From the NCBI GenBank assembly GCA_020348385.1, contig CP070750.1, positions 3,138,695-3,202,694 on the forward strand: a DNA stretch of 64,000 nucleotides. Direction: 5' to 3'. Within the stretch, counting starts at the first letter, position 1. Each line of letters opens with the position of its first letter. Source of the DNA: Candidatus Aminicenantota bacterium. Lineage in GTDB: Bacteria > Acidobacteriota > Aminicenantia > Aminicenantales > Aminicenantaceae. The notes beneath the pieces were generated by a model. That model did not search any database. It was not told the origin of the DNA and was given only the letters and a program-made list of their open reading frames with translations. The translations under genes were made by a program, and so were the position numbers. Positions 1 to 64,000 of this stretch are shown piece after piece.

Positions 1-351
1 GGGGATATCCACCGGGGCGACCAGTTGGCCGGGCTGGATGTTGGTCTGGGCTTTGACAGGCTTGATGCGCGTTCTGGCTTTGGAACTGGATTTCTTTTTA
101 GCTGGTGGAGGTGGGGGAGGTGGAGGAGGCGGGGGAGGTGCGAGGAATGCACTGTAGATCTCGACATCGGGCAAGTTTCCTGTGTTAAGAAGAGGGACAA
201 CTAGCATGGCTGCAACGATAGATACGTGAAGTAAAAGAGCGACCGGAAAGGCGAATGCCTTTCTTACGCTCCCTTTCTCGCCTGTAATAAATGAATCTTT
301 AAAAAGTCCAGAGATTTCTCCCTTTGATTTTGGCTTAGTCTTTTCAGCCAT
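1..351 (-). CDS. TonB-like energy transducer, N-terminal part (cut by window edge)
   Basis: The visible 117 codons open with a hydrophilic, Lys-rich N-terminus of about 32 residues, followed by one membrane segment (about residues 33-55, rich in Ala, Val and Leu). Next comes a run of eleven prolines interrupted by nothing (about residues 70-80), then a Lys/Ser-rich linker. This cytoplasmic tail, single TM and proline-rich periplasmic spacer is the usual plan of TonB family proteins, which pass energy from ExbBD to outer-membrane receptors. The C-terminal TonB domain would lie beyond position 1 and cannot be seen. It is the last visible gene after secF on the same strand, about 80 bp downstream, so it may be read with the sec operon. 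The call rests on architecture only. Confidence 0.75.
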   Translation of the reverse strand, partial: MAEKTKPKSKGEISGLFKDSFITGEKGSVRKAFAFPVALLLHVSIVAAMLVVPLLNTGNLPDVEIYSAFLAPPPPPPPPPPPPAKKKSSSKARTRIKPVKAQTNIQPGQLVAPVDIP

Positions 352-429
352 TTTCTACCTCTTACTTAGGTTTTTAGCGAAAGGATAAATCAAAGTATAA
401 AGCAAAAAATACCTTTTGACAAGCATTAT

Positions 430-1590
430 TTACCTCCCCAATCCCTTCTTAGGTTTGAATATCTTTTTCCAAAAAGTCAACAAGGAACAGGACATGTAAA
501 TCGATGAATACGTTCCTGTTATCACACCGATAATCATGGTGAAAGCGAAGTCATTGATGACTTCTCCTCCAAATATAAATAGCGTCACAACCGTTAAAAG
601 TGTTGTGCCTGATGTGATGACCGTTCGGCTGAGTGTTTGGTTGATGCTTGCGTCCAGAAGGCTGGAAAAATCCAGTTTCCGGAGCGTTTTCAGATTGTCT
701 CTTACCCTGTCGAAAATAACGATTGTGTCGTTTAGTGAATATCCCACAATAGTCATGATAGCGGCAATCACCGGAAGGTTGATCTCGCGATTTGTGAGGG
801 AGAAAATGCCGATTGTCACGAGGACATCGTGGGCAAGAGTCAATATGGCAGCCACACCATAAGCAAATTTAAACCGGATTCCGATATAGATGAGCATGCC
901 GATCAAAGCCCAGACTGTGGCTTGGGTAGCTTTCTCTCGAAGCTCCTGTCCGACTTGGGGGCCGACCGTTTCCCGCCTTTTGATGGTCATGCTCCCCAAG
1001 AATGTTTTATCCTTTAAAGTGCCCAGGACTTGGTTGTCGATCCCCGTCTGTGCCAGTTGGTCGAAATTTTCGATGATCCCCTTCAACTCTGAGGATTGGC
1101 GCAAATTGATGATGGCATCGGCCGATGCGTCAGCCTGTTCCGGGAAAGATTCCGCGATGAGGGTTCGCAGTGCATCCCTTTCGATGACATTGAGATCCAG
1201 CAGGCCCGAATCTACGGCAGATTGGTCTTCTTGGGTTTTTAAGGCGTTAACAACCATGTTGCCCATCAAGACGTGGGCTTCCAGTTCCTGGTCCAGAGCG
1301 TCTTCAGGGAGCATGGTTCGTATGATGTATTCCCTTTCTCCTTTTTCGACCTCTTGGATCTTGCTGGAGCCCAGACCAGCTTCTCCCAGTGATTGTCTGA
1401 GCTGCTCGATCGGAAAGACCGATATAAATCGGATCTGGACCAGTGTTCCTCCCGCAAAATCCACGCCAGTATTCAGCCCTTTTCCGCCAATGATGTTTGT
1501 CCAACCGATCCCGATGACAATGGCGGATATGGCGAGGGCAATGAACTTGTATTTCATAAATTTGAAGTTGGGCTTTTTGAATATCTGCAT
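430..1590 (-). CDS. secF: Protein translocase subunit SecF
   Basis: SecF, 386 residues, works with SecD in the inner membrane to help complete Sec-dependent export using the proton motive force. One TM lies near residues 14-32, followed by the signature NTGVDFAGGTLVQIRF and a periplasmic region. Five TM segments follow from about residue 220, with the conserved GYSLNDTIVIFDRVR stretch typical of SecF. The periplasmic loop (about residues 60-215) is longer than in E. coli SecF. The ATG follows the secD stop after a single base, so the two genes are co-translated. Family assignment is firm. Confidence 0.97.
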   Translation of the reverse strand: MQIFKKPNFKFMKYKFIALAISAIVIGIGWTNIIGGKGLNTGVDFAGGTLVQIRFISVFPIEQLRQSLGEAGLGSSKIQEVEKGEREYIIRTMLPEDALDQELEAHVLMGNMVVNALKTQEDQSAVDSGLLDLNVIERDALRTLIAESFPEQADASADAIINLRQSSELKGIIENFDQLAQTGIDNQVLGTLKDKTFLGSMTIKRRETVGPQVGQELREKATQATVWALIGMLIYIGIRFKFAYGVAAILTLAHDVLVTIGIFSLTNREINLPVIAAIMTIVGYSLNDTIVIFDRVRDNLKTLRKLDFSSLLDASINQTLSRTVITSGTTLLTVVTLFIFGGEVINDFAFTMIIGVITGTYSSIYMSCSLLTFWKKIFKPKKGLGR

Positions 1591-1591
1591 T

Positions 1592-3148
1592 TTATATACT
1601 CAACTTTGCTTTTTGTCTTTTCTTGGACAAAGAGGCGTCAAAGATCAATCTCGAAACAAAAACGGCTGTAAACATGCTGGCTGCGATCCCGATGATCAAG
1701 GTAATGGCGAAACCTCTGATGGGCCCGGTCCCGAACTGGAAGAGGAAGATGGCGGCTATGATCGTGGTGACATTGGCGTCCAGGATCGTCCGGAAAGCTC
1801 TGGAGAAACCGGAAGCGATAGCACTCAATACACTTTTTCCTTGGGCCAACTCCTCTCGGATCCTTTCGAACACCAAAACGTTGGCGTCGACAGCCATCCC
1901 GATCGTCAAGATAATCCCGGCGATTCCAGGCAGCGTAAGATGGGCTTTGAAGTAAGCCAGAGCTCCTGCCAGGATCAAAACGTTCAAGATAAGAGCGGAG
2001 ACTGCGTTCACACCGGCCAGCTTGTAATAAAAAACCATAAAAACAAGAATCAGGATAAGGGCGATGAGGATAGAAGTCAGACCTTTGCGAATGGAGTCCG
2101 CACCCAAAGATGGCCCGATAGTTCGTTCCTCAAGGTATTTGATCGTAGCTGGTAGAGCGCCTGCCCGAAGGGCAATCGTGAGGTCGTCGACAACATCGGG
2201 ATTGGCAAATCCCCGGATGATGCCCGAGTCATTGATTCTGTCTTCAATTGTCGCCACATTGATGACTTTTTTATCCAGTATAACGCTTAGGGGTTTTTGC
2301 AGATTATCCGATGTGAATTTATAAAACCGCCTTCCCGCCTCCGGCGATAGCCGGAAAGATACTGCTGGATTGTTCCATTCGTCATAGGAACGGCGGGCAT
2401 CGCGGAGGTCTTTCCCTGAAACGGTGGATATCCGGCTTACCAGATAATAGCCGTCCAGATTCCTTCGGGGATCTCCGGGAAGGATTTCCATTTCATCGGG
2501 GACCTTCCCTCCGTGCTCCATGAGCAGCGTCTCTTGATCCTGTGCGGGCCCTCCATAGACCAAACGCCATTCCAGTTGAGCGGTGGTTTTGAGGATGTTT
2601 TTCACACGATCCGGGTCTTCCACTCCTGGGAGCTCGACGATGATCCTTTCCCCTGTCGGTCCGCCCTGTCTTTGGATCGGGATTTCTGATAGTCCCAATT
2701 CATCCACTCGGTTGCGGATGGTTTCGACAGATTGGCGAACAGCCTGATCTCGGAAATAGGTGGCGGCATTGACTCTCATGGTCAGGGTGGCGTTGGACCC
2801 AGTCACGGAGTTGTCCCACTCTTTGAAGTACTCGTCCAAAAGATCTCGGACCTCCCGTTCCTTTGTCACATCGAAGCCTTGCAGAGTGAAGCGTCCTATG
2901 CGGTTTTCGCTTTTGGTAATGGAGTCATAACTGATATCATTCCTCTTCATCTGTTCTTGCAGTCGTATGATTTCCTGGTCTGTTTCGGTGTTGATGGCGT
3001 CATCGGTGACAACCTGCAAGACCAAATGCATCCCTCCCTGTAAGTCTAAACCGTATTGAATTTTTGTCCCTGGCGGGTAGGCAAGAAACGCAGAGAGGGC
3101 GATAACCGCAACGACAAGAATAATTTTCCACTGAAGGTTTTTTTTCAT
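1592..3148 (-). CDS. secD: Protein translocase subunit SecD
   Basis: SecD, 518 residues, is the larger partner of SecF in the RND-like SecDF export motor. It has an N-terminal TM (residues 7-25), the family signature IQYGLDLQGGMHLVLQV at about 31-47, a periplasmic P1 domain with NRVDELGLSE, and a C-terminal block of TM helices from about residue 355. That block includes GMAVDANVLVFERIREE, which holds the Asp used for proton relay. It lies between yajC and secF in the classic order. The length is somewhat short of the 600-plus residues of E. coli SecD but normal for many other phyla. Confidence 0.97.
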   Translation of the reverse strand: MKKNLQWKIILVVAVIALSAFLAYPPGTKIQYGLDLQGGMHLVLQVVTDDAINTETDQEIIRLQEQMKRNDISYDSITKSENRIGRFTLQGFDVTKEREVRDLLDEYFKEWDNSVTGSNATLTMRVNAATYFRDQAVRQSVETIRNRVDELGLSEIPIQRQGGPTGERIIVELPGVEDPDRVKNILKTTAQLEWRLVYGGPAQDQETLLMEHGGKVPDEMEILPGDPRRNLDGYYLVSRISTVSGKDLRDARRSYDEWNNPAVSFRLSPEAGRRFYKFTSDNLQKPLSVILDKKVINVATIEDRINDSGIIRGFANPDVVDDLTIALRAGALPATIKYLEERTIGPSLGADSIRKGLTSILIALILILVFMVFYYKLAGVNAVSALILNVLILAGALAYFKAHLTLPGIAGIILTIGMAVDANVLVFERIREELAQGKSVLSAIASGFSRAFRTILDANVTTIIAAIFLFQFGTGPIRGFAITLIIGIAASMFTAVFVSRLIFDASLSKKRQKAKLSI

Positions 3149-3214
3149 CTTTATCTTTCTTACTAAATTATTTTCAGGTTAAAAAACCTGAAGAACACCC
3201 AAGAAATACCTTGG

Positions 3215-4770
<1,556 letters not shown>

Positions 4771-4771
4771 A

Positions 4772-5845
4772 CTATTTAGAAAAACGGAAGTAGATGACAT
4801 CCCCGTCCTGGACAATGTAATCTTTTCCTTCCAACCGAACTGCTCCGTTTTCTTTTGCGGCCTGCATGGATGTAAAATCTACCAACTGAGTCCAGGATAT
4901 AACCTCAGCCCGGATGAATCCTTTTTCCATATCGGTGTGAATGGTTCCGGCAGCTGACGAAGCGGTGGAAGTGTTTTTGATGGCCCAGGCTCGGACCTCT
5001 TGCTTTCCGATTGTGAAGAATGTGATGACATCGAGGAGATCATACGAGGATTTGAGGAACTTGGGCGAGCTGAGTTGATGGAGCCCATATTCTTCGAGAA
5101 AGACTTCCTTTTCTTTATCATCCAGTTCAAGGATTTCTGCTTCGATCTTTCCACAAAAAACCAACACCCCCGTACCTTTATTCGGGGTAGGATAAAACTT
5201 TTCTGGGGTTTCGACTGCAGGGATGTCTTTTTCATCGACGTTGATCATGTGCAATAGGGGCTTTTGACTCAGAAAGGCAAAACTCCGGACAAGCTTGTCT
5301 TCCGTTTCCGTTAGTTCAACAACACGCAGTCCTTCTCCCTTCTCAAGATGAACGCGGATGCGTTCCAGGAGGTCTTTCTCTTTTTCTCCCTGAGGATTTT
5401 TTTCCCGTTTGAGTTCTTTTTCCAATTTTTCTATTCTGGACTCGGCCGAGACAAGATCGGCCAAGATTAACTCGTCCTCCATTGAAAGAATGTCTTCCCG
5501 AGGATCGATTTTGCCTTTCAGAGAGGGGATCCGTTCATCCTCGAAACCTCTGACGACGTGGGTTAACCCGTCGGCTTTCCTCAGATGACTGAGATAAGCT
5601 TCATTCTTGATTTCTCCGTAAGACATTCCTGCAAGATCGATATAATCGATCGCGGCCATAATTTTTTTCTTATCAGGATATAGGGTGTGAATTTTATCCA
5701 ACCGGCTATCTGGAACAGAGCAGGTCCGGAGGTTTGGCTCTTTTTTTCCGCTGTTAAAAGCAGAGGTGTCGATATTGGCACCTGTGAGGAGGTTGAACAA
5801 GGTCGTTTTCCCAGACTTGGGATAACCAAACAAAGTGAAATTCAT
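4772..5845 (-). CDS. ychF: YchF-type (Obg-like) P-loop ATPase, divergent
   Basis: A 357-residue P-loop NTPase of the Obg/YchF group with a C-terminal TGS domain (about residues 275-357, ending DGDVIYFRFSK). The P-loop is GYPKSGKTT at residues 7-15, and the switch region reads DYIDLAGM. The helical insert between G3 and G4 (about 125-170) is rich in Glu and Lys, as in YchF. It differs from the standard subfamily: the usual GFPNVGKST and DIAGLVKGAS motifs are altered, and the G4-like motif is NVDEKD. Known members bind ATP and associate with ribosomes. It could be a YchF paralogue rather than the universal copy. Confidence 0.8.
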   Translation of the reverse strand: MNFTLFGYPKSGKTTLFNLLTGANIDTSAFNSGKKEPNLRTCSVPDSRLDKIHTLYPDKKKIMAAIDYIDLAGMSYGEIKNEAYLSHLRKADGLTHVVRGFEDERIPSLKGKIDPREDILSMEDELILADLVSAESRIEKLEKELKREKNPQGEKEKDLLERIRVHLEKGEGLRVVELTETEDKLVRSFAFLSQKPLLHMINVDEKDIPAVETPEKFYPTPNKGTGVLVFCGKIEAEILELDDKEKEVFLEEYGLHQLSSPKFLKSSYDLLDVITFFTIGKQEVRAWAIKNTSTASSAAGTIHTDMEKGFIRAEVISWTQLVDFTSMQAAKENGAVRLEGKDYIVQDGDVIYFRFSK

Positions 5846-5909
5846 ACCCTCATTATACTATTATAGATACTTAGCTTCCATAAGACATTTATAGCAAATG
5901 AGTTAATGA

Positions 5910-6431
5910 TTATTTTAGTTGATATAACTTTTCTTTTGCTTTTATATCTAGCGTTTCTGCTTCACTCATAAGATTTCTTATTTTGTCAATAATAAAGCGC
6001 GCCTTAATATTTGACAGTTTTCTTTTCCCGAGCTGTTGGGATTCATAGTGTTTCGTTAGAAGGACTTCAATTTCCTCTGGAGTGAGGAATCTGAGCAAAA
6101 ATTCATCATTTTGGAGCTCCGATTTTAGAGCTTCGAACTCTTTGCTCTCACTTATGATGCCTGATCCTTTGCGAACACTTTCTTTCCATTTTATAAAACC
6201 TGGGGAGGCATTCGGTGGCAAAGATTCGGTCATGTTGCTGATTTCATTTAATGCTTCTTGATATAAAGTTTTAGTTTCCTCTAAATATTCGTGAGCTTGG
6301 TAATATTTCTCTGGATCCGCCAAAGTTTTATCACTCAGATACTCTTGAAAAACTTTAATGGCAAGATTCAGTGTTTTTATGGATTTATCAACACCTATAA
6401 ATGTTTGATTCTTTCTGTTTTCATGCATCAT
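5910..6431 (-). CDS. Hypothetical alpha-helical protein
   Basis: Predicted 173-residue protein that I do not recognise. It is highly charged, almost entirely helical in composition, and has no membrane segment, signal peptide or cysteine. The two leading methionines leave the start open (6431 or 6428). The gene and its flanks (about 5846-6777) are clearly more AT-rich than the neighbours, which may mark acquired DNA. It lies 64 bp upstream of ychF on the same strand but need not be co-transcribed with it. Confidence 0.6.
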   Translation of the reverse strand: MMHENRKNQTFIGVDKSIKTLNLAIKVFQEYLSDKTLADPEKYYQAHEYLEETKTLYQEALNEISNMTESLPPNASPGFIKWKESVRKGSGIISESKEFEALKSELQNDEFLLRFLTPEEIEVLLTKHYESQQLGKRKLSNIKARFIIDKIRNLMSEAETLDIKAKEKLYQLK

Positions 6432-6777
6432 TTCAACCTAATTCTCTGGATATTGAAAGGAATTTATCACCAAGGAATGGAACCAAATAAACTTGGTCAC
6501 AATATGTATAATCATCTTTCTTCCTTGTTTGTCGTGAATTCAACAGAATGTATTATACAAAAAATTAAACAAATGGAATAATTGTGTCAAGGTACTTATT
6601 ATTGCGCTGAGCTTGAGCCCAAAAATGAGCTTTTAAATGACATTTTTATGGGGAAATTGAGCTTATCTTTTTGAAAATCAAATAGATAGCACTTCCGCTC
6701 CTCAAGAAAAAACTTGATTATTGAAACGATAAGGTTATAATAGATGGTTTAAAAGAATAGAATAATATAAGGCTTAC
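6432..6777. other. AT-rich intergenic region between divergent genes
   Basis: This stretch separates the orphan gene on the minus strand from the prenyltransferase gene on the plus strand. Apart from the promoter-like pair at 6714-6741 I see no gene, tRNA, strong hairpin or repeat. A short phrase GAGCTT recurs three times between about 6609 and 6664, without clear structure. Confidence 0.5.
6714..6741 (+). promoter_or_regulatory. Candidate sigma-70 promoter for the prenyltransferase gene
   Basis: TTGATT, a 16-base spacer and a perfect TATAAT lie about 37 bp before the start codon. This is the only good promoter-like pair in the AT-rich gap and could drive the prenyltransferase-lepB run. Confidence 0.55.
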
Positions 6778-7695
6778 GTGATGGAAATAAAAAAATCGAA
6801 GGCAATTTTGCTATTGCTGCGGTTACCTTTTTTAACAGTCACCATCGGAGCCGTGTTTGTCGGAACAGCATTTGCTCGTTGGCACCAAAATGAATTCGCC
6901 CTTTCCCGATTCCTGTTGGTCCTTTTCGGTTCTTGTTTTTTCCACATCGCTTGTAATGTGGCTAACGATTATTTTGACTTCAAAAGCGGAAACGATGCTT
7001 TGAATAAAAACGCCATCACTCCTTTTTCTGGAGGCAGCCGGATGGTTCTCGATGGATTTGTGCAGCCTAAACAAGCATTGACGGTTTCGATCGTGTTTGC
7101 TGTGCTCGGCTCGGTCATCGGTATTTATTTAAACGCCATCTCATCTGGAAACATAGTCTTGTTTATCGGGATTGCCGCACTGTTTTTGGTTTATGGATAC
7201 AATGGATTTCCCCTGCGGCTGGTCAACAAAGGATTGGGAGAGATCGCCATTTTTCTCGCTTGGGGGCCATTTATTGTTCTGGGTTCTTATTATGTGCAGG
7301 CTCAGAATATTTCCTCGTTCTGGCCGTGGATTGTGGCGATCCCCTCAGGCATCTTGACTACACTTGTATTGCTTATCAATGAATTTGCCGATAAAGAAGC
7401 AGATGAAGCGACAGGAAGAAAAACCTGGGTAATCCTTTTTGGATTTGAAGCGAGTCTTCTCATCTATCTTTTTTTGGCTTTGAGCTGTTATGCCGTGGTT
7501 CTGATCGGAGTATTTTTCGGCGATTGGCCGCTGCTGTCATTGTTGGTTTTCGTTACTCTTCCGATGCCGATACTATCATTCCGACTCGGCATGCAAAACC
7601 TCGGAAATTGGGCGGAATTTTTCCCGGCTATCAAAAACACCATATTGATGAATTTTCTATTTTTAGTTATATTAAGCGGTTCCTACTTGGTATGA
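6778..7695 (+). CDS. UbiA-family prenyltransferase (MenA-like)
   Basis: An integral membrane prenyltransferase of about 305 residues that attaches a polyprenyl chain to an aromatic acceptor. The first Asp-rich motif is NDYFDFKSGND (about residues 63-73), the second is NEFADKEADEATG (about 201-213), and eight to nine hydrophobic segments surround them. The first motif followed by TPFSGGSRM resembles MenA, which makes demethylmenaquinone. An alternative member of the UbiA family cannot be excluded, because no other menaquinone gene is nearby. Start is GTG at 6778 or ATG at 6781. The stop is followed by lepB after one base. Confidence 0.85.
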   Translation: MMEIKKSKAILLLLRLPFLTVTIGAVFVGTAFARWHQNEFALSRFLLVLFGSCFFHIACNVANDYFDFKSGNDALNKNAITPFSGGSRMVLDGFVQPKQALTVSIVFAVLGSVIGIYLNAISSGNIVLFIGIAALFLVYGYNGFPLRLVNKGLGEIAIFLAWGPFIVLGSYYVQAQNISSFWPWIVAIPSGILTTLVLLINEFADKEADEATGRKTWVILFGFEASLLIYLFLALSCYAVVLIGVFFGDWPLLSLLVFVTLPMPILSFRLGMQNLGNWAEFFPAIKNTILMNFLFLVILSGSYLV

Positions 7696-7696
7696 A

Positions 7697-8407
7697 ATGA
7701 AAAAAGAAAAAAAAGCGAAAAAAGAGCGCGAAAAAAGTGTTTTTCGAGAATATTTCGAACTCATCGTGGAAACAGCTGTTTTTGTCTTTTTTGTGATGAC
7801 ATTCATCGTCCAGGCTTTCCAGATCCCAACCGGTTCCATGGAATCGACCCTGCTTGTGGGAGACTTCCTTCTCGTGAACAAGATGGCTTATCTCGAACCC
7901 GTTATTCCTTTGGATAGGGTTGTGCTTCCTCGTAGAGATTTAAAGAGATTTGACATCGTTGTTTTCAAATACCCCAAAGAGCTCAATAAAGATTTTGTCA
8001 AGAGAGTCATTGCCTTGGAAGGAGAAACAGTCGAGATCAAAGACAAACAGGTGTATGTGAACGACAACCCGATCGACGAAGCTTACAAGGTCCATAACGA
8101 TTCGCGCGTATTTACTAAAAATGGCTATTACCATTACGATGAACTCATTCGCGATAATTTCGGCCCATTAACAGTCCCTCCAGGGCATTGTTTTGTGATG
8201 GGGGATAACCGCGACAACAGTCAAGATAGCCGTTATTGGGGGTGCTTGCCTCTTCATCTTTTAAAGGGGCGGCCATGGGTTATCTATTTTTCCTATGATG
8301 CGGAAAGAGATGCATATCTCAAGACGAGCTTCAGAGAGAGGATGAGAAAATTTGTCAATTTCATCCCAAAGGCGCGGTGGAATAGGCTCCTCAAAGTCAT
8401 CAACTAA
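7697..8407 (+). CDS. lepB: Signal peptidase I
   Basis: Cleaves signal peptides from exported proteins at the outer face of the inner membrane. After a Lys/Glu-rich cytoplasmic head there is one TM (about residues 21-40). The catalytic serine follows in IPTGSMEST (about residue 47). The catalytic lysine lies in KRVIALEGE (about 98), and the conserved GDNRDNSQDSRYWG is near 174-187. At 236 residues it is normal. It starts one base after the prenyltransferase stop. Confidence 0.96.
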   Translation: MKKEKKAKKEREKSVFREYFELIVETAVFVFFVMTFIVQAFQIPTGSMESTLLVGDFLLVNKMAYLEPVIPLDRVVLPRRDLKRFDIVVFKYPKELNKDFVKRVIALEGETVEIKDKQVYVNDNPIDEAYKVHNDSRVFTKNGYYHYDELIRDNFGPLTVPPGHCFVMGDNRDNSQDSRYWGCLPLHLLKGRPWVIYFSYDAERDAYLKTSFRERMRKFVNFIPKARWNRLLKVIN

Positions 8408-8412
8408 CCTTT

Positions 8413-8442
8413 CTGAATTATTTATAAAAACGGCTGCCGACC
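8413..8442 (+). repeat. Terminus of the CCTGAATTATTTATAAAAA repeat family (partial copy)
   Basis: Just after the lepB stop, CTGAATTATTTATAAAAA matches the end sequence of the 213-226 bp elements at 15966 and 32894. The following CGACCCACTCCACCCA resembles an internal block of the 32894 copy. No matching second end was found, so this looks like a remnant. Confidence 0.55.
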
Positions 8443-8572
8443 CACTCCACCCATCATTATAATGTACATTAAATCGTAAGAATTGAATTCATACAAAAGA
8501 TTAATAGCATCGCTGTGTTTACTCTGAGGGTCGGCTTGACCCTTTGTCCGAATCGTGATAATTTTTTCTTGA

Positions 8573-10222
8573 ATGAAGTTTCTCAAGGTTTTTGTAAACT
8601 CCCTCATCACGGGATTTTTTTTTAGCGCTCTTCTTGTTCTTCTCATTTATGATATTAATATCAACCTGAATGTCCAAGCCCTTTTCTTTGGCCATTTAAC
8701 TCTTTTTCTTCTCATTACTTATGGGTTGGCTGTCACCGTTTTATCCGTGATATTTTTTTTCATTCTTCAATTCATTCTTGGAAGTAGTTTCAAGATCACC
8801 TTTATTTCTCCTTCCTTCCTAACCTTGAGTTTTTCCCTTACCATTGCCCTGTTTCTTCTCATTTTCAAGGCCAACTACGATTATTTCTTTTCCTTTTTCA
8901 GTGAAGAAACCCAGAGTCTGCTTAACAAGCAATTTTTGACTTTTATTTTTCTCGTTGTGCTGGGGCTTGTCTGTTTCTACAGCGTCCGTCTGTATAAGAG
9001 GAGCTTTATTTTCCTTCTTGTTTATTACATAGCCTTTTTTGCAGGAATGTATTATGTGGTTCTCCAGAGGTTGAATTACCCGCTGCCCCAAAAATCGGAA
9101 AGAGTCGCTTACCTTGAGGCAAAAGAACTGAACAAAAAAGTCACGATCATCGGATTGGATGGGTTGAGTTTCGATGTCATGATTCCTCTGATCAATGAGG
9201 AGAAGTTGCCCAATTTTGCTTGGCTGATGGAAGAAGGAAGTTGGGGAAGGCTTGAAAACTTCGCACCCACCGAACCAGTGATTCACAGAACTTCGTTCGG
9301 TTCCGGCAAACTTCCTTCCAAGCACCGCCAATTATCTCTTTTCAGATATAATGTTCTGAAAAGCAAACAAGAATTTGAAGTATCTCCTCGTTTTATTTTT
9401 TTTGGACAGCTTTTGCGGACTAACCTTCTCAAACGCTATCTTACAGACCCCCCTTTTCACTCCAAGGATATCTGGACGATATTTAAAGATAACAATACCT
9501 CTCATTACGTGAAGGATTGGCCATATTATAGGAGGACCCCCGACCCTACACCGAAAGCTGAAACACGATTTAACCTTATATTTGAAGATTTGAAATCGGA
9601 TGATAGCTTTCTTTTTTCGAGAGTCAGGAGAGCCTTTTTCTCGGATTTTGAATATGAAGACCAAGTCATGCAGTTCAAAACCGAAACCCAACCGCAAATC
9701 GTCTACTTTTTGTTGAATGGGCTTAATGATGTCGAACGCTTTTTTTATAAATATACCTTCCCGGATTTATTCGGAAATATTGAGCAGGATGAGATAAATC
9801 GCTACAGTTCTGTGATAGAAAGATATTATCAGTTTTACGATGATATCATCGGCAAATATTTAGCCTCTCGAAAAGAGGATGAGCTTCTTGTTGTGTATTC
9901 TCCTCACGGCATCGAACCTCTCCCTCTTTGGGGAAGAGTAAGGGAATGGATGCTCGGAAGTGCTGAAATTTCCGCCTATCATGAATTGGCCCCTGATGGA
10001 GTGGTGTTTTTTTATGGGAGGGAGATTTGGCGTGGAAGAAACGTCGAGCAGATGAGGCTTATCGATTTCGCACCCACACTTCTGAATTTTCTTGGCCTCC
10101 CCATAGGAAAGGACATGGATGGCATCGTTTGCAGTTCGTTTTTCAGAGACGAATTCAAATTGGAAAATCCAGTCCTATATATTTCGTCATATGAGGAACA
10201 TACCATAAAACAACCGGATTGA
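8573..10222 (+). CDS. Membrane protein with alkaline-phosphatase-like (type I phosphodiesterase) domain
   Basis: A 549-residue protein. The first 165 residues hold about five TM segments. The rest is an alkaline-phosphatase-superfamily domain starting at VTIIGLDGLSFDVM (about 190), with a TSFGSGKLPSKH motif (about 243-254) where family members carry a metal- and substrate-binding loop. A histidine motif, YSPHGIEP, follows near 441-448. Such enzymes hydrolyse phosphodiesters or transfer phospho-head groups onto envelope molecules. The substrate cannot be read from sequence. The stop is directly followed by the recD2 ATG, so the two may be co-transcribed. Confidence 0.8.
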   Translation: MKFLKVFVNSLITGFFFSALLVLLIYDININLNVQALFFGHLTLFLLITYGLAVTVLSVIFFFILQFILGSSFKITFISPSFLTLSFSLTIALFLLIFKANYDYFFSFFSEETQSLLNKQFLTFIFLVVLGLVCFYSVRLYKRSFIFLLVYYIAFFAGMYYVVLQRLNYPLPQKSERVAYLEAKELNKKVTIIGLDGLSFDVMIPLINEEKLPNFAWLMEEGSWGRLENFAPTEPVIHRTSFGSGKLPSKHRQLSLFRYNVLKSKQEFEVSPRFIFFGQLLRTNLLKRYLTDPPFHSKDIWTIFKDNNTSHYVKDWPYYRRTPDPTPKAETRFNLIFEDLKSDDSFLFSRVRRAFFSDFEYEDQVMQFKTETQPQIVYFLLNGLNDVERFFYKYTFPDLFGNIEQDEINRYSSVIERYYQFYDDIIGKYLASRKEDELLVVYSPHGIEPLPLWGRVREWMLGSAEISAYHELAPDGVVFFYGREIWRGRNVEQMRLIDFAPTLLNFLGLPIGKDMDGIVCSSFFRDEFKLENPVLYISSYEEHTIKQPD

Positions 10223-12424
10223 ATGGCAGATATCGTGGTTGAATCGGAACTGCTGGAAGGAAGCATCGAACGGATCGTATTCTACAGCCCTGAATCAGGT
10301 TACACCGTATGTAAATTTTCTCTTCCCGATGGAGAAATCATCAATGTTGTCGGATCTTTCCCCCCTCTTTCTGTTGGAGAACTACTGAAGATAAAAGGGA
10401 TTTGGGAAATCAATCCCAAATTTGGAAAACAGTTTAAGGTGGAAAGTTTCCTGCCAGTTCTTCCTTCCTCTGTGAAGGGAATCGAAAAATTCCTTTCCTC
10501 CGGGTTGATATGGGGTGTCGGCCCTGTATTAGCCAAGAGCATCATCCAGAAATTCGGGGATAGAACGCTAGATATCCTAACGAACAATCCCGACAATCTC
10601 AAAGAGGTAGAAGGAATTGGTCCTGTGAAGCTCCGTGAGATCAAGAGGTCCTGGGCTGAACACGAGGACATCCGAGAACTCATCATATTTCTTCAGGAAC
10701 ATAACATATCGACCACATTAGCAACCAAAATCTACCGCCAGTACGGAGATAAGTCTTTTCATGTTTTGAAAACCAATCCTTATCAGGCCTGTCATGATAT
10801 TTGGGGTGTTGGATTCAAAACGGCGGACCAAATTGCCTTGAAGCTGGGCCTTGAACCAAACTCTCCGGAAAGGATCAAGGCCTTTATCCGCTATTTGCTT
10901 GAGAAGGATAATGAGCAAGGCCATGTTTTTTCTCTTGAGAACGATCTCAGATCAAATTGCATATCCGAGTTGGGAATTGTGCAGGAGGAAGATTTTGATC
11001 GAGCTCTCCAGTCTATCAAAAAACAACACATGGTCGTTGCTGAAGAAATGGATTCCGATGTAGCCATATATCTTCCGTTTTTTCATGATGCTCAACAGGA
11101 AGTCGTCCAAAACATCCACAAGTTGTCCAGAGTCCCGTTTCTCACACCTCCGTTTGATGTGACAAAAGCTCTGGTTGACGTGGAGGAAAGCCTGAACATG
11201 CAATTTTCTGAAGCACAAAGACTGGCTATCAGGGAGAGTTTCGAAAAAAAGATGTTGGTCATAACAGGAGGTCCAGGAACCGGGAAGACCACCATCATCA
11301 GGGCCGTTGTGGATATCTTCCAAAAGTGGGGCAGGGAGGTGTTGTTGGCGGCTCCAACCGGCAGAGCAGCAAAAAGGCTCTCCGAGGCGACAGGCAAACC
11401 TGCTAAAACCCTCCACCGAACCCTGGAGTTTGCCCCAAAACAGGGAACCTTCAGGAGGAATGAAAATTATACTTTGGTCGGCGATGCCTTGATCATCGAT
11501 GAGTTTTCCATGGTGGATCTTCCGCTCATGTACCATCTGTTGAAAGCGGTTCCGGAATGGATGCGTCTTATTCTTGTCGGAGACAAAGACCAGCTTCCCT
11601 CGGTGGGGCCGGGATGTCTTTTGAAGGATATAATCGAGTCTCAAAAGGTCGAAGTTGTTACCCTGAAGGAAATCTTTCGCCAGGAAAAGGATAGCTTGAT
11701 CGTTCAAAACGCCCACCGTATCAATCAAGGTCAGTCTTTGGTCCACCCGCCTCGAGGGATCAAAGATGCCGATTTTTATTTCATTCCCCAAAATGATGAT
11801 AAAAAAGCCTTCAACATGATCATGAAACTATGTGGTTACAGTATCCCGCAGAGATTCGGCGTTAAAGCTCTTTCTCCCTTTATCCAGGTGATCAGTCCTA
11901 TGTACCGCGGGATCATCGGAGTGGACAATTTGAATGCAGAGTTGCAAAAGCGGCTGAATAAGTACCAAGAGGGTCTCAAACTGGGAAACCGCGAAATTAG
12001 GACCCATGACAAAGTCATGCAAATCCGCAATAATTATGAAAAAGATGTGTTCAACGGAGATATTGGAATCGTTGCGGACATCGACCAGCGAAACTACAGA
12101 TTGTTTGTGGACTATGACGGGAGAATTATCAAGTATGAACGCGAGGAAATGAATGAGATCACACTCGCATACGCCATCTCTGTCCATAAGTCTCAGGGAA
12201 GCGAATATTCGGCTGTGGTGATGCCGCTCATGACTCAACACTTTATCATGCTTCAAAGGAACCTTTTTTACACCGCGCTGACTAGGGCGAAAAAATTATG
12301 TGTGATAGTTGGAACCTATAAAGCTCTTCACATAGCCATAAAAAACGACAAGCCGATAAAACGCAATTGCCTTTTGAAAGAAAAGCTAGTTAAAATCATT
12401 GATAATAAAGATCGAATTCTCTGA
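10223..12424 (+). CDS. recD2: ATP-dependent RecD2-type DNA helicase
   Basis: A 733-residue superfamily 1B 5'-to-3' helicase of the RecD2 type, which acts in DNA repair without RecBC. It has an N-terminal OB-like part (first 80 residues) and helix-hairpin-helix repeats (about 85-220, with GVGPVLAK and GIGPVKLREIK). Walker A is GGPGTGKTT at about 348-356, and Walker B is LIIDEFSMVD near 425. The C-terminal motifs include YAISVHKSQGSEY and TALTRAKK. The long N-terminal region distinguishes it from RecBCD RecD. The ATG abuts the preceding stop. Confidence 0.95.
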   Translation: MADIVVESELLEGSIERIVFYSPESGYTVCKFSLPDGEIINVVGSFPPLSVGELLKIKGIWEINPKFGKQFKVESFLPVLPSSVKGIEKFLSSGLIWGVGPVLAKSIIQKFGDRTLDILTNNPDNLKEVEGIGPVKLREIKRSWAEHEDIRELIIFLQEHNISTTLATKIYRQYGDKSFHVLKTNPYQACHDIWGVGFKTADQIALKLGLEPNSPERIKAFIRYLLEKDNEQGHVFSLENDLRSNCISELGIVQEEDFDRALQSIKKQHMVVAEEMDSDVAIYLPFFHDAQQEVVQNIHKLSRVPFLTPPFDVTKALVDVEESLNMQFSEAQRLAIRESFEKKMLVITGGPGTGKTTIIRAVVDIFQKWGREVLLAAPTGRAAKRLSEATGKPAKTLHRTLEFAPKQGTFRRNENYTLVGDALIIDEFSMVDLPLMYHLLKAVPEWMRLILVGDKDQLPSVGPGCLLKDIIESQKVEVVTLKEIFRQEKDSLIVQNAHRINQGQSLVHPPRGIKDADFYFIPQNDDKKAFNMIMKLCGYSIPQRFGVKALSPFIQVISPMYRGIIGVDNLNAELQKRLNKYQEGLKLGNREIRTHDKVMQIRNNYEKDVFNGDIGIVADIDQRNYRLFVDYDGRIIKYEREEMNEITLAYAISVHKSQGSEYSAVVMPLMTQHFIMLQRNLFYTALTRAKKLCVIVGTYKALHIAIKNDKPIKRNCLLKEKLVKIIDNKDRIL

Positions 12425-12435
12425 AGGAGGTGCTC

Positions 12436-12924
12436 ATGAGTAAAACGTCTCGTTTCAAGCTGCTTTTAATCGGTGTGGCAGTCGTATGTGTTGCTTTGCT
12501 GCTTGCCGAGACCTTGATTATCAAGGTTCAGACCACATACGTCCGTAAGGAACCCAAATTTTATTCATCTCCCGTTGCCACTCTCAACGCGGGGGAGAGC
12601 GTTACGCAAATCTCATCACAGGCAGGATGGTTTAAAGTGAGAACTTCCAAGGGCGTTGAAGGATGGATCCACTCTCAAGCTGTCGCTACGGGAAAATTGA
12701 AGGTCGCTGCGATGGATAAATCCTTGAAGACGAGCGCGACAGCCAATGAAGTAGCCCTGGCAGGAAAGGGTTTCAACAGACAGGTCGAGGCTGAGTACAA
12801 ATCCCGGAATAAGGATATAAATTTCGGAGAGGTGGAGCGTATGCTCAGAATCAAGGTTACACCCGAGGAATTGCGGAGATTCCTGATGGATGGCAAGCTG
12901 GCAGAATTTGGAGGGGCACGATGA
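12436..12924 (+). CDS. Exported bacterial SH3-domain protein
   Basis: A 162-residue protein with an N-terminal signal anchor (about residues 8-25) and a bacterial SH3 fold (about 30-88; VRKEPKFYSSPVATLNAGE, then GWFKVRTSKGVEGWIHS). The charged C-terminal tail has no known domain. SH3b domains usually bind peptidoglycan or cell-wall proteins. ATG 12436 is chosen because AAGGAGG lies at 12424-12430, and an upstream GTG (12430) would overlap that site. It ends in a four-base ATGA overlap with the M48 protease gene, so the two are probably made together. Confidence 0.8.
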   Translation: MSKTSRFKLLLIGVAVVCVALLLAETLIIKVQTTYVRKEPKFYSSPVATLNAGESVTQISSQAGWFKVRTSKGVEGWIHSQAVATGKLKVAAMDKSLKTSATANEVALAGKGFNRQVEAEYKSRNKDINFGEVERMLRIKVTPEELRRFLMDGKLAEFGGAR

Positions 12925-13841
12925 GAAGGCCAAAATTGAGATTTATCATTGTGTTGAGCGGGCTGATGATTCTGGCATTGCTTTTCATGACCTGCCAGAC
13001 GCTAAAGGAAAATATCGGTATCCTTTCAGGAGGAAAGGTTAGCACCAGCGATGTGGAGGCTGTCGAGAAAACCACAGAAGCCGTGAGGAAATCTTTTGCA
13101 GAGATCACGGATGAGGAGGAGTATTATATCGGCCGGGCCGTATCGGCCATGATCCTCTCACAGTATCCGGTCTACAAGAGTGATGCTGTGACAAAATACA
13201 TCAATCGCGTGGGCTATGCCGTCGTGATTCACAGCGACCGTCCCGAAACCTATGCCGGATACCACTTTTTGATCCTGGATACCGAGGAGGTCAATGCTTT
13301 GGCAGCCCCCGGAGGATTCATTTTCATCACCAAAGGGCTTTTGAAACGATGCCAGGATGAGGAGATGCTCAGCAGCATTTTGGCTCATGAGGTGGGGCAT
13401 GTGAGCGCCAAACATGGACTTCAATCCATTAAGAAATCACGGTTGATCGATGCTTTCCGGATAATCGGCTCAGAGGCAACTAAGCGGTATGCCCCCGAAA
13501 AATTGGCCCAATTGACGGACATATTCGAAGATACTCTCGGCGATATCGCCGAAAAGCTCATCGAGAGTGGATACGACCGCAAGTACGAGTATGAGGCAGA
13601 TAAGCTTTCGGTGAAAACATCGGTCAGGACCGGGTACGATGCCAATGGTCTTTTGGACTTTCTGGGAACCATGGTTGATGACACATCGACCGGATCAGAA
13701 AAAGGGTGGTTCAAGACCCATCCAACCGCCAAAGATAGGATCGGGAGGGTGCAAAAGGAAATATCTGCTGTCTCATCGATGCCCGCGAAAAACGATGCGA
13801 GGACGAACCGCTTCCAGAGTGCCATGAAAGCCCTAAAGTAG
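12921..13841 (+). CDS. M48-family zinc metalloprotease, membrane-anchored
   Basis: A 306-residue protease with an N-terminal hydrophobic anchor (about 7-28) ending in MTC, which may be a weak lipobox. The zinc motif is LAHEVGHVSAKHG near 154-166, with the third ligand Glu in YEYEADKLSV near 225-234. M48 proteins of this size (BepA/LoiP-like) do quality control of envelope proteins. It is translationally coupled to the SH3 gene. Downstream it runs into a repeat terminus and then the CHASE2 cyclase gene. Confidence 0.9.
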   Translation: MRRPKLRFIIVLSGLMILALLFMTCQTLKENIGILSGGKVSTSDVEAVEKTTEAVRKSFAEITDEEEYYIGRAVSAMILSQYPVYKSDAVTKYINRVGYAVVIHSDRPETYAGYHFLILDTEEVNALAAPGGFIFITKGLLKRCQDEEMLSSILAHEVGHVSAKHGLQSIKKSRLIDAFRIIGSEATKRYAPEKLAQLTDIFEDTLGDIAEKLIESGYDRKYEYEADKLSVKTSVRTGYDANGLLDFLGTMVDDTSTGSEKGWFKTHPTAKDRIGRVQKEISAVSSMPAKNDARTNRFQSAMKALK

Positions 13842-13846
13842 CCATC

Positions 13847-13869
13847 CTGAATTATTTATAAAAAATGCG
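13847..13869 (+). repeat. Solo terminus of the CCTGAATTATTTATAAAAA repeat family
   Basis: CCTGAATTATTTATAAAAAA followed by TGC matches one end of the full-length repeats at 15966 and 32894. It fills the gap between the M48 gene and the cyclase gene. No second end lies nearby. Confidence 0.6.
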
Positions 13870-13880
13870 AGATACGCCAA

Positions 13881-15965
13881 TTGAAAAATAAGTTGTTCCG
13901 GGGGTTGATGATTGCGATTGTGGTTTTTTCCATCACTTTCATTCTGTATGTTGGCGACGTTTTCGATGTCTGGGAGTGGAAGACTTGGGATTTGAGGCTA
14001 CGGCTTTTCTCCGAGTCCTCCCGAGCGAGCGAAAACATCGTGATCTTCCTCATCGATCAGAACAGCCTCGATGTTTATGAACAGGCGATGGAAATCTCCT
14101 GGCCTTGGCCTCGCGAGATGTATTCCTACATCCTCGAATACTGCATGAGGGCGGGGGCAAAAGCGGTTTTTATCGACTTCGTTTTTTCCGAAAGTTCTTC
14201 CTGGGGAGTTGATGACGACCAGTTATTCGCTGAAACGATGGCCATATCCAATGATGTCTTTCTGCCCATTTCGTTGAGCAAAAGCACAAAAGAGATAGAT
14301 GAATCCTCTTCTCCGGTTTTGAAAACCTTTTCCCTGACCGGATTCCCGTCTCTGGGGGAGTCTGCGATTCCGATGGAATCTGTATCTCTCCCGGTCCCCA
14401 ACCTTTTGAGTTCTGCAAAGGGAGTAGGCAATACGACCTTTGCACAGGACAAAGACAGCGTCTACCGTCGGATGCCCCTTGTGTTTTCGCTGAATGATTT
14501 GCTTCTTCCTTCTGTGCCCCTGGCATTGTCCTTGTTTCTGGATGAAACCCTGAGCCCTGCAGATATTCCCCTGGACCTCTCGAACCAGATGATCATCAAA
14601 TACTACGGTCCCACAGGCACTTATGCCAGCTACTCCGCCGCCGCCATAATCAACTCCTATGCAAAGTTGCAGGAGGGTAAGCCCCCGCAGATCCCGCCCG
14701 AGACATTCAAGGGAAAGGTCGTTTTCATCGGAGGAAGTGCGCCGGGCATTTTGGATTTGCGTCCGACGCCTTTCAGCCCAGTTTGCCCTGGCGTGGAAAT
14801 ATTAGCCACCACCTTGGATAATCTTTTGCAAAAGGATTTTATCCGCATCCCGCCTCCTTTGGTTTTATTCCTCTTCATCGGAATCCTGTCATTGATCACG
14901 GCAATCGGTTCTTCCATCCTGAAGAAAATTTGGATGACCATTCCATTCGCAGTTTTTTGCCTTGGTCTCCTTGCCAGCGTGACCAGTTTAGCGTTCGGAT
15001 GGGGCTATTGGCTGGAGTTCGTTGCCCCCGGTTTTGCTGTCCTCTTGAGCTTCACAGGGGCCATGGTCCTCAATTACAGTTTCGAAGGCCGGCAAAAGCG
15101 TTATATCAAGAGCGCATTCCGTCATTATCTCAGCCCCGATGTCATAGACAGGGTGTTGGCAGATTCTTCCCTGTTGAGACTGGGCGGGGAGAAGAGGATT
15201 ATCACGTCCTATTTTTCCGATGTCGCCGGTTTCACCTCCATCTCGGAAAGCCTCTCTCCCGAAGAATTGGTGCACCTTCTGAACGATTACCTGTCGGAGA
15301 TGACCGACATCATCCTCTCCTATGGAGGGACTCTGGACAAATACGAAGGGGATGCCATTATCGCATTCTGGAATGCTCCTCTCGACCAACCGGACCATGC
15401 AGTGAGAGCCTGCCGAGCTGCGCTCGATTGTCAAAAAAGACTGGAAGAACTGAGACCTGAATTTGCCCAAAAATCGGGGCATGAATTGTTCATGCGTATC
15501 GGTCTCAATTCAGGCCCCGCGGTCGTAGGAAATATGGGTTCCCACAGCCGTTTTGATTACACAGCCATGGGGGATACCATCAACATGGCCTCTCGTCTCG
15601 AAGGAGCGTGCAAACACTATACGGTTCCTATCCTGGTCGGTGACACCACGTTCCAGATGGCACAGGATGACATAGCCGCCAGAGAGGTGGATCTCATTCG
15701 AGTTGTGGGAAAAAGTAAACCTGAACGCGTGTACCAGATTTTGGAGGAGAAAAGTCAAATTTCCCTGAAAATGAAGGAAAATGTGACCACCTTTCACAAG
15801 GCGCTTGATTTTTACAGGAAGAGAGGATGGGATGATGCCTTGAACTTGTTCAAAAAGATCAAGGATGATAAGTTATCCGCCATGTATGTTGCCCGCATCG
15901 AGCAACTCAAGCAAAGTCCTCCGCCGGATGATTGGGCAGGAGTTTATGACCTAACACAAAAGTAA
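13881..15965 (+). CDS. CHASE2-domain adenylate/guanylate cyclase
   Basis: A 694-residue membrane receptor cyclase. It has one TM (about 8-26), an extracytoplasmic CHASE2 sensor (about 35-315), three TM segments (about 325-400), and a class III cyclase domain (about 430-600). The two metal-binding aspartates are in FSDVAGFT (about 446) and KYEGDA (about 489). The Lys of DKYEGD, with the DYTAMGD and NMASRLEG motifs, fits ATP as substrate, so cAMP is the likely product. A C-terminal helical tail (about 625-694) follows. No ATG is in frame near the start; TTG 13881 is used, though the ATG eight codons later is possible. Signal and regulation are unknown. Confidence 0.92.
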   Translation: MKNKLFRGLMIAIVVFSITFILYVGDVFDVWEWKTWDLRLRLFSESSRASENIVIFLIDQNSLDVYEQAMEISWPWPREMYSYILEYCMRAGAKAVFIDFVFSESSSWGVDDDQLFAETMAISNDVFLPISLSKSTKEIDESSSPVLKTFSLTGFPSLGESAIPMESVSLPVPNLLSSAKGVGNTTFAQDKDSVYRRMPLVFSLNDLLLPSVPLALSLFLDETLSPADIPLDLSNQMIIKYYGPTGTYASYSAAAIINSYAKLQEGKPPQIPPETFKGKVVFIGGSAPGILDLRPTPFSPVCPGVEILATTLDNLLQKDFIRIPPPLVLFLFIGILSLITAIGSSILKKIWMTIPFAVFCLGLLASVTSLAFGWGYWLEFVAPGFAVLLSFTGAMVLNYSFEGRQKRYIKSAFRHYLSPDVIDRVLADSSLLRLGGEKRIITSYFSDVAGFTSISESLSPEELVHLLNDYLSEMTDIILSYGGTLDKYEGDAIIAFWNAPLDQPDHAVRACRAALDCQKRLEELRPEFAQKSGHELFMRIGLNSGPAVVGNMGSHSRFDYTAMGDTINMASRLEGACKHYTVPILVGDTTFQMAQDDIAAREVDLIRVVGKSKPERVYQILEEKSQISLKMKENVTTFHKALDFYRKRGWDDALNLFKKIKDDKLSAMYVARIEQLKQSPPPDDWAGVYDLTQK

Positions 15966-16178
15966 ACTTGGATTATTTATAAAAAATGCTGATGACATCA
16001 TTCATTTTCAATGAAGCCAAATTTTCAAATTTCTTTATTTTTATTAGCATTTTTTACCCTGCGGGCGAGCCGATCTCACAACATCGACTTCGTTGTAGCC
16101 CATTCGCAGTAGTTTACTACAGCTTCGTGGGCCACTTCCTCGTCGCTGCAGCAATCTCGGCACGTAGATAATCCAAGT
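15966..16178 (+). repeat. Full-length copy of a 213-bp inverted-terminal-repeat element
   Basis: The ends ACTTGGATTATTTAT and ACGTAGATAATCCAAGT form an imperfect terminal inverted repeat of about 15 bp. Inside lie a conserved TTTTTTACCCTGCGGGC block and a long imperfect hairpin (about 16095-16135) with a GTAG-TTTA-CTAC tip. The copy at 32894-33119, read on the opposite strand, shares the ends, the block and the hairpin. It has no coding capacity, so it resembles a MITE or a conserved structured non-coding element. Confidence 0.75.
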
Positions 16179-16197
16179 AAAATATAAGGAATGGACA

Positions 16198-17028
16198 ATG
16201 AGTGAAAATAATAATACTACGAAGTTGGTGTTTTGGGGTGTCAGAGGAACTTGTCCTGTTTCCGGTGAAGACAGAAACACATACGGCGGCCACACTCCAT
16301 GTTCGTCTTACGAAACACCCGATGGAAGTTTCCTTATCATAGATGCGGGTACGGGTATCAAAGTTCTGGGTGATGGGCTTATGAGCGACATAGGCAAATT
16401 GCCAACAACCCTTCATATTTTTATGACGCATTTTCATCTCGATCACATCATGGGGCTTCCATTTTTCGGACCTCTCTATTTACCGGAGGTTCGGTTGAAC
16501 TTTTACTCTGACATCCTACCCGAGGATATGGAGAAAAACCTCAGCGGTTTTATGGGAGGGAATTACTTTCCAGTTTCGTTCCAGCAAACGCAGTCAGAGA
16601 AAAAGTTCCAAAGGATGCCCAAAGGCGGCCTTGAAATCGGGGGATGTCGCATTTCTTGTTGTCCTCTCAACCATCCCCAGGGAAGTGTTGCCTACAAAAT
16701 ACAGGACGAGAACAATACGCTCGTCAGTGCCACGGACACAGAACACCCTCTGCATGGGATCGACAAAAATCTTGCCGATTTTGCTGCTGGAGCGGATATG
16801 CTGGTGTATGATGCAACCTTCACGCCGGCTGAGTACCAATCAGGCCGGAAAGGCTGGGGGCACAGCACTTGGTTGGAAGGAACAAAACTGGCAAAACAGG
16901 CTGGAGTGAAAAAACTTATCCTATCCCATCTGAATCCAGACCACCAAGATTCCCAGATCGATGAGATCGTATCCTTGGCTCGGGAAGAATTTCCGGATAC
17001 CTTTGGAGCCATGGAGAGAGGCGGCTAA
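16198..17028 (+). CDS. MBL-fold metallo-hydrolase
   Basis: A 276-residue metallo-beta-lactamase-fold enzyme with the metal motif THFHLDH (about 79-85), an Asp ligand in SATDTEH (about 179), and a C-terminal His in LSHLNPDH. The N-terminal GVRGTCPVSGED resembles cyclic phosphodiesterase and RNase-Z-like members. The usual products are cleaved phosphodiesters. Because it sits between a cyclase and a cNMP-gated channel gene, a cyclic-nucleotide phosphodiesterase role is attractive, but this is inference. SD AAGGAATGG precedes ATG 16198. Confidence 0.85.
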   Translation: MSENNNTTKLVFWGVRGTCPVSGEDRNTYGGHTPCSSYETPDGSFLIIDAGTGIKVLGDGLMSDIGKLPTTLHIFMTHFHLDHIMGLPFFGPLYLPEVRLNFYSDILPEDMEKNLSGFMGGNYFPVSFQQTQSEKKFQRMPKGGLEIGGCRISCCPLNHPQGSVAYKIQDENNTLVSATDTEHPLHGIDKNLADFAAGADMLVYDATFTPAEYQSGRKGWGHSTWLEGTKLAKQAGVKKLILSHLNPDHQDSQIDEIVSLAREEFPDTFGAMERGG

Positions 17029-17040
17029 AGGAGGATCGTT

Positions 17041-18621
17041 TTGTATAAGGAAATTTTTCTGATCTTTGCTTTTGTCTTGGTCGCTGGATTGCTTTATTTT
17101 CCATCCCGGTCATTGATCCGACGGTTATGTGGTCCGAAGGGAAGGCCTATCGGGATGCTGATGTCAAGGTTGACCCTTCCTCTTGTTTTCCTCATCGTCT
17201 CCCTTGTTTTGCAGATCCATCCTATCCGGAGAGTGCTCTTTCCGTCACAAGAACTCCACCCATATTTTGACGCTGCGCTCATATTCTTTTTCATCTTTTT
17301 GTTGATCCGATTAGTGGATGGGTTTCTCTTGGGTTGGCATGCGCATAGGCACCGAGAATTTCCGCTTCCCAGGGTTCTCCACAGCCTTATCTTGGCGGTT
17401 TTTTACCTGAGCATTTTGTTCGTTATATTAAACGGAATCCTTGGAATCGATATCACTCCATTTCTAGCCACATCCGCCATCTTGACTATGATTTTGGGTT
17501 TGGCTTTCCAGGGAGTTCTCAGCAACATCCTTGCAGGGATGTCGCTCCATTTCACAAAATCCTTCAGCAAGAATGATTGGATCCAGGTCGGCGATCATGA
17601 AGGAATGGTCCTCGATACAAACTGGAGGGAAACCCGCATTTTCGATCGGTATTCCAATGTAATCGTGTTGCCCAACAATATCGTCGCTTCAGAAAAAATC
17701 ACTAATTTTTCACACCCGGACAAAAAAACTGCTTTAACCATCCCAGTGAAAGTTAGCTATGATGCCCCTCCCTCCGACGTTTTGGCTGCTCTTCTTGCGG
17801 CAGCCAAAGATGTTCCAGAGGTCCTGGAATCGCCTGCACCAGAAGCCTATGTTCTCAGCTATGACGACTTTGGCATTTCTTATGTGCTGAAATTCTGGAT
17901 CAAACACTTTGCCCGCAAGTATCCGATCATGACCGATGTAGGGACGTTGATCTGGTACAAATTTAAAAGGCAAAACATCGAGATCCCTGTTCCTGTGAGC
18001 GATAAACTCGGTGAGATGATTCAGTCATTCGGACCTAAGGATTTCATTTCTGGCGTGCCCATAGAGGTTGACAGAAATTTTCATGACCTGATGAGATCGT
18101 CCTTCCTCCGCTATCAAGAAGGAGAGAAAAAGGGTGAATTGTTGGTTCCCGTGGAGGAGATAAGGACGTTTGCCTCATTCCTAGTACGTCACCGATATGC
18201 TCCCGGGGAACAAATATTCAAACAGGGGGAAGGAGGGGAGTCCTGTTTCATCCTGGCTAGTGGAAGAATTAAGGGAGAAATTGCCTACGAGGAGAAAGGG
18301 AAAAGATACAAGTCCGAATTCAGCGTGGAACCTGGGGGGATATTCGGGGAAATGTCTCTTTTTACGGGGATGCCCCGCACCGCTACAGGAATTGTCGATG
18401 TGGAGTCTGAGCTCCTGGAAATCAATACAGCAGGTTTTTCGCGTCTCCTAGAGAGCAATCCAGAGTTGGCCGATGTGATCGCCGATTTGGTTAGTAAGCG
18501 TAACAAAAAAAATCAAGAGTTTCTGGAAAAGATCAAAGAGCTTTCCGCCCAGGATATCGAAATCAGCACGAACAAACATTCGATACTTAATAGGCTCAAG
18601 AAATTCATAAAAAGGTTCTAA
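17041..18621 (+). CDS. MscS-type channel with C-terminal cyclic-nucleotide-binding domain
   Basis: A 526-residue inner-membrane protein. Four TM segments (about 5-160) end in a pore helix region with Gly/Ala spacing (ILGLAFQGVLSNILAGM). A MscS beta domain (about 175-230) and C-terminal domain follow, then a cNMP-binding domain (about 375-495). The phosphate-binding cassette is FGEMSLFTGMPRTAT and keeps both the Glu and the Arg that contact cyclic nucleotide. Known members of this fused family are gated by cAMP or cGMP rather than by tension. TTG 17041 is supported by AAGGAGG eight bases upstream. Confidence 0.93.
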   Translation: MYKEIFLIFAFVLVAGLLYFPSRSLIRRLCGPKGRPIGMLMSRLTLPLVFLIVSLVLQIHPIRRVLFPSQELHPYFDAALIFFFIFLLIRLVDGFLLGWHAHRHREFPLPRVLHSLILAVFYLSILFVILNGILGIDITPFLATSAILTMILGLAFQGVLSNILAGMSLHFTKSFSKNDWIQVGDHEGMVLDTNWRETRIFDRYSNVIVLPNNIVASEKITNFSHPDKKTALTIPVKVSYDAPPSDVLAALLAAAKDVPEVLESPAPEAYVLSYDDFGISYVLKFWIKHFARKYPIMTDVGTLIWYKFKRQNIEIPVPVSDKLGEMIQSFGPKDFISGVPIEVDRNFHDLMRSSFLRYQEGEKKGELLVPVEEIRTFASFLVRHRYAPGEQIFKQGEGGESCFILASGRIKGEIAYEEKGKRYKSEFSVEPGGIFGEMSLFTGMPRTATGIVDVESELLEINTAGFSRLLESNPELADVIADLVSKRNKKNQEFLEKIKELSAQDIEISTNKHSILNRLKKFIKRF

Positions 18622-18665
18622 TTTGTGCTATATATAGGCCACTTCCCTGCCTATGGCCACTTCTT

Positions 18666-18694
18666 TGCCCATCCTTAATAAGCTTGGGTGGGCA
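18666..18694 (+). terminator. Possible hairpin terminator after the channel gene
   Basis: TGCCCATCC and GGGTGGGCA pair around a 11-base AT-rich loop, with further weaker pairing outside (CCACTTC with GAGGTGG). There is no T-run after it, so factor-independent termination is doubtful. Confidence 0.35.
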
Positions 18695-18755
18695 GGGATG
18701 GGGAGGTGGATTTCCGTTCATAAATAGTCCAAATTTAGTTACTAAAATGGATTGT

Positions 18756-18784
18756 TTGACAGAAAATTTTGCCTGTGCTATAAG
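18756..18784 (+). promoter_or_regulatory. Strong sigma-70-like promoter for the oxidoreductase-cNMP-cyclase-fusion operon
   Basis: A perfect TTGACA, a 17-base spacer and TATAAG lie 31 bp before ATG 18815. It is the best promoter in this part of the window. It places the four genes up to 24550 in one transcription unit, separate from the channel gene. Confidence 0.7.
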
Positions 18785-18814
18785 CGTTCATACTCTGAAA
18801 AAGAAAGGAAGATA

Positions 18815-20170
18815 ATGCTTAGTCTCGATGAAAATTCTCGAGTGGCCGTGATCGGCGCAGGACCGGCTGGCACTTTTTTCAGCTATTTTCTTTTTGCCAT
18901 GGCTGAAAGAGTGGGACAGGAAATCCAGTTGGACATTTTCGAGTCTCGAAATTTTGCGAGCCCGGGCCCATCTGGTTGTAACATGTGTGGGGGCATCGTC
19001 TCGGAATCCTTGGTCCAAACTCTTGCTACTGAAGGGATTAACCTCCCCGCCTCTGTCATCCAAAGGGGAATCGATTCATACGTCCTCCACATGGATGTGG
19101 GGAGCGTCAAGATTGAAACTCCTCTTCAAGAAAAAAGGATAGGTGCTGTTCACAGGGGAGCCGGCCCACGAGGAAATCAAGAGGGGCAGTGGGACAGCTT
19201 CGATAATTTTTTGTTGAAACTAGCCAGGGACAAGGGAGCGAACATTATATCTGGGCGAGTTGACGAAATCCGTTGGGAAGATGGTCGGCCAGCCGTGAAG
19301 GTCCGTGGAGGAGAATCTCGCGTCTATGATCTTCTTGTAGTGGCAGTGGGAGTGAACACCGCAACGCTCAAACTTTTTCAAGATATGGATATCAAATATA
19401 CTGCTCCGGAAACCACCAAAACATTCATTTGTGAGTATGCTCTTGGCAAGGAAAAGATCGAGAATTACCTGGGAAGTTCCATGCACACCTATCTCCTAAA
19501 AATTCCCCGGTTGGAATTCGCGGCAATGATCCCCAAAGGGGAGTATGCCACAGTTTGCATGCTCGGAAAAAAGATTGATAAAGAACTTGTGCAGTCTTTC
19601 CTGAATACCCCTGAGGTCAAACGTTGTTTGCCGCCCGATTGGGATTCCCAACAGGAAGCCTGCCGATGCATGCCCAAAATCAACATCAAAGGCTCATCTC
19701 ACCCATTTAGTGACCGGTTGATATTTGTGGGCGACTGCGGCATCTCCCGGTTGTACAAGGACGGGATCGGTGCTGCCTATAAAACAGCTAAGGCAGCCGC
19801 CACGACCGCCGTATTTACGGGGATCTCAGAAGAGGCCCTCAAGCAGCGTTTCTGGCCTGCATGTCAAAAGCTCGAAAAGGACAACAGGATCGGGAAATTG
19901 ATTTTTTCGTCTGTGGGTTTGATTCAGAGTTTCCCTTTTGCAAGGCGTGCCATTCTGCGGATGGTGGCCAAAGAACAGCAAAACAGGGGGATGCCCCAAC
20001 GCATGAGCACATCGCTATGGGATTTGTTTACGGGAAGCGCCCCTTATCGCGAAGTCCTTTTACGCATGGCCCATCCGCTTTTTTTAAGCAGCCTTATCTG
20101 GAATATCGTGATCGAGCTGTGGCCTTTTCGCCGGAGGAAACAAAAAGGGAGGAGCCATGAAGAAGAGTAA
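18815..20170 (+). CDS. FAD-dependent oxidoreductase of the geranylgeranyl-reductase-like group
   Basis: A 451-residue flavoprotein with the dinucleotide motif VIGAGPAGTFFSYF near residues 12-25 and a Cys-Gly-Gly motif (GCNMCGG) near 56-62. A second FAD-binding stretch, IFVGDCGISRLYKDGIG, is near 305. These resemble geranylgeranyl reductase and squalene/sulfide-type FAD enzymes. The C-terminus (about 420-440) is hydrophobic, followed by RRRK, and may touch the membrane. The substrate is unknown. ATG 18815 is chosen because an AAAGGAAG site and the promoter at 18756 precede it; an upstream in-frame start at 18752 would fall inside the promoter. It overlaps the next gene by 14 bases. Confidence 0.85.
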   Translation: MLSLDENSRVAVIGAGPAGTFFSYFLFAMAERVGQEIQLDIFESRNFASPGPSGCNMCGGIVSESLVQTLATEGINLPASVIQRGIDSYVLHMDVGSVKIETPLQEKRIGAVHRGAGPRGNQEGQWDSFDNFLLKLARDKGANIISGRVDEIRWEDGRPAVKVRGGESRVYDLLVVAVGVNTATLKLFQDMDIKYTAPETTKTFICEYALGKEKIENYLGSSMHTYLLKIPRLEFAAMIPKGEYATVCMLGKKIDKELVQSFLNTPEVKRCLPPDWDSQQEACRCMPKINIKGSSHPFSDRLIFVGDCGISRLYKDGIGAAYKTAKAAATTAVFTGISEEALKQRFWPACQKLEKDNRIGKLIFSSVGLIQSFPFARRAILRMVAKEQQNRGMPQRMSTSLWDLFTGSAPYREVLLRMAHPLFLSSLIWNIVIELWPFRRRKQKGRSHEEE

Positions 20171-20528
20171 GCTGGGTAAAGTATTCAACGACGGAGAGGT
20201 CATTATCCGACAGGGAGACGCCGGAAATTTCATGTACGAGATCTTGGATGGCCAGGTAGAGGTTCTCCGGGAAAAGGGGGGAGAAGAAGTACAGCTGGCC
20301 ATATTGGAAAAGGGGGATTTTTTCGGTGAAATGGCGATATTCGAGAGAGAGAAACGTTCGGCCACGGTTCGAGCCCAAGGACAGGTGCGTGTACTGACTG
20401 TGGATAAAAAAATCCTTCTCCGGAGAATTTCCGAAGATCCCTCCCTGGCTTTGCGAATTCTTGAAAGAATGTCTCGCCGGATCCGAGAAATGGATGGAGA
20501 GCTCGTACGTTTAAGGACAGGAAAATAA
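20157..20528 (+). CDS. Stand-alone cyclic-nucleotide-binding domain protein
   Basis: A 123-residue protein that is a single cNMP-binding beta-barrel plus C-terminal helix, with no DNA-binding or catalytic domain. The phosphate-binding cassette FGEMAIFEREKRSATV has the Glu and Arg expected for cyclic nucleotide binding. It starts within the end of the oxidoreductase gene behind GGGAGGAG, so it is tightly coupled to it. It may be a diffusible regulator or cAMP sink that acts on a neighbour's product. That role is inference. Confidence 0.88.
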   Translation: MKKSKLGKVFNDGEVIIRQGDAGNFMYEILDGQVEVLREKGGEEVQLAILEKGDFFGEMAIFEREKRSATVRAQGQVRVLTVDKKILLRRISEDPSLALRILERMSRRIREMDGELVRLRTGK

Positions 20529-20536
20529 AAAAACTT

Positions 20537-22225
20537 ATGAAAAAAAATAAACCGAGTCTTCAAATTACCGAGTCCGATGGGCGAAGTCATGAACTCGTAA
20601 TGACTGGAGAAGAAGTGACGATTGGTCGCAGCGATGAGAATGTTCTAACTTTTATCGATCCTAAAGTCTCCAGAAACCACGCCAAGATAGCCAAAAAGGG
20701 AAATAACTATGTGCTCACCGACCTGGGTAGCTTCAACGGAACAAAAGTCAATACGGAGTTTGTAACGAACAAGGTTCTAAGCAATGGCGATGAGATTCGG
20801 ATCGGGGGGGCTTTGTTGATCTTTCTGTCCGGGAAAGACGGGATCTCTACGACCGACGATAAGCTCGACTACTTCAAGGATGATGAATATCAACAGTGGC
20901 AGCAGCAGACGATTTCAATCAAACCACAGGATTGCACCCAGATCGATTCACGGACTCTGCTGGTCACACCGAAAGCAAAACCAAGACCCAAAGATAGAGG
21001 CAAATCGATGATTCCCCGCAAGGACAGACAGCCGACCAAAGACCAATTCGAGCTCTCTCGTTTGGAGAGAATGAACAAAGTCTTGTTCGTTTTGTATGAG
21101 ATAAGCCGGCATATAAATATAATCCATGATTTTAACGAGTTGTTGGGGAAAATCATGGAGCTCATTTTTCAGGTCATCGATGCCGATTATGGATTTTTAA
21201 TCCTGATGGATGATAAGTCGGGAAGAGATTTTGTTCCGGTTGTCGTAAAGCTCAAGGACGACAGGATGAAAGGAAAAATTAGAGCCAGCCGGACATTGTG
21301 TAAAAAGGTAATCGAAGACAGGGTAGCCCTGCTTACCTCTAACGCCATGGATGATGCCAGATTCTCGCCGACCGAAAGCCTAGTGAAACAAAAGATCCGT
21401 TCTGCCATATGTGTCCCGCTTTGGCAGAAAGAAAAGATCATCGGAGCCATCCAGTTGGACAGCACCCGGTTGGGGAATCAGTTCACCCAGGATGACCTCG
21501 AACTCCTCAAGGCCATTGGGTGTCAGATGTCCATGGTCCTTGAACAGGCCAATTTGAATAAAAAAATTCGTGAGGAAGAAGAACTGCGAAGCCGTTTGGA
21601 AAGGTATCACTCTCCCCAAGTGGTTAATATGATTCTTAAGACCGCTGAGAGATCGCAGGACGATTTGCTCGAGGCCAAGGATGTGAGCGTCACCATACTT
21701 TTCTCAGACATTGTGGGATTCACCAGGCTTTCCGAGCGTTTGAATCCTTTGGATGTGAACATGCTCTTGAATCAGTATTTTTCCAGGATGACGGATATCA
21801 TATTCGAGTACGAGGGGACCTTGGATAAGTATGTTGGCGACAGAATGATGGCGGTGTTCGGTGCTCCGTTGGAGAAGGATGACCATGCGGAGAGAGCGAT
21901 TCGAGCGGCCTTGAAGATGAGAAAGGAACTGGCTGAGATGATGGAACAAGCGAGCCCGGATAAAAAGTTCGACGTGCGATTGGGATTGAACACGGGCCAT
22001 GTTGTGGCCGGTAATATCGGATCACCCAAACGTATGGACTACACGGTAATCGGGGATTCGGTCAACATCGCCTCCCGATTGGAATCCAGTGCCGAACCCA
22101 ATCAAATATTGATCGGCGAAGAAACCTATCGCCAAGTGAAGGGAAAATTCAAAACGCGAAAAGTCGGTTCCAAAACGTTCAGGGGGAAATCCGAATCGAT
22201 CATGGTTTATGAGGTCTTGGATTAA
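20537..22225 (+). CDS. FHA-GAF-adenylate/guanylate cyclase
   Basis: A 562-residue soluble cyclase. It has an FHA domain (about 20-95; IGRSDEN, SRNH and GSFNGTKV are the phosphothreonine-reading motifs), a linker, a GAF domain (about 185-340) and a class III cyclase domain (about 380-562). The metal aspartates are in FSDIVGFT and KYVGDRM, and the substrate motifs are DKYVGD, DYTVIGDSVN and ASRLE. The layout suggests input from a phosphorylated partner (FHA) and a small ligand (GAF). It begins eight bases after the preceding gene. cAMP is the likely product, by the Lys/Asp pair. Confidence 0.93.
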   Translation: MKKNKPSLQITESDGRSHELVMTGEEVTIGRSDENVLTFIDPKVSRNHAKIAKKGNNYVLTDLGSFNGTKVNTEFVTNKVLSNGDEIRIGGALLIFLSGKDGISTTDDKLDYFKDDEYQQWQQQTISIKPQDCTQIDSRTLLVTPKAKPRPKDRGKSMIPRKDRQPTKDQFELSRLERMNKVLFVLYEISRHINIIHDFNELLGKIMELIFQVIDADYGFLILMDDKSGRDFVPVVVKLKDDRMKGKIRASRTLCKKVIEDRVALLTSNAMDDARFSPTESLVKQKIRSAICVPLWQKEKIIGAIQLDSTRLGNQFTQDDLELLKAIGCQMSMVLEQANLNKKIREEEELRSRLERYHSPQVVNMILKTAERSQDDLLEAKDVSVTILFSDIVGFTRLSERLNPLDVNMLLNQYFSRMTDIIFEYEGTLDKYVGDRMMAVFGAPLEKDDHAERAIRAALKMRKELAEMMEQASPDKKFDVRLGLNTGHVVAGNIGSPKRMDYTVIGDSVNIASRLESSAEPNQILIGEETYRQVKGKFKTRKVGSKTFRGKSESIMVYEVLD

Positions 22226-22228
22226 AAC

Positions 22229-24550
22229 ATGGAACACCTCAAGAAGTTTATCGCAACATTACCCTTATTCCGAAACTTCTCATCCATAGAGCTCGAAGTG
22301 TTGATCAAAAAAAGTCATGTGAAGACTTTTGCTCCCCGGGAAGTGATCATCCCATTCGGCCAGCCGGGCAGATTTTTAGGTGTCATGTTAGAGGGGGAAG
22401 CAGAAGCTGTGATCACCAGCAAAACTGGCGAGCGCGTTCGCCTAGGTCTCTTGAATAAAGGGGATATCCTGGGAGAGGCATCCCTTTTGACCGGAGAACC
22501 AACGAATGCTGATGTCATCGCTTTGACAAGATGTCAGCTTTTTCTTATCCCCCAAGCCAGTTTTTCGACTTTTTTAGCGGTCAATCCTGATGCGGTCAGG
22601 ATCATGGCCAAAACGATTACAGACAGATTAAGATCCCGCCAAAAGAATGAGGAAGAAAAAACCCGATTGGAAGATGCCTGGCGAAACATCCCAGATCCGT
22701 ATGGCCTTCGGTTGGCTACAGCGTCGCCTGAAAAAATTCTGGTCATAAACTGTGGCAGTTCTTCCTTGAAGTTCCGTTATTATGACACGGCGGATGAATC
22801 GAACAATGTAAACGGACTGGTCGAGAGAATCGGATTGGATGATTCATCCTTGGCTGCCGAATCAAAAAAAGGAAAGGTCTGCAAAGCATTCAAAAAAACA
22901 GGCTACGAAGAGGCATTCCAGGCTGTTGTCGATCTTTTGACAGATGAAAATGATGGGATGATCAAGGACCTCGACGAGCTCAGTGCGGTCGGTCATCGGG
23001 TGGTTCACGGCGGAGACAAGTACAACCACCCTGTGATCATCGATGAGGAAGTGGCTCAAGACATCCGCAAGTTTGAGCGTTTGGCCCCTCTCCACAATCC
23101 GGCAAACCTCCTTGCAATCCAAGAAAGCCAAAAGCTCATGCCTGAGGTCCCGCAAATAGCTGTGTTCGATACCGGTTTCCATCAGAAGTTGCCTTCCCAT
23201 GCTTTCCTTTATGGGCTTCCCTATGAATTCTATGAGAAAGATGGTATCCGGCGGTATGGATTCCACGGCATCTCCCACAAGTATGTCTCCCTCCAAGCGG
23301 CCACCCATTTGAAACGTAGGTTTCGCGAGTTGAAGATCATCACCTGCCACCTGGGAAATGGGGCCTCTGTCTGTGCCATCGATCACGGCCGATCCGTGGA
23401 CACGAGCATGGGATTGACTCCGCTGGAAGGATTGATCATGGGAACCCGAAGCGGTGACCTAGACCCATCGACCGTATTTTACTTGAAAAAAGAAAAAGGA
23501 TTATTGCTCGAGGAGATAGAGGATATCTTGAACCGCCAGAGTGGGCTTAAGGGGCTTTCCGGGATTTCCAGTGATTTGCGCGAGATTGAAGAGCAAGCCA
23601 ACCAAGGAAACCAGCGGGCACTGCAAGCCATCAACGTCTTTTGTTACCGGATCCGAAAATATATTGGAGCCTATGTGGCGGCCCTCGGAGGATTAGATGC
23701 CTTGGTCTTCACCGGCGGCATCGGGGAAGGGAGTGCTTGGGTTCGGGGTTTGGCTTGTCAAGGATTGTCCCATATGGGTATTGGCGTGGATACCATTCGC
23801 AACAAAACAGTGACTACAGGACAGGGAGAAATTGCAGATATCTCGGATGAATTTTCACTGGTGAAAATCCTTGTGATCCCGACCGATGAAGAAAGAATGA
23901 TTGCAAGGGAAACGATAAAGATCTTGGGATATCAAGATGTGACACAAGTTCTCAAAAGTCAAAAAGAGAAAAAGATCCCGATCGAAGTTTCGGCCCACCA
24001 TGTTCATTTAGCGAGAGAAGAGATGGATCTGCTCTTTGGTCCTAGAAGTGAGATGACTCACAGATCGGATCTTTCTCAGCCGGGGCAGTTTGCCTGCGAA
24101 GAGACCATAGACCTGATTGGACCCAAAGGCCAGGTGGATAGGGTCAGGGTGTTGGGGCCGTTGAGGGGGCAAAGCCAGGTCGAGATATCGATGACAGAGG
24201 AGTTTAAGCTGGGGATCAAAGCGCCGATACGGGCATCGGGAGACCTAGCTGGAAGCCCGGGAATCACCCTGGAAGGGAGTAAGGGGACTTGCAAGGTCCC
24301 GCAGGGAGTCATTTGTTCGCTTCGACATATCCACATGTCGCCAGAGGATGCGCTGTCGTTTGGGTTGAAGGATCGCGACATCGTGAGCGTTCGGATTGCA
24401 GGGGAGCGGACATTGGTCTTTGGTGATGTTCTGGTCCGTGTCCATCCCGATTTTCGGCTGAGCATGCATATCGACACAGATGAAGCCAATGCCGCTAGCA
24501 TCACCACGGGTATGGAGGGGATTCTGATCGGAGTCCAGGACCGTAGATAA
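22229..24550 (+). CDS. Triple fusion: cNMP-binding-like domain + acetate kinase + PduL-type phosphotransacylase
   Basis: One 773-residue reading frame. Residues 1-145 form a cNMP-binding barrel. Residues about 168-570 are a full acetate kinase: NCGSSSLKF, GHRVVHGG, DTGFH, FHGISHKY, GTRSGDLDP, FTGGIGEGS and DEERMIARET are all present. Residues about 580-773 are a PduL-type acyltransferase with the zinc motifs HHVHL and RHIHM plus PGQFACEET and GPLRGQSQVEIS. Together the enzymes would turn acyl-CoA, phosphate and ADP into acid, CoA and ATP. In the N-terminal domain the cassette reads LGEASLLTGEPTNAD, so the cyclic-phosphate Arg is Thr. The ATG is three bases after the FHA-cyclase stop. There is no sign of frameshift or missing catalytic motif. 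Confidence 0.95.
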   Translation: MEHLKKFIATLPLFRNFSSIELEVLIKKSHVKTFAPREVIIPFGQPGRFLGVMLEGEAEAVITSKTGERVRLGLLNKGDILGEASLLTGEPTNADVIALTRCQLFLIPQASFSTFLAVNPDAVRIMAKTITDRLRSRQKNEEEKTRLEDAWRNIPDPYGLRLATASPEKILVINCGSSSLKFRYYDTADESNNVNGLVERIGLDDSSLAAESKKGKVCKAFKKTGYEEAFQAVVDLLTDENDGMIKDLDELSAVGHRVVHGGDKYNHPVIIDEEVAQDIRKFERLAPLHNPANLLAIQESQKLMPEVPQIAVFDTGFHQKLPSHAFLYGLPYEFYEKDGIRRYGFHGISHKYVSLQAATHLKRRFRELKIITCHLGNGASVCAIDHGRSVDTSMGLTPLEGLIMGTRSGDLDPSTVFYLKKEKGLLLEEIEDILNRQSGLKGLSGISSDLREIEEQANQGNQRALQAINVFCYRIRKYIGAYVAALGGLDALVFTGGIGEGSAWVRGLACQGLSHMGIGVDTIRNKTVTTGQGEIADISDEFSLVKILVIPTDEERMIARETIKILGYQDVTQVLKSQKEKKIPIEVSAHHVHLAREEMDLLFGPRSEMTHRSDLSQPGQFACEETIDLIGPKGQVDRVRVLGPLRGQSQVEISMTEEFKLGIKAPIRASGDLAGSPGITLEGSKGTCKVPQGVICSLRHIHMSPEDALSFGLKDRDIVSVRIAGERTLVFGDVLVRVHPDFRLSMHIDTDEANAASITTGMEGILIGVQDRR

Positions 24551-24633
24551 ACCATGCCCGCTCGCCTCCGGATGGCTTCCTCTTCAGCTTACCCAACTGA
24601 TTTAAAATCAACATGGTTTTGGAAACGTTGGGA

Positions 24634-24662
24634 TTGAAAAATGTGACCTAAATTGTTAAATT
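24634..24662 (+). promoter_or_regulatory. Candidate promoter for tRNA-Arg
   Basis: TTGAAA, 17 bases and TAAATT end 19 bp before the tRNA acceptor stem. Confidence 0.5.
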
Positions 24663-24681
24663 GTCATTTGCTGCAGAGGAT

Positions 24682-24756
24682 ACCCCTGTAGCTCAGTATG
24701 GATAGAGCAACGGATTCCTAATCCGTGTGTCGCCAGTTCGAGTCTGGCCAGGGGTA
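24682..24756 (+). tRNA. tRNA-Arg (anticodon CCU)
   Basis: A full cloverleaf can be folded by eye. The acceptor stem is ACCCCTG with CAGGGGT, the D stem GCTC with GAGC, the anticodon stem ACGGA with TCCGT, and the T stem GCCAG with CTGGC. The anticodon loop TTCCTAA gives anticodon CCU, decoding AGG. The 3' CCA is not encoded. Confidence 0.93.
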
Positions 24757-24977
24757 CTCCTTTTTATTTTGAATTAGATTCTCGATTGTGATATAAGTCA
24801 GAGAGCCTCAGCAACGATATTTGACAAAGAATAACCTTGCTGACGTTTCATGCTTGCTGAAAGGCAAAAGGAGCGGAAAGGGATCAATCAACTTCATTTT
24901 TTGTATCTAATGGATGTGCCCTTACTAAAGGGCCATACATTTAAATAAGACTAGACTTTCTAGCAAAAGGAGGAATC

Positions 24978-25487
24978 ATGAGAACCAAGGTTGAGGCAAT
25001 CATCGCTGTCATTGGAGTCCTGCTGGTCATCACTACAATCGGCCTTATCATTATCAGCAGAGGGCCACTTTTCGGTAAGGACAATAATGACGACTGGGTT
25101 CCGAACCTGATCGGAGAATGGATAGGTGAAGCGAACGGATATGCCTACAGTGATGCGACCGAGTGGCCTATGGAGACGCCCGAATATTTTGCCGGCGAAT
25201 CCCTTTCAGATGATGGGAACATCATCATCACGCATCAGACAGGGCAGGTCTTTGCAGGCACATTTGAGGAGGGTTATGGCATTTTTTCTGGCGTTATAAT
25301 GAAGGATCGCACCGTGAGCATTCAATTCTTCGAATTATCTGAGTTCCGATTATTCTTCACAGGTAGGATGACAAAATCTGGAGGCGCGCTTCAGATGTCA
25401 GGATACGTGCATGCGTTCGACGACTTACAACCCGAGGGCAACACGGAAATGGCAAGTGGATACGTTCGACTATTCAAAGTAAACTAG
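24978..25487 (+). CDS. Hypothetical single-TM secreted/anchored protein
   Basis: A 169-residue protein with one N-terminal TM (about 7-28) and an exported beta-rich domain (LIGEWIGEANGY, then repeated short strands). I do not recognise the family; the pattern resembles small lipocalin-like or avidin-like beta barrels, but no signature supports that. AAAAGGAGG before ATG 24978 is a strong ribosome site. It is the only gene between tRNA-Arg and a decayed tRNA 3' half at 25517. Confidence 0.72.
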   Translation: MRTKVEAIIAVIGVLLVITTIGLIIISRGPLFGKDNNDDWVPNLIGEWIGEANGYAYSDATEWPMETPEYFAGESLSDDGNIIITHQTGQVFAGTFEEGYGIFSGVIMKDRTVSIQFFELSEFRLFFTGRMTKSGGALQMSGYVHAFDDLQPEGNTEMASGYVRLFKVN

Positions 25488-25516
25488 CGCTCAGCGCTAT
25501 CCAAGGCACGCATTAA

Positions 25517-25556
25517 TAATCCGTGTGTCATCGGGTCGAGTCTGGCCGGGGTGCCA
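25517..25556 (+). pseudogene. tRNA-Arg 3'-half remnant
   Basis: This segment repeats the 3' half of the tRNA at 24682: TAATCCGTGTGTC and TCGAGTCTGGCC are identical, and it ends GGGGTGCCA. The T stem is broken (ATCGG cannot pair with CTGGC) and no 5' half is present. It is either a decayed duplicate tRNA or an old attachment-site copy. Confidence 0.65.
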
Positions 25557-25602
25557 ACTTTTCCTGGGGCATCCCCCAATTTTCGTTAGAGCAACAATCA
25601 GC

Positions 25603-26577
25603 TTAGTATTTTCCTTGGTAGACCGCGTTGACGAACTCGTCCACTTCTGGTTCGCCCTTGAAAAAGTCGCCTTTTTTTCCTTGGGTCAGCGCCCACCTAT
25701 GCAGCCAGGTGATCCCTCCTGTGCCTGTATAGCGGTCCAGAGACATGTAGGCCTCGTCCTCAAGGGCTTTGGCGAGGGAAATGAACGTATATCCCCGCGT
25801 CTTCAGGAGACGTGCCAGGTCACCGAGGTATTCCGAATTCAGAGTATTGGCATGGATCAGTAGAACTTGCTTGACCTCCCGACCGAAAAGGGTTCGGGAC
25901 TGGTCCTCATAATAAGCGAAGACCCGCTCCATGTAGTCGAGGTAGGCGGTTGCGATGCGCTTTTTTAGACCGATATCGGCCTTGCCGTTGGCGATGTCGT
26001 ATGCCCGTGCATAGATCCACTCGGAATTATCCATCGTGACGGGTGCGATCCTGTATCCGTGGTTCATCAGGAACTGTTCCAGGCCATTCTTGGTTTCGAG
26101 GTCCAGCCCTGTATGAAGGAGGGGATGACGGAAAAACGCGAGATCCCGGCCGTGGTCTTTACAGAGGTTTCTCAAAATGCCTTCACCCTTCAATAGGTCT
26201 TGGGTGAACTCGGCCAGGGATGTTTTGTGGAGGTCTAGGTGTGAAAAGGTGTGGTTGCCCAGCTCGAACCCGGCATCAAGCCATCTCTTGAGCAGTGCCA
26301 ACCGCCTGTTGTCCAGACGCCCGTTCTTATCGTACAGTTTTCCCAGGTTTACGAAACCGATGGCCGGCACATTGTTTTTTTCCAGGCTTATAAGCAGCTT
26401 TGATGTAACCTTCTCCCAACCCGCCACTCCCTGATCCGTCATGTAATTGACGGGCAGGTCGTCGATGGTGAAAGCGATCTCCCTGATAACGGTTTCCTGC
26501 AGTGCGGCCGTATTACCGCCGGTAGTGACCAGGATCGACAAAGTCAGCCAGACAAAAAGCCAAAAGATCTTGTTCAT
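25603..26577 (-). CDS. Exported polysaccharide deacetylase-family protein
   Basis: A 324-residue NodB-homology enzyme (carbohydrate esterase 4) with an N-terminal signal peptide (about 1-22). The catalytic Asp pair appears in FTIDDLP (about 37) and the metal His pair in GNHTFSH (about 115). RHP and HAN-type motifs lie further on. Such enzymes remove acetyl groups from GlcNAc polymers. ATG 26577 is preferred because the hydrophobic signal starts there; an upstream in-frame start at 26631 adds residues without signal character. No gene next to it shows a clear functional link. Confidence 0.85.
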   Translation of the reverse strand: MNKIFWLFVWLTLSILVTTGGNTAALQETVIREIAFTIDDLPVNYMTDQGVAGWEKVTSKLLISLEKNNVPAIGFVNLGKLYDKNGRLDNRRLALLKRWLDAGFELGNHTFSHLDLHKTSLAEFTQDLLKGEGILRNLCKDHGRDLAFFRHPLLHTGLDLETKNGLEQFLMNHGYRIAPVTMDNSEWIYARAYDIANGKADIGLKKRIATAYLDYMERVFAYYEDQSRTLFGREVKQVLLIHANTLNSEYLGDLARLLKTRGYTFISLAKALEDEAYMSLDRYTGTGGITWLHRWALTQGKKGDFFKGEPEVDEFVNAVYQGKY

Positions 26578-26697
26578 CCCACCCGGTATTGTACCTGAGC
26601 TCCAGGAAAAGACAAGCAGCCTCAATAACACGGACTATCAAAAACCTTCAGCCGGACAGGCAGATCCTTTATTATGTCAAGGCCCACTTTTTGTATT

Positions 26698-27120
26698 CTA
26701 CTGATATTTTATGCTCACAGAATAGAGTTTGATATCCTCTCCTGATACATTATAAAAATACGCACTGACAAACCAGGCATATACGCTATTATTGATAAGT
26801 TTATAACCCCCCGAAGTATCAGTGAGCATAATTTTGCCTGGAGTATCGGCTTCCGCTGTTGCAACCGCGGAAACTGGATGTGTGAGCCCAGAGTAACGGT
26901 TCATTCTGAAGAGTCTGACACGGATATAGACAGCCGAATCATCATCCCCCACCAAGGCCGTATCCTTGAAGTATCCCGGGATAACATGGTTGTATGGGAG
27001 TATGTCAGCCCTTATCGCGCCGGCAAAAATAATGAATTGATCGCTACTGTGATGAGTGCTATCCGTGTGAACCCTGAAAAACTCACGTTTATTAAGCATT
27101 AGATTGGCGCATATATCCAA
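26698..27120 (-). CDS. Hypothetical beta-rich protein, possibly truncated at its 5' end
   Basis: Up to 140 residues with natural composition, rich in Tyr, Val and Ser; the C-terminal 100 residues look like a beta-sandwich of an exported protein. No signal peptide or convincing ribosome site is visible. The N-terminal residues overlap the start of the divergent gene at 27104. It may therefore be the 3' part of a longer gene broken by rearrangement. I do not recognise the family. Confidence 0.5.
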   Translation of the reverse strand: MDICANLMLNKREFFRVHTDSTHHSSDQFIIFAGAIRADILPYNHVIPGYFKDTALVGDDDSAVYIRVRLFRMNRYSGLTHPVSAVATAEADTPGKIMLTDTSGGYKLINNSVYAWFVSAYFYNVSGEDIKLYSVSIKYQ

Positions 27121-28573
27121 ATTGAAACACAGACTTATTTATCTCGGCTTGATACTCGTTATTTTTGGAGGTTTCCAGGGCTACACCAATCGCGAGTATT
27201 ACACCGATGACGCCTATATTGTCCTCACCGTTGCGAAAAACGCTGCTACCGGCCAAGGATGGGCTTTCAATAAAGGGGAACGGATCAACAGTTCCACATA
27301 TGCCCTAAACACCTTTGTCGCCATAATAGCGCATTGGCTTTTTCCCAGCCATGTCACGGATTTTATGCATGTTGTCAGCAATCTTGCTCTTTTAGCTATG
27401 GCACTTATGCTGCTGCATTTTTTAAGCAAGCGGGTGGGAAGTCTGGCGGGCTTTGTGTGTGGCCTTCTTTTTTTAATCGATCCGGTTATTCGCCAAAGCT
27501 TTGGAATGGAGACACCGCTGTTTTTGGCCCTGGCTGTTGCCAGTACCATATCTTTCGATCGCGATTCCAAATTTACAGGTCTGCTGCTGGGACTGCTGAT
27601 TCTGGCCCGGCCAGATGGTGTTCTTCTAGCGGGCATCCTGATAGCAGTTAGGCTTTATAAGAAGCGAAAGCTTCCTTGGATGGAGATTGCGGGATTGTTG
27701 CTGGTGCTTGTGCCTTGGCTTTTTTTCTCCACTATTTATTTCCATTCGGTAGTCCCCCACACCCTTCAAGCTAAGATAGCTCAAGGAGCCTCTGGCCTAT
27801 GGAGCGGTCCCATCTCTTTTTTTGGTGGGTTTATTCACAGCCTTCAACTCTATTTTCACGAACCTGTTCTTGCAGCCTTGATTTTAGTTTTTCTGGCTAT
27901 TCCCGGCGGCCTTACATTACTGGGAATCCATAGCTACTTTCGATGGTTACCCGTTTGGGCAGCTTTTCACATGGGCGTTTATTTTCTATTGGGTGTGCCC
28001 GGATATTTCTGGTACTTTGCGCCAGCCTTCCTGGTGATGGATATGGCTATCGGAACTGGAGTGCTGGCATTATCAAAATTTGTGCAAAAAAAGATTCCTT
28101 CAACAAATAAGCTCATACGGAATATTGGCATTTCAGCCGCCGCTGTGGCAATGACAGCGCTGCTTTTCATGATTGTCTGGAACGTCTCAAGTACGGTTCT
28201 CATGGATGCTCCTGAGAGAATCGGGACATATCGTGAAATCGGACGATGGATAAATTCCAACACTCGACCAGAGGTCACAGTTTCTTCTGTAGAGGTAGGC
28301 GCATTGGGATATTTTTCCGAAAGACGGATCCTATGCCCGTATGGGCTTGTTTCCAATCCCGAAGTTGCGAAATATCTTAAAATAGGCACCTCCTTAGACT
28401 GGTTGGGGCTCCTAAAGCCGGATATCCTTATACTTCGTCAAAAAATGTGGGACAGGAATGAAGCTCCGCTCGTTGACCAAGAGAAGCTTGAAACACGGTA
28501 CCGAACAATAAAGACGTTTGGTTCCCTGGTCCTCTATGAGAGGATCGATGAAAAACCGATTAGTACTGATTGA
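27104..28573 (+). CDS. Polytopic membrane glycosyltransferase-like protein (GT-C fold)
   Basis: A 489-residue protein with about ten TM segments. The first extracytoplasmic loop has an acidic pair in YYTDDAYIVL (about 32-41) and NSSTYALNTF, as in lipid-linked sugar transferases of the ArnT/PMT (GT-C) type. The C-terminal soluble part (about 400-489) has no clear motif. It probably moves a sugar from a polyprenyl-phosphate donor; donor and acceptor are unknown. TTG 27104 is the start used; no strong ribosome site is seen. Confidence 0.75.
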   Translation: MAHISKLKHRLIYLGLILVIFGGFQGYTNREYYTDDAYIVLTVAKNAATGQGWAFNKGERINSSTYALNTFVAIIAHWLFPSHVTDFMHVVSNLALLAMALMLLHFLSKRVGSLAGFVCGLLFLIDPVIRQSFGMETPLFLALAVASTISFDRDSKFTGLLLGLLILARPDGVLLAGILIAVRLYKKRKLPWMEIAGLLLVLVPWLFFSTIYFHSVVPHTLQAKIAQGASGLWSGPISFFGGFIHSLQLYFHEPVLAALILVFLAIPGGLTLLGIHSYFRWLPVWAAFHMGVYFLLGVPGYFWYFAPAFLVMDMAIGTGVLALSKFVQKKIPSTNKLIRNIGISAAAVAMTALLFMIVWNVSSTVLMDAPERIGTYREIGRWINSNTRPEVTVSSVEVGALGYFSERRILCPYGLVSNPEVAKYLKIGTSLDWLGLLKPDILILRQKMWDRNEAPLVDQEKLETRYRTIKTFGSLVLYERIDEKPISTD

Positions 28574-28625
28574 CGCTTGATTCTAAGTTTTTTTTCGGTG
28601 TGGTGGCTACTAAAGTAAGTATGCT

Positions 28626-29393
28626 CTATTTCGCGGCTGCGTCGTTTGATTCATAATCGCTTAGAACAGTTGCGATTTTTTCGAGCAGTTCTTTAGAACT
28701 GAAAGGTTTGGAGAGATAATTCTTTGCCCTTAATTGGGTCATTCTGGTTTCAATTTCTTCAGGGGATTCAGAATCGGTCAGAAGGATAATCGGTATGGAT
28801 GTTTCGTTTTCCGGCGTCAGTTCATTGAGAAACGGAAAAGCCCCATCTGCCTGACCAACGTTGTTCCAGAGGATCACATCCGGTCTTTCTTCAAGAATAT
28901 CGACACCGTTGGCTTCTCCGTTACCTGATGCGATCACGTGGTAACCGCTGCGCATCAAAATCATGGAGATCATGGTCATGACCGAGGACTCGTGTTCGAT
29001 TATCATGACCTTCTTCAGGGAGGGTTCGGGGCTTCCGAGGATTTTTTCGGTTTTTGCGAATATTTCTGAAAAATTATAGGGTTTTTTTATGAATGCGCTC
29101 ACTCCCTCTTTGAAACAGGTCGCCACGAACTCACTCGAGTCCATAACGGTTAAAGCCACGATCGGGATATCCTTTGTTTCCGGGAGTTGTTTCAACTTTA
29201 TGGTGGCTTCAAGCCCGTGCATCCCTGGCAGAATCATATCCATAAAAATCAAATCAGGTTGTTCATCAATGGCTAGACGGATACCATCTTCCCCATTTTT
29301 AGCAATCAAAACCTCGTATTGTTTCTGTTTCAATCTTGCTTTGATCGTTTCAATCTCCACCGGATTGTCTTCGATTACCAAAATTTTTGGCAT
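28626..29393 (-). CDS. Response regulator with two receiver domains
   Basis: A 255-residue protein made of two CheY-like receivers in tandem. The first (about 1-120) has acidic pair EDN, phospho-acceptor Asp in LIFMDMILPG (about 53) and Lys in FIKKPY. The second (about 128-250) has a degenerate active site: the acceptor position reads VILWNN, without the Asp, while the Lys is kept in YLSKPF. There is no output domain, so it acts by protein contact. ATG 29393 is preferred over the GTG at 29405, as MPKILVIEDN is the typical receiver beginning. Confidence 0.9.
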   Translation of the reverse strand: MPKILVIEDNPVEIETIKARLKQKQYEVLIAKNGEDGIRLAIDEQPDLIFMDMILPGMHGLEATIKLKQLPETKDIPIVALTVMDSSEFVATCFKEGVSAFIKKPYNFSEIFAKTEKILGSPEPSLKKVMIIEHESSVMTMISMILMRSGYHVIASGNGEANGVDILEERPDVILWNNVGQADGAFPFLNELTPENETSIPIILLTDSESPEEIETRMTQLRAKNYLSKPFSSKELLEKIATVLSDYESNDAAAK

Positions 29394-29620
29394 GATTACA
29401 CTCACATCTATTCAGAAAATGATTTTGCGCTCGCACTCTTCCGGCTTGCTACGGGGGACCAAATTTGTTTTCTCATCGGGCTATTCTTTTTATACGCTTG
29501 TTGTTCACTTTCCTATAAAAGTTCTGTCTATAATTTGGATTATCCCCCAAGGAACGTCAATCGCCTTTTGGGATGATTCGGGGGGTGATATTTTTGCGTA
29601 CTACTGATAGAATAGTCACA

Positions 29621-30001
29621 ATGAAGATCAAGGTCCCTGTGGGTATTTCGGCAATAAAGACAATGGTTGTCGAGCCTTCTGTTACGGCTCAGCACATCGG
29701 TTCGGGATTTGTGCCTGTTTTGGCCACTCCGATGCTGATTGCTCTGATGGAGGCGGCTGCCCTAGAGGCTGTTCAGGATCATCTTCCTCCAGGGTGGACC
29801 ACTGTAGGCACCAAAGTCGAGGTGGAACATATGAAAGTCACTCCTTTGGGAGATGTCGTCACAGCCGAGGCAGTCCTGATCCGGCAGGACGGCCGGTCTT
29901 TGGCGTTTTCCGTTCAGGCTAAAGACAGTTCAGGGATCATCGGTCAGGGGCATCATCAGAGATTTATCATCGATAAAGAAAGATTCCTCAGTAGGTTATA
30001 A
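29621..30001 (+). CDS. Hotdog-fold thioesterase (fluoroacetyl-CoA thioesterase-like)
   Basis: A 126-residue single hotdog domain. ATPMLIALMEAAALEAV, containing the catalytic Glu, and VGTKVEVEHMKVTPLGDVV are typical of the FlK-like thioesterase group, which cleaves small acyl-CoA esters. Start ATG 29621 fits the family N-terminus (MKIKVPVG); in-frame codons up to 29573 lack a ribosome site. Native substrate unknown. Confidence 0.85.
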   Translation: MKIKVPVGISAIKTMVVEPSVTAQHIGSGFVPVLATPMLIALMEAAALEAVQDHLPPGWTTVGTKVEVEHMKVTPLGDVVTAEAVLIRQDGRSLAFSVQAKDSSGIIGQGHHQRFIIDKERFLSRL

Positions 30002-30050
30002 GAATCAAGAATTTTCAAAAACGAGTTTTTCTTTATCTTACATTTATTTT

Positions 30051-30079
30051 TTGACATATTATGTTCACAATGGTATAAA
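30051..30079 (+). promoter_or_regulatory. Strong sigma-70-like promoter before the histidine kinase
   Basis: A perfect TTGACA, a 17-base spacer and TATAAA, about 147 bp ahead of ATG 30226. Confidence 0.6.
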
Positions 30080-30225
30080 TTCTTTTTCGGGTTTGAGTAA
30101 AGGGGCATTTTCGGGGGATTGAACCAGTCTGCGCCATATTCAAGGAGTGTGATTTCTATCCATGAGGATCGTGTATCCTTCCTTTGAATTCTAAAATTCG
30201 CGGCGCTTTTGGATGGAGGCTTAGA

Positions 30226-32049
30226 ATGAAAGACAATGGCAGAGAAAGGGAAAAGCTTGCCAAGGAACTGGAGAAATCCAAAAAGAAACTCGAAGAGCTG
30301 AAGGATTGGGAGGATAGATACAAAGCTCTATTCGACCGTTCGCTTTATTGCGTGTATGTGCATGACCTGGAAGGCTATTTTATCGATGCGAACAAAGCTG
30401 CCCTGGATTTGTTGGGGTATAAGAAAAAAGGTATCACTTCCCTTAATTTCGCTTCTTTGCTGGATGAAGAGCAGATGCCACTGGCTCGTAAAATGTTGGC
30501 CGAGATCCTAAAGTCAGGGCATCAGAAGGAAACCACGCAATACAAACTGAAGAAAAAAGAGGGAGGCTATGTGTGGGTAGAGACAGAAGCCTCCCTGATC
30601 TACAAGAAAGAAATTCCCTGCGGGGTTTTAGGGATTGCCAGAGACATCACTGAGTATAAGATGACGGAACAAGCCTTGCGTGAGAGCGAGGAAAAGTACC
30701 GTAAAATCTTCGAATCTCTTACCGATGTTTACTACAGTACCGACCGAGAGGGAATTGTCACCGAGATCAGTCCTTCGGTTTACGCGCGAGCCGGCTGGAA
30801 TCCAGAAGATGTGATCGGGCATCCTGTCACGGATTTTTACCGGGATCCATCCACCCGAGAAATTTTTACGAATACACTCAAAGAGAGAGGCGTAATTAAC
30901 GACTATGAGCTTCAGCTTTTGGCCAAAGACAAAAGGGTGATCGAAGTATCGGTGAGTGCGCATATCTTGTTTGACAACCAAGGACAAGCGCTGGGAGTGG
31001 AAGGGGTTTTGCGTGACATCACGACCCGGAAGCAGATGGAAAAGGCCCTTAGGGAGAGTGAAGAAAAGTTTCGGACTATGGTCGAAAACTCGCTCCAGGG
31101 GATTTTTATCTTCCAAGATTCCCGGATTGTGTACGTAAATGAAGCGCTTGAACACATCACAGGTTACAGCAAAGAGGAATTGATGACTCTCCCATTGGAA
31201 AAGATACAGGATCTTGTCCACCCCGAAGATAAAGCAATGGTTTGGGGTCGCTTGGCAGATCGTCTATCCGGAAAAAAATTGACTTCTAGATATGAGTTCA
31301 AAGCAGTAAGAAAGGATGGTGCCCCGATATGGCTAGAGATGATTTCAGTGCGGATCGATTTCCAGGGAAAACCAGCTGTACAGGGTTCTGTGATCGACAT
31401 CACAGATCGGAAAAGGGCCGATGAGCAGGTTAAAGCGTCTCTCAGAGAGAAGGAAGTGATGCTTCGGGAAATCCACCATCGGGTAAAAAACAACATGCAG
31501 ATTATCCTTAGCCTCCTTCGCATCCAATCTCGAGCAATCAAGGATGATGAGACTCAGGCGATGTTCAAACAGAGCCAGAACAGGATCCGGTCCATGTCCC
31601 TGATACACGAAGCGCTGTATAAATCGAAGGACCTGGCGATGATCGATATTGCCGACTACATATACAGGATGACAACCCACTTGTTATCCATTTACAGAGA
31701 AGACCTGGGTAAGATCGAAATTGAGCAGAAGACAGAGGGAGTATTTTTGGATATCAACAAGGCCATCCCCTGTGGATTGATCATCAGTGAACTCGTTTCC
31801 AATTGCCTGAAACATGCATTTCCTGGGAAAAAAGAAGGGCAGATTACTATCAGAATGACGACAGACAAAAAGGGAAAAAACAGGTTGGTAGTGAAAGATG
31901 ACGGCACAGGATTACCCGAGGGGCTGGATTTTAGAGAAGCAAAAACACTGGGTTTGCAGCTTGTGACAGATTTGGTAAAACAGATCAACGGTTCGATCAA
32001 ACTCAAAAAGACACACGAAACAGGAACAGAATTTGTCGTCACATTTTAG
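30226..32049 (+). CDS. PAS-domain sensor histidine kinase (HisKA_2 type)
   Basis: A 607-residue soluble kinase. A short coiled-coil start is followed by three PAS domains (about 20-145, 145-275 and 275-400; each ends with an I(A/T)DIT-type motif). A HisKA_2 dimerisation helix follows with the phospho-acceptor in REIHHRVKNNMQ (about 414), then a HATPase with NCLKHAF (about 525) and DDGTGLPEGLD. There is no membrane segment, so the signal is intracellular. ATG 30226 is chosen because GGATGGAGG precedes it. The tandem-receiver regulator at 28626 is a possible partner. Confidence 0.93.
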   Translation: MKDNGREREKLAKELEKSKKKLEELKDWEDRYKALFDRSLYCVYVHDLEGYFIDANKAALDLLGYKKKGITSLNFASLLDEEQMPLARKMLAEILKSGHQKETTQYKLKKKEGGYVWVETEASLIYKKEIPCGVLGIARDITEYKMTEQALRESEEKYRKIFESLTDVYYSTDREGIVTEISPSVYARAGWNPEDVIGHPVTDFYRDPSTREIFTNTLKERGVINDYELQLLAKDKRVIEVSVSAHILFDNQGQALGVEGVLRDITTRKQMEKALRESEEKFRTMVENSLQGIFIFQDSRIVYVNEALEHITGYSKEELMTLPLEKIQDLVHPEDKAMVWGRLADRLSGKKLTSRYEFKAVRKDGAPIWLEMISVRIDFQGKPAVQGSVIDITDRKRADEQVKASLREKEVMLREIHHRVKNNMQIILSLLRIQSRAIKDDETQAMFKQSQNRIRSMSLIHEALYKSKDLAMIDIADYIYRMTTHLLSIYREDLGKIEIEQKTEGVFLDINKAIPCGLIISELVSNCLKHAFPGKKEGQITIRMTTDKKGKNRLVVKDDGTGLPEGLDFREAKTLGLQLVTDLVKQINGSIKLKKTHETGTEFVVTF

Positions 32050-32126
32050 TGGGATCGGATCTTGAGGATGTCATGGTTTGACCCCACCTAGGGTAGTGTG
32101 GTAAAAAATTCCCAGAGGAGAAGATC

Positions 32127-32783
32127 ATGAAAAGAGTAATGAGGAAACGGCTCAAACAGGATGAATTTGTCAGCACTCTGACGAAACTCGTTGATTTGGC
32201 TAAAAAATGGTCCAAGCAACTCATAATGGGTGCTACGGTTGTTGTCATCGTCATCCTTGCAGTTCTCATTTCCAATGCGATAAAAGCTCAGGCTGTCAAG
32301 AGGGACAGCCGCATTCTTGGAGATATTCTCGAAATCAGCACCCAACTCAATGATAGTCCAGAAAAAGTGGCGGAACTGGAGGCTCTGGCTGGGAACGGGA
32401 AGTTTTCCCGTGTTGCCTATCTGAAGCTTGCTGCTTTTGCGATCGAGCAAGGAGACTCAGGAAAAGCAAAGTCTTATTTGGAAAAAGTGAAAGACAACAG
32501 AAAAGATATTACTTATTATCAAGCTCAGGATATGCTTGCTCAGGTCTATATCGGAGACAAAGAATACGACAAGGCTATTGCGATTTACAAAACCATCGAG
32601 GAGGATGGCCAAAAAGATTACACACTTGATGCCATCCTTTTTCACATGGCCGAGGCTCATGAGGGAAAAGGAGAAAGGGAAATTGCCCTTGAAATATACA
32701 AGAGAGTCCAGCAAGAATATTCCCAAAGTTTTTATGGATTCGATGCGTCTAAAAAAGTTGCCGAGTTAGAGGAAAAAAAGTAG
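32127..32783 (+). CDS. TPR protein with N-terminal TM anchor (YfgM-like)
   Basis: A 218-residue protein with a cytoplasmic Lys/Arg-rich head, one TM (about 33-52) and two to four tetratricopeptide repeats (about 95-210, such as AYLKLAAFAIEQGDSGKAKSYL). The plan matches YfgM/ancillary SecYEG translocon proteins, which present TPR modules at the outer face of the inner membrane. GAGGAGAAG precedes the ATG. The function is inferred from architecture only. Confidence 0.82.
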   Translation: MKRVMRKRLKQDEFVSTLTKLVDLAKKWSKQLIMGATVVVIVILAVLISNAIKAQAVKRDSRILGDILEISTQLNDSPEKVAELEALAGNGKFSRVAYLKLAAFAIEQGDSGKAKSYLEKVKDNRKDITYYQAQDMLAQVYIGDKEYDKAIAIYKTIEEDGQKDYTLDAILFHMAEAHEGKGEREIALEIYKRVQQEYSQSFYGFDASKKVAELEEKK

Positions 32784-32792
32784 TATCAGCAC

Positions 32793-32890
32793 TTTTTTTA
32801 TAAATATTTCAGGATCCTGGTCCACCCTCCCCACCCGTACAACAAAAGAATGGCGCAGAAATAATTCATGGAGCTGTATAAATAATTCAG
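32793..32890 (-). repeat. Partial copies of the CCTGAATTATTTATAAAAA element
   Basis: TTTTTTATAAATATTTCAGG (32793-32813) is one element end, followed by ATCCTGG. A second unit runs from CCTGGTCCACCC to AATAATTCAGG at 32890. Each appears truncated relative to the copies at 15966 and 32894. Together with the neighbour at 32894 it forms a small array. Confidence 0.6.
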
Positions 32891-32893
32891 GAT

Positions 32894-33119
32894 CCTGGAT
32901 TATTTACGAGACAAGATTGTTGCAACAGCAAGAAAGTAGCCCATGAAGCTGTAGTGAACTACCGCGAATGGGTTGCGACGTAGCTTCCAACCCACCCCAC
33001 CCAGCAATATTGGTTTGCCCGTAGGGTAAAAAATATCGATGCAGTTGTTCAAATAGATATGAAATTTTGGTAATTAGAAAGGAATGTAAGGCATCGATAT
33101 TTTTTATAAATGATTCAGG
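32894..33119 (-). repeat. Full-length copy of the inverted-terminal-repeat element, opposite orientation
   Basis: Ends CCTGGATTATTTACGAG and, reversed, CCTGAATCATTTATAAAAAA. Reverse-complemented, it lines up with 15966-16178 through the ACCCTACGGGC block and the long hairpin (TAGCCCATGAAGCTGTAG with CTACCGCGAATGGG). It lies between the TPR gene and the ferredoxin gene and is joined end-to-end to the partial copies at 32793-32890 by CAGGATCCTG. Confidence 0.75.
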
Positions 33120-33120
33120 C

Positions 33121-33148
33121 TTGAAAATTGAGCCAGAAGTTATATAAT
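33121..33148 (+). promoter_or_regulatory. Candidate promoter for ferredoxin
   Basis: TTGAAA, 16 bases and a perfect TATAAT, starting two bases beyond the repeat end at 33119 and about 30 bp before the ATG. Confidence 0.6.
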
Positions 33149-33165
33149 AAACAGTTATTTTTTAA

Positions 33166-33423
<258 letters not shown>

Positions 33424-33455
33424 GAATTTATTTCCATTTTATTACTAACCTTATA

Positions 33456-33488
33456 ATAGGAGTGATATTGATCACTCCTATTTTTTTT
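33456..33488 (+). terminator. Rho-independent terminator after ferredoxin
   Basis: Arms AGGAGTGAT and ATCACTCCT pair perfectly around a four-base loop and are followed by ATTTTTTTT. Confidence 0.85.
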
Positions 33489-33496
33489 CGTCTATC

Positions 33497-34456
33497 ATGG
33501 AAGAAATGGAAGAAGAGAAGCGGTTATTCACCTTTTTTGTGACCAAAAGGATCTGGTTGAACCTTTTGTTGTTCGCAGTTACAGCCGTTTCCACGTTTGT
33601 CGTCGGTTTTTCCTGGAGCATTGGGTATAAATATGCGGAACTCTTTTCTCAAAATCCCGATCTTGTTCCTGATGCGGGAATGGTCCTGAATCCAGAGATT
33701 GTAGCACTCAGCCTTATCTATACCTTTGTTCTTCTCGGCATTCTTCTCGGTCATGAATTGGGACATTTCCTTTTATGCCAGCATTACAATATAGATGCGA
33801 CGCTGCCGTATTTTATCCCGGCGCCCACATTGATCGGCACCATGGGCGCTTTCATAAGGATCCGATCGCCGATAACCAAAAAACAGCAGTTGTTCGACAT
33901 CGGCATTGCCGGGCCTCTGACAAGTTTTATTCTCTCTCTTCCCGCTATTGTATTGGGGCTTTTTCTTTCCAAGGCAGTTCCCTCTCTTCCTGAGGACGAA
34001 AGCCTTTTGTTTGGTGATCCCCTCATCTTTAAATTTGTGGGAAATATTGTTTTTAAGGACACTCCCCAAGGTTTCGATATTGTTCCCCATCCGATTGCGT
34101 TTGCAGGCTGGGTGGGTATACTCGTGACCGCTCTCAACCTTTTTCCTATTGGACAGCTTGATGGAGGGCATGTTACGTACGCTCTTTTTGGGAAAAAATC
34201 TCTAAAGTTGGCGCCTTATATCATCGGAATTTTTGTGCTTATGGGAATTTTCTTCTGGATCGGCTGGTTTGTCTGGGCCTTGCTCATCTATTTTTTAGGA
34301 TTGAAACATCCGCGTATCTTCGATGAAGACATCCCTCTTTCTCCCAAGCGAAGATTGTTGAGTGTGCTGGCTCTTTTCATATTTGTCGTATCCTTCACAC
34401 CGGAACCCATCATGGGATATAACCTTTTTGATCTGCTCAAACAGCTCGCATTTTAA
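33497..34456 (+). CDS. Site-2-type (M50) intramembrane zinc protease
   Basis: A 319-residue membrane protein with about six to seven TM segments. The zinc motif GHELGH lies in a TM (about residues 85-90), and the second motif NLFPIGQLDGGH (about 214-225) supplies the Asp. The PAPTLIGTMGAF stretch also fits the family. Site-2 proteases cut TM segments of signalling proteins such as anti-sigma factors. No anti-sigma factor or PDZ domain is present here. Substrate unknown. Confidence 0.92.
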   Translation: MEEMEEEKRLFTFFVTKRIWLNLLLFAVTAVSTFVVGFSWSIGYKYAELFSQNPDLVPDAGMVLNPEIVALSLIYTFVLLGILLGHELGHFLLCQHYNIDATLPYFIPAPTLIGTMGAFIRIRSPITKKQQLFDIGIAGPLTSFILSLPAIVLGLFLSKAVPSLPEDESLLFGDPLIFKFVGNIVFKDTPQGFDIVPHPIAFAGWVGILVTALNLFPIGQLDGGHVTYALFGKKSLKLAPYIIGIFVLMGIFFWIGWFVWALLIYFLGLKHPRIFDEDIPLSPKRRLLSVLALFIFVVSFTPEPIMGYNLFDLLKQLAF

Positions 34457-34767
34457 TCCAAAGTTTTTCACAAAAACTGTGGAAAAGTTGTTGAAAATCC
34501 GCTTTATTTTTAGCCAAATGTGAGATGTTTCTGACAGATACAACAATTTGCACAAAATTTGGGCACCTCATGTAAATCATTGAAAATAAACAAAATACGG
34601 AAAGCATTGAAAACAAATAAATTACGGGAATCCTCCTTTCCCGCATGGGATGTCTATCGAGCCGATGCATCATCCCGCCGATTTTCCGTCTTTTTTTGGC
34701 GAGGAAAATTGTCGCTATGAAAGCATTTCTTGCGTAGCAGAGGAGGTGTGGATTATAATGAGATGCG
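34457..34767. other. Intergenic region with small hairpins
   Basis: No gene was found in the 311 bp. Between about 34625 and 34720 there are two short dyads: GGGATG with CATCATCCC around a GATG-containing loop, and ATTTTCC with GGAAAAT around a T-rich loop. A structured leader or small RNA is possible, but nothing matches a riboswitch class I know. Confidence 0.4.
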
Positions 34768-35556
34768 ATGGACGACCAATTCAAAAATGTCGAGAAGGAA
34801 TTCCAACAATTAAGGGATGAATTCGACAGGAAACGACTAACTGAACCCGACTTCAAGAAGAAGTTGAAAGAGTTGCGTCTGCAAGATCAGGATGGGAGAT
34901 TCTGGACGATCGGTGCGCAAACGGGTAAGTGGTACTACTTTGATGGGAATGATTGGATCGAGTCGAAACCTCCTTCGTTGCAAGATAAAAGGGCCATTTG
35001 TGTGCATTGTGGATTTGAAAACGATTTGGAAAATGAATCCTGTGCCTACTGCGGGGAAACCTTAGAGAAGAAAAGAGAGGAAGAAGAGGGAGAGGAGGAG
35101 TTTGCCTGCCCGAATTGCGGAAGAAAGCTGGACAAATTCTCCTTTTTTTGTCCTGATTGTGACAAAAAGGAAGAAGAGGATGAAGTGGAAAAAACCTGGG
35201 AGCCCGTCGGAGATTTCGATATAGAACCTCCATTCGAGGAAGAACCCGAAAAAGAAGAGCAGGTTTTGCGCTCGTTCCAGCCCTTTTCATTGGCCCTGTT
35301 TTTTGGCTCTCTCGGTCTTCTTATCGGTCTAGTGATGGGAGCATTTGCAGGTTCGACAGATTTTTTGCCTGGATTGGTCGTAATTTTGCCCTCGTTTTTG
35401 AGAGAGCTTCACGGAAGTCTGATCGGTGGACTTTTTTATGGACTTTTTGGCGGCATTTTCGGATTTCTTGTGATAGGTTTGGCTGGATTTCTGATTGCCC
35501 TACTTTTCAATGTGATTTTTTCTTTTATCGGTGGAATCAAACTCAACATAGAATGA
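34768..35556 (+). CDS. Zinc-ribbon membrane protein, function unknown
   Basis: A 262-residue protein. A short helical start of about 35 residues is followed by a GRFWTIGAQTGKWYYFDG strand region and two zinc ribbons (CVHCG with CAYCG at about 77-96; CPNCG with CPDC at about 114-131). Next come a Glu-rich linker and a C-terminal block of three glycine-rich TM segments (about 175-255). Zinc ribbons at the N-terminus with C-terminal TMs occur in many poorly studied membrane proteins. The role is unknown. Confidence 0.75.
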   Translation: MDDQFKNVEKEFQQLRDEFDRKRLTEPDFKKKLKELRLQDQDGRFWTIGAQTGKWYYFDGNDWIESKPPSLQDKRAICVHCGFENDLENESCAYCGETLEKKREEEEGEEEFACPNCGRKLDKFSFFCPDCDKKEEEDEVEKTWEPVGDFDIEPPFEEEPEKEEQVLRSFQPFSLALFFGSLGLLIGLVMGAFAGSTDFLPGLVVILPSFLRELHGSLIGGLFYGLFGGIFGFLVIGLAGFLIALLFNVIFSFIGGIKLNIE

Positions 35557-35566
35557 CACTCCACCA

Positions 35567-37834
35567 TCATTTCTTTTTTTGCGATAATCCAAGCGCGTAA
35601 GCGATCTGTCCCACGGATATGGACTCGTCATTGGGTGAGTATTGGGTGGGTCTGAGGACAGTAAATCCCCTCCTCTCCAGTACTTTGGTGGCTTCTTGGA
35701 CCAGCCTTCTGTTGAGAAAAACACCTCCTGTCAAAGCCACTGCATTCACTTCGTGTTGTTGTTTTGCCTTTTCTGCTGCATTCGCGATTGCAAAAGCCAA
35801 TGTTTTGTGGAATTTGGCTGAAATATCGGCGACAGGAATGCCGTGCTCTGTTTCCCGCACGATAGCTCTGATCATTTTCTGGAATGATATTTTGTGGCAT
35901 CCCTTTGAGGAAGGATCCTCAGATATTTCAAAACCGTACCTTCCGCGGATCCTTGGAGCTGCTGCTGATTCTAACCGCATCGGTGCCTCAGCTTCGAATT
36001 CCATTTCCGCTGGAGAAATCCCCGCGATAAACGAGACAGCATCGAATAGACGTCCACAGCTTGATGTTAAAGGCGTGTTGATGTTTTGTTTCATCATCTC
36101 CAGGACACCGTTGATCTTTTTTGAACCTAGTTTTTGCATGGCTTTCAAGACCGGAAGATTCTCCCCATAAGCATTCCTCAGATAGGACAAAGCCATTCGC
36201 CAAGGCTGCTTGGCCGCTAAATCTCCTCCGGGAAGCTGGACTTCGGCAAAATGGGCGAATCTTGTGTAGCCATCATAGTCTGCCACAAGAAATTCTCCTC
36301 CCCAAGCTTTTCCGTCCGGGCCATAACCGTATCCATCAAAAGAGACGCCAAGGACTTTGCGATCGATAGGATATTCGTGTTCGAGGAGAACAGCCAGGAT
36401 GTGGGCGAAGTGATGCTGGACTTGGAGGTGTGGAATTTGGCTTTTTTTGGCGAAACGGGTTGTGTGGAAATCGGGATGCAGATCTGACACAACCATTTTA
36501 GGATCGACCTCGAAGACTTTTGTCAGATGCTGAACGATCTCCTCAAAATATCGGTAGTTCTGGTACTCGTCCAAATCTCCCAAGAATTGACTGGTTATGA
36601 CATAGCCGTTTTTGTAGACAGATATCGTATCTTTTAACTCCGCTCCCAGTGCTAGAATGTGATGATCCACTTTCAGGGCTTTCGGCACAGGCTGAGGGTA
36701 GGGGACATATCCTCGTGCGCGCCTGAGGAAAAGGGGTTGGTCGTTGACAACCTTCATCACCGAATCATCGGCCCTGATGTGTATCGGGCGATTGTGGGAA
36801 AGGATATAGTCGCAAAGATCATCGATTCCTTCATTATCGTCCTTCATGATCGGCGCATCCTTTTGGTTTGAGCTGGTGGCTACGATCAAGTCGATGTTTT
36901 CGAGCAGAAGATAATGGAGGGGTGTGTACGGCAGCATGATTCCCATTTCATCCAGGTGGGGAGCAATGTGGTGGATGTTTTTTCTTTTTTTAAGAAGAAC
37001 GATCGGGCGGCGCGGGGAAAGAAGCTGGGATTTTTCCGCTGGAGAGATGTGGGCATATTTTTGGACAGTAGTCATATTCTTGGCCATCAGAGCAAGAGGC
37101 TTGGTTTTTCGATTTTTGATTTTCCGCAGCGTTTTTATGGCTGTGGCATTTCGGGCATCACAAACGAGATGGAATCCTCCCAGCCCTTTAACGGCCAGGA
37201 TTTTGCCTTGTTTAAGAAGAGAAGAGGCTTTTTCGATTCCGCTTTTTATTTCTTTTCGGGTGCGGGATTTGACAAGTTTTATTTGAGGACCGCAGATGGG
37301 ACATGCGATGGGTTGGGCGTGATATCTTCTGTCGAGGGGATTGGTGTATTCTTTCTTGCAAGAGGGACACATGATGAAGCGTTTCATGGTAGTCTGTTTC
37401 CGGTCATACGGCAGAGATTGGACAATGGTGTAGCGGGGGCCGCAATCGGTGCAGTTGATGAATGGATAATGAAACCGTCGGTCTGCCGGCAGCATCATCT
37501 CCGCTTGGCAATTAGCGCACACAGAAATATCGGGAGAGATAAAAACGAAACTCTCTTCCTGTTTGGATTTTTTGATGACGAAACGTTTGAGCCCAATATA
37601 GGACGCCGGCATCACCGTGATTTCCCTGATTTGAGCGAGAGGAGGGATATTGTTTTGAAGTGCAAAAAGAAAGTCTTGGAAGTCGCTCTTTTTGTCTCTT
37701 TCGATGTGGATTTCCACTCCGAATCCGATGTTTTTTACCCAACCTTTGTAGCCGAGATCGTGCGCCAAGCGATAGATAAACGGACGGAAACCCACTCCTT
37801 GGACGACGCCGAACACCACCAGCTCAACCGCCAA
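35567..37834 (-). CDS. hypF: Carbamoyltransferase HypF ([NiFe] hydrogenase maturation)
   Basis: HypF builds the thiocarbamate on HypE used for the cyanide ligands of [NiFe] hydrogenases. Domains in order are acylphosphatase (GVVQGVGFRPF, start), two zinc fingers (CANCQAEM, CTDCGPRY, CPSC, CPICGP), YrdC-like carbamoyl-adenylate domain (about 190-370), and Kae1-like C-terminus (HHFAHILA, about 455, and DGYGYGPDG). The length of about 755 is normal. TTG 37834, preceded by AGAGGA, is proposed. An earlier in-frame GTG (37879) would place codons inside a repeat that also covers queH. No other hyp gene or hydrogenase gene is in the window. Confidence 0.92.
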   Translation of the reverse strand: MAVELVVFGVVQGVGFRPFIYRLAHDLGYKGWVKNIGFGVEIHIERDKKSDFQDFLFALQNNIPPLAQIREITVMPASYIGLKRFVIKKSKQEESFVFISPDISVCANCQAEMMLPADRRFHYPFINCTDCGPRYTIVQSLPYDRKQTTMKRFIMCPSCKKEYTNPLDRRYHAQPIACPICGPQIKLVKSRTRKEIKSGIEKASSLLKQGKILAVKGLGGFHLVCDARNATAIKTLRKIKNRKTKPLALMAKNMTTVQKYAHISPAEKSQLLSPRRPIVLLKKRKNIHHIAPHLDEMGIMLPYTPLHYLLLENIDLIVATSSNQKDAPIMKDDNEGIDDLCDYILSHNRPIHIRADDSVMKVVNDQPLFLRRARGYVPYPQPVPKALKVDHHILALGAELKDTISVYKNGYVITSQFLGDLDEYQNYRYFEEIVQHLTKVFEVDPKMVVSDLHPDFHTTRFAKKSQIPHLQVQHHFAHILAVLLEHEYPIDRKVLGVSFDGYGYGPDGKAWGGEFLVADYDGYTRFAHFAEVQLPGGDLAAKQPWRMALSYLRNAYGENLPVLKAMQKLGSKKINGVLEMMKQNINTPLTSSCGRLFDAVSFIAGISPAEMEFEAEAPMRLESAAAPRIRGRYGFEISEDPSSKGCHKISFQKMIRAIVRETEHGIPVADISAKFHKTLAFAIANAAEKAKQQHEVNAVALTGGVFLNRRLVQEATKVLERRGFTVLRPTQYSPNDESISVGQIAYALGLSQKKK

Positions 37835-37848
37835 CCTCTTTCCTCTAA

Positions 37849-37933
37849 AATTGGGGACGAAGTCCGGATATGTTTTCACTTATTCCCTCTAACTTTAATT
37901 GGTGAAAACGTATCCGGACTTCGTCCTCGAATT
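37849..37933. repeat. Inverted repeat (GGGGACGAAGTCCGGATAC family) across queH/hypF junction
   Basis: Arms at about 37849-37879 and 37902-37933 are reverse complements with a single mismatch and one indel, around a 22-base spacer. A second copy of the family lies at 59155-59245, differing mainly at one base (GAAGTACGGATA). The right arm and spacer encode the last 17 or so residues and the stop codon of queH. Confidence 0.85.
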
Positions 37934-38460
37934 GAGTAAAGGCAGCCGCAATAACGCTGCCTGTAGAGTTTGTATTGTTTGCTAAGTTCCGCGCTCTTTT
38001 TAAACCCATCCTTCTTCTTAAAATTTGCTTCAAGAAATTCTATCTGGAACCTATGTCCAAACATTTTTCCGATCTTGTTCATGATGCCTGCTTTTTTCCA
38101 TGGACTCAAGCTCATCACAGTAGTGAAGATATCAAATCCCAATTCAGCTCCTTTTTTGGCTGTCCGTTCCAACCGTAAAGCATAACACACATCGCATCTT
38201 CGTCCTTTTTCCGGCTCATCCTTGAACTTGGTGGTTATCGTGTGCCATCGGCTGTTTTCGTATGGCCCTTCGATGGTCTCAAATCCGAGTGAGTCGGCTA
38301 CTTTTTGTGTCTCCTTCAGCCTCAGATCGTATTCTTCACGAGGGTGGATATTTGGATTGTAAAAAAAACCGCTCACATCATATTCTTTCCCGAGAAGGTC
38401 CATAACATACAGCGCATCGGGTGCGCAACAGATGTGAACGAGCATCTTCGGCTTCTTCAT
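37876..38460 (-). CDS. queH: Epoxyqueuosine reductase QueH
   Basis: A 194-residue DUF208-type enzyme that reduces epoxyqueuosine to queuosine in tRNA, an iron-sulfur protein unrelated to QueG. Cysteine motifs are HICCAPDA (about 8-15), RRCDVCYALR (about 84-93) and YCGCLYS (about 170-176), and the MSLSPWKKA stretch fits the family. After the usual C-terminus, the last 17 or so residues (from about GRSPDTFS) come from an inverted repeat and are probably not functional. It pairs functionally with tgt at 3544-4677. Confidence 0.92.
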   Translation of the reverse strand: MKKPKMLVHICCAPDALYVMDLLGKEYDVSGFFYNPNIHPREEYDLRLKETQKVADSLGFETIEGPYENSRWHTITTKFKDEPEKGRRCDVCYALRLERTAKKGAELGFDIFTTVMSLSPWKKAGIMNKIGKMFGHRFQIEFLEANFKKKDGFKKSAELSKQYKLYRQRYCGCLYSIRGRSPDTFSPIKVRGNK

Positions 38461-38484
38461 GTCATTATTTCGCGAAGGAGAGGA

Positions 38485-39462
38485 TTAGAGATTCTTTATC
38501 TGTTGTTCCAGTTCGCCGATGCGTTCGTTTGACCGATCGATTTGAGAGTAAAACACGGACAATTCCTGATGTTGCTCCCTTGTTTCATCGGTTTGTTTGC
38601 CCAAACGCATAAACAGAGGGTCCTTTTTTTTCTCGATGTGCTCTATTTTCTCGAGTAGTTTTTCGTTATTCCTTTTCCACTCCTTGATTTCTTTATGGAA
38701 TTCACGGATTCTTTTTTTGCCGCCTTCATCGATCGCTTTAAGCTTTTTATCCATCTCATCCAATTTTTCTCGATGATCTTTTCGCTCTCTTTCTAAACCC
38801 AATCGTTTATCCACAAGCTTTTTTATCGCTTCGTCCATTTCTTCTGTTTGTTTTTTCAGCTCTTCTTGTCTGTCATCGGCCTCATTCTTGGATGCATTGA
38901 TTCCCCTGATAAATCCCTCCAATTCTTTTTGTTTTTCTGTGACCTCCACCTCCAGTAATCTTTCCTTATCTTTTATTTCCGCCATTTTCTCTCGATAGGG
39001 ATTCATCGCCGATTTCTGTTCGGTCAGCGAATCCGTGTGTTTCTGGACGAATTTTTCATGGTCGGCTTCCAGTCCAACGATTTTTGAATGGACGTCCTCC
39101 GATTCGTGCTTGAGGTCTTGTTTGTCTTGTTCCAGCTTATCGAGTTCTTGGTAGATTTTCTCTCCTTTAGGAATTTTTAGCTTATCTTCCCAAACTTTTT
39201 TTCCGAGGTTTCTGGTGATTTCATTCTTTTTGCGGTACTCCCTTTTCAGGCGAGCCTGAAGGCGCAGTTTGATTAGCTTTTTCTTTGCTCCGAATAGAAA
39301 CAGGTTTATTCGTCGCCTCAGATCCTTGTCGCGAAGGAATATGAATATAACAAGAAGAAAGATAACACAGAGTAGGAGCCAGAAAGTCCAGTAGGGAAGT
39401 CCTTCGCTAGATCCCGGAGGCGGGGTTTGGTTGGCAAAAATGTTTTCGAGAAATTCTCTCAT
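38485..39462 (-). CDS. Single-TM coiled-coil protein, hypothetical
   Basis: A 325-residue protein with one N-terminal TM (about 24-42). A basic cytoplasmic segment follows, then about 240 residues rich in Lys, Glu, Gln and Leu with heptad spacing, i.e. long coiled coils to the C-terminus. There is no catalytic motif. Such proteins often have scaffold or cell-division roles, but I cannot name one here. Confidence 0.75.
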   Translation of the reverse strand: MREFLENIFANQTPPPGSSEGLPYWTFWLLLCVIFLLVIFIFLRDKDLRRRINLFLFGAKKKLIKLRLQARLKREYRKKNEITRNLGKKVWEDKLKIPKGEKIYQELDKLEQDKQDLKHESEDVHSKIVGLEADHEKFVQKHTDSLTEQKSAMNPYREKMAEIKDKERLLEVEVTEKQKELEGFIRGINASKNEADDRQEELKKQTEEMDEAIKKLVDKRLGLERERKDHREKLDEMDKKLKAIDEGGKKRIREFHKEIKEWKRNNEKLLEKIEHIEKKKDPLFMRLGKQTDETREQHQELSVFYSQIDRSNERIGELEQQIKNL

Positions 39463-39539
39463 TTCAGCGAATTGGTTCCCATATTTTTCATGTTTGGCCC
39501 TGTTTTGTCAATAGCTTGGCGATCTCTTCGGAGATACCG

Positions 39540-40811
39540 TCACTTCAGATGCAAGAGCCTTGGCTGCTTCTGCCGCCCACGAAGGGTGGCGTTATGGGCC
39601 TGTGAGGCGTGGGTCTGTATGCACCAATCGACAAGATACAATGCCGCCGGCAAATTTTCATCGAAGATGGGATGGATATCCGATTCGGCATTGAAGAATT
39701 CCCCTTTGAGCCTGCTGTCAGGAGGGAGCTCGATTGTATAGGAAGGAATTCCGTACACGCCGAAACTCCAGTCTGTTGTATCGCCGTTGGTCAAATAGAA
39801 TCCAGCCCCCGCCCGCTCCGCTGGGTAATATCTCCCGTTCACAGGTTCCATCAATCGGGACATCCTGTCCCCGATTTGGAACAAGATATCCTCTTTATCG
39901 GAGACTTCCTCTGTGTATCCCCAAGGATATAGTATTACTTGGGAGTAGCTGTGGTAGGACACCAAAGCCTGAAAATGCATCTGTGCGAAAAGGTCTCGTA
40001 TTGCTTGAATCTCTGGTTCTGTGAACGGGCCTGGCCCTCTGTAGACTTCGGATGCCGAGTCTGGGCTCGATCCCAGGTTGTTCCACCCCCATTTGTAGCC
40101 ATAGTTTCGGTTAAGGTCCACCCCGTACGTTCCATCCCCGTTGTCCCTCATGTTTTTTCGCCAATACCTGTAAAAATGGATGGAATACTCCAACCCATCC
40201 GGGTTGACCAGCGGAACGATCCATATATCACAGTTATCCACCAAACGTTTAACCTCTTCGTCAGTGCTGTAATTCTCGACGAGATATTTTCCGAGCAGGA
40301 AAGGGACTTCCACCGAGATCCACTCCCTGGCATGGTGACAGCCGAGAAAAATAACGGAAGCTTCGTTTTCCTGAAGCCCTACATTGTCGCTTATTCTAAC
40401 CGCGTAGATATTCCTTTGCTCGAGGCTATCTCCGATATCGATCACCTGTGCCAGGTCGGGATAAGTATCGGCCAGCGCCATCAAATCCCGCTCCAGTTCA
40501 GGATAGGAATGGAAATCTCCGTTCACCCCGCTTTGGATCGTGAATACGCCCAGCTCCCTGGGATAAAACTTGTGGGATTCTATGTCATACAGGATATTTT
40601 TGGCGTTGAGCGCGATCAGATCATTCGGAGATGCCACGATATAAATGTTTCCCTCTTTTTCCATCAGGAGGTCGAGATTCAATCCCAAAAGTTCTTTCCT
40701 GTTCTCCTGATTATTGTCTAAGCGGATGATTTCCCTATCTGCAAAATGTTGAGCATGGACAGAACCCAGGATAAAACACACAAAAATTAAAATGGTTAGA
40801 ATGTTTTTCAT
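39540..40811 (-). CDS. Secreted M14 zinc carboxypeptidase
   Basis: A 423-residue exported peptidase. It has a signal peptide (about 1-20) and a propeptide-like region, then the M14 domain from about residue 100. Zinc ligands are in HHAREWISVE (about 158-167, His and Glu) and a later His in SYHSYSQ. The conserved RKNMRDNGDG and VDLNRNYG bind the substrate carboxylate, and the catalytic Glu is in YTIELPPDSR (about 383). ATG 40811 is preferred because GAGGA lies upstream of it; a GTG at 40823 would overlap that site. It cleaves C-terminal residues of peptides outside the cytoplasm. Confidence 0.92.
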   Translation of the reverse strand: MKNILTILIFVCFILGSVHAQHFADREIIRLDNNQENRKELLGLNLDLLMEKEGNIYIVASPNDLIALNAKNILYDIESHKFYPRELGVFTIQSGVNGDFHSYPELERDLMALADTYPDLAQVIDIGDSLEQRNIYAVRISDNVGLQENEASVIFLGCHHAREWISVEVPFLLGKYLVENYSTDEEVKRLVDNCDIWIVPLVNPDGLEYSIHFYRYWRKNMRDNGDGTYGVDLNRNYGYKWGWNNLGSSPDSASEVYRGPGPFTEPEIQAIRDLFAQMHFQALVSYHSYSQVILYPWGYTEEVSDKEDILFQIGDRMSRLMEPVNGRYYPAERAGAGFYLTNGDTTDWSFGVYGIPSYTIELPPDSRLKGEFFNAESDIHPIFDENLPAALYLVDWCIQTHASQAHNATLRGRQKQPRLLHLK

Positions 40812-40819
40812 GAAAATCC

Positions 40820-42061
40820 TCACAGAAAATAACTCAGGGTAATTACAATTTTGCGGCCGTATAGATCATGACCAGAACTTTTTTCATTCCCGAGCATCGC
40901 CCCTGCATCCAGCCTCAGCTGCTGCCAGTACAAACCAAAGCCCAAAGTGTAATACATATAATGAGTACTCGGCTCCTTGACCGGTTGAGGATCATAGCTC
41001 AATCCTACCCTTATGGGCATCCGGAAATCTTGCTGGAATAGACGGAATGTACCCATGTATTCCAATCCGCCGGTAACTTTTACGATGTTTTTAAACTCCC
41101 GTTTGATTTCTCCATCGAAATAAACTACCGAATAAGACGACCAGTGGAAATAACTCACATCGGATGCTGCCCTGAACTGCGGAGAAAACCTGTAGTCCAC
41201 ACCAATGCCGAGGACCAACGGTTGTCTGTATCTGGTCTTGACTGCAGCGTTTATCCTTATATCCGTGTCGCCTTGAGGCGAGTCGTAGCTCAGTTTGCTC
41301 TCGGAGTCTGCTTCTTTGGTGTAAGGGGTTCGGAAAACGGCGGCTATCGTAAGTTTTTCATCGACGTCTGCTGTCAGACCTCCGTTCACAAAAAATCCTG
41401 TGAAATCGTGCTTTTTTTGGTCGGAGATGCTCACCCCGTTGAACAACATTCTTTCCACGAGCGATTTTTCCATCAATCCAGCGACATAGTTCAAGCCGAT
41501 CCCGAAAGACAGCCATTCTCCGAATTCCCGGGCCAGGGATAGGTTGTAATTCCGGAGATACCCTGTTTGCTCGAACTCGAGCAAATAAACGACTTCGCCA
41601 TCAACCACATAGTCTGGTTTTTGCGATGGCCTTTCGTAGTTTTCGAGAAGCCCGATGCTCATGCCCAAGGCCCATCCCCTGTAGGTGAAAGCGGCTCCTG
41701 TAAAGTCTAGAGCATAAACCCCCATGGCACTGTTCCCCTCAGAAACCAGAACACCGGTGTTCACGATGGCGTACTTGTTTAAGGAGGCTGCAGAGTATGA
41801 ACCGTTCAGACTGAAAGAAAACTTCGGAAGCGCGGTCAGACGGGCCGGATTGATGACTGTAGCAGATGAGTCGTGAACCAAAGCGAACTGTGTTTCCCCC
41901 ATTCCAACCGCCGATGCAGTCGGGATCCCGAAGGTGTTCCATGTACGGAATGGGGCTTCATCCTCGTATTGCCCGATAATGAGTTGAGCTTGTGCCGGGA
42001 GAGAGAGCAGGACAATAAAGCACAAAAAAACCACCTGCGGATAACATGCTAATTTTTTCAT
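40820..42061 (-). CDS. Outer-membrane beta-barrel protein (FadL/PorV-like)
   Basis: A 413-residue protein with a signal peptide (about 1-25) and many short alternating strands ending in an aromatic C-terminus (TLSYFL), typical of outer-membrane barrels. The N-terminal SAVGMGETQFALVHDSSATVINPA resembles FadL-type and PorV-like proteins. FadL members carry hydrophobic substrates. The ligand is unknown. It is 8 bp upstream of the carboxypeptidase on the same strand, perhaps one operon for peptide or lipid use. Confidence 0.75.
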   Translation of the reverse strand: MKKLACYPQVVFLCFIVLLSLPAQAQLIIGQYEDEAPFRTWNTFGIPTASAVGMGETQFALVHDSSATVINPARLTALPKFSFSLNGSYSAASLNKYAIVNTGVLVSEGNSAMGVYALDFTGAAFTYRGWALGMSIGLLENYERPSQKPDYVVDGEVVYLLEFEQTGYLRNYNLSLAREFGEWLSFGIGLNYVAGLMEKSLVERMLFNGVSISDQKKHDFTGFFVNGGLTADVDEKLTIAAVFRTPYTKEADSESKLSYDSPQGDTDIRINAAVKTRYRQPLVLGIGVDYRFSPQFRAASDVSYFHWSSYSVVYFDGEIKREFKNIVKVTGGLEYMGTFRLFQQDFRMPIRVGLSYDPQPVKEPSTHYMYYTLGFGLYWQQLRLDAGAMLGNEKSSGHDLYGRKIVITLSYFL

Positions 42062-42099
42062 TTTCTTTAACTTCCGATTGTAGCGCTCTTGTCCTTTTA

Positions 42100-42128
42100 T
42101 TGCAAATTTGCTCCGAGTGTGCTATAGG
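42100..42128 (+). promoter_or_regulatory. Candidate promoter for fabH
   Basis: TTGCAA, 17 bases and TATAGG, about 24 bp ahead of the ATG at 42152. Confidence 0.4.
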
Positions 42129-42151
42129 TATTGGTTTATTTAGGCAAAAAA

Positions 42152-43147
42152 ATGAAAAAAGCGGAAAAAAGGAAAATCAAGATCACAGGCACGGGATTTT
42201 ATGCCCCGGATAAAGTTTTGACAAATTTCGACCTGGAAAAGATGGTCGATACTACGGATGAATGGATCATCAGTCGCACAGGCATTCGTGAAAGACGGGT
42301 AGGATCGGAGGATCAAGCCACTTCGGACCTGGCCGTGGAAGCAGCCCATATTACGCTAAAAAATGCCGGCTTAAAGGTCAAAGATATCGATTTGATTATC
42401 GTGGCAACATCCACACCGGATACGATTTTCCCCTCGACGGCGTGCTGGGTTCAGAGCAAGTTAGGGGCAGACCACATTCCGGCATTCGATATTTCGGCCG
42501 GGTGCACAGGATTCATATACGGGATGATTCTTGCAGAGGGATTGATCCTCAGCGGGATCAACAAACGGATTCTCCTGATCGGATCAGAGTTTTTGACCAA
42601 AGTGACGAACTGGAAGGATCGCAACACGTGCGTTCTGTTCGGAGATGCTGCCGGCGCTGTGGTTTTGGAGGAGAGCCGAGATGACTCTGGGATGCTTTCT
42701 TCCTATTGGAAAGCGGACGGAAAATTGGGAGACCTATTGAGTCTTCCAGGGGGAGGGACCAGGATTCCTGCGACAGCTCAGATGATTGCACAAGACCTCC
42801 ATTATCTGCAGATGAAGGGAAACGAAGTCTTCAAACATGCTGTCAAACGGATGGGGGAGGCAGCCATCGCTACCCTTAAAAAGGCAGGATTGGAAAAGGA
42901 GGATATCGACTATCTCATCCCTCACCAGGCCAATATCCGGATTATCGATGCGACGGGAAGACGGTTGAAACTACCTCCTGAGAAAGTCTATATAAACATC
43001 CATAAATACGGCAATGTCTCGGTTGCCACCATTCCGATCGCCCTTCATGAACTCAACGAATCCGGCAAGTTGAATGATGGAACGATCATCGTGATGGATG
43101 CTTTTGGCGCAGGATTCACTTGGGCTGCTCTGACATACCGCTGGTAG
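42152..43147 (+). CDS. fabH: 3-oxoacyl-ACP synthase III (KAS III)
   Basis: A 331-residue condensing enzyme starting fatty-acid synthesis from acyl-CoA and malonyl-ACP. Catalytic residues are Cys in DISAGCTGF (about 118), His in PHQANIRI (about 257) and Asn in YGNVSVAT (about 288). The order and spacing fit FabH well. ATG 42152 (MKKAEKRK) is preferred over TTG 42131 by the promoter position. No other fab gene is adjacent, so its acyl preference cannot be judged. Confidence 0.94.
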   Translation: MKKAEKRKIKITGTGFYAPDKVLTNFDLEKMVDTTDEWIISRTGIRERRVGSEDQATSDLAVEAAHITLKNAGLKVKDIDLIIVATSTPDTIFPSTACWVQSKLGADHIPAFDISAGCTGFIYGMILAEGLILSGINKRILLIGSEFLTKVTNWKDRNTCVLFGDAAGAVVLEESRDDSGMLSSYWKADGKLGDLLSLPGGGTRIPATAQMIAQDLHYLQMKGNEVFKHAVKRMGEAAIATLKKAGLEKEDIDYLIPHQANIRIIDATGRRLKLPPEKVYINIHKYGNVSVATIPIALHELNESGKLNDGTIIVMDAFGAGFTWAALTYRW

Positions 43148-43157
43148 TCCAAAAAGC

Positions 43158-43186
43158 TTGAATTTCGCCGAGAAAAAACCTATAAT
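43158..43186 (+). promoter_or_regulatory. Promoter for the thioredoxin-rubrerythrin pair
   Basis: TTGAAT, 17 bases and a perfect TATAAT, about 97 bp upstream of ATG 43283. Confidence 0.6.
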
Positions 43187-43282
43187 AACTATCGTATTAG
43201 TAACATTCTTTCTGATCTAGTTAGGTTGTTGGTTAGGGTCTCGACAGACTGATTAGAGAAGTAAGATGCACAAGGAGAAAAG

Positions 43283-43786
43283 ATGAGAAAAATTGCTTGG
43301 TTCGTAATTTCGATAACCTTGGCGTTGTTCGTTCTGGTGAACGCCGATGTGGCGTGCGCAGTCAAACAGGATCCTCCTGTGGCTCCGGATTTTAATCTCA
43401 AAGATTTGAAGGGAAACAATATCACCCTTTCGAGTTACAAGGGGAAAGTGTTGGTCCTCAATTTTTGGGCTACATGGTGCGCTCCATGTCGGGCGGAAAT
43501 CCCTGATTTTATCGAAGTTTATGATGAGTATAAAAACAAAGGATTGGAGATTTTGGGCGTTTCTGTTGACGAGATCAGCGCAGACCAAGTGCAAAAGTTC
43601 GTCGAGAGGAACCGGATGAATTATCCGGTTGCCATGGCGACCAGTGATTTATTCAGGAATTATCCTCCACCCCAGGGAATCCCCACGACTCTTATCATTG
43701 ACAGGAACGGAAAAATTCAATACAAAAAGGTCGGGATGATGTCCAAACAGGAGCTTATCGACCTGTTCAATCGATTCACGCAATGA
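43283..43786 (+). CDS. TlpA/ResA-like exported thioredoxin
   Basis: A 167-residue thiol-disulfide protein. It has a signal peptide or anchor (about 5-24) and a thioredoxin fold with active site WATWCAPC (about 70-77). The cis-Pro region is QGIPTTLIID (about 132-141). Such proteins reduce disulfides in periplasmic proteins or in cytochrome c assembly. AAGGAGAAAAG sets the start. It runs 10 bp before the rubrerythrin-like gene. Confidence 0.92.
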   Translation: MRKIAWFVISITLALFVLVNADVACAVKQDPPVAPDFNLKDLKGNNITLSSYKGKVLVLNFWATWCAPCRAEIPDFIEVYDEYKNKGLEILGVSVDEISADQVQKFVERNRMNYPVAMATSDLFRNYPPPQGIPTTLIIDRNGKIQYKKVGMMSKQELIDLFNRFTQ

Positions 43787-43795
43787 GAAAGGGCT

Positions 43796-44299
43796 ATGAC
43801 CGAGACTAATGCCATCGATATCCTCAAGGGGGCCATTCTTCTGGAATACCGGGGCAAGGCCCTGTATGATTCGGCCGTGAAAACCTCGAAATCGGAGAGC
43901 GTTAAAGAGCTTTTCAGCATGCTTTCAAGCGAGGAAGACAAGCATATCCACGTGCTGGAAAAACAGTTTTCTCGAGTTTCTAAGGGTGAATCGTTCGATA
44001 TCGCCGAGCTGGAAAAAGACCATGCTTCCACGCATGAGACCATCCTTACTCAGGAGATCGTCAAGAGTATTTCTGGCGCCGGATATGAAGCGGCTGTGAT
44101 CGCTGCTGCGTTAGATTTCGAGAAAAATGCAGTCAAATTTTATTCCGAGCGCGCTTCCTCGGCAGAATCCGACCAAGAGAAAAAACTTTACCTCTGGTTA
44201 ACTGAATGGGAAAAGAACCACATGCTGATGATGGCCCGGCTGGACAACGAGCTTAAAGAAAAAATTTGGTACGATAACCGGTTTTGGCCCTTAGATTAG
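43796..44299 (+). CDS. Rubrerythrin/ferritin-like diiron protein
   Basis: A 167-residue helical protein with di-iron ligand motifs (LLEYRGKALYD, near 15-25, with EEDKH near 46-50; then DFEKNAVKFY and EKNHMLMM), as in the ferritin-like domain of rubrerythrin. It lacks the C-terminal rubredoxin domain. Members protect anaerobes from peroxide. It begins 10 bp after the thioredoxin stop, suggesting joint defence against oxidative stress. Confidence 0.88.
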   Translation: MTETNAIDILKGAILLEYRGKALYDSAVKTSKSESVKELFSMLSSEEDKHIHVLEKQFSRVSKGESFDIAELEKDHASTHETILTQEIVKSISGAGYEAAVIAAALDFEKNAVKFYSERASSAESDQEKKLYLWLTEWEKNHMLMMARLDNELKEKIWYDNRFWPLD

Positions 44300-44310
44300 T
44301 GTAGGAGCAG

Positions 44311-44850
44311 CTAATCAGCCAATGACATTCCTAAATCGATTGCTTCCTTATTCAGCGGGATAAGATGATGATGGCGTTCGGGAAGTGTATCTTTTAACGC
44401 CTGCAGAACGGATTCTTTTTTTACTATGGCGTTTATTTTCAGGAGCACACCCAGCATCAACATATTCATAACCTTGACATTCTTCAAATCTTGAGAGGCT
44501 TTTTCAATGGCAGGGATGGGATAAATTCTGATGTCCTTCCGGGACGGCGGTTCCTTGATGGTGGTGCTTTCCCAGATAAGGATGCCGCCTTTTTTGACTT
44601 TTTGTTCGAATTTTTTCAGCGATGGTTGATTGAATACAACCGCCACATCATAGGCGCTGACTATCGGCGAAGAGATAGGCTGGTCGCTGATGTTGACGAT
44701 GCAGTTGGCCGTTCCTCCTCTCATCTCCGGCCCGTACGAGGGCATCCAACTCACGTCTTTGCCCTCTTTCATCGCGGCATAGGCCAGCAGCGTTCCCATC
44801 GATAATACACCCTGGCCACCAAATCCTGCAAAGATCATTTCCTGTAGCAT
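44311..44850 (-). CDS. korC: 2-oxoacid:ferredoxin oxidoreductase, gamma subunit
   Basis: A 179-residue subunit of the 2-oxoacid:acceptor oxidoreductase complex. MLQEMIFAGFGGQGVLSMG at the start and RGGTANCIVNIS are family marks. It completes a four-gene unit (korD-A-B-C) read on the minus strand, with a one-base gap to korB. The complex oxidises a 2-oxoacid with CoA to acyl-CoA, CO2 and reduced ferredoxin. Confidence 0.9.
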   Translation of the reverse strand: MLQEMIFAGFGGQGVLSMGTLLAYAAMKEGKDVSWMPSYGPEMRGGTANCIVNISDQPISSPIVSAYDVAVVFNQPSLKKFEQKVKKGGILIWESTTIKEPPSRKDIRIYPIPAIEKASQDLKNVKVMNMLMLGVLLKINAIVKKESVLQALKDTLPERHHHLIPLNKEAIDLGMSLAD

Positions 44851-44851
44851 T

Positions 44852-45619
44852 CTACTCTTCCTTCTTCAACTTTTTCACATCCCTGAATACGCCGAGGGGA
44901 TAATACGGATATACCTTTTCTTCCAGCCATTTCAGGGATTCCTCAGGAGTGAGCTTCCAGTTCGACGGGCAGTTCGCGGCGACTTCAATGAATGTCGTCC
45001 CCATGCCCTCCATCTGATATTCGAAGGCTTTGCGAATGGCCCGTTTGGCTTTGCGGGCATTGGCTGGGGTGTTACAGCTGACCCGTTCCACATAGGAAAC
45101 TTTTTCGAAAGAGGAGATGATCTCTGCCATCTTCATCGGCATTCCTGCCGTTTCCACATCCCTCCCATAGGGACATGTGGACGTGATTTGGCCGTCCAGT
45201 GTGGTGGGTGCCATCTGTCCCCCTGTCATCCCATAAATCCCGTTGTTGATAAAGATAAACGTGAAGTTCTCTCCCCTGTTGCAGGCGTGGAGAGTCTCGG
45301 CCGTTCCTATGGCAGCCAGATCGCCATCCCCCTGGTAGGAAAACACGATCCTATCGGGGAGAACACGCTTGATCCCAGTGGCTACGGCCGCCGCTCTTCC
45401 ATGAGCGGCCTCCTGCATATCGATATCCAGGTAATTATACGCAAAAACAGAACATCCCACCGGGCAGACACCAACCGTTTTATCCTGGATGTCCATCTCT
45501 TCCACAATCTCCATCATGAATTTGTGGATGGTCGAATGGAAACAACCGGGACAGTAGGACATCCGCCTGTCCGTAAGTGTGCTTGGTCTTTTATAAACGA
45601 GCTCATATCCTTCTTTCAT
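44852..45619 (-). CDS. korB: 2-oxoacid:ferredoxin oxidoreductase, beta (TPP) subunit
   Basis: A 255-residue thiamine-diphosphate subunit. YCPGCFHSTIHK (about 22-33) supplies cluster cysteines, GDGDLAAIGT (about 97-106) and NNGIYGMTGGQ (about 126-136) bind TPP-Mg. Sequence style is close to both KorB (2-oxoglutarate) and VorB (branched-chain oxoacids), so the substrate is left open. It lies next to korA and korC. Confidence 0.92.
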   Translation of the reverse strand: MKEGYELVYKRPSTLTDRRMSYCPGCFHSTIHKFMMEIVEEMDIQDKTVGVCPVGCSVFAYNYLDIDMQEAAHGRAAAVATGIKRVLPDRIVFSYQGDGDLAAIGTAETLHACNRGENFTFIFINNGIYGMTGGQMAPTTLDGQITSTCPYGRDVETAGMPMKMAEIISSFEKVSYVERVSCNTPANARKAKRAIRKAFEYQMEGMGTTFIEVAANCPSNWKLTPEESLKWLEEKVYPYYPLGVFRDVKKLKKEE

Positions 45620-45646
45620 CGGGTCTCTCCCTTATAAATCATTGTG

Positions 45647-46705
45647 TCACCCAATCTTTTCTTTTATGGCTTCGTATGTTTCCTCAGGTGTTGGGACGAT
45701 GCCGCCCAGCCGGCCGAAGAAAAACACCGGCTTTTTCCCGCACACGGCCAACTTGACATCTTCCACCATTTGGCCGGCATTCATCTCCACAGAGATAAAA
45801 AATTTCACCCGGTCTGCATCAGCGATTTCTCCGATCCGATCCCATGGATAGGGCCAGAGGGAGATCGGCCGGAACAGACCTAGTTTTAGTCCCTCATCCC
45901 TAGCTCGGTTCACGACATTTTTGGCGATCCGAGAACATAATCCATAGGCCACGATGATATATTCCGCGTCCTCTATTTCGTATTCTTCGTAACGGATTTC
46001 GTTCTTTAAAATTACTTTATATTTAGCCTGAAGCTTCAAGTTCCTCTGCTCCATATCCTCGGATTGGATGTAGAGCGATGTGAGGATGTTTCTTTCCCTA
46101 TCCGGTGTTTTTCCGGTTGTCGCCCAAGGTTTGTCGGGCTCATACTTGATAGGAGCGGGGAGAATAACTTTTTCCATCATCTGGCCAATGGCTCCGTCTG
46201 CCAAGATGAGGGTGGGCGCGCGGTATTTGTCGGCCAACTCAAAGGCGAGATAAATGTGATCCACCATTTCCTGGACCGAGTTGGGCCCGAGCACGATCAC
46301 ATGGTAATCTCCGTGTCCTCCGCCTTTGACGGCCTGGAAGTAGTCCCCCTGACTCGGTTGAACGGTTCCCAGCCCTGGTCCTCCCCGAACCACATTGACC
46401 ATCACGCAGGGGATCTCAGCGCAGGCCATGTAGGACACGCCTTCCTGCATCAGAGAAAAACCCGGCGATGACGTTGTCGTCATTACCCGGGCTCCGGCTC
46501 CTCCCGATCCGTAAAGCATATTCACTGCGGCCAGCTCGCTCTCGGCCTGGATAAGCACATAATCATGCTTGGGTTCTTGAGCAGCCAGGTATTCGATCAC
46601 TTCGGATTGAGGGGTTATCGGATACCCGAAATAAGCCTGCATGCCTGCTCGGATGGCCGCCTCTGCCAGGGCTTCGTTGCCTTTCATCAGTTTGACTTCA
46701 GCCAC
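45647..46705 (-). CDS. korA: 2-oxoacid:ferredoxin oxidoreductase, alpha subunit
   Basis: A 352-residue alpha subunit. GNEALAEAAIRAGMQAYFGYPITPQSE at the start and the MTTTSSPGFSLMQEG motif (about 85-99) are diagnostic; the C-terminal half carries the domain-III-like transketolase fold. GTG 46705 is preferred because GGGAGG lies just upstream and it overlaps the korD stop by one base (TAGTG). An in-frame start further up (46879) would overlap korD in full. It is the core of the complex with korB. Confidence 0.92.
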   Translation of the reverse strand: MAEVKLMKGNEALAEAAIRAGMQAYFGYPITPQSEVIEYLAAQEPKHDYVLIQAESELAAVNMLYGSGGAGARVMTTTSSPGFSLMQEGVSYMACAEIPCVMVNVVRGGPGLGTVQPSQGDYFQAVKGGGHGDYHVIVLGPNSVQEMVDHIYLAFELADKYRAPTLILADGAIGQMMEKVILPAPIKYEPDKPWATTGKTPDRERNILTSLYIQSEDMEQRNLKLQAKYKVILKNEIRYEEYEIEDAEYIIVAYGLCSRIAKNVVNRARDEGLKLGLFRPISLWPYPWDRIGEIADADRVKFFISVEMNAGQMVEDVKLAVCGKKPVFFFGRLGGIVPTPEETYEAIKEKIG

Positions 46706-46959
46706 TATTGCCTCCCTTCCACTTGGCCCGTTTTTTCTTTTTTCTTCCTGTAGACCGTGATAGCTGCATCCGGGCACATCACAGCACAGTTGGCACAGCC
46801 GATGCATTCTTCCGGTTTGGAAAGGGTCGAATAGTGGAGACCGTAGCTGTTCGTGTCGGATGTATTGAGGGCCATACAATCAGATGGACAGTTAATCACA
46901 CAAAGGTTGCAGCCCTTACAAACCTCGATCGCTATCTCGACATAACCTTTTTGGGCCAT
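46705..46959 (-). CDS. korD: 2-oxoacid:ferredoxin oxidoreductase, delta (ferredoxin) subunit
   Basis: An 84-residue subunit with two [4Fe-4S] motifs: CKGCNLCVINCPSD (about 14-27) and CIGCANCAVMCPDA (about 53-66). It passes electrons from the catalytic subunits to free ferredoxin. It is the first gene of the korDABC set; its stop overlaps the korA start. Confidence 0.92.
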   Translation of the reverse strand: MAQKGYVEIAIEVCKGCNLCVINCPSDCMALNTSDTNSYGLHYSTLSKPEECIGCANCAVMCPDAAITVYRKKKEKTGQVEGRQ

Positions 46960-47122
46960 TCCTCCCTCCGTTTGGTTATCTTAGATTTTGCATTTCACGA
47001 TTTGATTTCAGCATTCTTGTGTCCATAGACAATATATCGGGCAGGAGTCTTCTTTGCAATCGTTGGTCTAAGATACGTATACGTAAAAATCAATGATTAA
47101 CTTTTAAATTATGCTAAAAAAA

Positions 47123-47980
47123 TTACAGTTCAAATGATAACACCCGATGAGAGTGACATTGGATGTTCACAGCCGCTGGCATGGACGCGATGTGACAGGG
47201 AAAGGATTCTACATGAACGGCCAGAGCAGTACATCTGCCTCCCATGCCTTGGGGTCCTATGCCCAAGTTATTGATCCGTTCCAGAAGCCTTTTTTCCATG
47301 TCTGCGTAGAAAGGATCAGGGTTTTGGGATCCTAATGGTCTTCGCAACAGAGCTTTTTTTGCCAGCAGAGCAGAGTATTCGAAGTTGCCTCCTACGCCCA
47401 CACCGACGACCATCGGGGGGCAGGGATTCGAGCCGGCTGTGTCCACTGTTTCGACCACAAAATTTTCGATTCCATCCTGACCGGCGGCCGGTGCAAACAT
47501 CCGGATCTGACTCATATTTTCGGCCCCTCCGCCCTTGGCGACAAAGGTCACTTTAAATGCATCCCCAGGTTCCAGTTCCCAGTGTATGTATGCCGGTGTG
47601 TTATCACCTGTGTTTTTGCGCCGAATCGGATCTTCCACGACGGATTTTCGCAGATATCCTTCCTCGTATCCCAATCGAGTTCCCTCGGTGATAGCCTCCT
47701 TGAGGCTACCCAGGCCATCGTCCTTGTTGAGTTGAACATCCTCCCCCAACTCCACAAAAAAGATAGCCAAGCCCGTGTCTTGGCAAAGCCCAAGTTTTTC
47801 TTCCTTGGCCACTTTGGCGTTTTCGAGCATCTGTTGGAAAACGGATTTTCCTGCTGGAGATTCCTCCTTAGCTTCCATCTCTTTTACGACGGTTAAGGTG
47901 TCATCTTGGAGCTCGAAATTGGCTTTTTGTACAATTTCTCTGATTTTTTCACGTACTTCAGAAAGATTAATAGTTTTCAT
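47123..47980 (-). CDS. Class I fumarate hydratase, alpha part
   Basis: A 285-residue protein matching the N-terminal, iron-sulfur half of class I fumarase (or tartrate dehydratase). Cluster cysteines lie in LCQDTG (about 65-70), GSNPCPP (about 185-191) and GGRCTALAVHVE (about 251-262), with KGGGAENMS between. It converts fumarate and water to malate when paired with a beta part. No beta subunit gene is in the window, so it must be encoded elsewhere. Fumarase and the 2-oxoacid oxidoreductase next door would serve a TCA branch. Confidence 0.9.
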   Translation of the reverse strand: MKTINLSEVREKIREIVQKANFELQDDTLTVVKEMEAKEESPAGKSVFQQMLENAKVAKEEKLGLCQDTGLAIFFVELGEDVQLNKDDGLGSLKEAITEGTRLGYEEGYLRKSVVEDPIRRKNTGDNTPAYIHWELEPGDAFKVTFVAKGGGAENMSQIRMFAPAAGQDGIENFVVETVDTAGSNPCPPMVVGVGVGGNFEYSALLAKKALLRRPLGSQNPDPFYADMEKRLLERINNLGIGPQGMGGRCTALAVHVESFPCHIASMPAAVNIQCHSHRVLSFEL

Positions 47981-48280
47981 ATGATACCTCCGGGATTGTC
48001 AATATATGAAAATAAATGGACATGACGTAACAGTTTATGACTCCATCCAAAAGCTGTCAAGAGGAAAGTGGTGTGACAGCAAGGTAAGCTGATTAGGAAG
48101 GCATACGAAGGCAAGCGAGCCGAGGAATTAGTGAATTTTCCCTCGCTGAAACAAGGCGGATAATACGCGGCCTGACGTTTCAGCTTACCCTGCTGTTTTT
48201 TGAGTTGCGATTTGAAGTGTTGATGTGAATAATGATTGTTGTGGACAATGCTTTTAGGTTATGCGAGAAAGGAGGTCGAT
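47981..48280. other. Intergenic region with an inverted repeat
   Basis: This 300-bp gap between two divergent genes holds the inverted repeat at 48076-48196. I see no gene and no clear promoter in it apart from AAAGGAGG immediately before 48281. Confidence 0.5.
48076..48196. repeat. 121-bp element with 17-bp inverted terminal repeat
   Basis: ACAGCAAGGTAAGCTGA and TCAGCTTACCCTGCTGT pair with one mismatch. Inside, AGCGAG and CTCGCT form a smaller hairpin, and GAAGGC pairs weakly with GCCTGA. It cannot encode a protein. No other copy was found in this window. Confidence 0.6.
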
Positions 48281-49708
48281 ATGATCGGTGAATACAAGCT
48301 TCTCATCGATGGAAAATGGGTTTCAGGAAAGGAAGTTAAAGAGACTTGCTCTCCTTATGACCAGAGTGTTGTGGGAAGGGTTCATTTTGCGGATGCCCAT
48401 CAGGTTAGGGGAGCGGTGGATTCTGCTCATCTTGCCTTCCAGAAGACCAAGATGTTATCGAGCTATGAGCGGGCAAAAGCCCTTGAGTTTGTCTCGGACC
48501 AAATCGCAAAGAATAAAGAAGAGCTAGCCCGGTCCATCGTAATGGGAGCTGGAAAGACTATGAAAGCAGCACGAGTGGAGGCAGACAGGGCGGTCAGCAC
48601 TTTTCAGATTGCGTCTGAAGAGGCCAAAAGGATGAACGGAGAAATCATTCCCCTGGACCTGAGCCCCCAGACGAGCGACCGATGGGGATTGGTTCGACGA
48701 TTTCCCATCGGAGTAATGGTGGGGATCACCCCGTTTAATTTTCCGCTGAATCTGGTTGCTCACAAGGTGGCGCCAGCCATGGCCAGCGGAAACACGATGT
48801 TGCTCCGTCCGGCTTCGCAAGTGGCGATGACGTCGAGCATCCTCGCGGAAATCATCGTCCAATCGGATTTTCCTGCAGGGGGCTTCAACCATATCCCCTG
48901 CGGTTACTCGGCTGCCGATGTTTTTCTGGAGGACGACCGCATCAAAAAAATCACGTTCACCGGAAGCCCGGATATCGGGTGGGAATTGAAAAAAAGGGCC
49001 AATAAAAAAAGAGTGACGCTGGAACTCGGGGGGAATGCGGCCGTTGTCATCGAGCCTGATGCCAACTTGGATTTTGCCCTGCCGAGAACTGTTTTGGGGG
49101 CTTATGCCTATTCCGGGCAAATTTGTATTTCCATCCAGCGCATTTTTCTGCACAAAAAGATTTACGACAGATTTATGGCTCGGTTTTTGGATGCGACGAC
49201 AAAACTTAAAATAGGAAACCCGATGGAAGAGAGCACAGATATAGGCCCGATGATCAACCTGGATGCGGCAAAGCAGACCGAGGAATGGTTGGAAGAGGCC
49301 TTGGCAAATGGTGCGCGGCTGCTTTGTGGAGGCAAAAGAGATAGCGCCATGTTCGAACCCACGATCCTGGAGAATGTGAAGCCCGAACTTCGGATCTCCT
49401 GTCAAGAGGCGTTTGCTCCGGTTGTCGTGGTTTCTCCGTATGAAGATTTTGAACTGGCCCTCCGGAGTGTGAATGACTCCATATACGGGTTGCAGGCTGG
49501 AGTCTTTACCAATGACTTGAAAAAAGCTTTCCAAGCTTACGAAAGTCTGGATGTGGGAGGCGTGATCTGCAACGATATCCCCACCTTCAGGATTGATCAT
49601 ATGCCATACGGAGGGGTGAAAGAGAGCGGTTTCGGTCGGGAGGGATTGAAATACGCCATCGAAGAAATGACTGAATTGAAACTATTGGCCGTCAATCTCA
49701 ACATTTAG
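48281..49708 (+). CDS. NAD(P)-dependent aldehyde dehydrogenase
   Basis: A 475-residue ALDH-superfamily enzyme. The catalytic Glu is in LELGGNAA (about 247), the catalytic Cys in SGQICISIQR (about 283), and the Glu of QEAFAPVV near 380. The first residues of the Rossmann motif appear as FTGSPDIGWELKKRA. It resembles the lactaldehyde/non-phosphorylating glyceraldehyde-3-phosphate dehydrogenase group, but the aldehyde is not determined. Start 48281 is supported by AAAGGAGG; an upstream frame start at 48236 adds residues before that site. Confidence 0.92.
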   Translation: MIGEYKLLIDGKWVSGKEVKETCSPYDQSVVGRVHFADAHQVRGAVDSAHLAFQKTKMLSSYERAKALEFVSDQIAKNKEELARSIVMGAGKTMKAARVEADRAVSTFQIASEEAKRMNGEIIPLDLSPQTSDRWGLVRRFPIGVMVGITPFNFPLNLVAHKVAPAMASGNTMLLRPASQVAMTSSILAEIIVQSDFPAGGFNHIPCGYSAADVFLEDDRIKKITFTGSPDIGWELKKRANKKRVTLELGGNAAVVIEPDANLDFALPRTVLGAYAYSGQICISIQRIFLHKKIYDRFMARFLDATTKLKIGNPMEESTDIGPMINLDAAKQTEEWLEEALANGARLLCGGKRDSAMFEPTILENVKPELRISCQEAFAPVVVVSPYEDFELALRSVNDSIYGLQAGVFTNDLKKAFQAYESLDVGGVICNDIPTFRIDHMPYGGVKESGFGREGLKYAIEEMTELKLLAVNLNI

Positions 49709-49717
49709 GGAAAAGGT

Positions 49718-49746
49718 TTGACATAAACAGTAGTTTTTACATAAAC
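49718..49746 (+). promoter_or_regulatory. Weak candidate promoter for the PilZ gene
   Basis: A perfect TTGACA is followed, 17 bases later, by ATAAAC (or TAAACT at 19 bases), about 45 bp before the start. Confidence 0.35.
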
Positions 49747-49789
49747 TACACAAATCAGGTATATTTTCTCGACTAAATAGTTGAATTTA

Positions 49790-50131
49790 ATGAAAGAAAA
49801 TAATTCCCCTAAAGATCGGCGGCGGTTTCCCAGAGTTTCCTCTAGGGTTTATTACCGCATCGGAAAATCGCAATCTTTGAGACAACGTGTTTCCAACATC
49901 AGTTTAGCGGGCGTGCGCATTTATAGCGACGAACGATTGGACGCCGGCGAAGAGGTGGAACTGGAATTGTATTTCCCGAATGGATTTTCTGGAAAAGGAT
50001 CGGCCCGTGTTGTCTGGATCAAAGAGCTTCCTCCCGGTTCTGGTACCAGTTATGATGTGGGGCTCGAGTTCCTCAATCTATCCGAAGAAGTTGTCAAAGA
50101 ACTGACAGAAGTACTCAAAGATAAATCTTAA
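49790..50131 (+). CDS. PilZ-domain protein
   Basis: A 113-residue single-domain protein. The c-di-GMP-binding motifs are visible: RRRFPR near residues 9-14, and NISLAGVRIYS (D/N-x-S-x-x-G) near 38-48. It would read out cyclic-di-GMP and act by protein contact. No diguanylate cyclase is in the window. Start ATG 49790 (or TTG 49781) is unclear because no ribosome site is visible. Confidence 0.88.
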   Translation: MKENNSPKDRRRFPRVSSRVYYRIGKSQSLRQRVSNISLAGVRIYSDERLDAGEEVELELYFPNGFSGKGSARVVWIKELPPGSGTSYDVGLEFLNLSEEVVKELTEVLKDKS

Positions 50132-50147
50132 TTTTTTCTCACCAACT

Positions 50148-50981
50148 TCACTCTAGGAATAAATCGAAGTTGTTCTCTGGTCGATATTTTAGAACGGCCC
50201 TTGCCTTTTCTATAGAATAAACTCTGTCAATTCTTTTTGGGAGTTTCCATCCTTTTTTTGTGAACACGTTCTCGGCAACTGGAAAATGTTTTGTAATTAC
50301 TTGAGGAGCATTTTTATAGAGATCTTGGGTTTCTTCTCTAGAGAATGGAGAGAGAGAAGAAATATTGAATACATCGTATGTTTCGATTTCTGCATTCATC
50401 GCCAAAATATGTGCCTTAGCCGCATCCCTGACATCAACTCCTCGATATAACCTATATATTGCCATAAAATAGTCAGACTCTGGGAAATATCGAGAAACAC
50501 GAAGGCTTACACATGGTAGTCTGTACTGGGCCGCAAATATCTGACATAAGCCCTCGGCAGCTATCTTAGTCACGTCATATATATCACGCGGTAAGGGCAT
50601 TAATTCCTCGGTTACCCAGACAGCTTTTTTTGGGGAAACCATAGCATGGCCATAGAGAGAGGTGGTGCTGGTGTACACAAAACGTTTAACTCCATTGTCG
50701 ATTGCACTTTTTAATAAATGAAGGGTTCCATGGATGTTTATGTCGATAAATTCTTTGCGTGTGTGTGTCTTTAGGTGAGGGGCGTGAAGAGAGCAGGTGT
50801 GGATTATGATTTCCACATTTTTTGTGACGCTGGAAACAAAATCAGAATCCGAGATATCGCCAATTCTTGACGTGAATCTTCCGGGCGCTAAATCTGCTCC
50901 AATGACTGAGTGTTGTTTGAAAAGCATAGAGGCAATAACGGCGCCCAATTGTCCTGATGAGCCTGTTACCAAAATTCGCAT
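50148..50981 (-). CDS. NAD-dependent epimerase/dehydratase (extended SDR)
   Basis: A 277-residue short-chain dehydrogenase/reductase with GSSGQLGAVIAS at the dinucleotide site (about 7-18). Active-site residues are Ser in YTSTTSLYG (about 107) and Tyr/Lys in YDVTKIA (about 139-145, YxxxK). The substrate is probably a nucleotide sugar or similar, but unknown. Composition is more AT-rich than its neighbours, hinting at transfer. It is not clearly linked to the flanking genes. Confidence 0.88.
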   Translation of the reverse strand: MRILVTGSSGQLGAVIASMLFKQHSVIGADLAPGRFTSRIGDISDSDFVSSVTKNVEIIIHTCSLHAPHLKTHTRKEFIDINIHGTLHLLKSAIDNGVKRFVYTSTTSLYGHAMVSPKKAVWVTEELMPLPRDIYDVTKIAAEGLCQIFAAQYRLPCVSLRVSRYFPESDYFMAIYRLYRGVDVRDAAKAHILAMNAEIETYDVFNISSLSPFSREETQDLYKNAPQVITKHFPVAENVFTKKGWKLPKRIDRVYSIEKARAVLKYRPENNFDLFLE

Positions 50982-51007
50982 TATGAGCCTAATTTAAACG
51001 AGTCAAT

Positions 51008-52144
51008 TTATTCTGCCTTGATTGTGCATCTGATAAGACGAGGGAAGGGATCGTTTTCGATGAAATAAAGCCTGCCTTTGCTGTCGGCACCTGCCAGCCT
51101 TCTTTCGGGTGGAATCCGAACGCTGGTGAGAAACTGGAAATCGCCATCGAAAATATCCAATTGATAACTGGATTCTTTTTCATTATCGACAAAATTAACG
51201 AGTTCCATCTTTTGCTGGAAGAGGGGCATTTCCTTTGTATTTGTGTAGGAAACGCCAACGATGTAGTTTCCATTCACTTTGGCTATGTTTTCAATACCAT
51301 TGAAGTCTGAGTAAAATCCACGCACGTATTGGGGAGTGAACATCTTCGGGTAAGTTTTTATGATGATTTTATTTTTGTCCAGGTTTCTATCGAACAGCAC
51401 AATTTTGTATTCAGAGGGGGATGTGTAATAGAGCTGGGTTCCTGAGACTATCCCCACATCCGAAAAATTGGGGAAATATTCCATCCCAATCCTGTGACAC
51501 AGGAAATCTTCTCCATATTCAGCAAGAACGTTATCAAAGGAGTGGTCGACGACGATTATCCGGTAGTCAGCAAAATTTCCTCCAAAACGCATTCCTGTGA
51601 GCATGAATTTTCCGTCCTCAAAACTGGCGATCCCCATAACCCGGATTTTAAACTTCGACGTTTTCAAGGCTTCGATGAATTTTCCATCTGAAGAAAATTT
51701 ATTGATCCGATTATTCCTGCGGTCTGGAATATACAGGAGGTTGTCAAAACGGCACCAGTGAATATCATCCATTGTGATGAACTCACCGGGGCCGTTGCCT
51801 TCTTTTCCAAAGCTATTAATGAATTTCCCTTGTTCATCGAAGACCATGACAGTCAGTTCATAACTGTCAGCAATAAAGATTTTGCCTTTACCGTCGTAAG
51901 TGATGATTCTGATATAACCGAACATCTCTTCATCATCGCCATATTCCTTCCCGATGACGAGCTCTTCTTCGAGACTTATCTGTTTGTCCTCTCCCCACAA
52001 CCCTTTAGAAGAATTTGAGATGATTTCGACGTTTCCATCCGGAGATTCCTTGGGGAAATCTGTGCGTGAAGTATAACCCTTTTCAGAAGAGCATGAGATG
52101 AAGATTAAGCTAACGATGACACCGAAAATGACGAAAATTTTATT
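51008..52144 (-). CDS. 6-bladed beta-propeller lipoprotein
   Basis: A 378-residue exported protein with a signal peptide ending in a lipobox (LIFISC, about 15-20), then an NHL/6-bladed-propeller-like domain with repeated strands such as GKFINSFGKEGNGPGEF. Such lipoproteins are common in Bacteroidota and Acidobacteriota-like genomes. Substrate or partner unknown. It lies 31 bp downstream of a second, related propeller gene; the two may be a duplicated pair. Confidence 0.85.
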   Translation of the reverse strand, partial: NKIFVIFGVIVSLIFISCSSEKGYTSRTDFPKESPDGNVEIISNSSKGLWGEDKQISLEEELVIGKEYGDDEEMFGYIRIITYDGKGKIFIADSYELTVMVFDEQGKFINSFGKEGNGPGEFITMDDIHWCRFDNLLYIPDRRNNRINKFSSDGKFIEALKTSKFKIRVMGIASFEDGKFMLTGMRFGGNFADYRIIVVDHSFDNVLAEYGEDFLCHRIGMEYFPNFSDVGIVSGTQLYYTSPSEYKIVLFDRNLDKNKIIIKTYPKMFTPQYVRGFYSDFNGIENIAKVNGNYIVGVSYTNTKEMPLFQQKMELVNFVDNEKESSYQLDIFDGDFQFLTSVRIPPERRLAGADSKGRLYFIENDPFPRLIRCTIKAE

Positions 52145-52175
52145 CATTGCAAATAGCCTTTTTTCAATCGAATAA

Positions 52176-53339
52176 TTATTCCCAGACAATTTTGGAGACG
52201 ATCAATTCTTTATACCCGCTGTCCTTTTCGTTGATGCAGTAGAAGCGGCCGTTTTGCATTTTAGCGTATAGGCCGCTTTCATCGTGAAAAATCTTGAGGC
52301 TTTTCCGACCGATACATACCCCATCGGGATTGAAGATGTCATACATGAACTCGCCGGGATTTTCGCCAACTTCATAGGTCATGACAAAAAGCCGCTCTTC
52401 ATCATCCGAAAATAATGCGTGGAAAGGCGGCATGGCATCGGGAAAATAGATTTTGTTGCGGATGTCGTCGAATATGGGGGCATTGAATTGTTCCATGAAT
52501 TGCGTTTTGAAATCTTCCGGAACCGGAACAGGCTTGAATTCCTTTTTTATTTTCTGCACCAGATTCCCGTCAAAATCGTAGACATAGATTTCGTAGCCCC
52601 TTTCCTGGAATCCGGAAAATATTTTACTTTCTGACACACTCCAGGAAAGAACATGGTAGCTGCCTTTGAGTCTCTTCCCGACGATGGGATTGGGTATCAT
52701 TTGTTTATCCAGTTCCTTGATTTCTTCGAATTGGTTGTCGAAGAGGGCCAGAGGATTTTGGTTGATATACTCGCTTCTTCCGTCCATCATGCTTATGTAA
52801 GAGAGAAAATTCCCATTGGTAAGGGGAACGGTGCAAATTGTTCCTGAATCGATTTTCTTTTCATCGATCACTTGACCGTCTCTGTTGAATACCACCATTT
52901 TGTTCCCAAAATCCGAGACGGCGATGTCCTTGTTTTGATCGACTGTGAGAAACAGCGACATATAATTGCGGCCTTGAAGCTCCCCGGGCCCTCGACCCTT
53001 ACGACCGAATGAATGGACAAAGTTTCCCTTGTTGTCGAATTCAAAGATCATGCCCTCGGTGTTTTCGTACCCGACGAGAAAAATATTCCCATCGGGATCG
53101 ACATCGAAATTCAAGCCTATGTCCGTCAATCCCGTTTCGGCTATCTTATCGTTTTCAGTATCGATCGAGAATTCCTTCTGGAGAAAGAAGGGTGATGGTT
53201 TTCCTTTGATTGTGTATGGCTCGAGCCGGTTAAAAACTAATTCTACTCCATCCTCCATCACTCTTTCAGGCACTTCTCCTTTAGGTGCACACGTTGAAAG
53301 AAAGAGCAGCACCAGGAACAAGCAAGTCCCTTTTCTCAT
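52176..53339 (-). CDS. 6-bladed beta-propeller lipoprotein (paralogue)
   Basis: A 387-residue protein, homologous in plan to the gene at 51008: lipobox (FLSTC, about 12-16) and propeller blades with GNFVHSFGRKGRGPGEL as the clearest shared stretch. ATG 53339 is preferred because GGAGG lies upstream; a frame start at 53354 would read through it. The shared motif suggests a tandem duplication with later divergence. Function unknown. Confidence 0.85.
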   Translation of the reverse strand: MRKGTCLFLVLLFLSTCAPKGEVPERVMEDGVELVFNRLEPYTIKGKPSPFFLQKEFSIDTENDKIAETGLTDIGLNFDVDPDGNIFLVGYENTEGMIFEFDNKGNFVHSFGRKGRGPGELQGRNYMSLFLTVDQNKDIAVSDFGNKMVVFNRDGQVIDEKKIDSGTICTVPLTNGNFLSYISMMDGRSEYINQNPLALFDNQFEEIKELDKQMIPNPIVGKRLKGSYHVLSWSVSESKIFSGFQERGYEIYVYDFDGNLVQKIKKEFKPVPVPEDFKTQFMEQFNAPIFDDIRNKIYFPDAMPPFHALFSDDEERLFVMTYEVGENPGEFMYDIFNPDGVCIGRKSLKIFHDESGLYAKMQNGRFYCINEKDSGYKELIVSKIVWE

Positions 53340-53521
53340 TCGCCCATCCTCCAACTCACTTTGAAGCGTTTGACCACATGAAATCCGTGTTTATGCTGTT
53401 CCCTTTGTCTTTTCAAGGCTCTGTTGAAGACTCCTTTATTATAAATACATGGTATATGGAAATAAAGTTCCCACTATTTTTCGAATGTTAAGAAGAGAAA
53501 GGTTTCTGGGAGAGTGTAATG

Positions 53522-54970
53522 TTACTGCATATAACGTAGGATAAGATTTTCGACAGGGACACCTTCCAGGACCAAGCGGGAAGACTCTGTGCCGAAGATC
53601 CATTCCTCATACAGCCTGTCCAGGTTTTGTTTGGAGCGCTGCTTCAAATGATTCAAAAATTCTTCGGTGGTGGCGCCGGTGTTTTTATACTTCTGGTAGA
53701 AGGAACCTGCTGCATCCAGAAAATCTTTTTCTCCCATCAATCGGTACAGCAAATAAAAAAACAGCATGCCTTTGGTGTAGGAGAGGTCTGTCAGGTCCTC
53801 GTTCCCGTATTCGATGATGGGCACATCCGTGCATTTGGGATTTCGTTCGCACTGCTGGCGGAAGCGGCCGCTCAAGCGTTCGTACCCTTTTGCTAAGGCA
53901 TCCGGTTTATTGTCCAGTCTTTCCTGAGCCAGATACTGTAGGAGCATGGCCAGGCCTTCGGATTCGAGACGGTCAGGAAGAGGATCGTTGTCCCTCACAT
54001 TCCAGATATGGGCAATCTCATGATACAGGGCTGTGAGGTTGTCCCGTTTTTGGAAGGCATCGGCAGTCTGGAGGATGCTGGTGACGTCTGTTTGAGAGCC
54101 ATACCCCTCGGGGATCTCGATGATGGTAAAGCCTTGGAAATTGTCGGCCGGGCCGAACCAGTTCGTGTAGAGTTGGAGAGTTTTTTTCATGCCTTCGAGG
54201 ATCATACCGGCATTGTCCTTGTCATCAGGGAAGTGGAAGATTTTCAAGTTATTCTGCTTGTCTTCCAAGATGCCATAAGGAGCGATAGGCATATCCATCC
54301 GCCAAGCCGGTTTGAAATTTGTGTAGGTGTAGGTGATCTGGCCGTTTATGGTGGATTTGCCGGACAGTTTTCCACCGTTGGCCACGACCAGGCCTTCCGG
54401 CACGGTGACAGAAAGGGTGTAATCATAACTCTGGAGTCCAGATCGGCGGTTCACCTTTTCGGAGGGATATCCCACGACAGGATAGCCAAACCCGTCCCAT
54501 CGCATGAAGGTGAATTCTTTGTCGATGTGATCTTTGACATACATCCATCCGTCGTTGGAGTAGCCGAATAAAAATCCTTCGTAAACGATGCCGATCGTCT
54601 TGGACTGACCGGATGCTAAGGGTTGGGGCAAGCGAGCCTCCACATAGTTAACCTGAAGCTGTTCCCAGTCCTCGAAGGACAGGACTTTTTGCTGATAGGG
54701 GATTGCCCTGCCTTGTTCGTCCGTGATGGCCGTCACTTTGAGGAGACGGTATAGAATAAGAGGAATGTGGGAAACGGTTTCTTCCGAGGGATTGTGGACC
54801 GTCAGGCGGCATTGGCCGAAGATTTTTTCCGCCTCATAATCGACCTTGACAGCCAACTCATAACGTGTCGTTTTAAGCGCAAGGGTTTTTGATGAAAACT
54901 GTTGTGAAGAAACCGGTAAAGCCATGATAAAGATGGAAATGAAAGATAATAGGCCCATTTTTTTGTACAT
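53522..54970 (-). CDS. Exported M1-like (gluzincin) metallopeptidase
   Basis: A 482-residue protein with a signal peptide (about 1-22) and an N-terminal beta domain like the aminopeptidase N saddle. The catalytic domain has zinc motif YHEIAHIW (about 330) and the third ligand Glu in ESEGLAML, two residues closer than in classical M1 enzymes. The GAMEN exopeptidase motif is not seen, so an aminopeptidase activity is not assured. ATG 54970 has AAAGGATG upstream. Confidence 0.82.
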   Translation of the reverse strand: MYKKMGLLSFISIFIMALPVSSQQFSSKTLALKTTRYELAVKVDYEAEKIFGQCRLTVHNPSEETVSHIPLILYRLLKVTAITDEQGRAIPYQQKVLSFEDWEQLQVNYVEARLPQPLASGQSKTIGIVYEGFLFGYSNDGWMYVKDHIDKEFTFMRWDGFGYPVVGYPSEKVNRRSGLQSYDYTLSVTVPEGLVVANGGKLSGKSTINGQITYTYTNFKPAWRMDMPIAPYGILEDKQNNLKIFHFPDDKDNAGMILEGMKKTLQLYTNWFGPADNFQGFTIIEIPEGYGSQTDVTSILQTADAFQKRDNLTALYHEIAHIWNVRDNDPLPDRLESEGLAMLLQYLAQERLDNKPDALAKGYERLSGRFRQQCERNPKCTDVPIIEYGNEDLTDLSYTKGMLFFYLLYRLMGEKDFLDAAGSFYQKYKNTGATTEEFLNHLKQRSKQNLDRLYEEWIFGTESSRLVLEGVPVENLILRYMQ

Positions 54971-55138
54971 AATACATCCTTTCATCAATTATATACTCAA
55001 TTATCCGAAAAAGGTTCCTCATTTATTTCCTATGACAGGAACGATTTCGTTGAATTCATTTTGAATAAATCTATCCTTTGATGGATAATAATAAACAGAA
55101 GCACGACTGGAAGGGTTTGTAGATTTTCTGAGAATATC

Positions 55139-56539
55139 ATGGATTGGAGAAAGAAACTCGTCGTTTTGATCATTTTGGGAATTATCGGCTTATCTTCGCA
55201 ATTTTTTGCCCAGCCCCTCCGTTCTCAAAATGAGAAAGTTCCTGATCCAATATTTGCCGCGATTGTGAAACAAATCAAGGAGGGATTTCCCGGGGATGCT
55301 GCGCGATCATCCGATAAGTTGGCGAAAACTCATGCTGACTCCGCCCCAATTCAGGCTGTCCATGGGTTGGCTCTGCTCGATTGCGGTGAATTCGAAAGGG
55401 CAAAGGCCCAGTTCGATCGCGCCCTATCTCTTGATAACGACAATCCCGAAGCGCACCTGGGGCAAGGTGAGTTGGCCTATGGATGGTTCCACCTTGAGGA
55501 AGCTCTTCCTCACCTTAGTAAAGCCCTGCCCACATCCTATTTTAAAGAAAGGGCCCATTGGTGGTTGAGCCGATGCCTTCACGCCATGAACAAACACGCG
55601 GAAGCCAAAGATGCTTTAGAGTCTGGCCTTGATGGGATCGAAGGGATATCCGATAGAGATACGGAACGATTCAAAAACAGCATCGCCTATTTTGGAGCTC
55701 TCGGAGATTTGGATTTGTACAAAATTCCGGATGAATTCGAATCGACCGTTGTGGATTTATCCAATTGGAATGGACACATCCTGGTGCCGCTCAAACTCAA
55801 CGCTCAGGACATAGGCAAGGTTCATCTGGACACCGGAAGCACCGGGAGCCTTGCCATCGGTTCGGATCTGGCAGAGAGACTGAATTTGAAGGTTATCGGA
55901 GAGAGGAAATCGAGGAATATTGAGGAAGAATTCACGACAAAAATCGCTCTTCTCGAAAACCTGCAGATAGGGGACCTGATCGTTCTAAATGTTCCCGTGT
56001 CTATTCTGGAGGGACCGGGTGAATTCATAGGAGAATCAACCGGCAATCTGGGATTAGAAGTCCTTAAGAGACTGAACATGAGCATCGATTATATCCATTC
56101 CAGGTTGCATCTCTTCCATCGCGAAAAAGAGGACTTTCAGTCAACAATAATCACAGCTGATCATCTGTCGGAGGAAATTCCATTCTGGTGCAAAAAGCAT
56201 TGTCTCGTGGGGTCGCGTTTTAATGGCGAAGAAAAAGCCCCTTTTATCCTGGATACCGGGGCAGGGATCTCTCTTGTCCACTCGGTGTATTTTTTGGAGA
56301 AGATCATGCCCGAGAGCAAAGCTAAGATCACCAAAGATAAGGCTGTGCCATTCATGATAAAAAATATCGAGATCGGCGGGCTTACATTTAATAATATAAT
56401 GGCGGCTGTATTCGATCTGACCGACTTATACGCTTACGGGAACATGTATTATCCGGGAATTATCGGGGCCAATGTGTTCCAGAAAACGATCCTCCACTTC
56501 AACTTCAAAGATTCAAAACTTTTGATAGCCGAGGAATAA
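55139..56539 (+). CDS. TPR plus retropepsin-like aspartyl protease-type protein
   Basis: A 466-residue exported protein. It has a signal peptide (about 1-25), TPR repeats (about 50-165), and two retropepsin-like aspartyl domains, with catalytic-type motifs LDTGSTGS (about 230) and LDTGAGIS (about 377). The pair might form one active site within a single chain, as in pepsin-like enzymes. Proteins of this plan are poorly known. It is followed by a good terminator. Confidence 0.82.
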   Translation: MDWRKKLVVLIILGIIGLSSQFFAQPLRSQNEKVPDPIFAAIVKQIKEGFPGDAARSSDKLAKTHADSAPIQAVHGLALLDCGEFERAKAQFDRALSLDNDNPEAHLGQGELAYGWFHLEEALPHLSKALPTSYFKERAHWWLSRCLHAMNKHAEAKDALESGLDGIEGISDRDTERFKNSIAYFGALGDLDLYKIPDEFESTVVDLSNWNGHILVPLKLNAQDIGKVHLDTGSTGSLAIGSDLAERLNLKVIGERKSRNIEEEFTTKIALLENLQIGDLIVLNVPVSILEGPGEFIGESTGNLGLEVLKRLNMSIDYIHSRLHLFHREKEDFQSTIITADHLSEEIPFWCKKHCLVGSRFNGEEKAPFILDTGAGISLVHSVYFLEKIMPESKAKITKDKAVPFMIKNIEIGGLTFNNIMAAVFDLTDLYAYGNMYYPGIIGANVFQKTILHFNFKDSKLLIAEE

Positions 56540-56548
56540 CAGGAATAC

Positions 56549-56581
56549 GGCTATTCTATTTTTGAATAGCCCCTTTTTTTG
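56549..56581 (+). terminator. Rho-independent terminator
   Basis: GGCTATTC and GAATAGCC pair perfectly around a seven-base loop and are followed by CCTTTTTTT, directly after the aspartyl-protease gene. Confidence 0.88.
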
Positions 56582-56725
56582 TTATGACAGAGGCGGAGGG
56601 AAGATTGGAAGTATTTTCCCGTTTCACCTGATGGGATTTGCCCCTTTTTCTATTTTGAGTGAACTATTTTTAGGGCATTTTCGTAGATAGTGATGAAAGC
56701 GCATCTGAAAACGAGGAGTCTTCAT

Positions 56726-59149
56726 ATGCTGAAAAACTACATAAAAACAGCCGTAAGAAACCTTTTGAAACGCAAGGGTTATTCCCTGATCAACATCGTG
56801 GGTTTGGCCATCGGCATGGCCAGCTGTCTGCTTATCCTGATGTTCGTCAATGACGAGCTGAGTTATGACACGTTTAATGAGAAGGCCGATCGGATCCACC
56901 GTGTTGCCGGTTCGTTTTTTTGGGGGGGAAGAAGCTTTGATATCGCTGTGGCCCCTGCGCCCGCTGCCCAGGTCCTTATTGACGAATTCCCTGAAGTGGA
57001 AAACGCCGTCCGGTTCCGCCAGAGGGGAAGATACGTCTTCCGTTATGGGGATAACACTTATAGGGAAATGCGGGTTTCCTATGTCGATTCCTCTTTTTTC
57101 GAAATTTTCTCCATCCCCCTCCTCAAGGGGAATCCCGCCACCGCTCTTCTCGATCCTAACACACTCATCTTGAGCCGAAATACAGCACACAAATACTTCG
57201 GGGACGAAAATCCGGTCGGCAAAACACTCCGGCTCAACGATCAGACCGACTATATGGTCACGGGTGTGTTTGAAGAAATTCCGGGTAATTCCCATTTTCA
57301 CTTCGATGTTTTTATTTCCATGGAGTCTCTGAGAGAAAGCAAAAGCAAAACCTGGATGAGCCAAAATTTCCAAACATACATCCTTCTCCACGAGGGAGCC
57401 GATCCCGCGGCTGTCGAAGCCAAATTTCCGGCTATGCTCATCAAATATATGGGTCCTCAGATCGAGGCCTTCCTGGGTAAATCCATGGAAAAACTCGTGG
57501 AAGAAAATGAATTGAGTGGAGAGTTTTATCTTCAGCCGCTGCGAGATATCCATCTCCATTCGGATTTGATAGCCGAAATGGAGGCCACGAGCGATATCAA
57601 GTATGTCTATATTTTTACCGTCATCGCTCTTTTTATCCTGATCATTGCCTCGATCAACTACTTGAACCTCTCCACAGCCCGCTCAGCCGGTCGGGCCAGA
57701 GAGGTAGGAATCCGGAAAGTTTTGGGATCCTTCCGGTCTCAACTTATGCGGCAGTTCCTTATGGAATCGATGATGTTGTGCCTCGTATCTTTGGTGATTG
57801 CTTTGGGGCTTGTGAGATTGGCTCTTCCTTTTTTCAACGGATTGTCAGGGAAGGTTTTGTCTCTGTCGGCTCTCGGAAATTCAACCATGCTTGGAGTGTT
57901 GGTTCTGGTTGCGATTTTTGTCGGGATTTTAGCCGGCAGCTATTCGGCCTTTTTATTGTCGGCCTTTCAACCTGTCAATGTCCTGAAGGGGCAGCTGAAA
58001 TCCGAAGCCAAAACGGGTTGGCTTCGGAGCGGTTTGGTGATTTTCCAATTTGCCGCTTCGATCATCCTGATCATCGGGACCTTTGTGGTCTATAATCAGC
58101 TCCATTACATCCAGAATAAAAAGCTGGGCTACAACAAGGAGCAGGTTATCATCATGAACAACACATATTTGCTTGGCGATCAATCTGAAACATTCAAAAA
58201 TCAGATGTTGGCCTTTCCTCAAATCGTCAAAGCTTCAGTCTCGGATTATCTTCCCGTTCCCTCCAATAACAACAACTCGGCAGTTTTGCCAGATGGAGAT
58301 AGGGATAGCAAATTGGCAACCTCCATGCAAAACTGGATCGTCGATTATGATTACATCACCACGCTGGGGATGAAGATCGTCGATGGGAGAGATTTTTCGA
58401 GGGAGTTTTCCACCGACACGAAGGCCACCATTATCAACCAGGCGGCAGCCAAACAATTCGATTGGGCACAGCCAGTGGGGAGGAGGATTGGCCGCATTGT
58501 CTCCAATCAGGGAGACATGGAGCTTTATGAAGTGATCGGCGTCGTGGAGGATTTCCATTTCGAGACGCTCAAGGAAACGATCGGGCCATTGGTGATGTTT
58601 CTGGGAAACAGCAACGGGAATATATCCTTCCGGGTGGAGACAGAGGACATCTCAGGAACGATCGGTCTTCTACAGAAAGAATGGAAAAAGTTTTTGCCCC
58701 ACCAGCCCTTTGAATACAGTTTTCTGGATGATCGATTTGCCGGCATGTACCAGACAGAGCAAAGGATCGGCAGGATTTTTGGGGTGTTTGCCGGATTTGC
58801 GATCTTTATCGGATGTTTGGGGTTGTTCGCTCTGGCAGCTTTTACGGCGGAACAGAGAACCAAAGAGATCGGGATCCGGAAGGTATTGGGTGCCACAGCT
58901 CCGAACATCATCAGGCTTCTGACCAAGGAATTCGTGATTTTAATTGCCGTGGCCAACGTGATTGCCTGGCCGGTTGCATTTTTAGTGATGAAGGGCTGGT
59001 TGAAGGATTTTTCCTACCGGATACCTCTAAATGTGTGGGTGTTTATCGGTGCAGGATTACTGACCCTGTTTATCGCCCTGCTGACAGTCAGTTTCCAGGC
59101 CATCAAAGCTGCCCTCGCCGACCCCGCCAACTCCCTCCGCTACGAATAG
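56726..59149 (+). CDS. ABC-transporter permease (MacB/FtsX-like), long form
   Basis: An 807-residue permease. It has an N-terminal TM (about 20-45) with LINIVGLAIGMASC, a large periplasmic MacB-like domain (about 50-275), a first FtsX domain with three TMs (about 280-415), a second periplasmic domain (about 440-660) and a second FtsX domain (about 680-800). EVGIRKVLG and EIGIRKVLG are the coupling-helix motifs of the two halves. Such pairs form MacB-like export or lipid-handling systems; no ATPase gene is nearby, so the partner must be elsewhere. ATG 56726 has GAGGAG upstream. Confidence 0.9.
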   Translation: MLKNYIKTAVRNLLKRKGYSLINIVGLAIGMASCLLILMFVNDELSYDTFNEKADRIHRVAGSFFWGGRSFDIAVAPAPAAQVLIDEFPEVENAVRFRQRGRYVFRYGDNTYREMRVSYVDSSFFEIFSIPLLKGNPATALLDPNTLILSRNTAHKYFGDENPVGKTLRLNDQTDYMVTGVFEEIPGNSHFHFDVFISMESLRESKSKTWMSQNFQTYILLHEGADPAAVEAKFPAMLIKYMGPQIEAFLGKSMEKLVEENELSGEFYLQPLRDIHLHSDLIAEMEATSDIKYVYIFTVIALFILIIASINYLNLSTARSAGRAREVGIRKVLGSFRSQLMRQFLMESMMLCLVSLVIALGLVRLALPFFNGLSGKVLSLSALGNSTMLGVLVLVAIFVGILAGSYSAFLLSAFQPVNVLKGQLKSEAKTGWLRSGLVIFQFAASIILIIGTFVVYNQLHYIQNKKLGYNKEQVIIMNNTYLLGDQSETFKNQMLAFPQIVKASVSDYLPVPSNNNNSAVLPDGDRDSKLATSMQNWIVDYDYITTLGMKIVDGRDFSREFSTDTKATIINQAAAKQFDWAQPVGRRIGRIVSNQGDMELYEVIGVVEDFHFETLKETIGPLVMFLGNSNGNISFRVETEDISGTIGLLQKEWKKFLPHQPFEYSFLDDRFAGMYQTEQRIGRIFGVFAGFAIFIGCLGLFALAAFTAEQRTKEIGIRKVLGATAPNIIRLLTKEFVILIAVANVIAWPVAFLVMKGWLKDFSYRIPLNVWVFIGAGLLTLFIALLTVSFQAIKAALADPANSLRYE

Positions 59150-59154
59150 GAATA

Positions 59155-59245
59155 AATCGGGGGCGAAGTACGGATACGTTTTCGCTCATTTTTTTGGGTG
59201 GGTTTATCTAAATAGGTGAAAAGGTATCCGTACTTCGTCCCCAAT
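59155..59245. repeat. Inverted repeat (GGGGACGAAGTACGGATAC family)
   Basis: Arms at 59155-59184 and 59217-59245 are near-perfect reverse complements around a spacer of about 32 bases. It lies between the permease stop and the DUF354 gene, and is a sibling of the copy at 37849-37933. Confidence 0.82.
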
Positions 59246-59329
59246 TGTTTCTTTTATGATCAATTTTGGTATAATACCCTTCCCATTTGCACTTTTGACC
59301 GATCCCCGAGGGAAAATGGAACATAACTC

Positions 59330-60319
59330 ATGAAAATTTGGATAGACATGACCAACAGCCCTCACGTGATGTTTTTTGAACCGATTATCCATTCGCTGAC
59401 AAAAAAACATGAGGTCATAACAACAGCAAGAGATTACCAACAGACCCTCGCTTTGTTGAAGGAAAAAGGAATCCCTTACACCCTTATGGGAAAGCACCAT
59501 GGGAAAAATCTCATGGCAAAAATAAGAGGAGTGTTGAGCGAGATCGCCGCCCGGATCAAGTTCATAAATGAAAAAAAGCCTGACTTAACCATCACCCACC
59601 AGTCTTATTACGCAACTCTCGCTGCGAGGCTTACTGGGAGGAAATCGTTATACGTCTTTGATGGGGATGCAGCTATCCTGCAGATGCTGGGTATTTTTTT
59701 TGGCTCGCGGGTGTTGGCTCCGGAAAAGCTCCCAGCGAAAATAAAAGGTGTCAAAATATCGAAATACCCTGGCCTCAAGGAAGAAGTGTATATCAGCAGT
59801 TTCACTCCGGACCAAAGCTACCTCAGCAAATTGGGGCTTAATCCAGAGAAATTGACGATTCTCATACGCCCGGAAGCCGGGTCTGCCTCTTACATAAAAA
59901 AAGAAAATGTGCTTGGTCCTTTGTTGGATTCATTAGATAATGAAGAAAAATTTCAGGTGATCCTTTTGCCAAGGACTTTGGAGCAAAAAGAATACTATAA
60001 AAAGTCCTACAAAAATTTCTTCATCCCCGAAGACATCCTCAGCGGGCCTGATCTGGCTGCCAGCGTCGATCTTGTGATCTCCGGCGGCGGAACCATGAAC
60101 AGAGAGGCCGTCGTGTTCGGAACGCCTGTCATATCCGCTTTTCAAAATCCCCCTCTCTCGATAGACAGATGGCTGATCGAAGAAGGGTATATGGATTTGA
60201 TAAAGGGGCCTAAGCTACAAGATGTCGAAGAGGCGATAAACAAGAAGAAGCGCTACGAAATGAGTTCAGCCGGGAAAGAAAAAATACTGGACTATATCGA
60301 ACAAATGCTACAAAAATAA
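59330..60319 (+). CDS. DUF354-family glycosyltransferase-like protein
   Basis: A 329-residue protein starting MKIWIDMTNSPHVMFF, the DUF354 signature, and carrying SGGGTMNREAVVFGTP (about 251-266) near the C-terminus, as in UDP-sugar-handling GT-B folds. It probably acts on a sugar donor in envelope polysaccharide assembly, beside wecB. The exact reaction is unknown. Confidence 0.88.
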   Translation: MKIWIDMTNSPHVMFFEPIIHSLTKKHEVITTARDYQQTLALLKEKGIPYTLMGKHHGKNLMAKIRGVLSEIAARIKFINEKKPDLTITHQSYYATLAARLTGRKSLYVFDGDAAILQMLGIFFGSRVLAPEKLPAKIKGVKISKYPGLKEEVYISSFTPDQSYLSKLGLNPEKLTILIRPEAGSASYIKKENVLGPLLDSLDNEEKFQVILLPRTLEQKEYYKKSYKNFFIPEDILSGPDLAASVDLVISGGGTMNREAVVFGTPVISAFQNPPLSIDRWLIEEGYMDLIKGPKLQDVEEAINKKKRYEMSSAGKEKILDYIEQMLQK

Positions 60320-60331
60320 GCTGGTATCACC

Positions 60332-61423
60332 ATGAGCCAAAAAATAATCAGTGCTGTTGGAGCTAGACCCAATTTTATCAAGATCGCTCCTCTTATGCTG
60401 GAGTTTCTCAAGTATCCCGAATTCGAACATAAACTCGTCCACACCGGCCAACATTATGATGTCAATATGTCTGATTATTTCCTCGACGATCTGGATATCC
60501 CCGAACCCGATTACAATTTGGGAGTGGGTTCGGACACACACGCTGTCCAGACGGCATACATCATGATGGCGTTCGAAAAGATCTGTGTTCAAGAAAAACC
60601 GGATTTGGTCATCGTCGTCGGCGATGTAAATTCAACTCTGGCCTGTTCTTTGGTCGCTGCAAAATTCGGGATAAAGGTAGCCCATGTGGAAGCCGGCTTA
60701 CGGAGTTTCGACCGGACGATGCCTGAGGAGATCAACAGGATCATGACCGATCACATTTCCGATATCCTTTTCTGCCCGACAGAAACAGCCGTGTCGAACC
60801 TACAAGCGGAAGGCATCATCGACAATGTTTTCAATGTAGGAGATGTCATGTGTGACGTGCTTCTGCAAAATTTGAAAAGATTAGATCAACAAGGATTTTC
60901 GTTAGACAAATACCAGGTGGAGGGAGACTATTTTTTGGCAACAGTCCATCGTGCGGGCAACACCGACAAAAGGGAAAACCTGGAAGCGATTATTCATGCC
61001 TTTTCCCAATTGGAACACCCGGTGTTATTGCCGCTGCATCCCCGGACAAGAAAAATGCTGAAAAAATTCGATCTGTTCCAGATTGCATCGCAAAGCCCGA
61101 ATCTTAAGATCATCGATCCGGTTGGATACCTTGAAATGTTATACCTGGAGAACAATGCAGGGTTGATCATCACGGATTCCGGCGGAATCCAAAAAGAGGC
61201 ATACCTGCTGAAAAAGCCTTGTGTTACGCTGAGAAAAAGTACAGAGTGGGTCGAAACACTTGGCAACGGCAATATGTTGGCGGAAATAGAAATCGAAAAA
61301 ATCAAAACAGCCGCCCAAAAAATGACAAAACAGGAATTCTCATTCGAGGAAGCATTCTACGGGAAAGGGGATGCCGCCGAAAAGATCGGGAAAATCCTGG
61401 CTGCAGAATGGACTTCGCCCTGA
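60332..61423 (+). CDS. wecB: UDP-N-acetylglucosamine 2-epimerase
   Basis: A 363-residue enzyme converting UDP-GlcNAc to UDP-ManNAc. Motifs are GARPNFIK (about 6-13), THTGQHYD, HVEAGLRS (about 112-119), VHRAGNTD (about 204-211) and ITDSGGIQKEA (about 278-288). It begins 12 bp after the DUF354 stop. UDP-ManNAc would feed capsule or O-antigen synthesis. Confidence 0.95.
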   Translation: MSQKIISAVGARPNFIKIAPLMLEFLKYPEFEHKLVHTGQHYDVNMSDYFLDDLDIPEPDYNLGVGSDTHAVQTAYIMMAFEKICVQEKPDLVIVVGDVNSTLACSLVAAKFGIKVAHVEAGLRSFDRTMPEEINRIMTDHISDILFCPTETAVSNLQAEGIIDNVFNVGDVMCDVLLQNLKRLDQQGFSLDKYQVEGDYFLATVHRAGNTDKRENLEAIIHAFSQLEHPVLLPLHPRTRKMLKKFDLFQIASQSPNLKIIDPVGYLEMLYLENNAGLIITDSGGIQKEAYLLKKPCVTLRKSTEWVETLGNGNMLAEIEIEKIKTAAQKMTKQEFSFEEAFYGKGDAAEKIGKILAAEWTSP

Positions 61424-61437
61424 TGGAGAAATGAGCA

Positions 61438-62298
61438 TTGCATTTTACCGTCGTCCTTTCCCATGACGTTGACAGAACATACAAAAGCTATCAGTTTATG
61501 ACCAAAGCTCTCCAAAGTTTGCGTTCTGGAAAAATCAAACAGGCTCTCTATCACAAATTTTCCGTTTTTTTAAAAAATCCTTACTGGAATTTCGACAGGA
61601 TCATCGCCATCGAAAAGGCACACGATGTCAAATCCACATTTTTTTTCCTGGATGAGTCCATAAAGTTTCGTCCGTTCCAGCCTGCCAATTGGGGGCTTTC
61701 GCTCGGGAGATACAAGATCGACAGCCCCAAAATTGCCGAAATAATTCGATGGTTGGACAAAAACGGCTGGGAGATCGGATTGCACGGATCTTACTGCTCG
61801 TACAATTCATCCCTTTTGTTGGCAAAAGAAAAAAAAAGACTGGAGAACATCGTGGGCCACGAAATAATCGGGATAAGACAGCATTTTTTGAACGTAAACG
61901 AAGAAACGTGGCAATTGCAATCCGAGACGGGATTCGGATATGATGCGTCTTTCGGATTCACACGTGACATCGGGTTTAAGGACAATAGATATCGCCCGTT
62001 TTTTCCTCTTAAAGAAAACGAAAATTTTTTGGTCATTCCTATGGCCCTGATGGATGAATGTCTGATGCACAAAAAAGATATCCAGAAAGAATACCTCGAT
62101 ATTATGGATGCCACCGAGAAAAACAACGGTGTTCTCGTCTTGAACTGGCATCAAAGAATTTTTAATGAGAAAGAGTATCCTGGCTATTCGAAGGTGTATG
62201 AGGAAATAATCGAAGAGGGCAAAAAAAGAAAAGCGAAATTTGCACTAATGGGTGATATTTATCAAGAATACGCGCATAGGCGCAGGATCGCAAATTAA
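61438..62298 (+). CDS. Polysaccharide deacetylase-like protein
   Basis: A 286-residue NodB-like protein. TTG 61438 gives [12 protein letters not shown], with the metal Asp in the first strand; a GGAG ribosome site is 10 bases upstream, and the ATG at 61431 is out of frame. [10 protein letters not shown] (about 117) has the metal His motif, and [12 protein letters not shown] is near the end. It probably trims acetyl or related groups from envelope sugars. It overlaps the next gene only by candidate upstream codons, not by its accepted start. Confidence 0.82.
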
Positions 62299-62329
62299 AT
62301 ATGCAACATACAGAAAAAGGGAGATTAAA

Positions 62330-63907
62330 GTGAGCAAAAACATTGCCGTGATAGGTTGCGGTTATTGGGGAAAAAATCTTATACGCAATTTCAACGATTT
62401 GAAGGCACTGTACGCTATCTGTGATAGCGACGAAGAACGATTGGCCTCATTCGGGAAACAATACCCGTCTGTAAAGGTACAAAAAGACTACGAAGCTGTG
62501 TTATCCGATTCTCATGTGAAAGCTGTCGTGATTTCCACTCCTGCCGTGACACATTATGACCTGGCAAAAAAGGCGCTCTCCGCGGATAAAGATGTTTTTG
62601 TCGAAAAACCCATCGCTCTCAACTTAAGAGAAGGGGAAGAGTTGGTCGATCTTGCCGGACAAAAAAATAAAATATTGATGGTCGGACATATTCTTGAGTA
62701 CCACACGGCAGTCGAAAAATTGAAAGAATTGGTAAAACAAGGAGAACTTGGTCAGATAAATTATATCTATTCCAATCGGTTGAATCTAGGCAAGTTCCGT
62801 ACAGAAGAAAACATACTCTGGAGCTTTGCTCCCCACGATATATCCGTTATCCTCACATTGCTGGACGAAATGCCAGATACAGTGTCTGCCCACGGAGGAA
62901 ATTATCTGAGCCCCAATGTTACCGATGTCACTGTAACGACGATGGATTTCGCCAGCGGGGCCAAAGCCCACATCTTCGTGAGCTGGCTTCATCCGTACAA
63001 AGAGCAAAAACTGGTAATCATCGGGGATAAAAAAATGGTGATGTTCAATGATGTGAGCCAAGAAGAAAAACTCTTCGCGTACGATCATAAAATCGATTGG
63101 ATCGAAAGAGCGCCGATTCCTCGTCCGGAGCAAGCGCGCCCGATCCCGATAGAGAAGAGTGAGCCTCTGCGGTCGGAGTGTGCTCATTTTATCGATTGCA
63201 TCCAAACAAGAAAAACGCCGAGGACTGATGGGGCGAGTGGTCTCCGGGTGCTGAAGATATTGGAAGCCAGCCAAAGTTCACTCAGAGAAAACGGAAAAAC
63301 ATATCGGCTGGAGACGGGAAAAAAGGCGAAATATTTCGTCCACAGCAGTTCGATAATAGATGAGAATGTCAAAATTGGAGAGGACACCAAAATTTGGCAT
63401 TTTTCACACGTTTTGAAAAACACGAACATCGGCAATAAATGTTCTGTCGGACAAAATGTCATGATCGGTCCGAATGTGGATATCGGCGATAATGTCAAGA
63501 TCCAAAACAATGTGTCGGTTTATGAGGGAGTCACTCTGGAAGACGATGTGTTTTGCGGCCCGTCTATGGTGTTCACCAATGTCACGAATCCCCGCAGTCA
63601 TTGGCCGCGCAAGGATGAGTTCAAAAAGACGCTGGTCAAAAAAGGAACTTCTCTCGGAGCCAATTCAACGATCGTCTGCGGAATCACGATAGGCCAGTAT
63701 GCGTTCATCGGAGCTGGGGCTCTGGTGAACAAAGACCTGCCTGATTTTGCCCTTGCATACGGGGTTCCCGCCAAATTGCACGGATGGATGTGCTACTGTG
63801 GCATTCAACTGGAACTTTCCACCTCCCCAGAAACTGAAGAAAAAGCGGAATGCAGCAACTGCGGGAAAAAATACAAGAAAGACTGCCAGAATGTACAACT
63901 GATCTAA
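62330..63907 (+). CDS. Fused sugar dehydrogenase-acetyltransferase with C-terminal zinc ribbon (WlbA/WlbB-like)
   Basis: A 525-residue bifunctional protein. The N-terminal half (about 1-340) is a Gfo/Idh/MocA oxidoreductase: [12 protein letters not shown] binds NAD and EKPIALN is the catalytic Lys site, like WlbA/WbpB, the UDP-GlcNAcA 3-dehydrogenase. The middle part (about 343-490) is a left-handed beta-helix acetyltransferase (hexapeptide [25 protein letters not shown]), like WlbB/WbpD. The last 35 residues carry two CxxC pairs, a small zinc ribbon. In other species the two enzymes are separate. GTG 62330 follows AAGGGAG. Confidence 0.9.
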
Positions 63908-64000
63908 TAACGCAACAGTTTCATGATATAATCGGCGCAGCCCCAATCCAGCAATGCAGAGAAAGCCGCGATGGTTTTGTCAAAAAATCCGCTGGTGCTG
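63904..64000 (-). CDS. C-terminal fragment of an unknown gene (cut by window edge)
   Basis: On the minus strand 31 codons end in TAG, overlapping the stop of the fused sugar gene by three bases. The residues (ending DYIMKLLRY) have natural composition. The product cannot be identified from this piece. Confidence 0.4.

Follow-up and report, generated by a model that had tools for sequence, protein, structure and literature searches.

A stretch of 64,000 nucleotides from a Ca. Aminicenantes genome (hereafter the window) contains a single gene (22229..24550, + strand; 773 aa) in which an N-terminal cNMP-binding-type (CNB) domain, an acetate kinase (AckA) and a PduL phosphotransacylase are joined in one polypeptide. 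This three-domain fusion is real, widespread and inherited as a single clade. We consider, with a probability of roughly 0.6, that it is a bifunctional enzyme leading from acyl-CoA to ATP, whose CNB domain would be of a non-cAMP type and would serve regulation or assembly. The novelty lies in the addition of the CNB domain to the known AckA-PduL pairing, and this sensor-like domain is the most interesting part of the protein.

The gene was delineated from its open reading frame, Pfam matches, homologues and an AlphaFold2 model. It is a single frame of 773 codons with an ATG start and no internal stop, and three Pfam families are recovered above their curated cut-offs: cNMP_binding (PF00027, residues 32-117, E 1.5e-17, 63.8 bits), Acetate_kinase (PF00871, residues 169-560, E 6e-151, 503 bits, 392/392 of the model) and PTAC/PduL (PF06130, residues 584-758, E 2.5e-74), the AckA part also matching TIGR00016 (494.7 versus a cut-off of 293.4). 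The reading of the initial annotation, namely one frame holding a CNB-like domain, AckA and PduL, is therefore borne out. Along the chain, the CNB-fold domain (22229..22648, +; residues 1-140) is connected by its C-helix and a short linker motif (22694..22714, +) to the acetate/propionate kinase domain (22730..23929, +; residues 168-567), which is followed by the PduL phosphotransacylase domain (23966..24547, +; residues 580-773). The AlphaFold2 model of the whole protein, built from a 37-sequence alignment, has a mean pLDDT of 86. In Foldseek comparisons, its AckA part aligns with solved acetate kinases at a TM of about 0.9 (by target), and its PduL part with Rhodopseudomonas palustris PduL 5CUO at a TM of 0.96 (rmsd 1.0).

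That such a chain could be an artefact, neighbouring genes having been joined by a frameshift or during assembly, is vanishingly improbable. Indeed, the same domain order, sought in other genomes as the initial annotation had suggested, is present from end to end in 21 further loci from independent assemblies and about ten phyla. Full-length homologues in other assemblies (88, 76, 76, 74, 67, 64, 59 and about 47-55% identity; 59-88% within the same bacterial family) run across both junctions, near 22730 and 23960, and so exclude a frameshift or misassembly at these points. According to their genome titles, the carriers include Fischerbacteria, Brocadiia, Pirellulaceae, Hydrogenedentes, Verrucomicrobium, Akkermansiaceae, Chthoniobacterales, Spirochaetales, Chitinivibrionales, Bdellovibrio, Desulforapulum and Deltaproteobacteria. 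Since most of these are MAG contigs, individual phylum labels may be wrong; one carrier, Verrucomicrobium sp. BvORR106, bears no MAG label and appears to be an isolate. In the AckA tree (a quick tree search without bootstrap), the three-domain proteins form one group with an SH-aLRT of 95, the sole other row being L008, which ends at its contig edge. Outside this group lie the two-domain AckA-PduL fusions, which are frequent in Myxococcota and in Alpha- and Gammaproteobacteria; plasmid records contained two-domain fusions or separate genes only, among the matches listed.

Between the window protein and its 88% relative (L023), dN/dS values of about 0.14 (CNB), 0.08 (AckA) and 0.085 (PduL) were obtained; all three parts are therefore under purifying selection in one frame. 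In pairwise distances, the divergence of the CNB tracks that of the enzyme domains (rho 0.50 and 0.60). Sequence conservation is lowest in the CNB (mean pairwise identity of 38% versus 56% and 66% for the other two domains), and two-domain AckA-PduL proteins manage without a CNB, as would be expected if it were a ligand-free dimerisation or packing module and the fusion were unregulated, like its two-domain counterparts. We regard this explanation as unlikely, because purifying selection extends to the CNB and because its pocket, cassette positions and linker motif (G82, E83, L86, G89, A94 and D95, plus the linker) are among the best-kept columns of the CNB region.

Both enzyme domains retain the residues of their active sites, so that the complete AckA motifs and the zinc-His motifs of PduL reported by the initial annotation stand. 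In the AckA part, N174, R257, H289, D314, H346, N377, R407 and E554 are all intact, the reference set being that of Methanosarcina thermophila AckA, N7, R91, H123, D148, H180, N211, R241 and E384. The PduL part has the Zn ligands H591, H593 and E652, and H700, H702 and H747, together with R646 and S670; in R. palustris PduL 5CUO, Zn1 is held by His48/His50/Glu109 and Zn2 by His157/His159/His204, alongside Arg103 (PMC4784909). Mapped from the 5CUO ligand list, the six Zn ligands and R646 are invariant in 37/37 fusions.

Departures from this pattern exist in the kinase of some relatives. The AckA site has decayed in the three-domain fusion L036:9971-12286, where the equivalents of N7 and H180 are gone, and AckA residues are partly degenerate in two others (L037:9974-12295 and L033:9797-12277), the PduL residues being fully intact in all three. 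Judging from these substitutions, the kinase of these proteins may possibly have been converted to a non-catalytic domain. A two-domain AckA-PduL protein from a Myxococcales MAG (L045:7005-8879) carries the equivalents of R91Q and H180F in its AckA.

The genome consists of one contig of 4.35 Mb with an estimated completeness of 83%, within which no second AckA and no second PduL were found and PTA_PTB gave one weak match. In a 60-genome sample of relatives, the seven fusion carriers show no separate AckA, and many family members devoid of the fusion have a stand-alone AckA. Intact sites, the sole AckA and PduL of the genome, and relatives without a separate AckA therefore point to a conversion of acyl-CoA to acid with formation of ATP. 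In the mechanism that we propose, acyl-CoA and phosphate would be converted to acyl phosphate by the C-terminal PduL, whose product the central AckA would use to phosphorylate ADP; acetyl- or propionyl-CoA, Pi and ADP would thus yield acid, CoA and ATP on one polypeptide, the fusion chain taking the place of separate AckA and Pta/PduL. Direction and substrate are here presumed from the known chemistry of the two families, and we likewise infer that the enzyme is active and may channel its intermediate. The fusion would not be the only possible acyl-CoA to ATP route of this genome, because three long ADP-forming acyl-CoA synthetase-like proteins are also encoded. A microcompartment role for PduL was considered and rejected, as no BMC shell genes (PF00936) were matched in the genome, at its estimated 83% completeness.

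The N-terminal domain has a genuine CNB fold. Modelled alone, it reaches a pLDDT of 90 and resembles CRP and the regulatory subunits of trypanosome PKA; TM values against solved CNB domains range from 0.68 to 0.78, structures of trypanosome PKAR being among the closest. In the canonical cassette, FGE[LIV]AL[LIMV]x[PV]R[ANQV], Arg209 holds the cyclic phosphate (Kannan 2007, PMC2246266). The window cassette is GEASLLTGEPTNADV, that is, by residue, G82-E83-A-S-L-L-T-G-E-P-T92-N-A-D95-V, with T92 at the Arg209 position and hence no phosphate-binding Arg. Among 21 aligned fusions, this position is occupied by Thr in 14, by Leu and Ala in two each, and by Ser, Asn and Ile in one each, Arg or Lys being found in 0/21. 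Glu200, on the ribose side, is kept in 19/21, whereas the Thr212 position has become Asp in 17/21, plus one Glu, and the Ala202 position is Ser (13), Ala (7) or Pro (1). Elsewhere in the family, the Arg is present in most of the CNB proteins examined, the exceptions being FNR-like regulators and one case of Ser. As far as residues can tell, the pocket of the fusion CNB is thus not a canonical cAMP/cGMP site: the Glu is kept, the phosphate Arg is lost and an Asp is gained.

The initial annotation had inferred that the N-terminal barrel controls flux in response to a small ligand, and had named cAMP and cGMP among those to be tried. The fold is real, but the loss of the Arg and the acquired Asp speak against control by these two nucleotides. 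A canonical cAMP mode is unlikely because the Arg is absent from every aligned fusion, while neighbouring CNB proteins keep it; some room is left for it, because PKA RI-alpha without the cassette Arg is still activated, its cAMP response being weakened about 5-fold in EC50 and not abolished, according to work cited in PMC6440977.

The best argument for a cAMP reading comes from the gene neighbourhood, where a cyclic-nucleotide cluster with two cyclases had been missed by the initial annotation. The fusion is the last gene of a same-strand run which comprises a CHASE2-class III cyclase (13881..15965, +; Pfam), a metallo-beta-lactamase-fold protein (16198..17028, +), an MscS-type channel with a C-terminal CNB and the canonical cassette PRTATG (17041..18621, +; Pfam), a geranylgeranyl-reductase-family flavoprotein (18752..20170, +), a stand-alone CNB protein with the canonical cassette KRSATV (20157..20528, +; ORF and Pfam), whose gene the flavoprotein gene overlaps by 14 bp, and an FHA-GAF-class III adenylyl/guanylyl cyclase (20537..22225, +) whose end lies 3 bp upstream of the fusion gene. 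The metallo-beta-lactamase-fold protein matches a model of a cyclic-nucleotide-degrading phosphodiesterase weakly and that of RNase Z better, both below cut-off, and both cyclases have recognisable catalytic motifs. This cluster (13881-24550, 10.7 kb) holds three of the four CNB domains and two of the three class III cyclases of the genome, and in five Aminicenantes genomes the flavoprotein-CNB-cyclase cassette lies next to the fusion. Together with the retained Glu200, such an arrangement is what one would expect if the CNB were an ordinary cAMP (or cGMP) receptor through which cyclic nucleotide from the adjacent cyclases switched acetate/ATP flux. However, in three of these five genomes the cassette is convergent with the fusion and thus not co-transcribed, and no homologue of it was found beside the fusion in the other phyla examined, nor in G012 and G007. 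With the Arg209 and Thr212 positions altered as described, we consider an ordinary receptor improbable. A general operon partnership with cyclases was rejected on the same grounds, the cassette being confined to five close relatives.

Across phyla, all-against-all clustering of the flanking genes revealed no common neighbour of the fusion but only scattered groups, one of which is pyruvate kinase (L029, L031 and L047). This gene lies upstream of the fusion in L029, and a serine dehydratase gene lies downstream in L034; both neighbours are consistent with a flux from pyruvate to acetate. Near two-domain fusions, genes of about 830 aa were considered as phosphoketolase candidates and rejected, as they are P-type ATPase and ClpB/ClpC-type genes. 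In Verrucomicrobium sp. BvORR106, a fumarase/aspartase-type lyase with an N-terminal CNB is encoded directly upstream of the fusion (L032:8074-9927, +); its CNB is also devoid of the cassette Arg (PHATS, with His at the Arg position), and a succinate dehydrogenase cytochrome-like gene is located downstream.

If the CNB domain is of a non-cAMP type, as we favour, it would most likely bind a different ligand, or have its pocket filled by its own linker (DPYGLxL), and we infer a regulatory role in which the signal would reach the kinase through the C-helix and the linker as a conformational change. Purine nucleosides, the ligands of trypanosomatid PKA regulatory subunits, are one candidate. These subunits share the CNB fold with the fusions, are among the closest solved structures and have their Arg replaced by Thr, Asn or Val, T. 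brucei PKAR displaying T318/N442 at the same cassette position (PMC10959531). TbPKAR, however, has at the Ala202 position a Glu that binds both the 3' and the 5' hydroxyl of the ribose (PMC10959531), and this ribose-binding Glu is absent from the fusions, where Ser, Ala or Pro replaces it in 21/21, which makes nucleoside binding very unlikely.

The linker offers another candidate. Directly after the C-helix, the fusions share the motif D156-P-Y-G-[LF]-x-L162 (D in 19/21, Y in 18/21 and L162 in 19/21; D156-P-Y-G-L-R-L162 in the window), which carries 3.1 bits of information per column versus 1.9 for the preceding helix, four of the 21 fusions deviating clearly from it. Kannan 2007 (PMC2246266) describes 30 CNB families, among which the KCNH channels share the double cassette change of the fusions, their cassette being GENFWLYGTKSNADVRA. 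The CNB homology domains of these channels are insensitive to cyclic nucleotides, as a built-in YNL or FNL peptide fills the pocket (PMC7515569). The likeness of the fusions to KCNH (EAG/ERG/ELK) is thus twofold: a cassette without Arg (SNADV in KCNH, TNADV in the window) and an aromatic-x-Leu sequence directly after the C-helix (YNL/FNL in KCNH, YGL/YGF in the fusions). KCNH proteins are nevertheless eukaryotic channels with a demonstrated built-in ligand, whereas the bacterial fusions have a candidate, which could equally be a docking strand: DPYG(L/F)xL sits at the post-C-helix place of the KCNH pocket peptide by its position in the sequence. A self-liganded CNB of the KCNH type, in which DPYG(L/F)xL would fill the site once used for cAMP and the kinase/transacylase module would be switched when this linker leaves or gives way to a metabolite, is a speculative proposal that we hold to be quite unlikely in this specific form.

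Should the bifunctional reading with a non-cAMP CNB be correct, a single chain would accomplish what an ADP-forming acyl-CoA synthetase does while carrying its own sensor, and the ATP-yielding release of acetate or propionate could be controlled post-translationally in uncultured fermenters. The cassette change present in 21/21 aligned fusions would moreover provide a cheap and clear test of non-cAMP sensing by a CNB fold. The initial annotation knew of no characterised enzyme with the order CNB-AckA-PduL, which agrees with the open-access literature searched: neither such an enzyme nor any paper on AckA-PduL with a CNB was found there, and the same holds for the single-clade spread, the arginine-less cassette and the linker motif of the three-domain form.

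Compared with known systems, the PduL part resembles that of R. palustris (5CUO) in its fold and in all the Zn, phosphate and CoA residues checked, but the window protein has no encapsulation peptide and its genome no BMC shell genes. AckA-PduL multidomain proteins, with the suggestion of channelling, were already in print in 2016 (Erbilgin, PMC4784909); there too, AckA and a PduL devoid of the encapsulation peptide share a polypeptide, whereas in the window protein an N-terminal CNB and a conserved linker are present in addition, and its AckA falls in a different clade. Finally, the two reactions and the catalytic residues are identical to those of the pathway formed by separate AckA and Pta/PduL, the difference being that the window protein unites them in one polypeptide and adds a domain of regulatory appearance.
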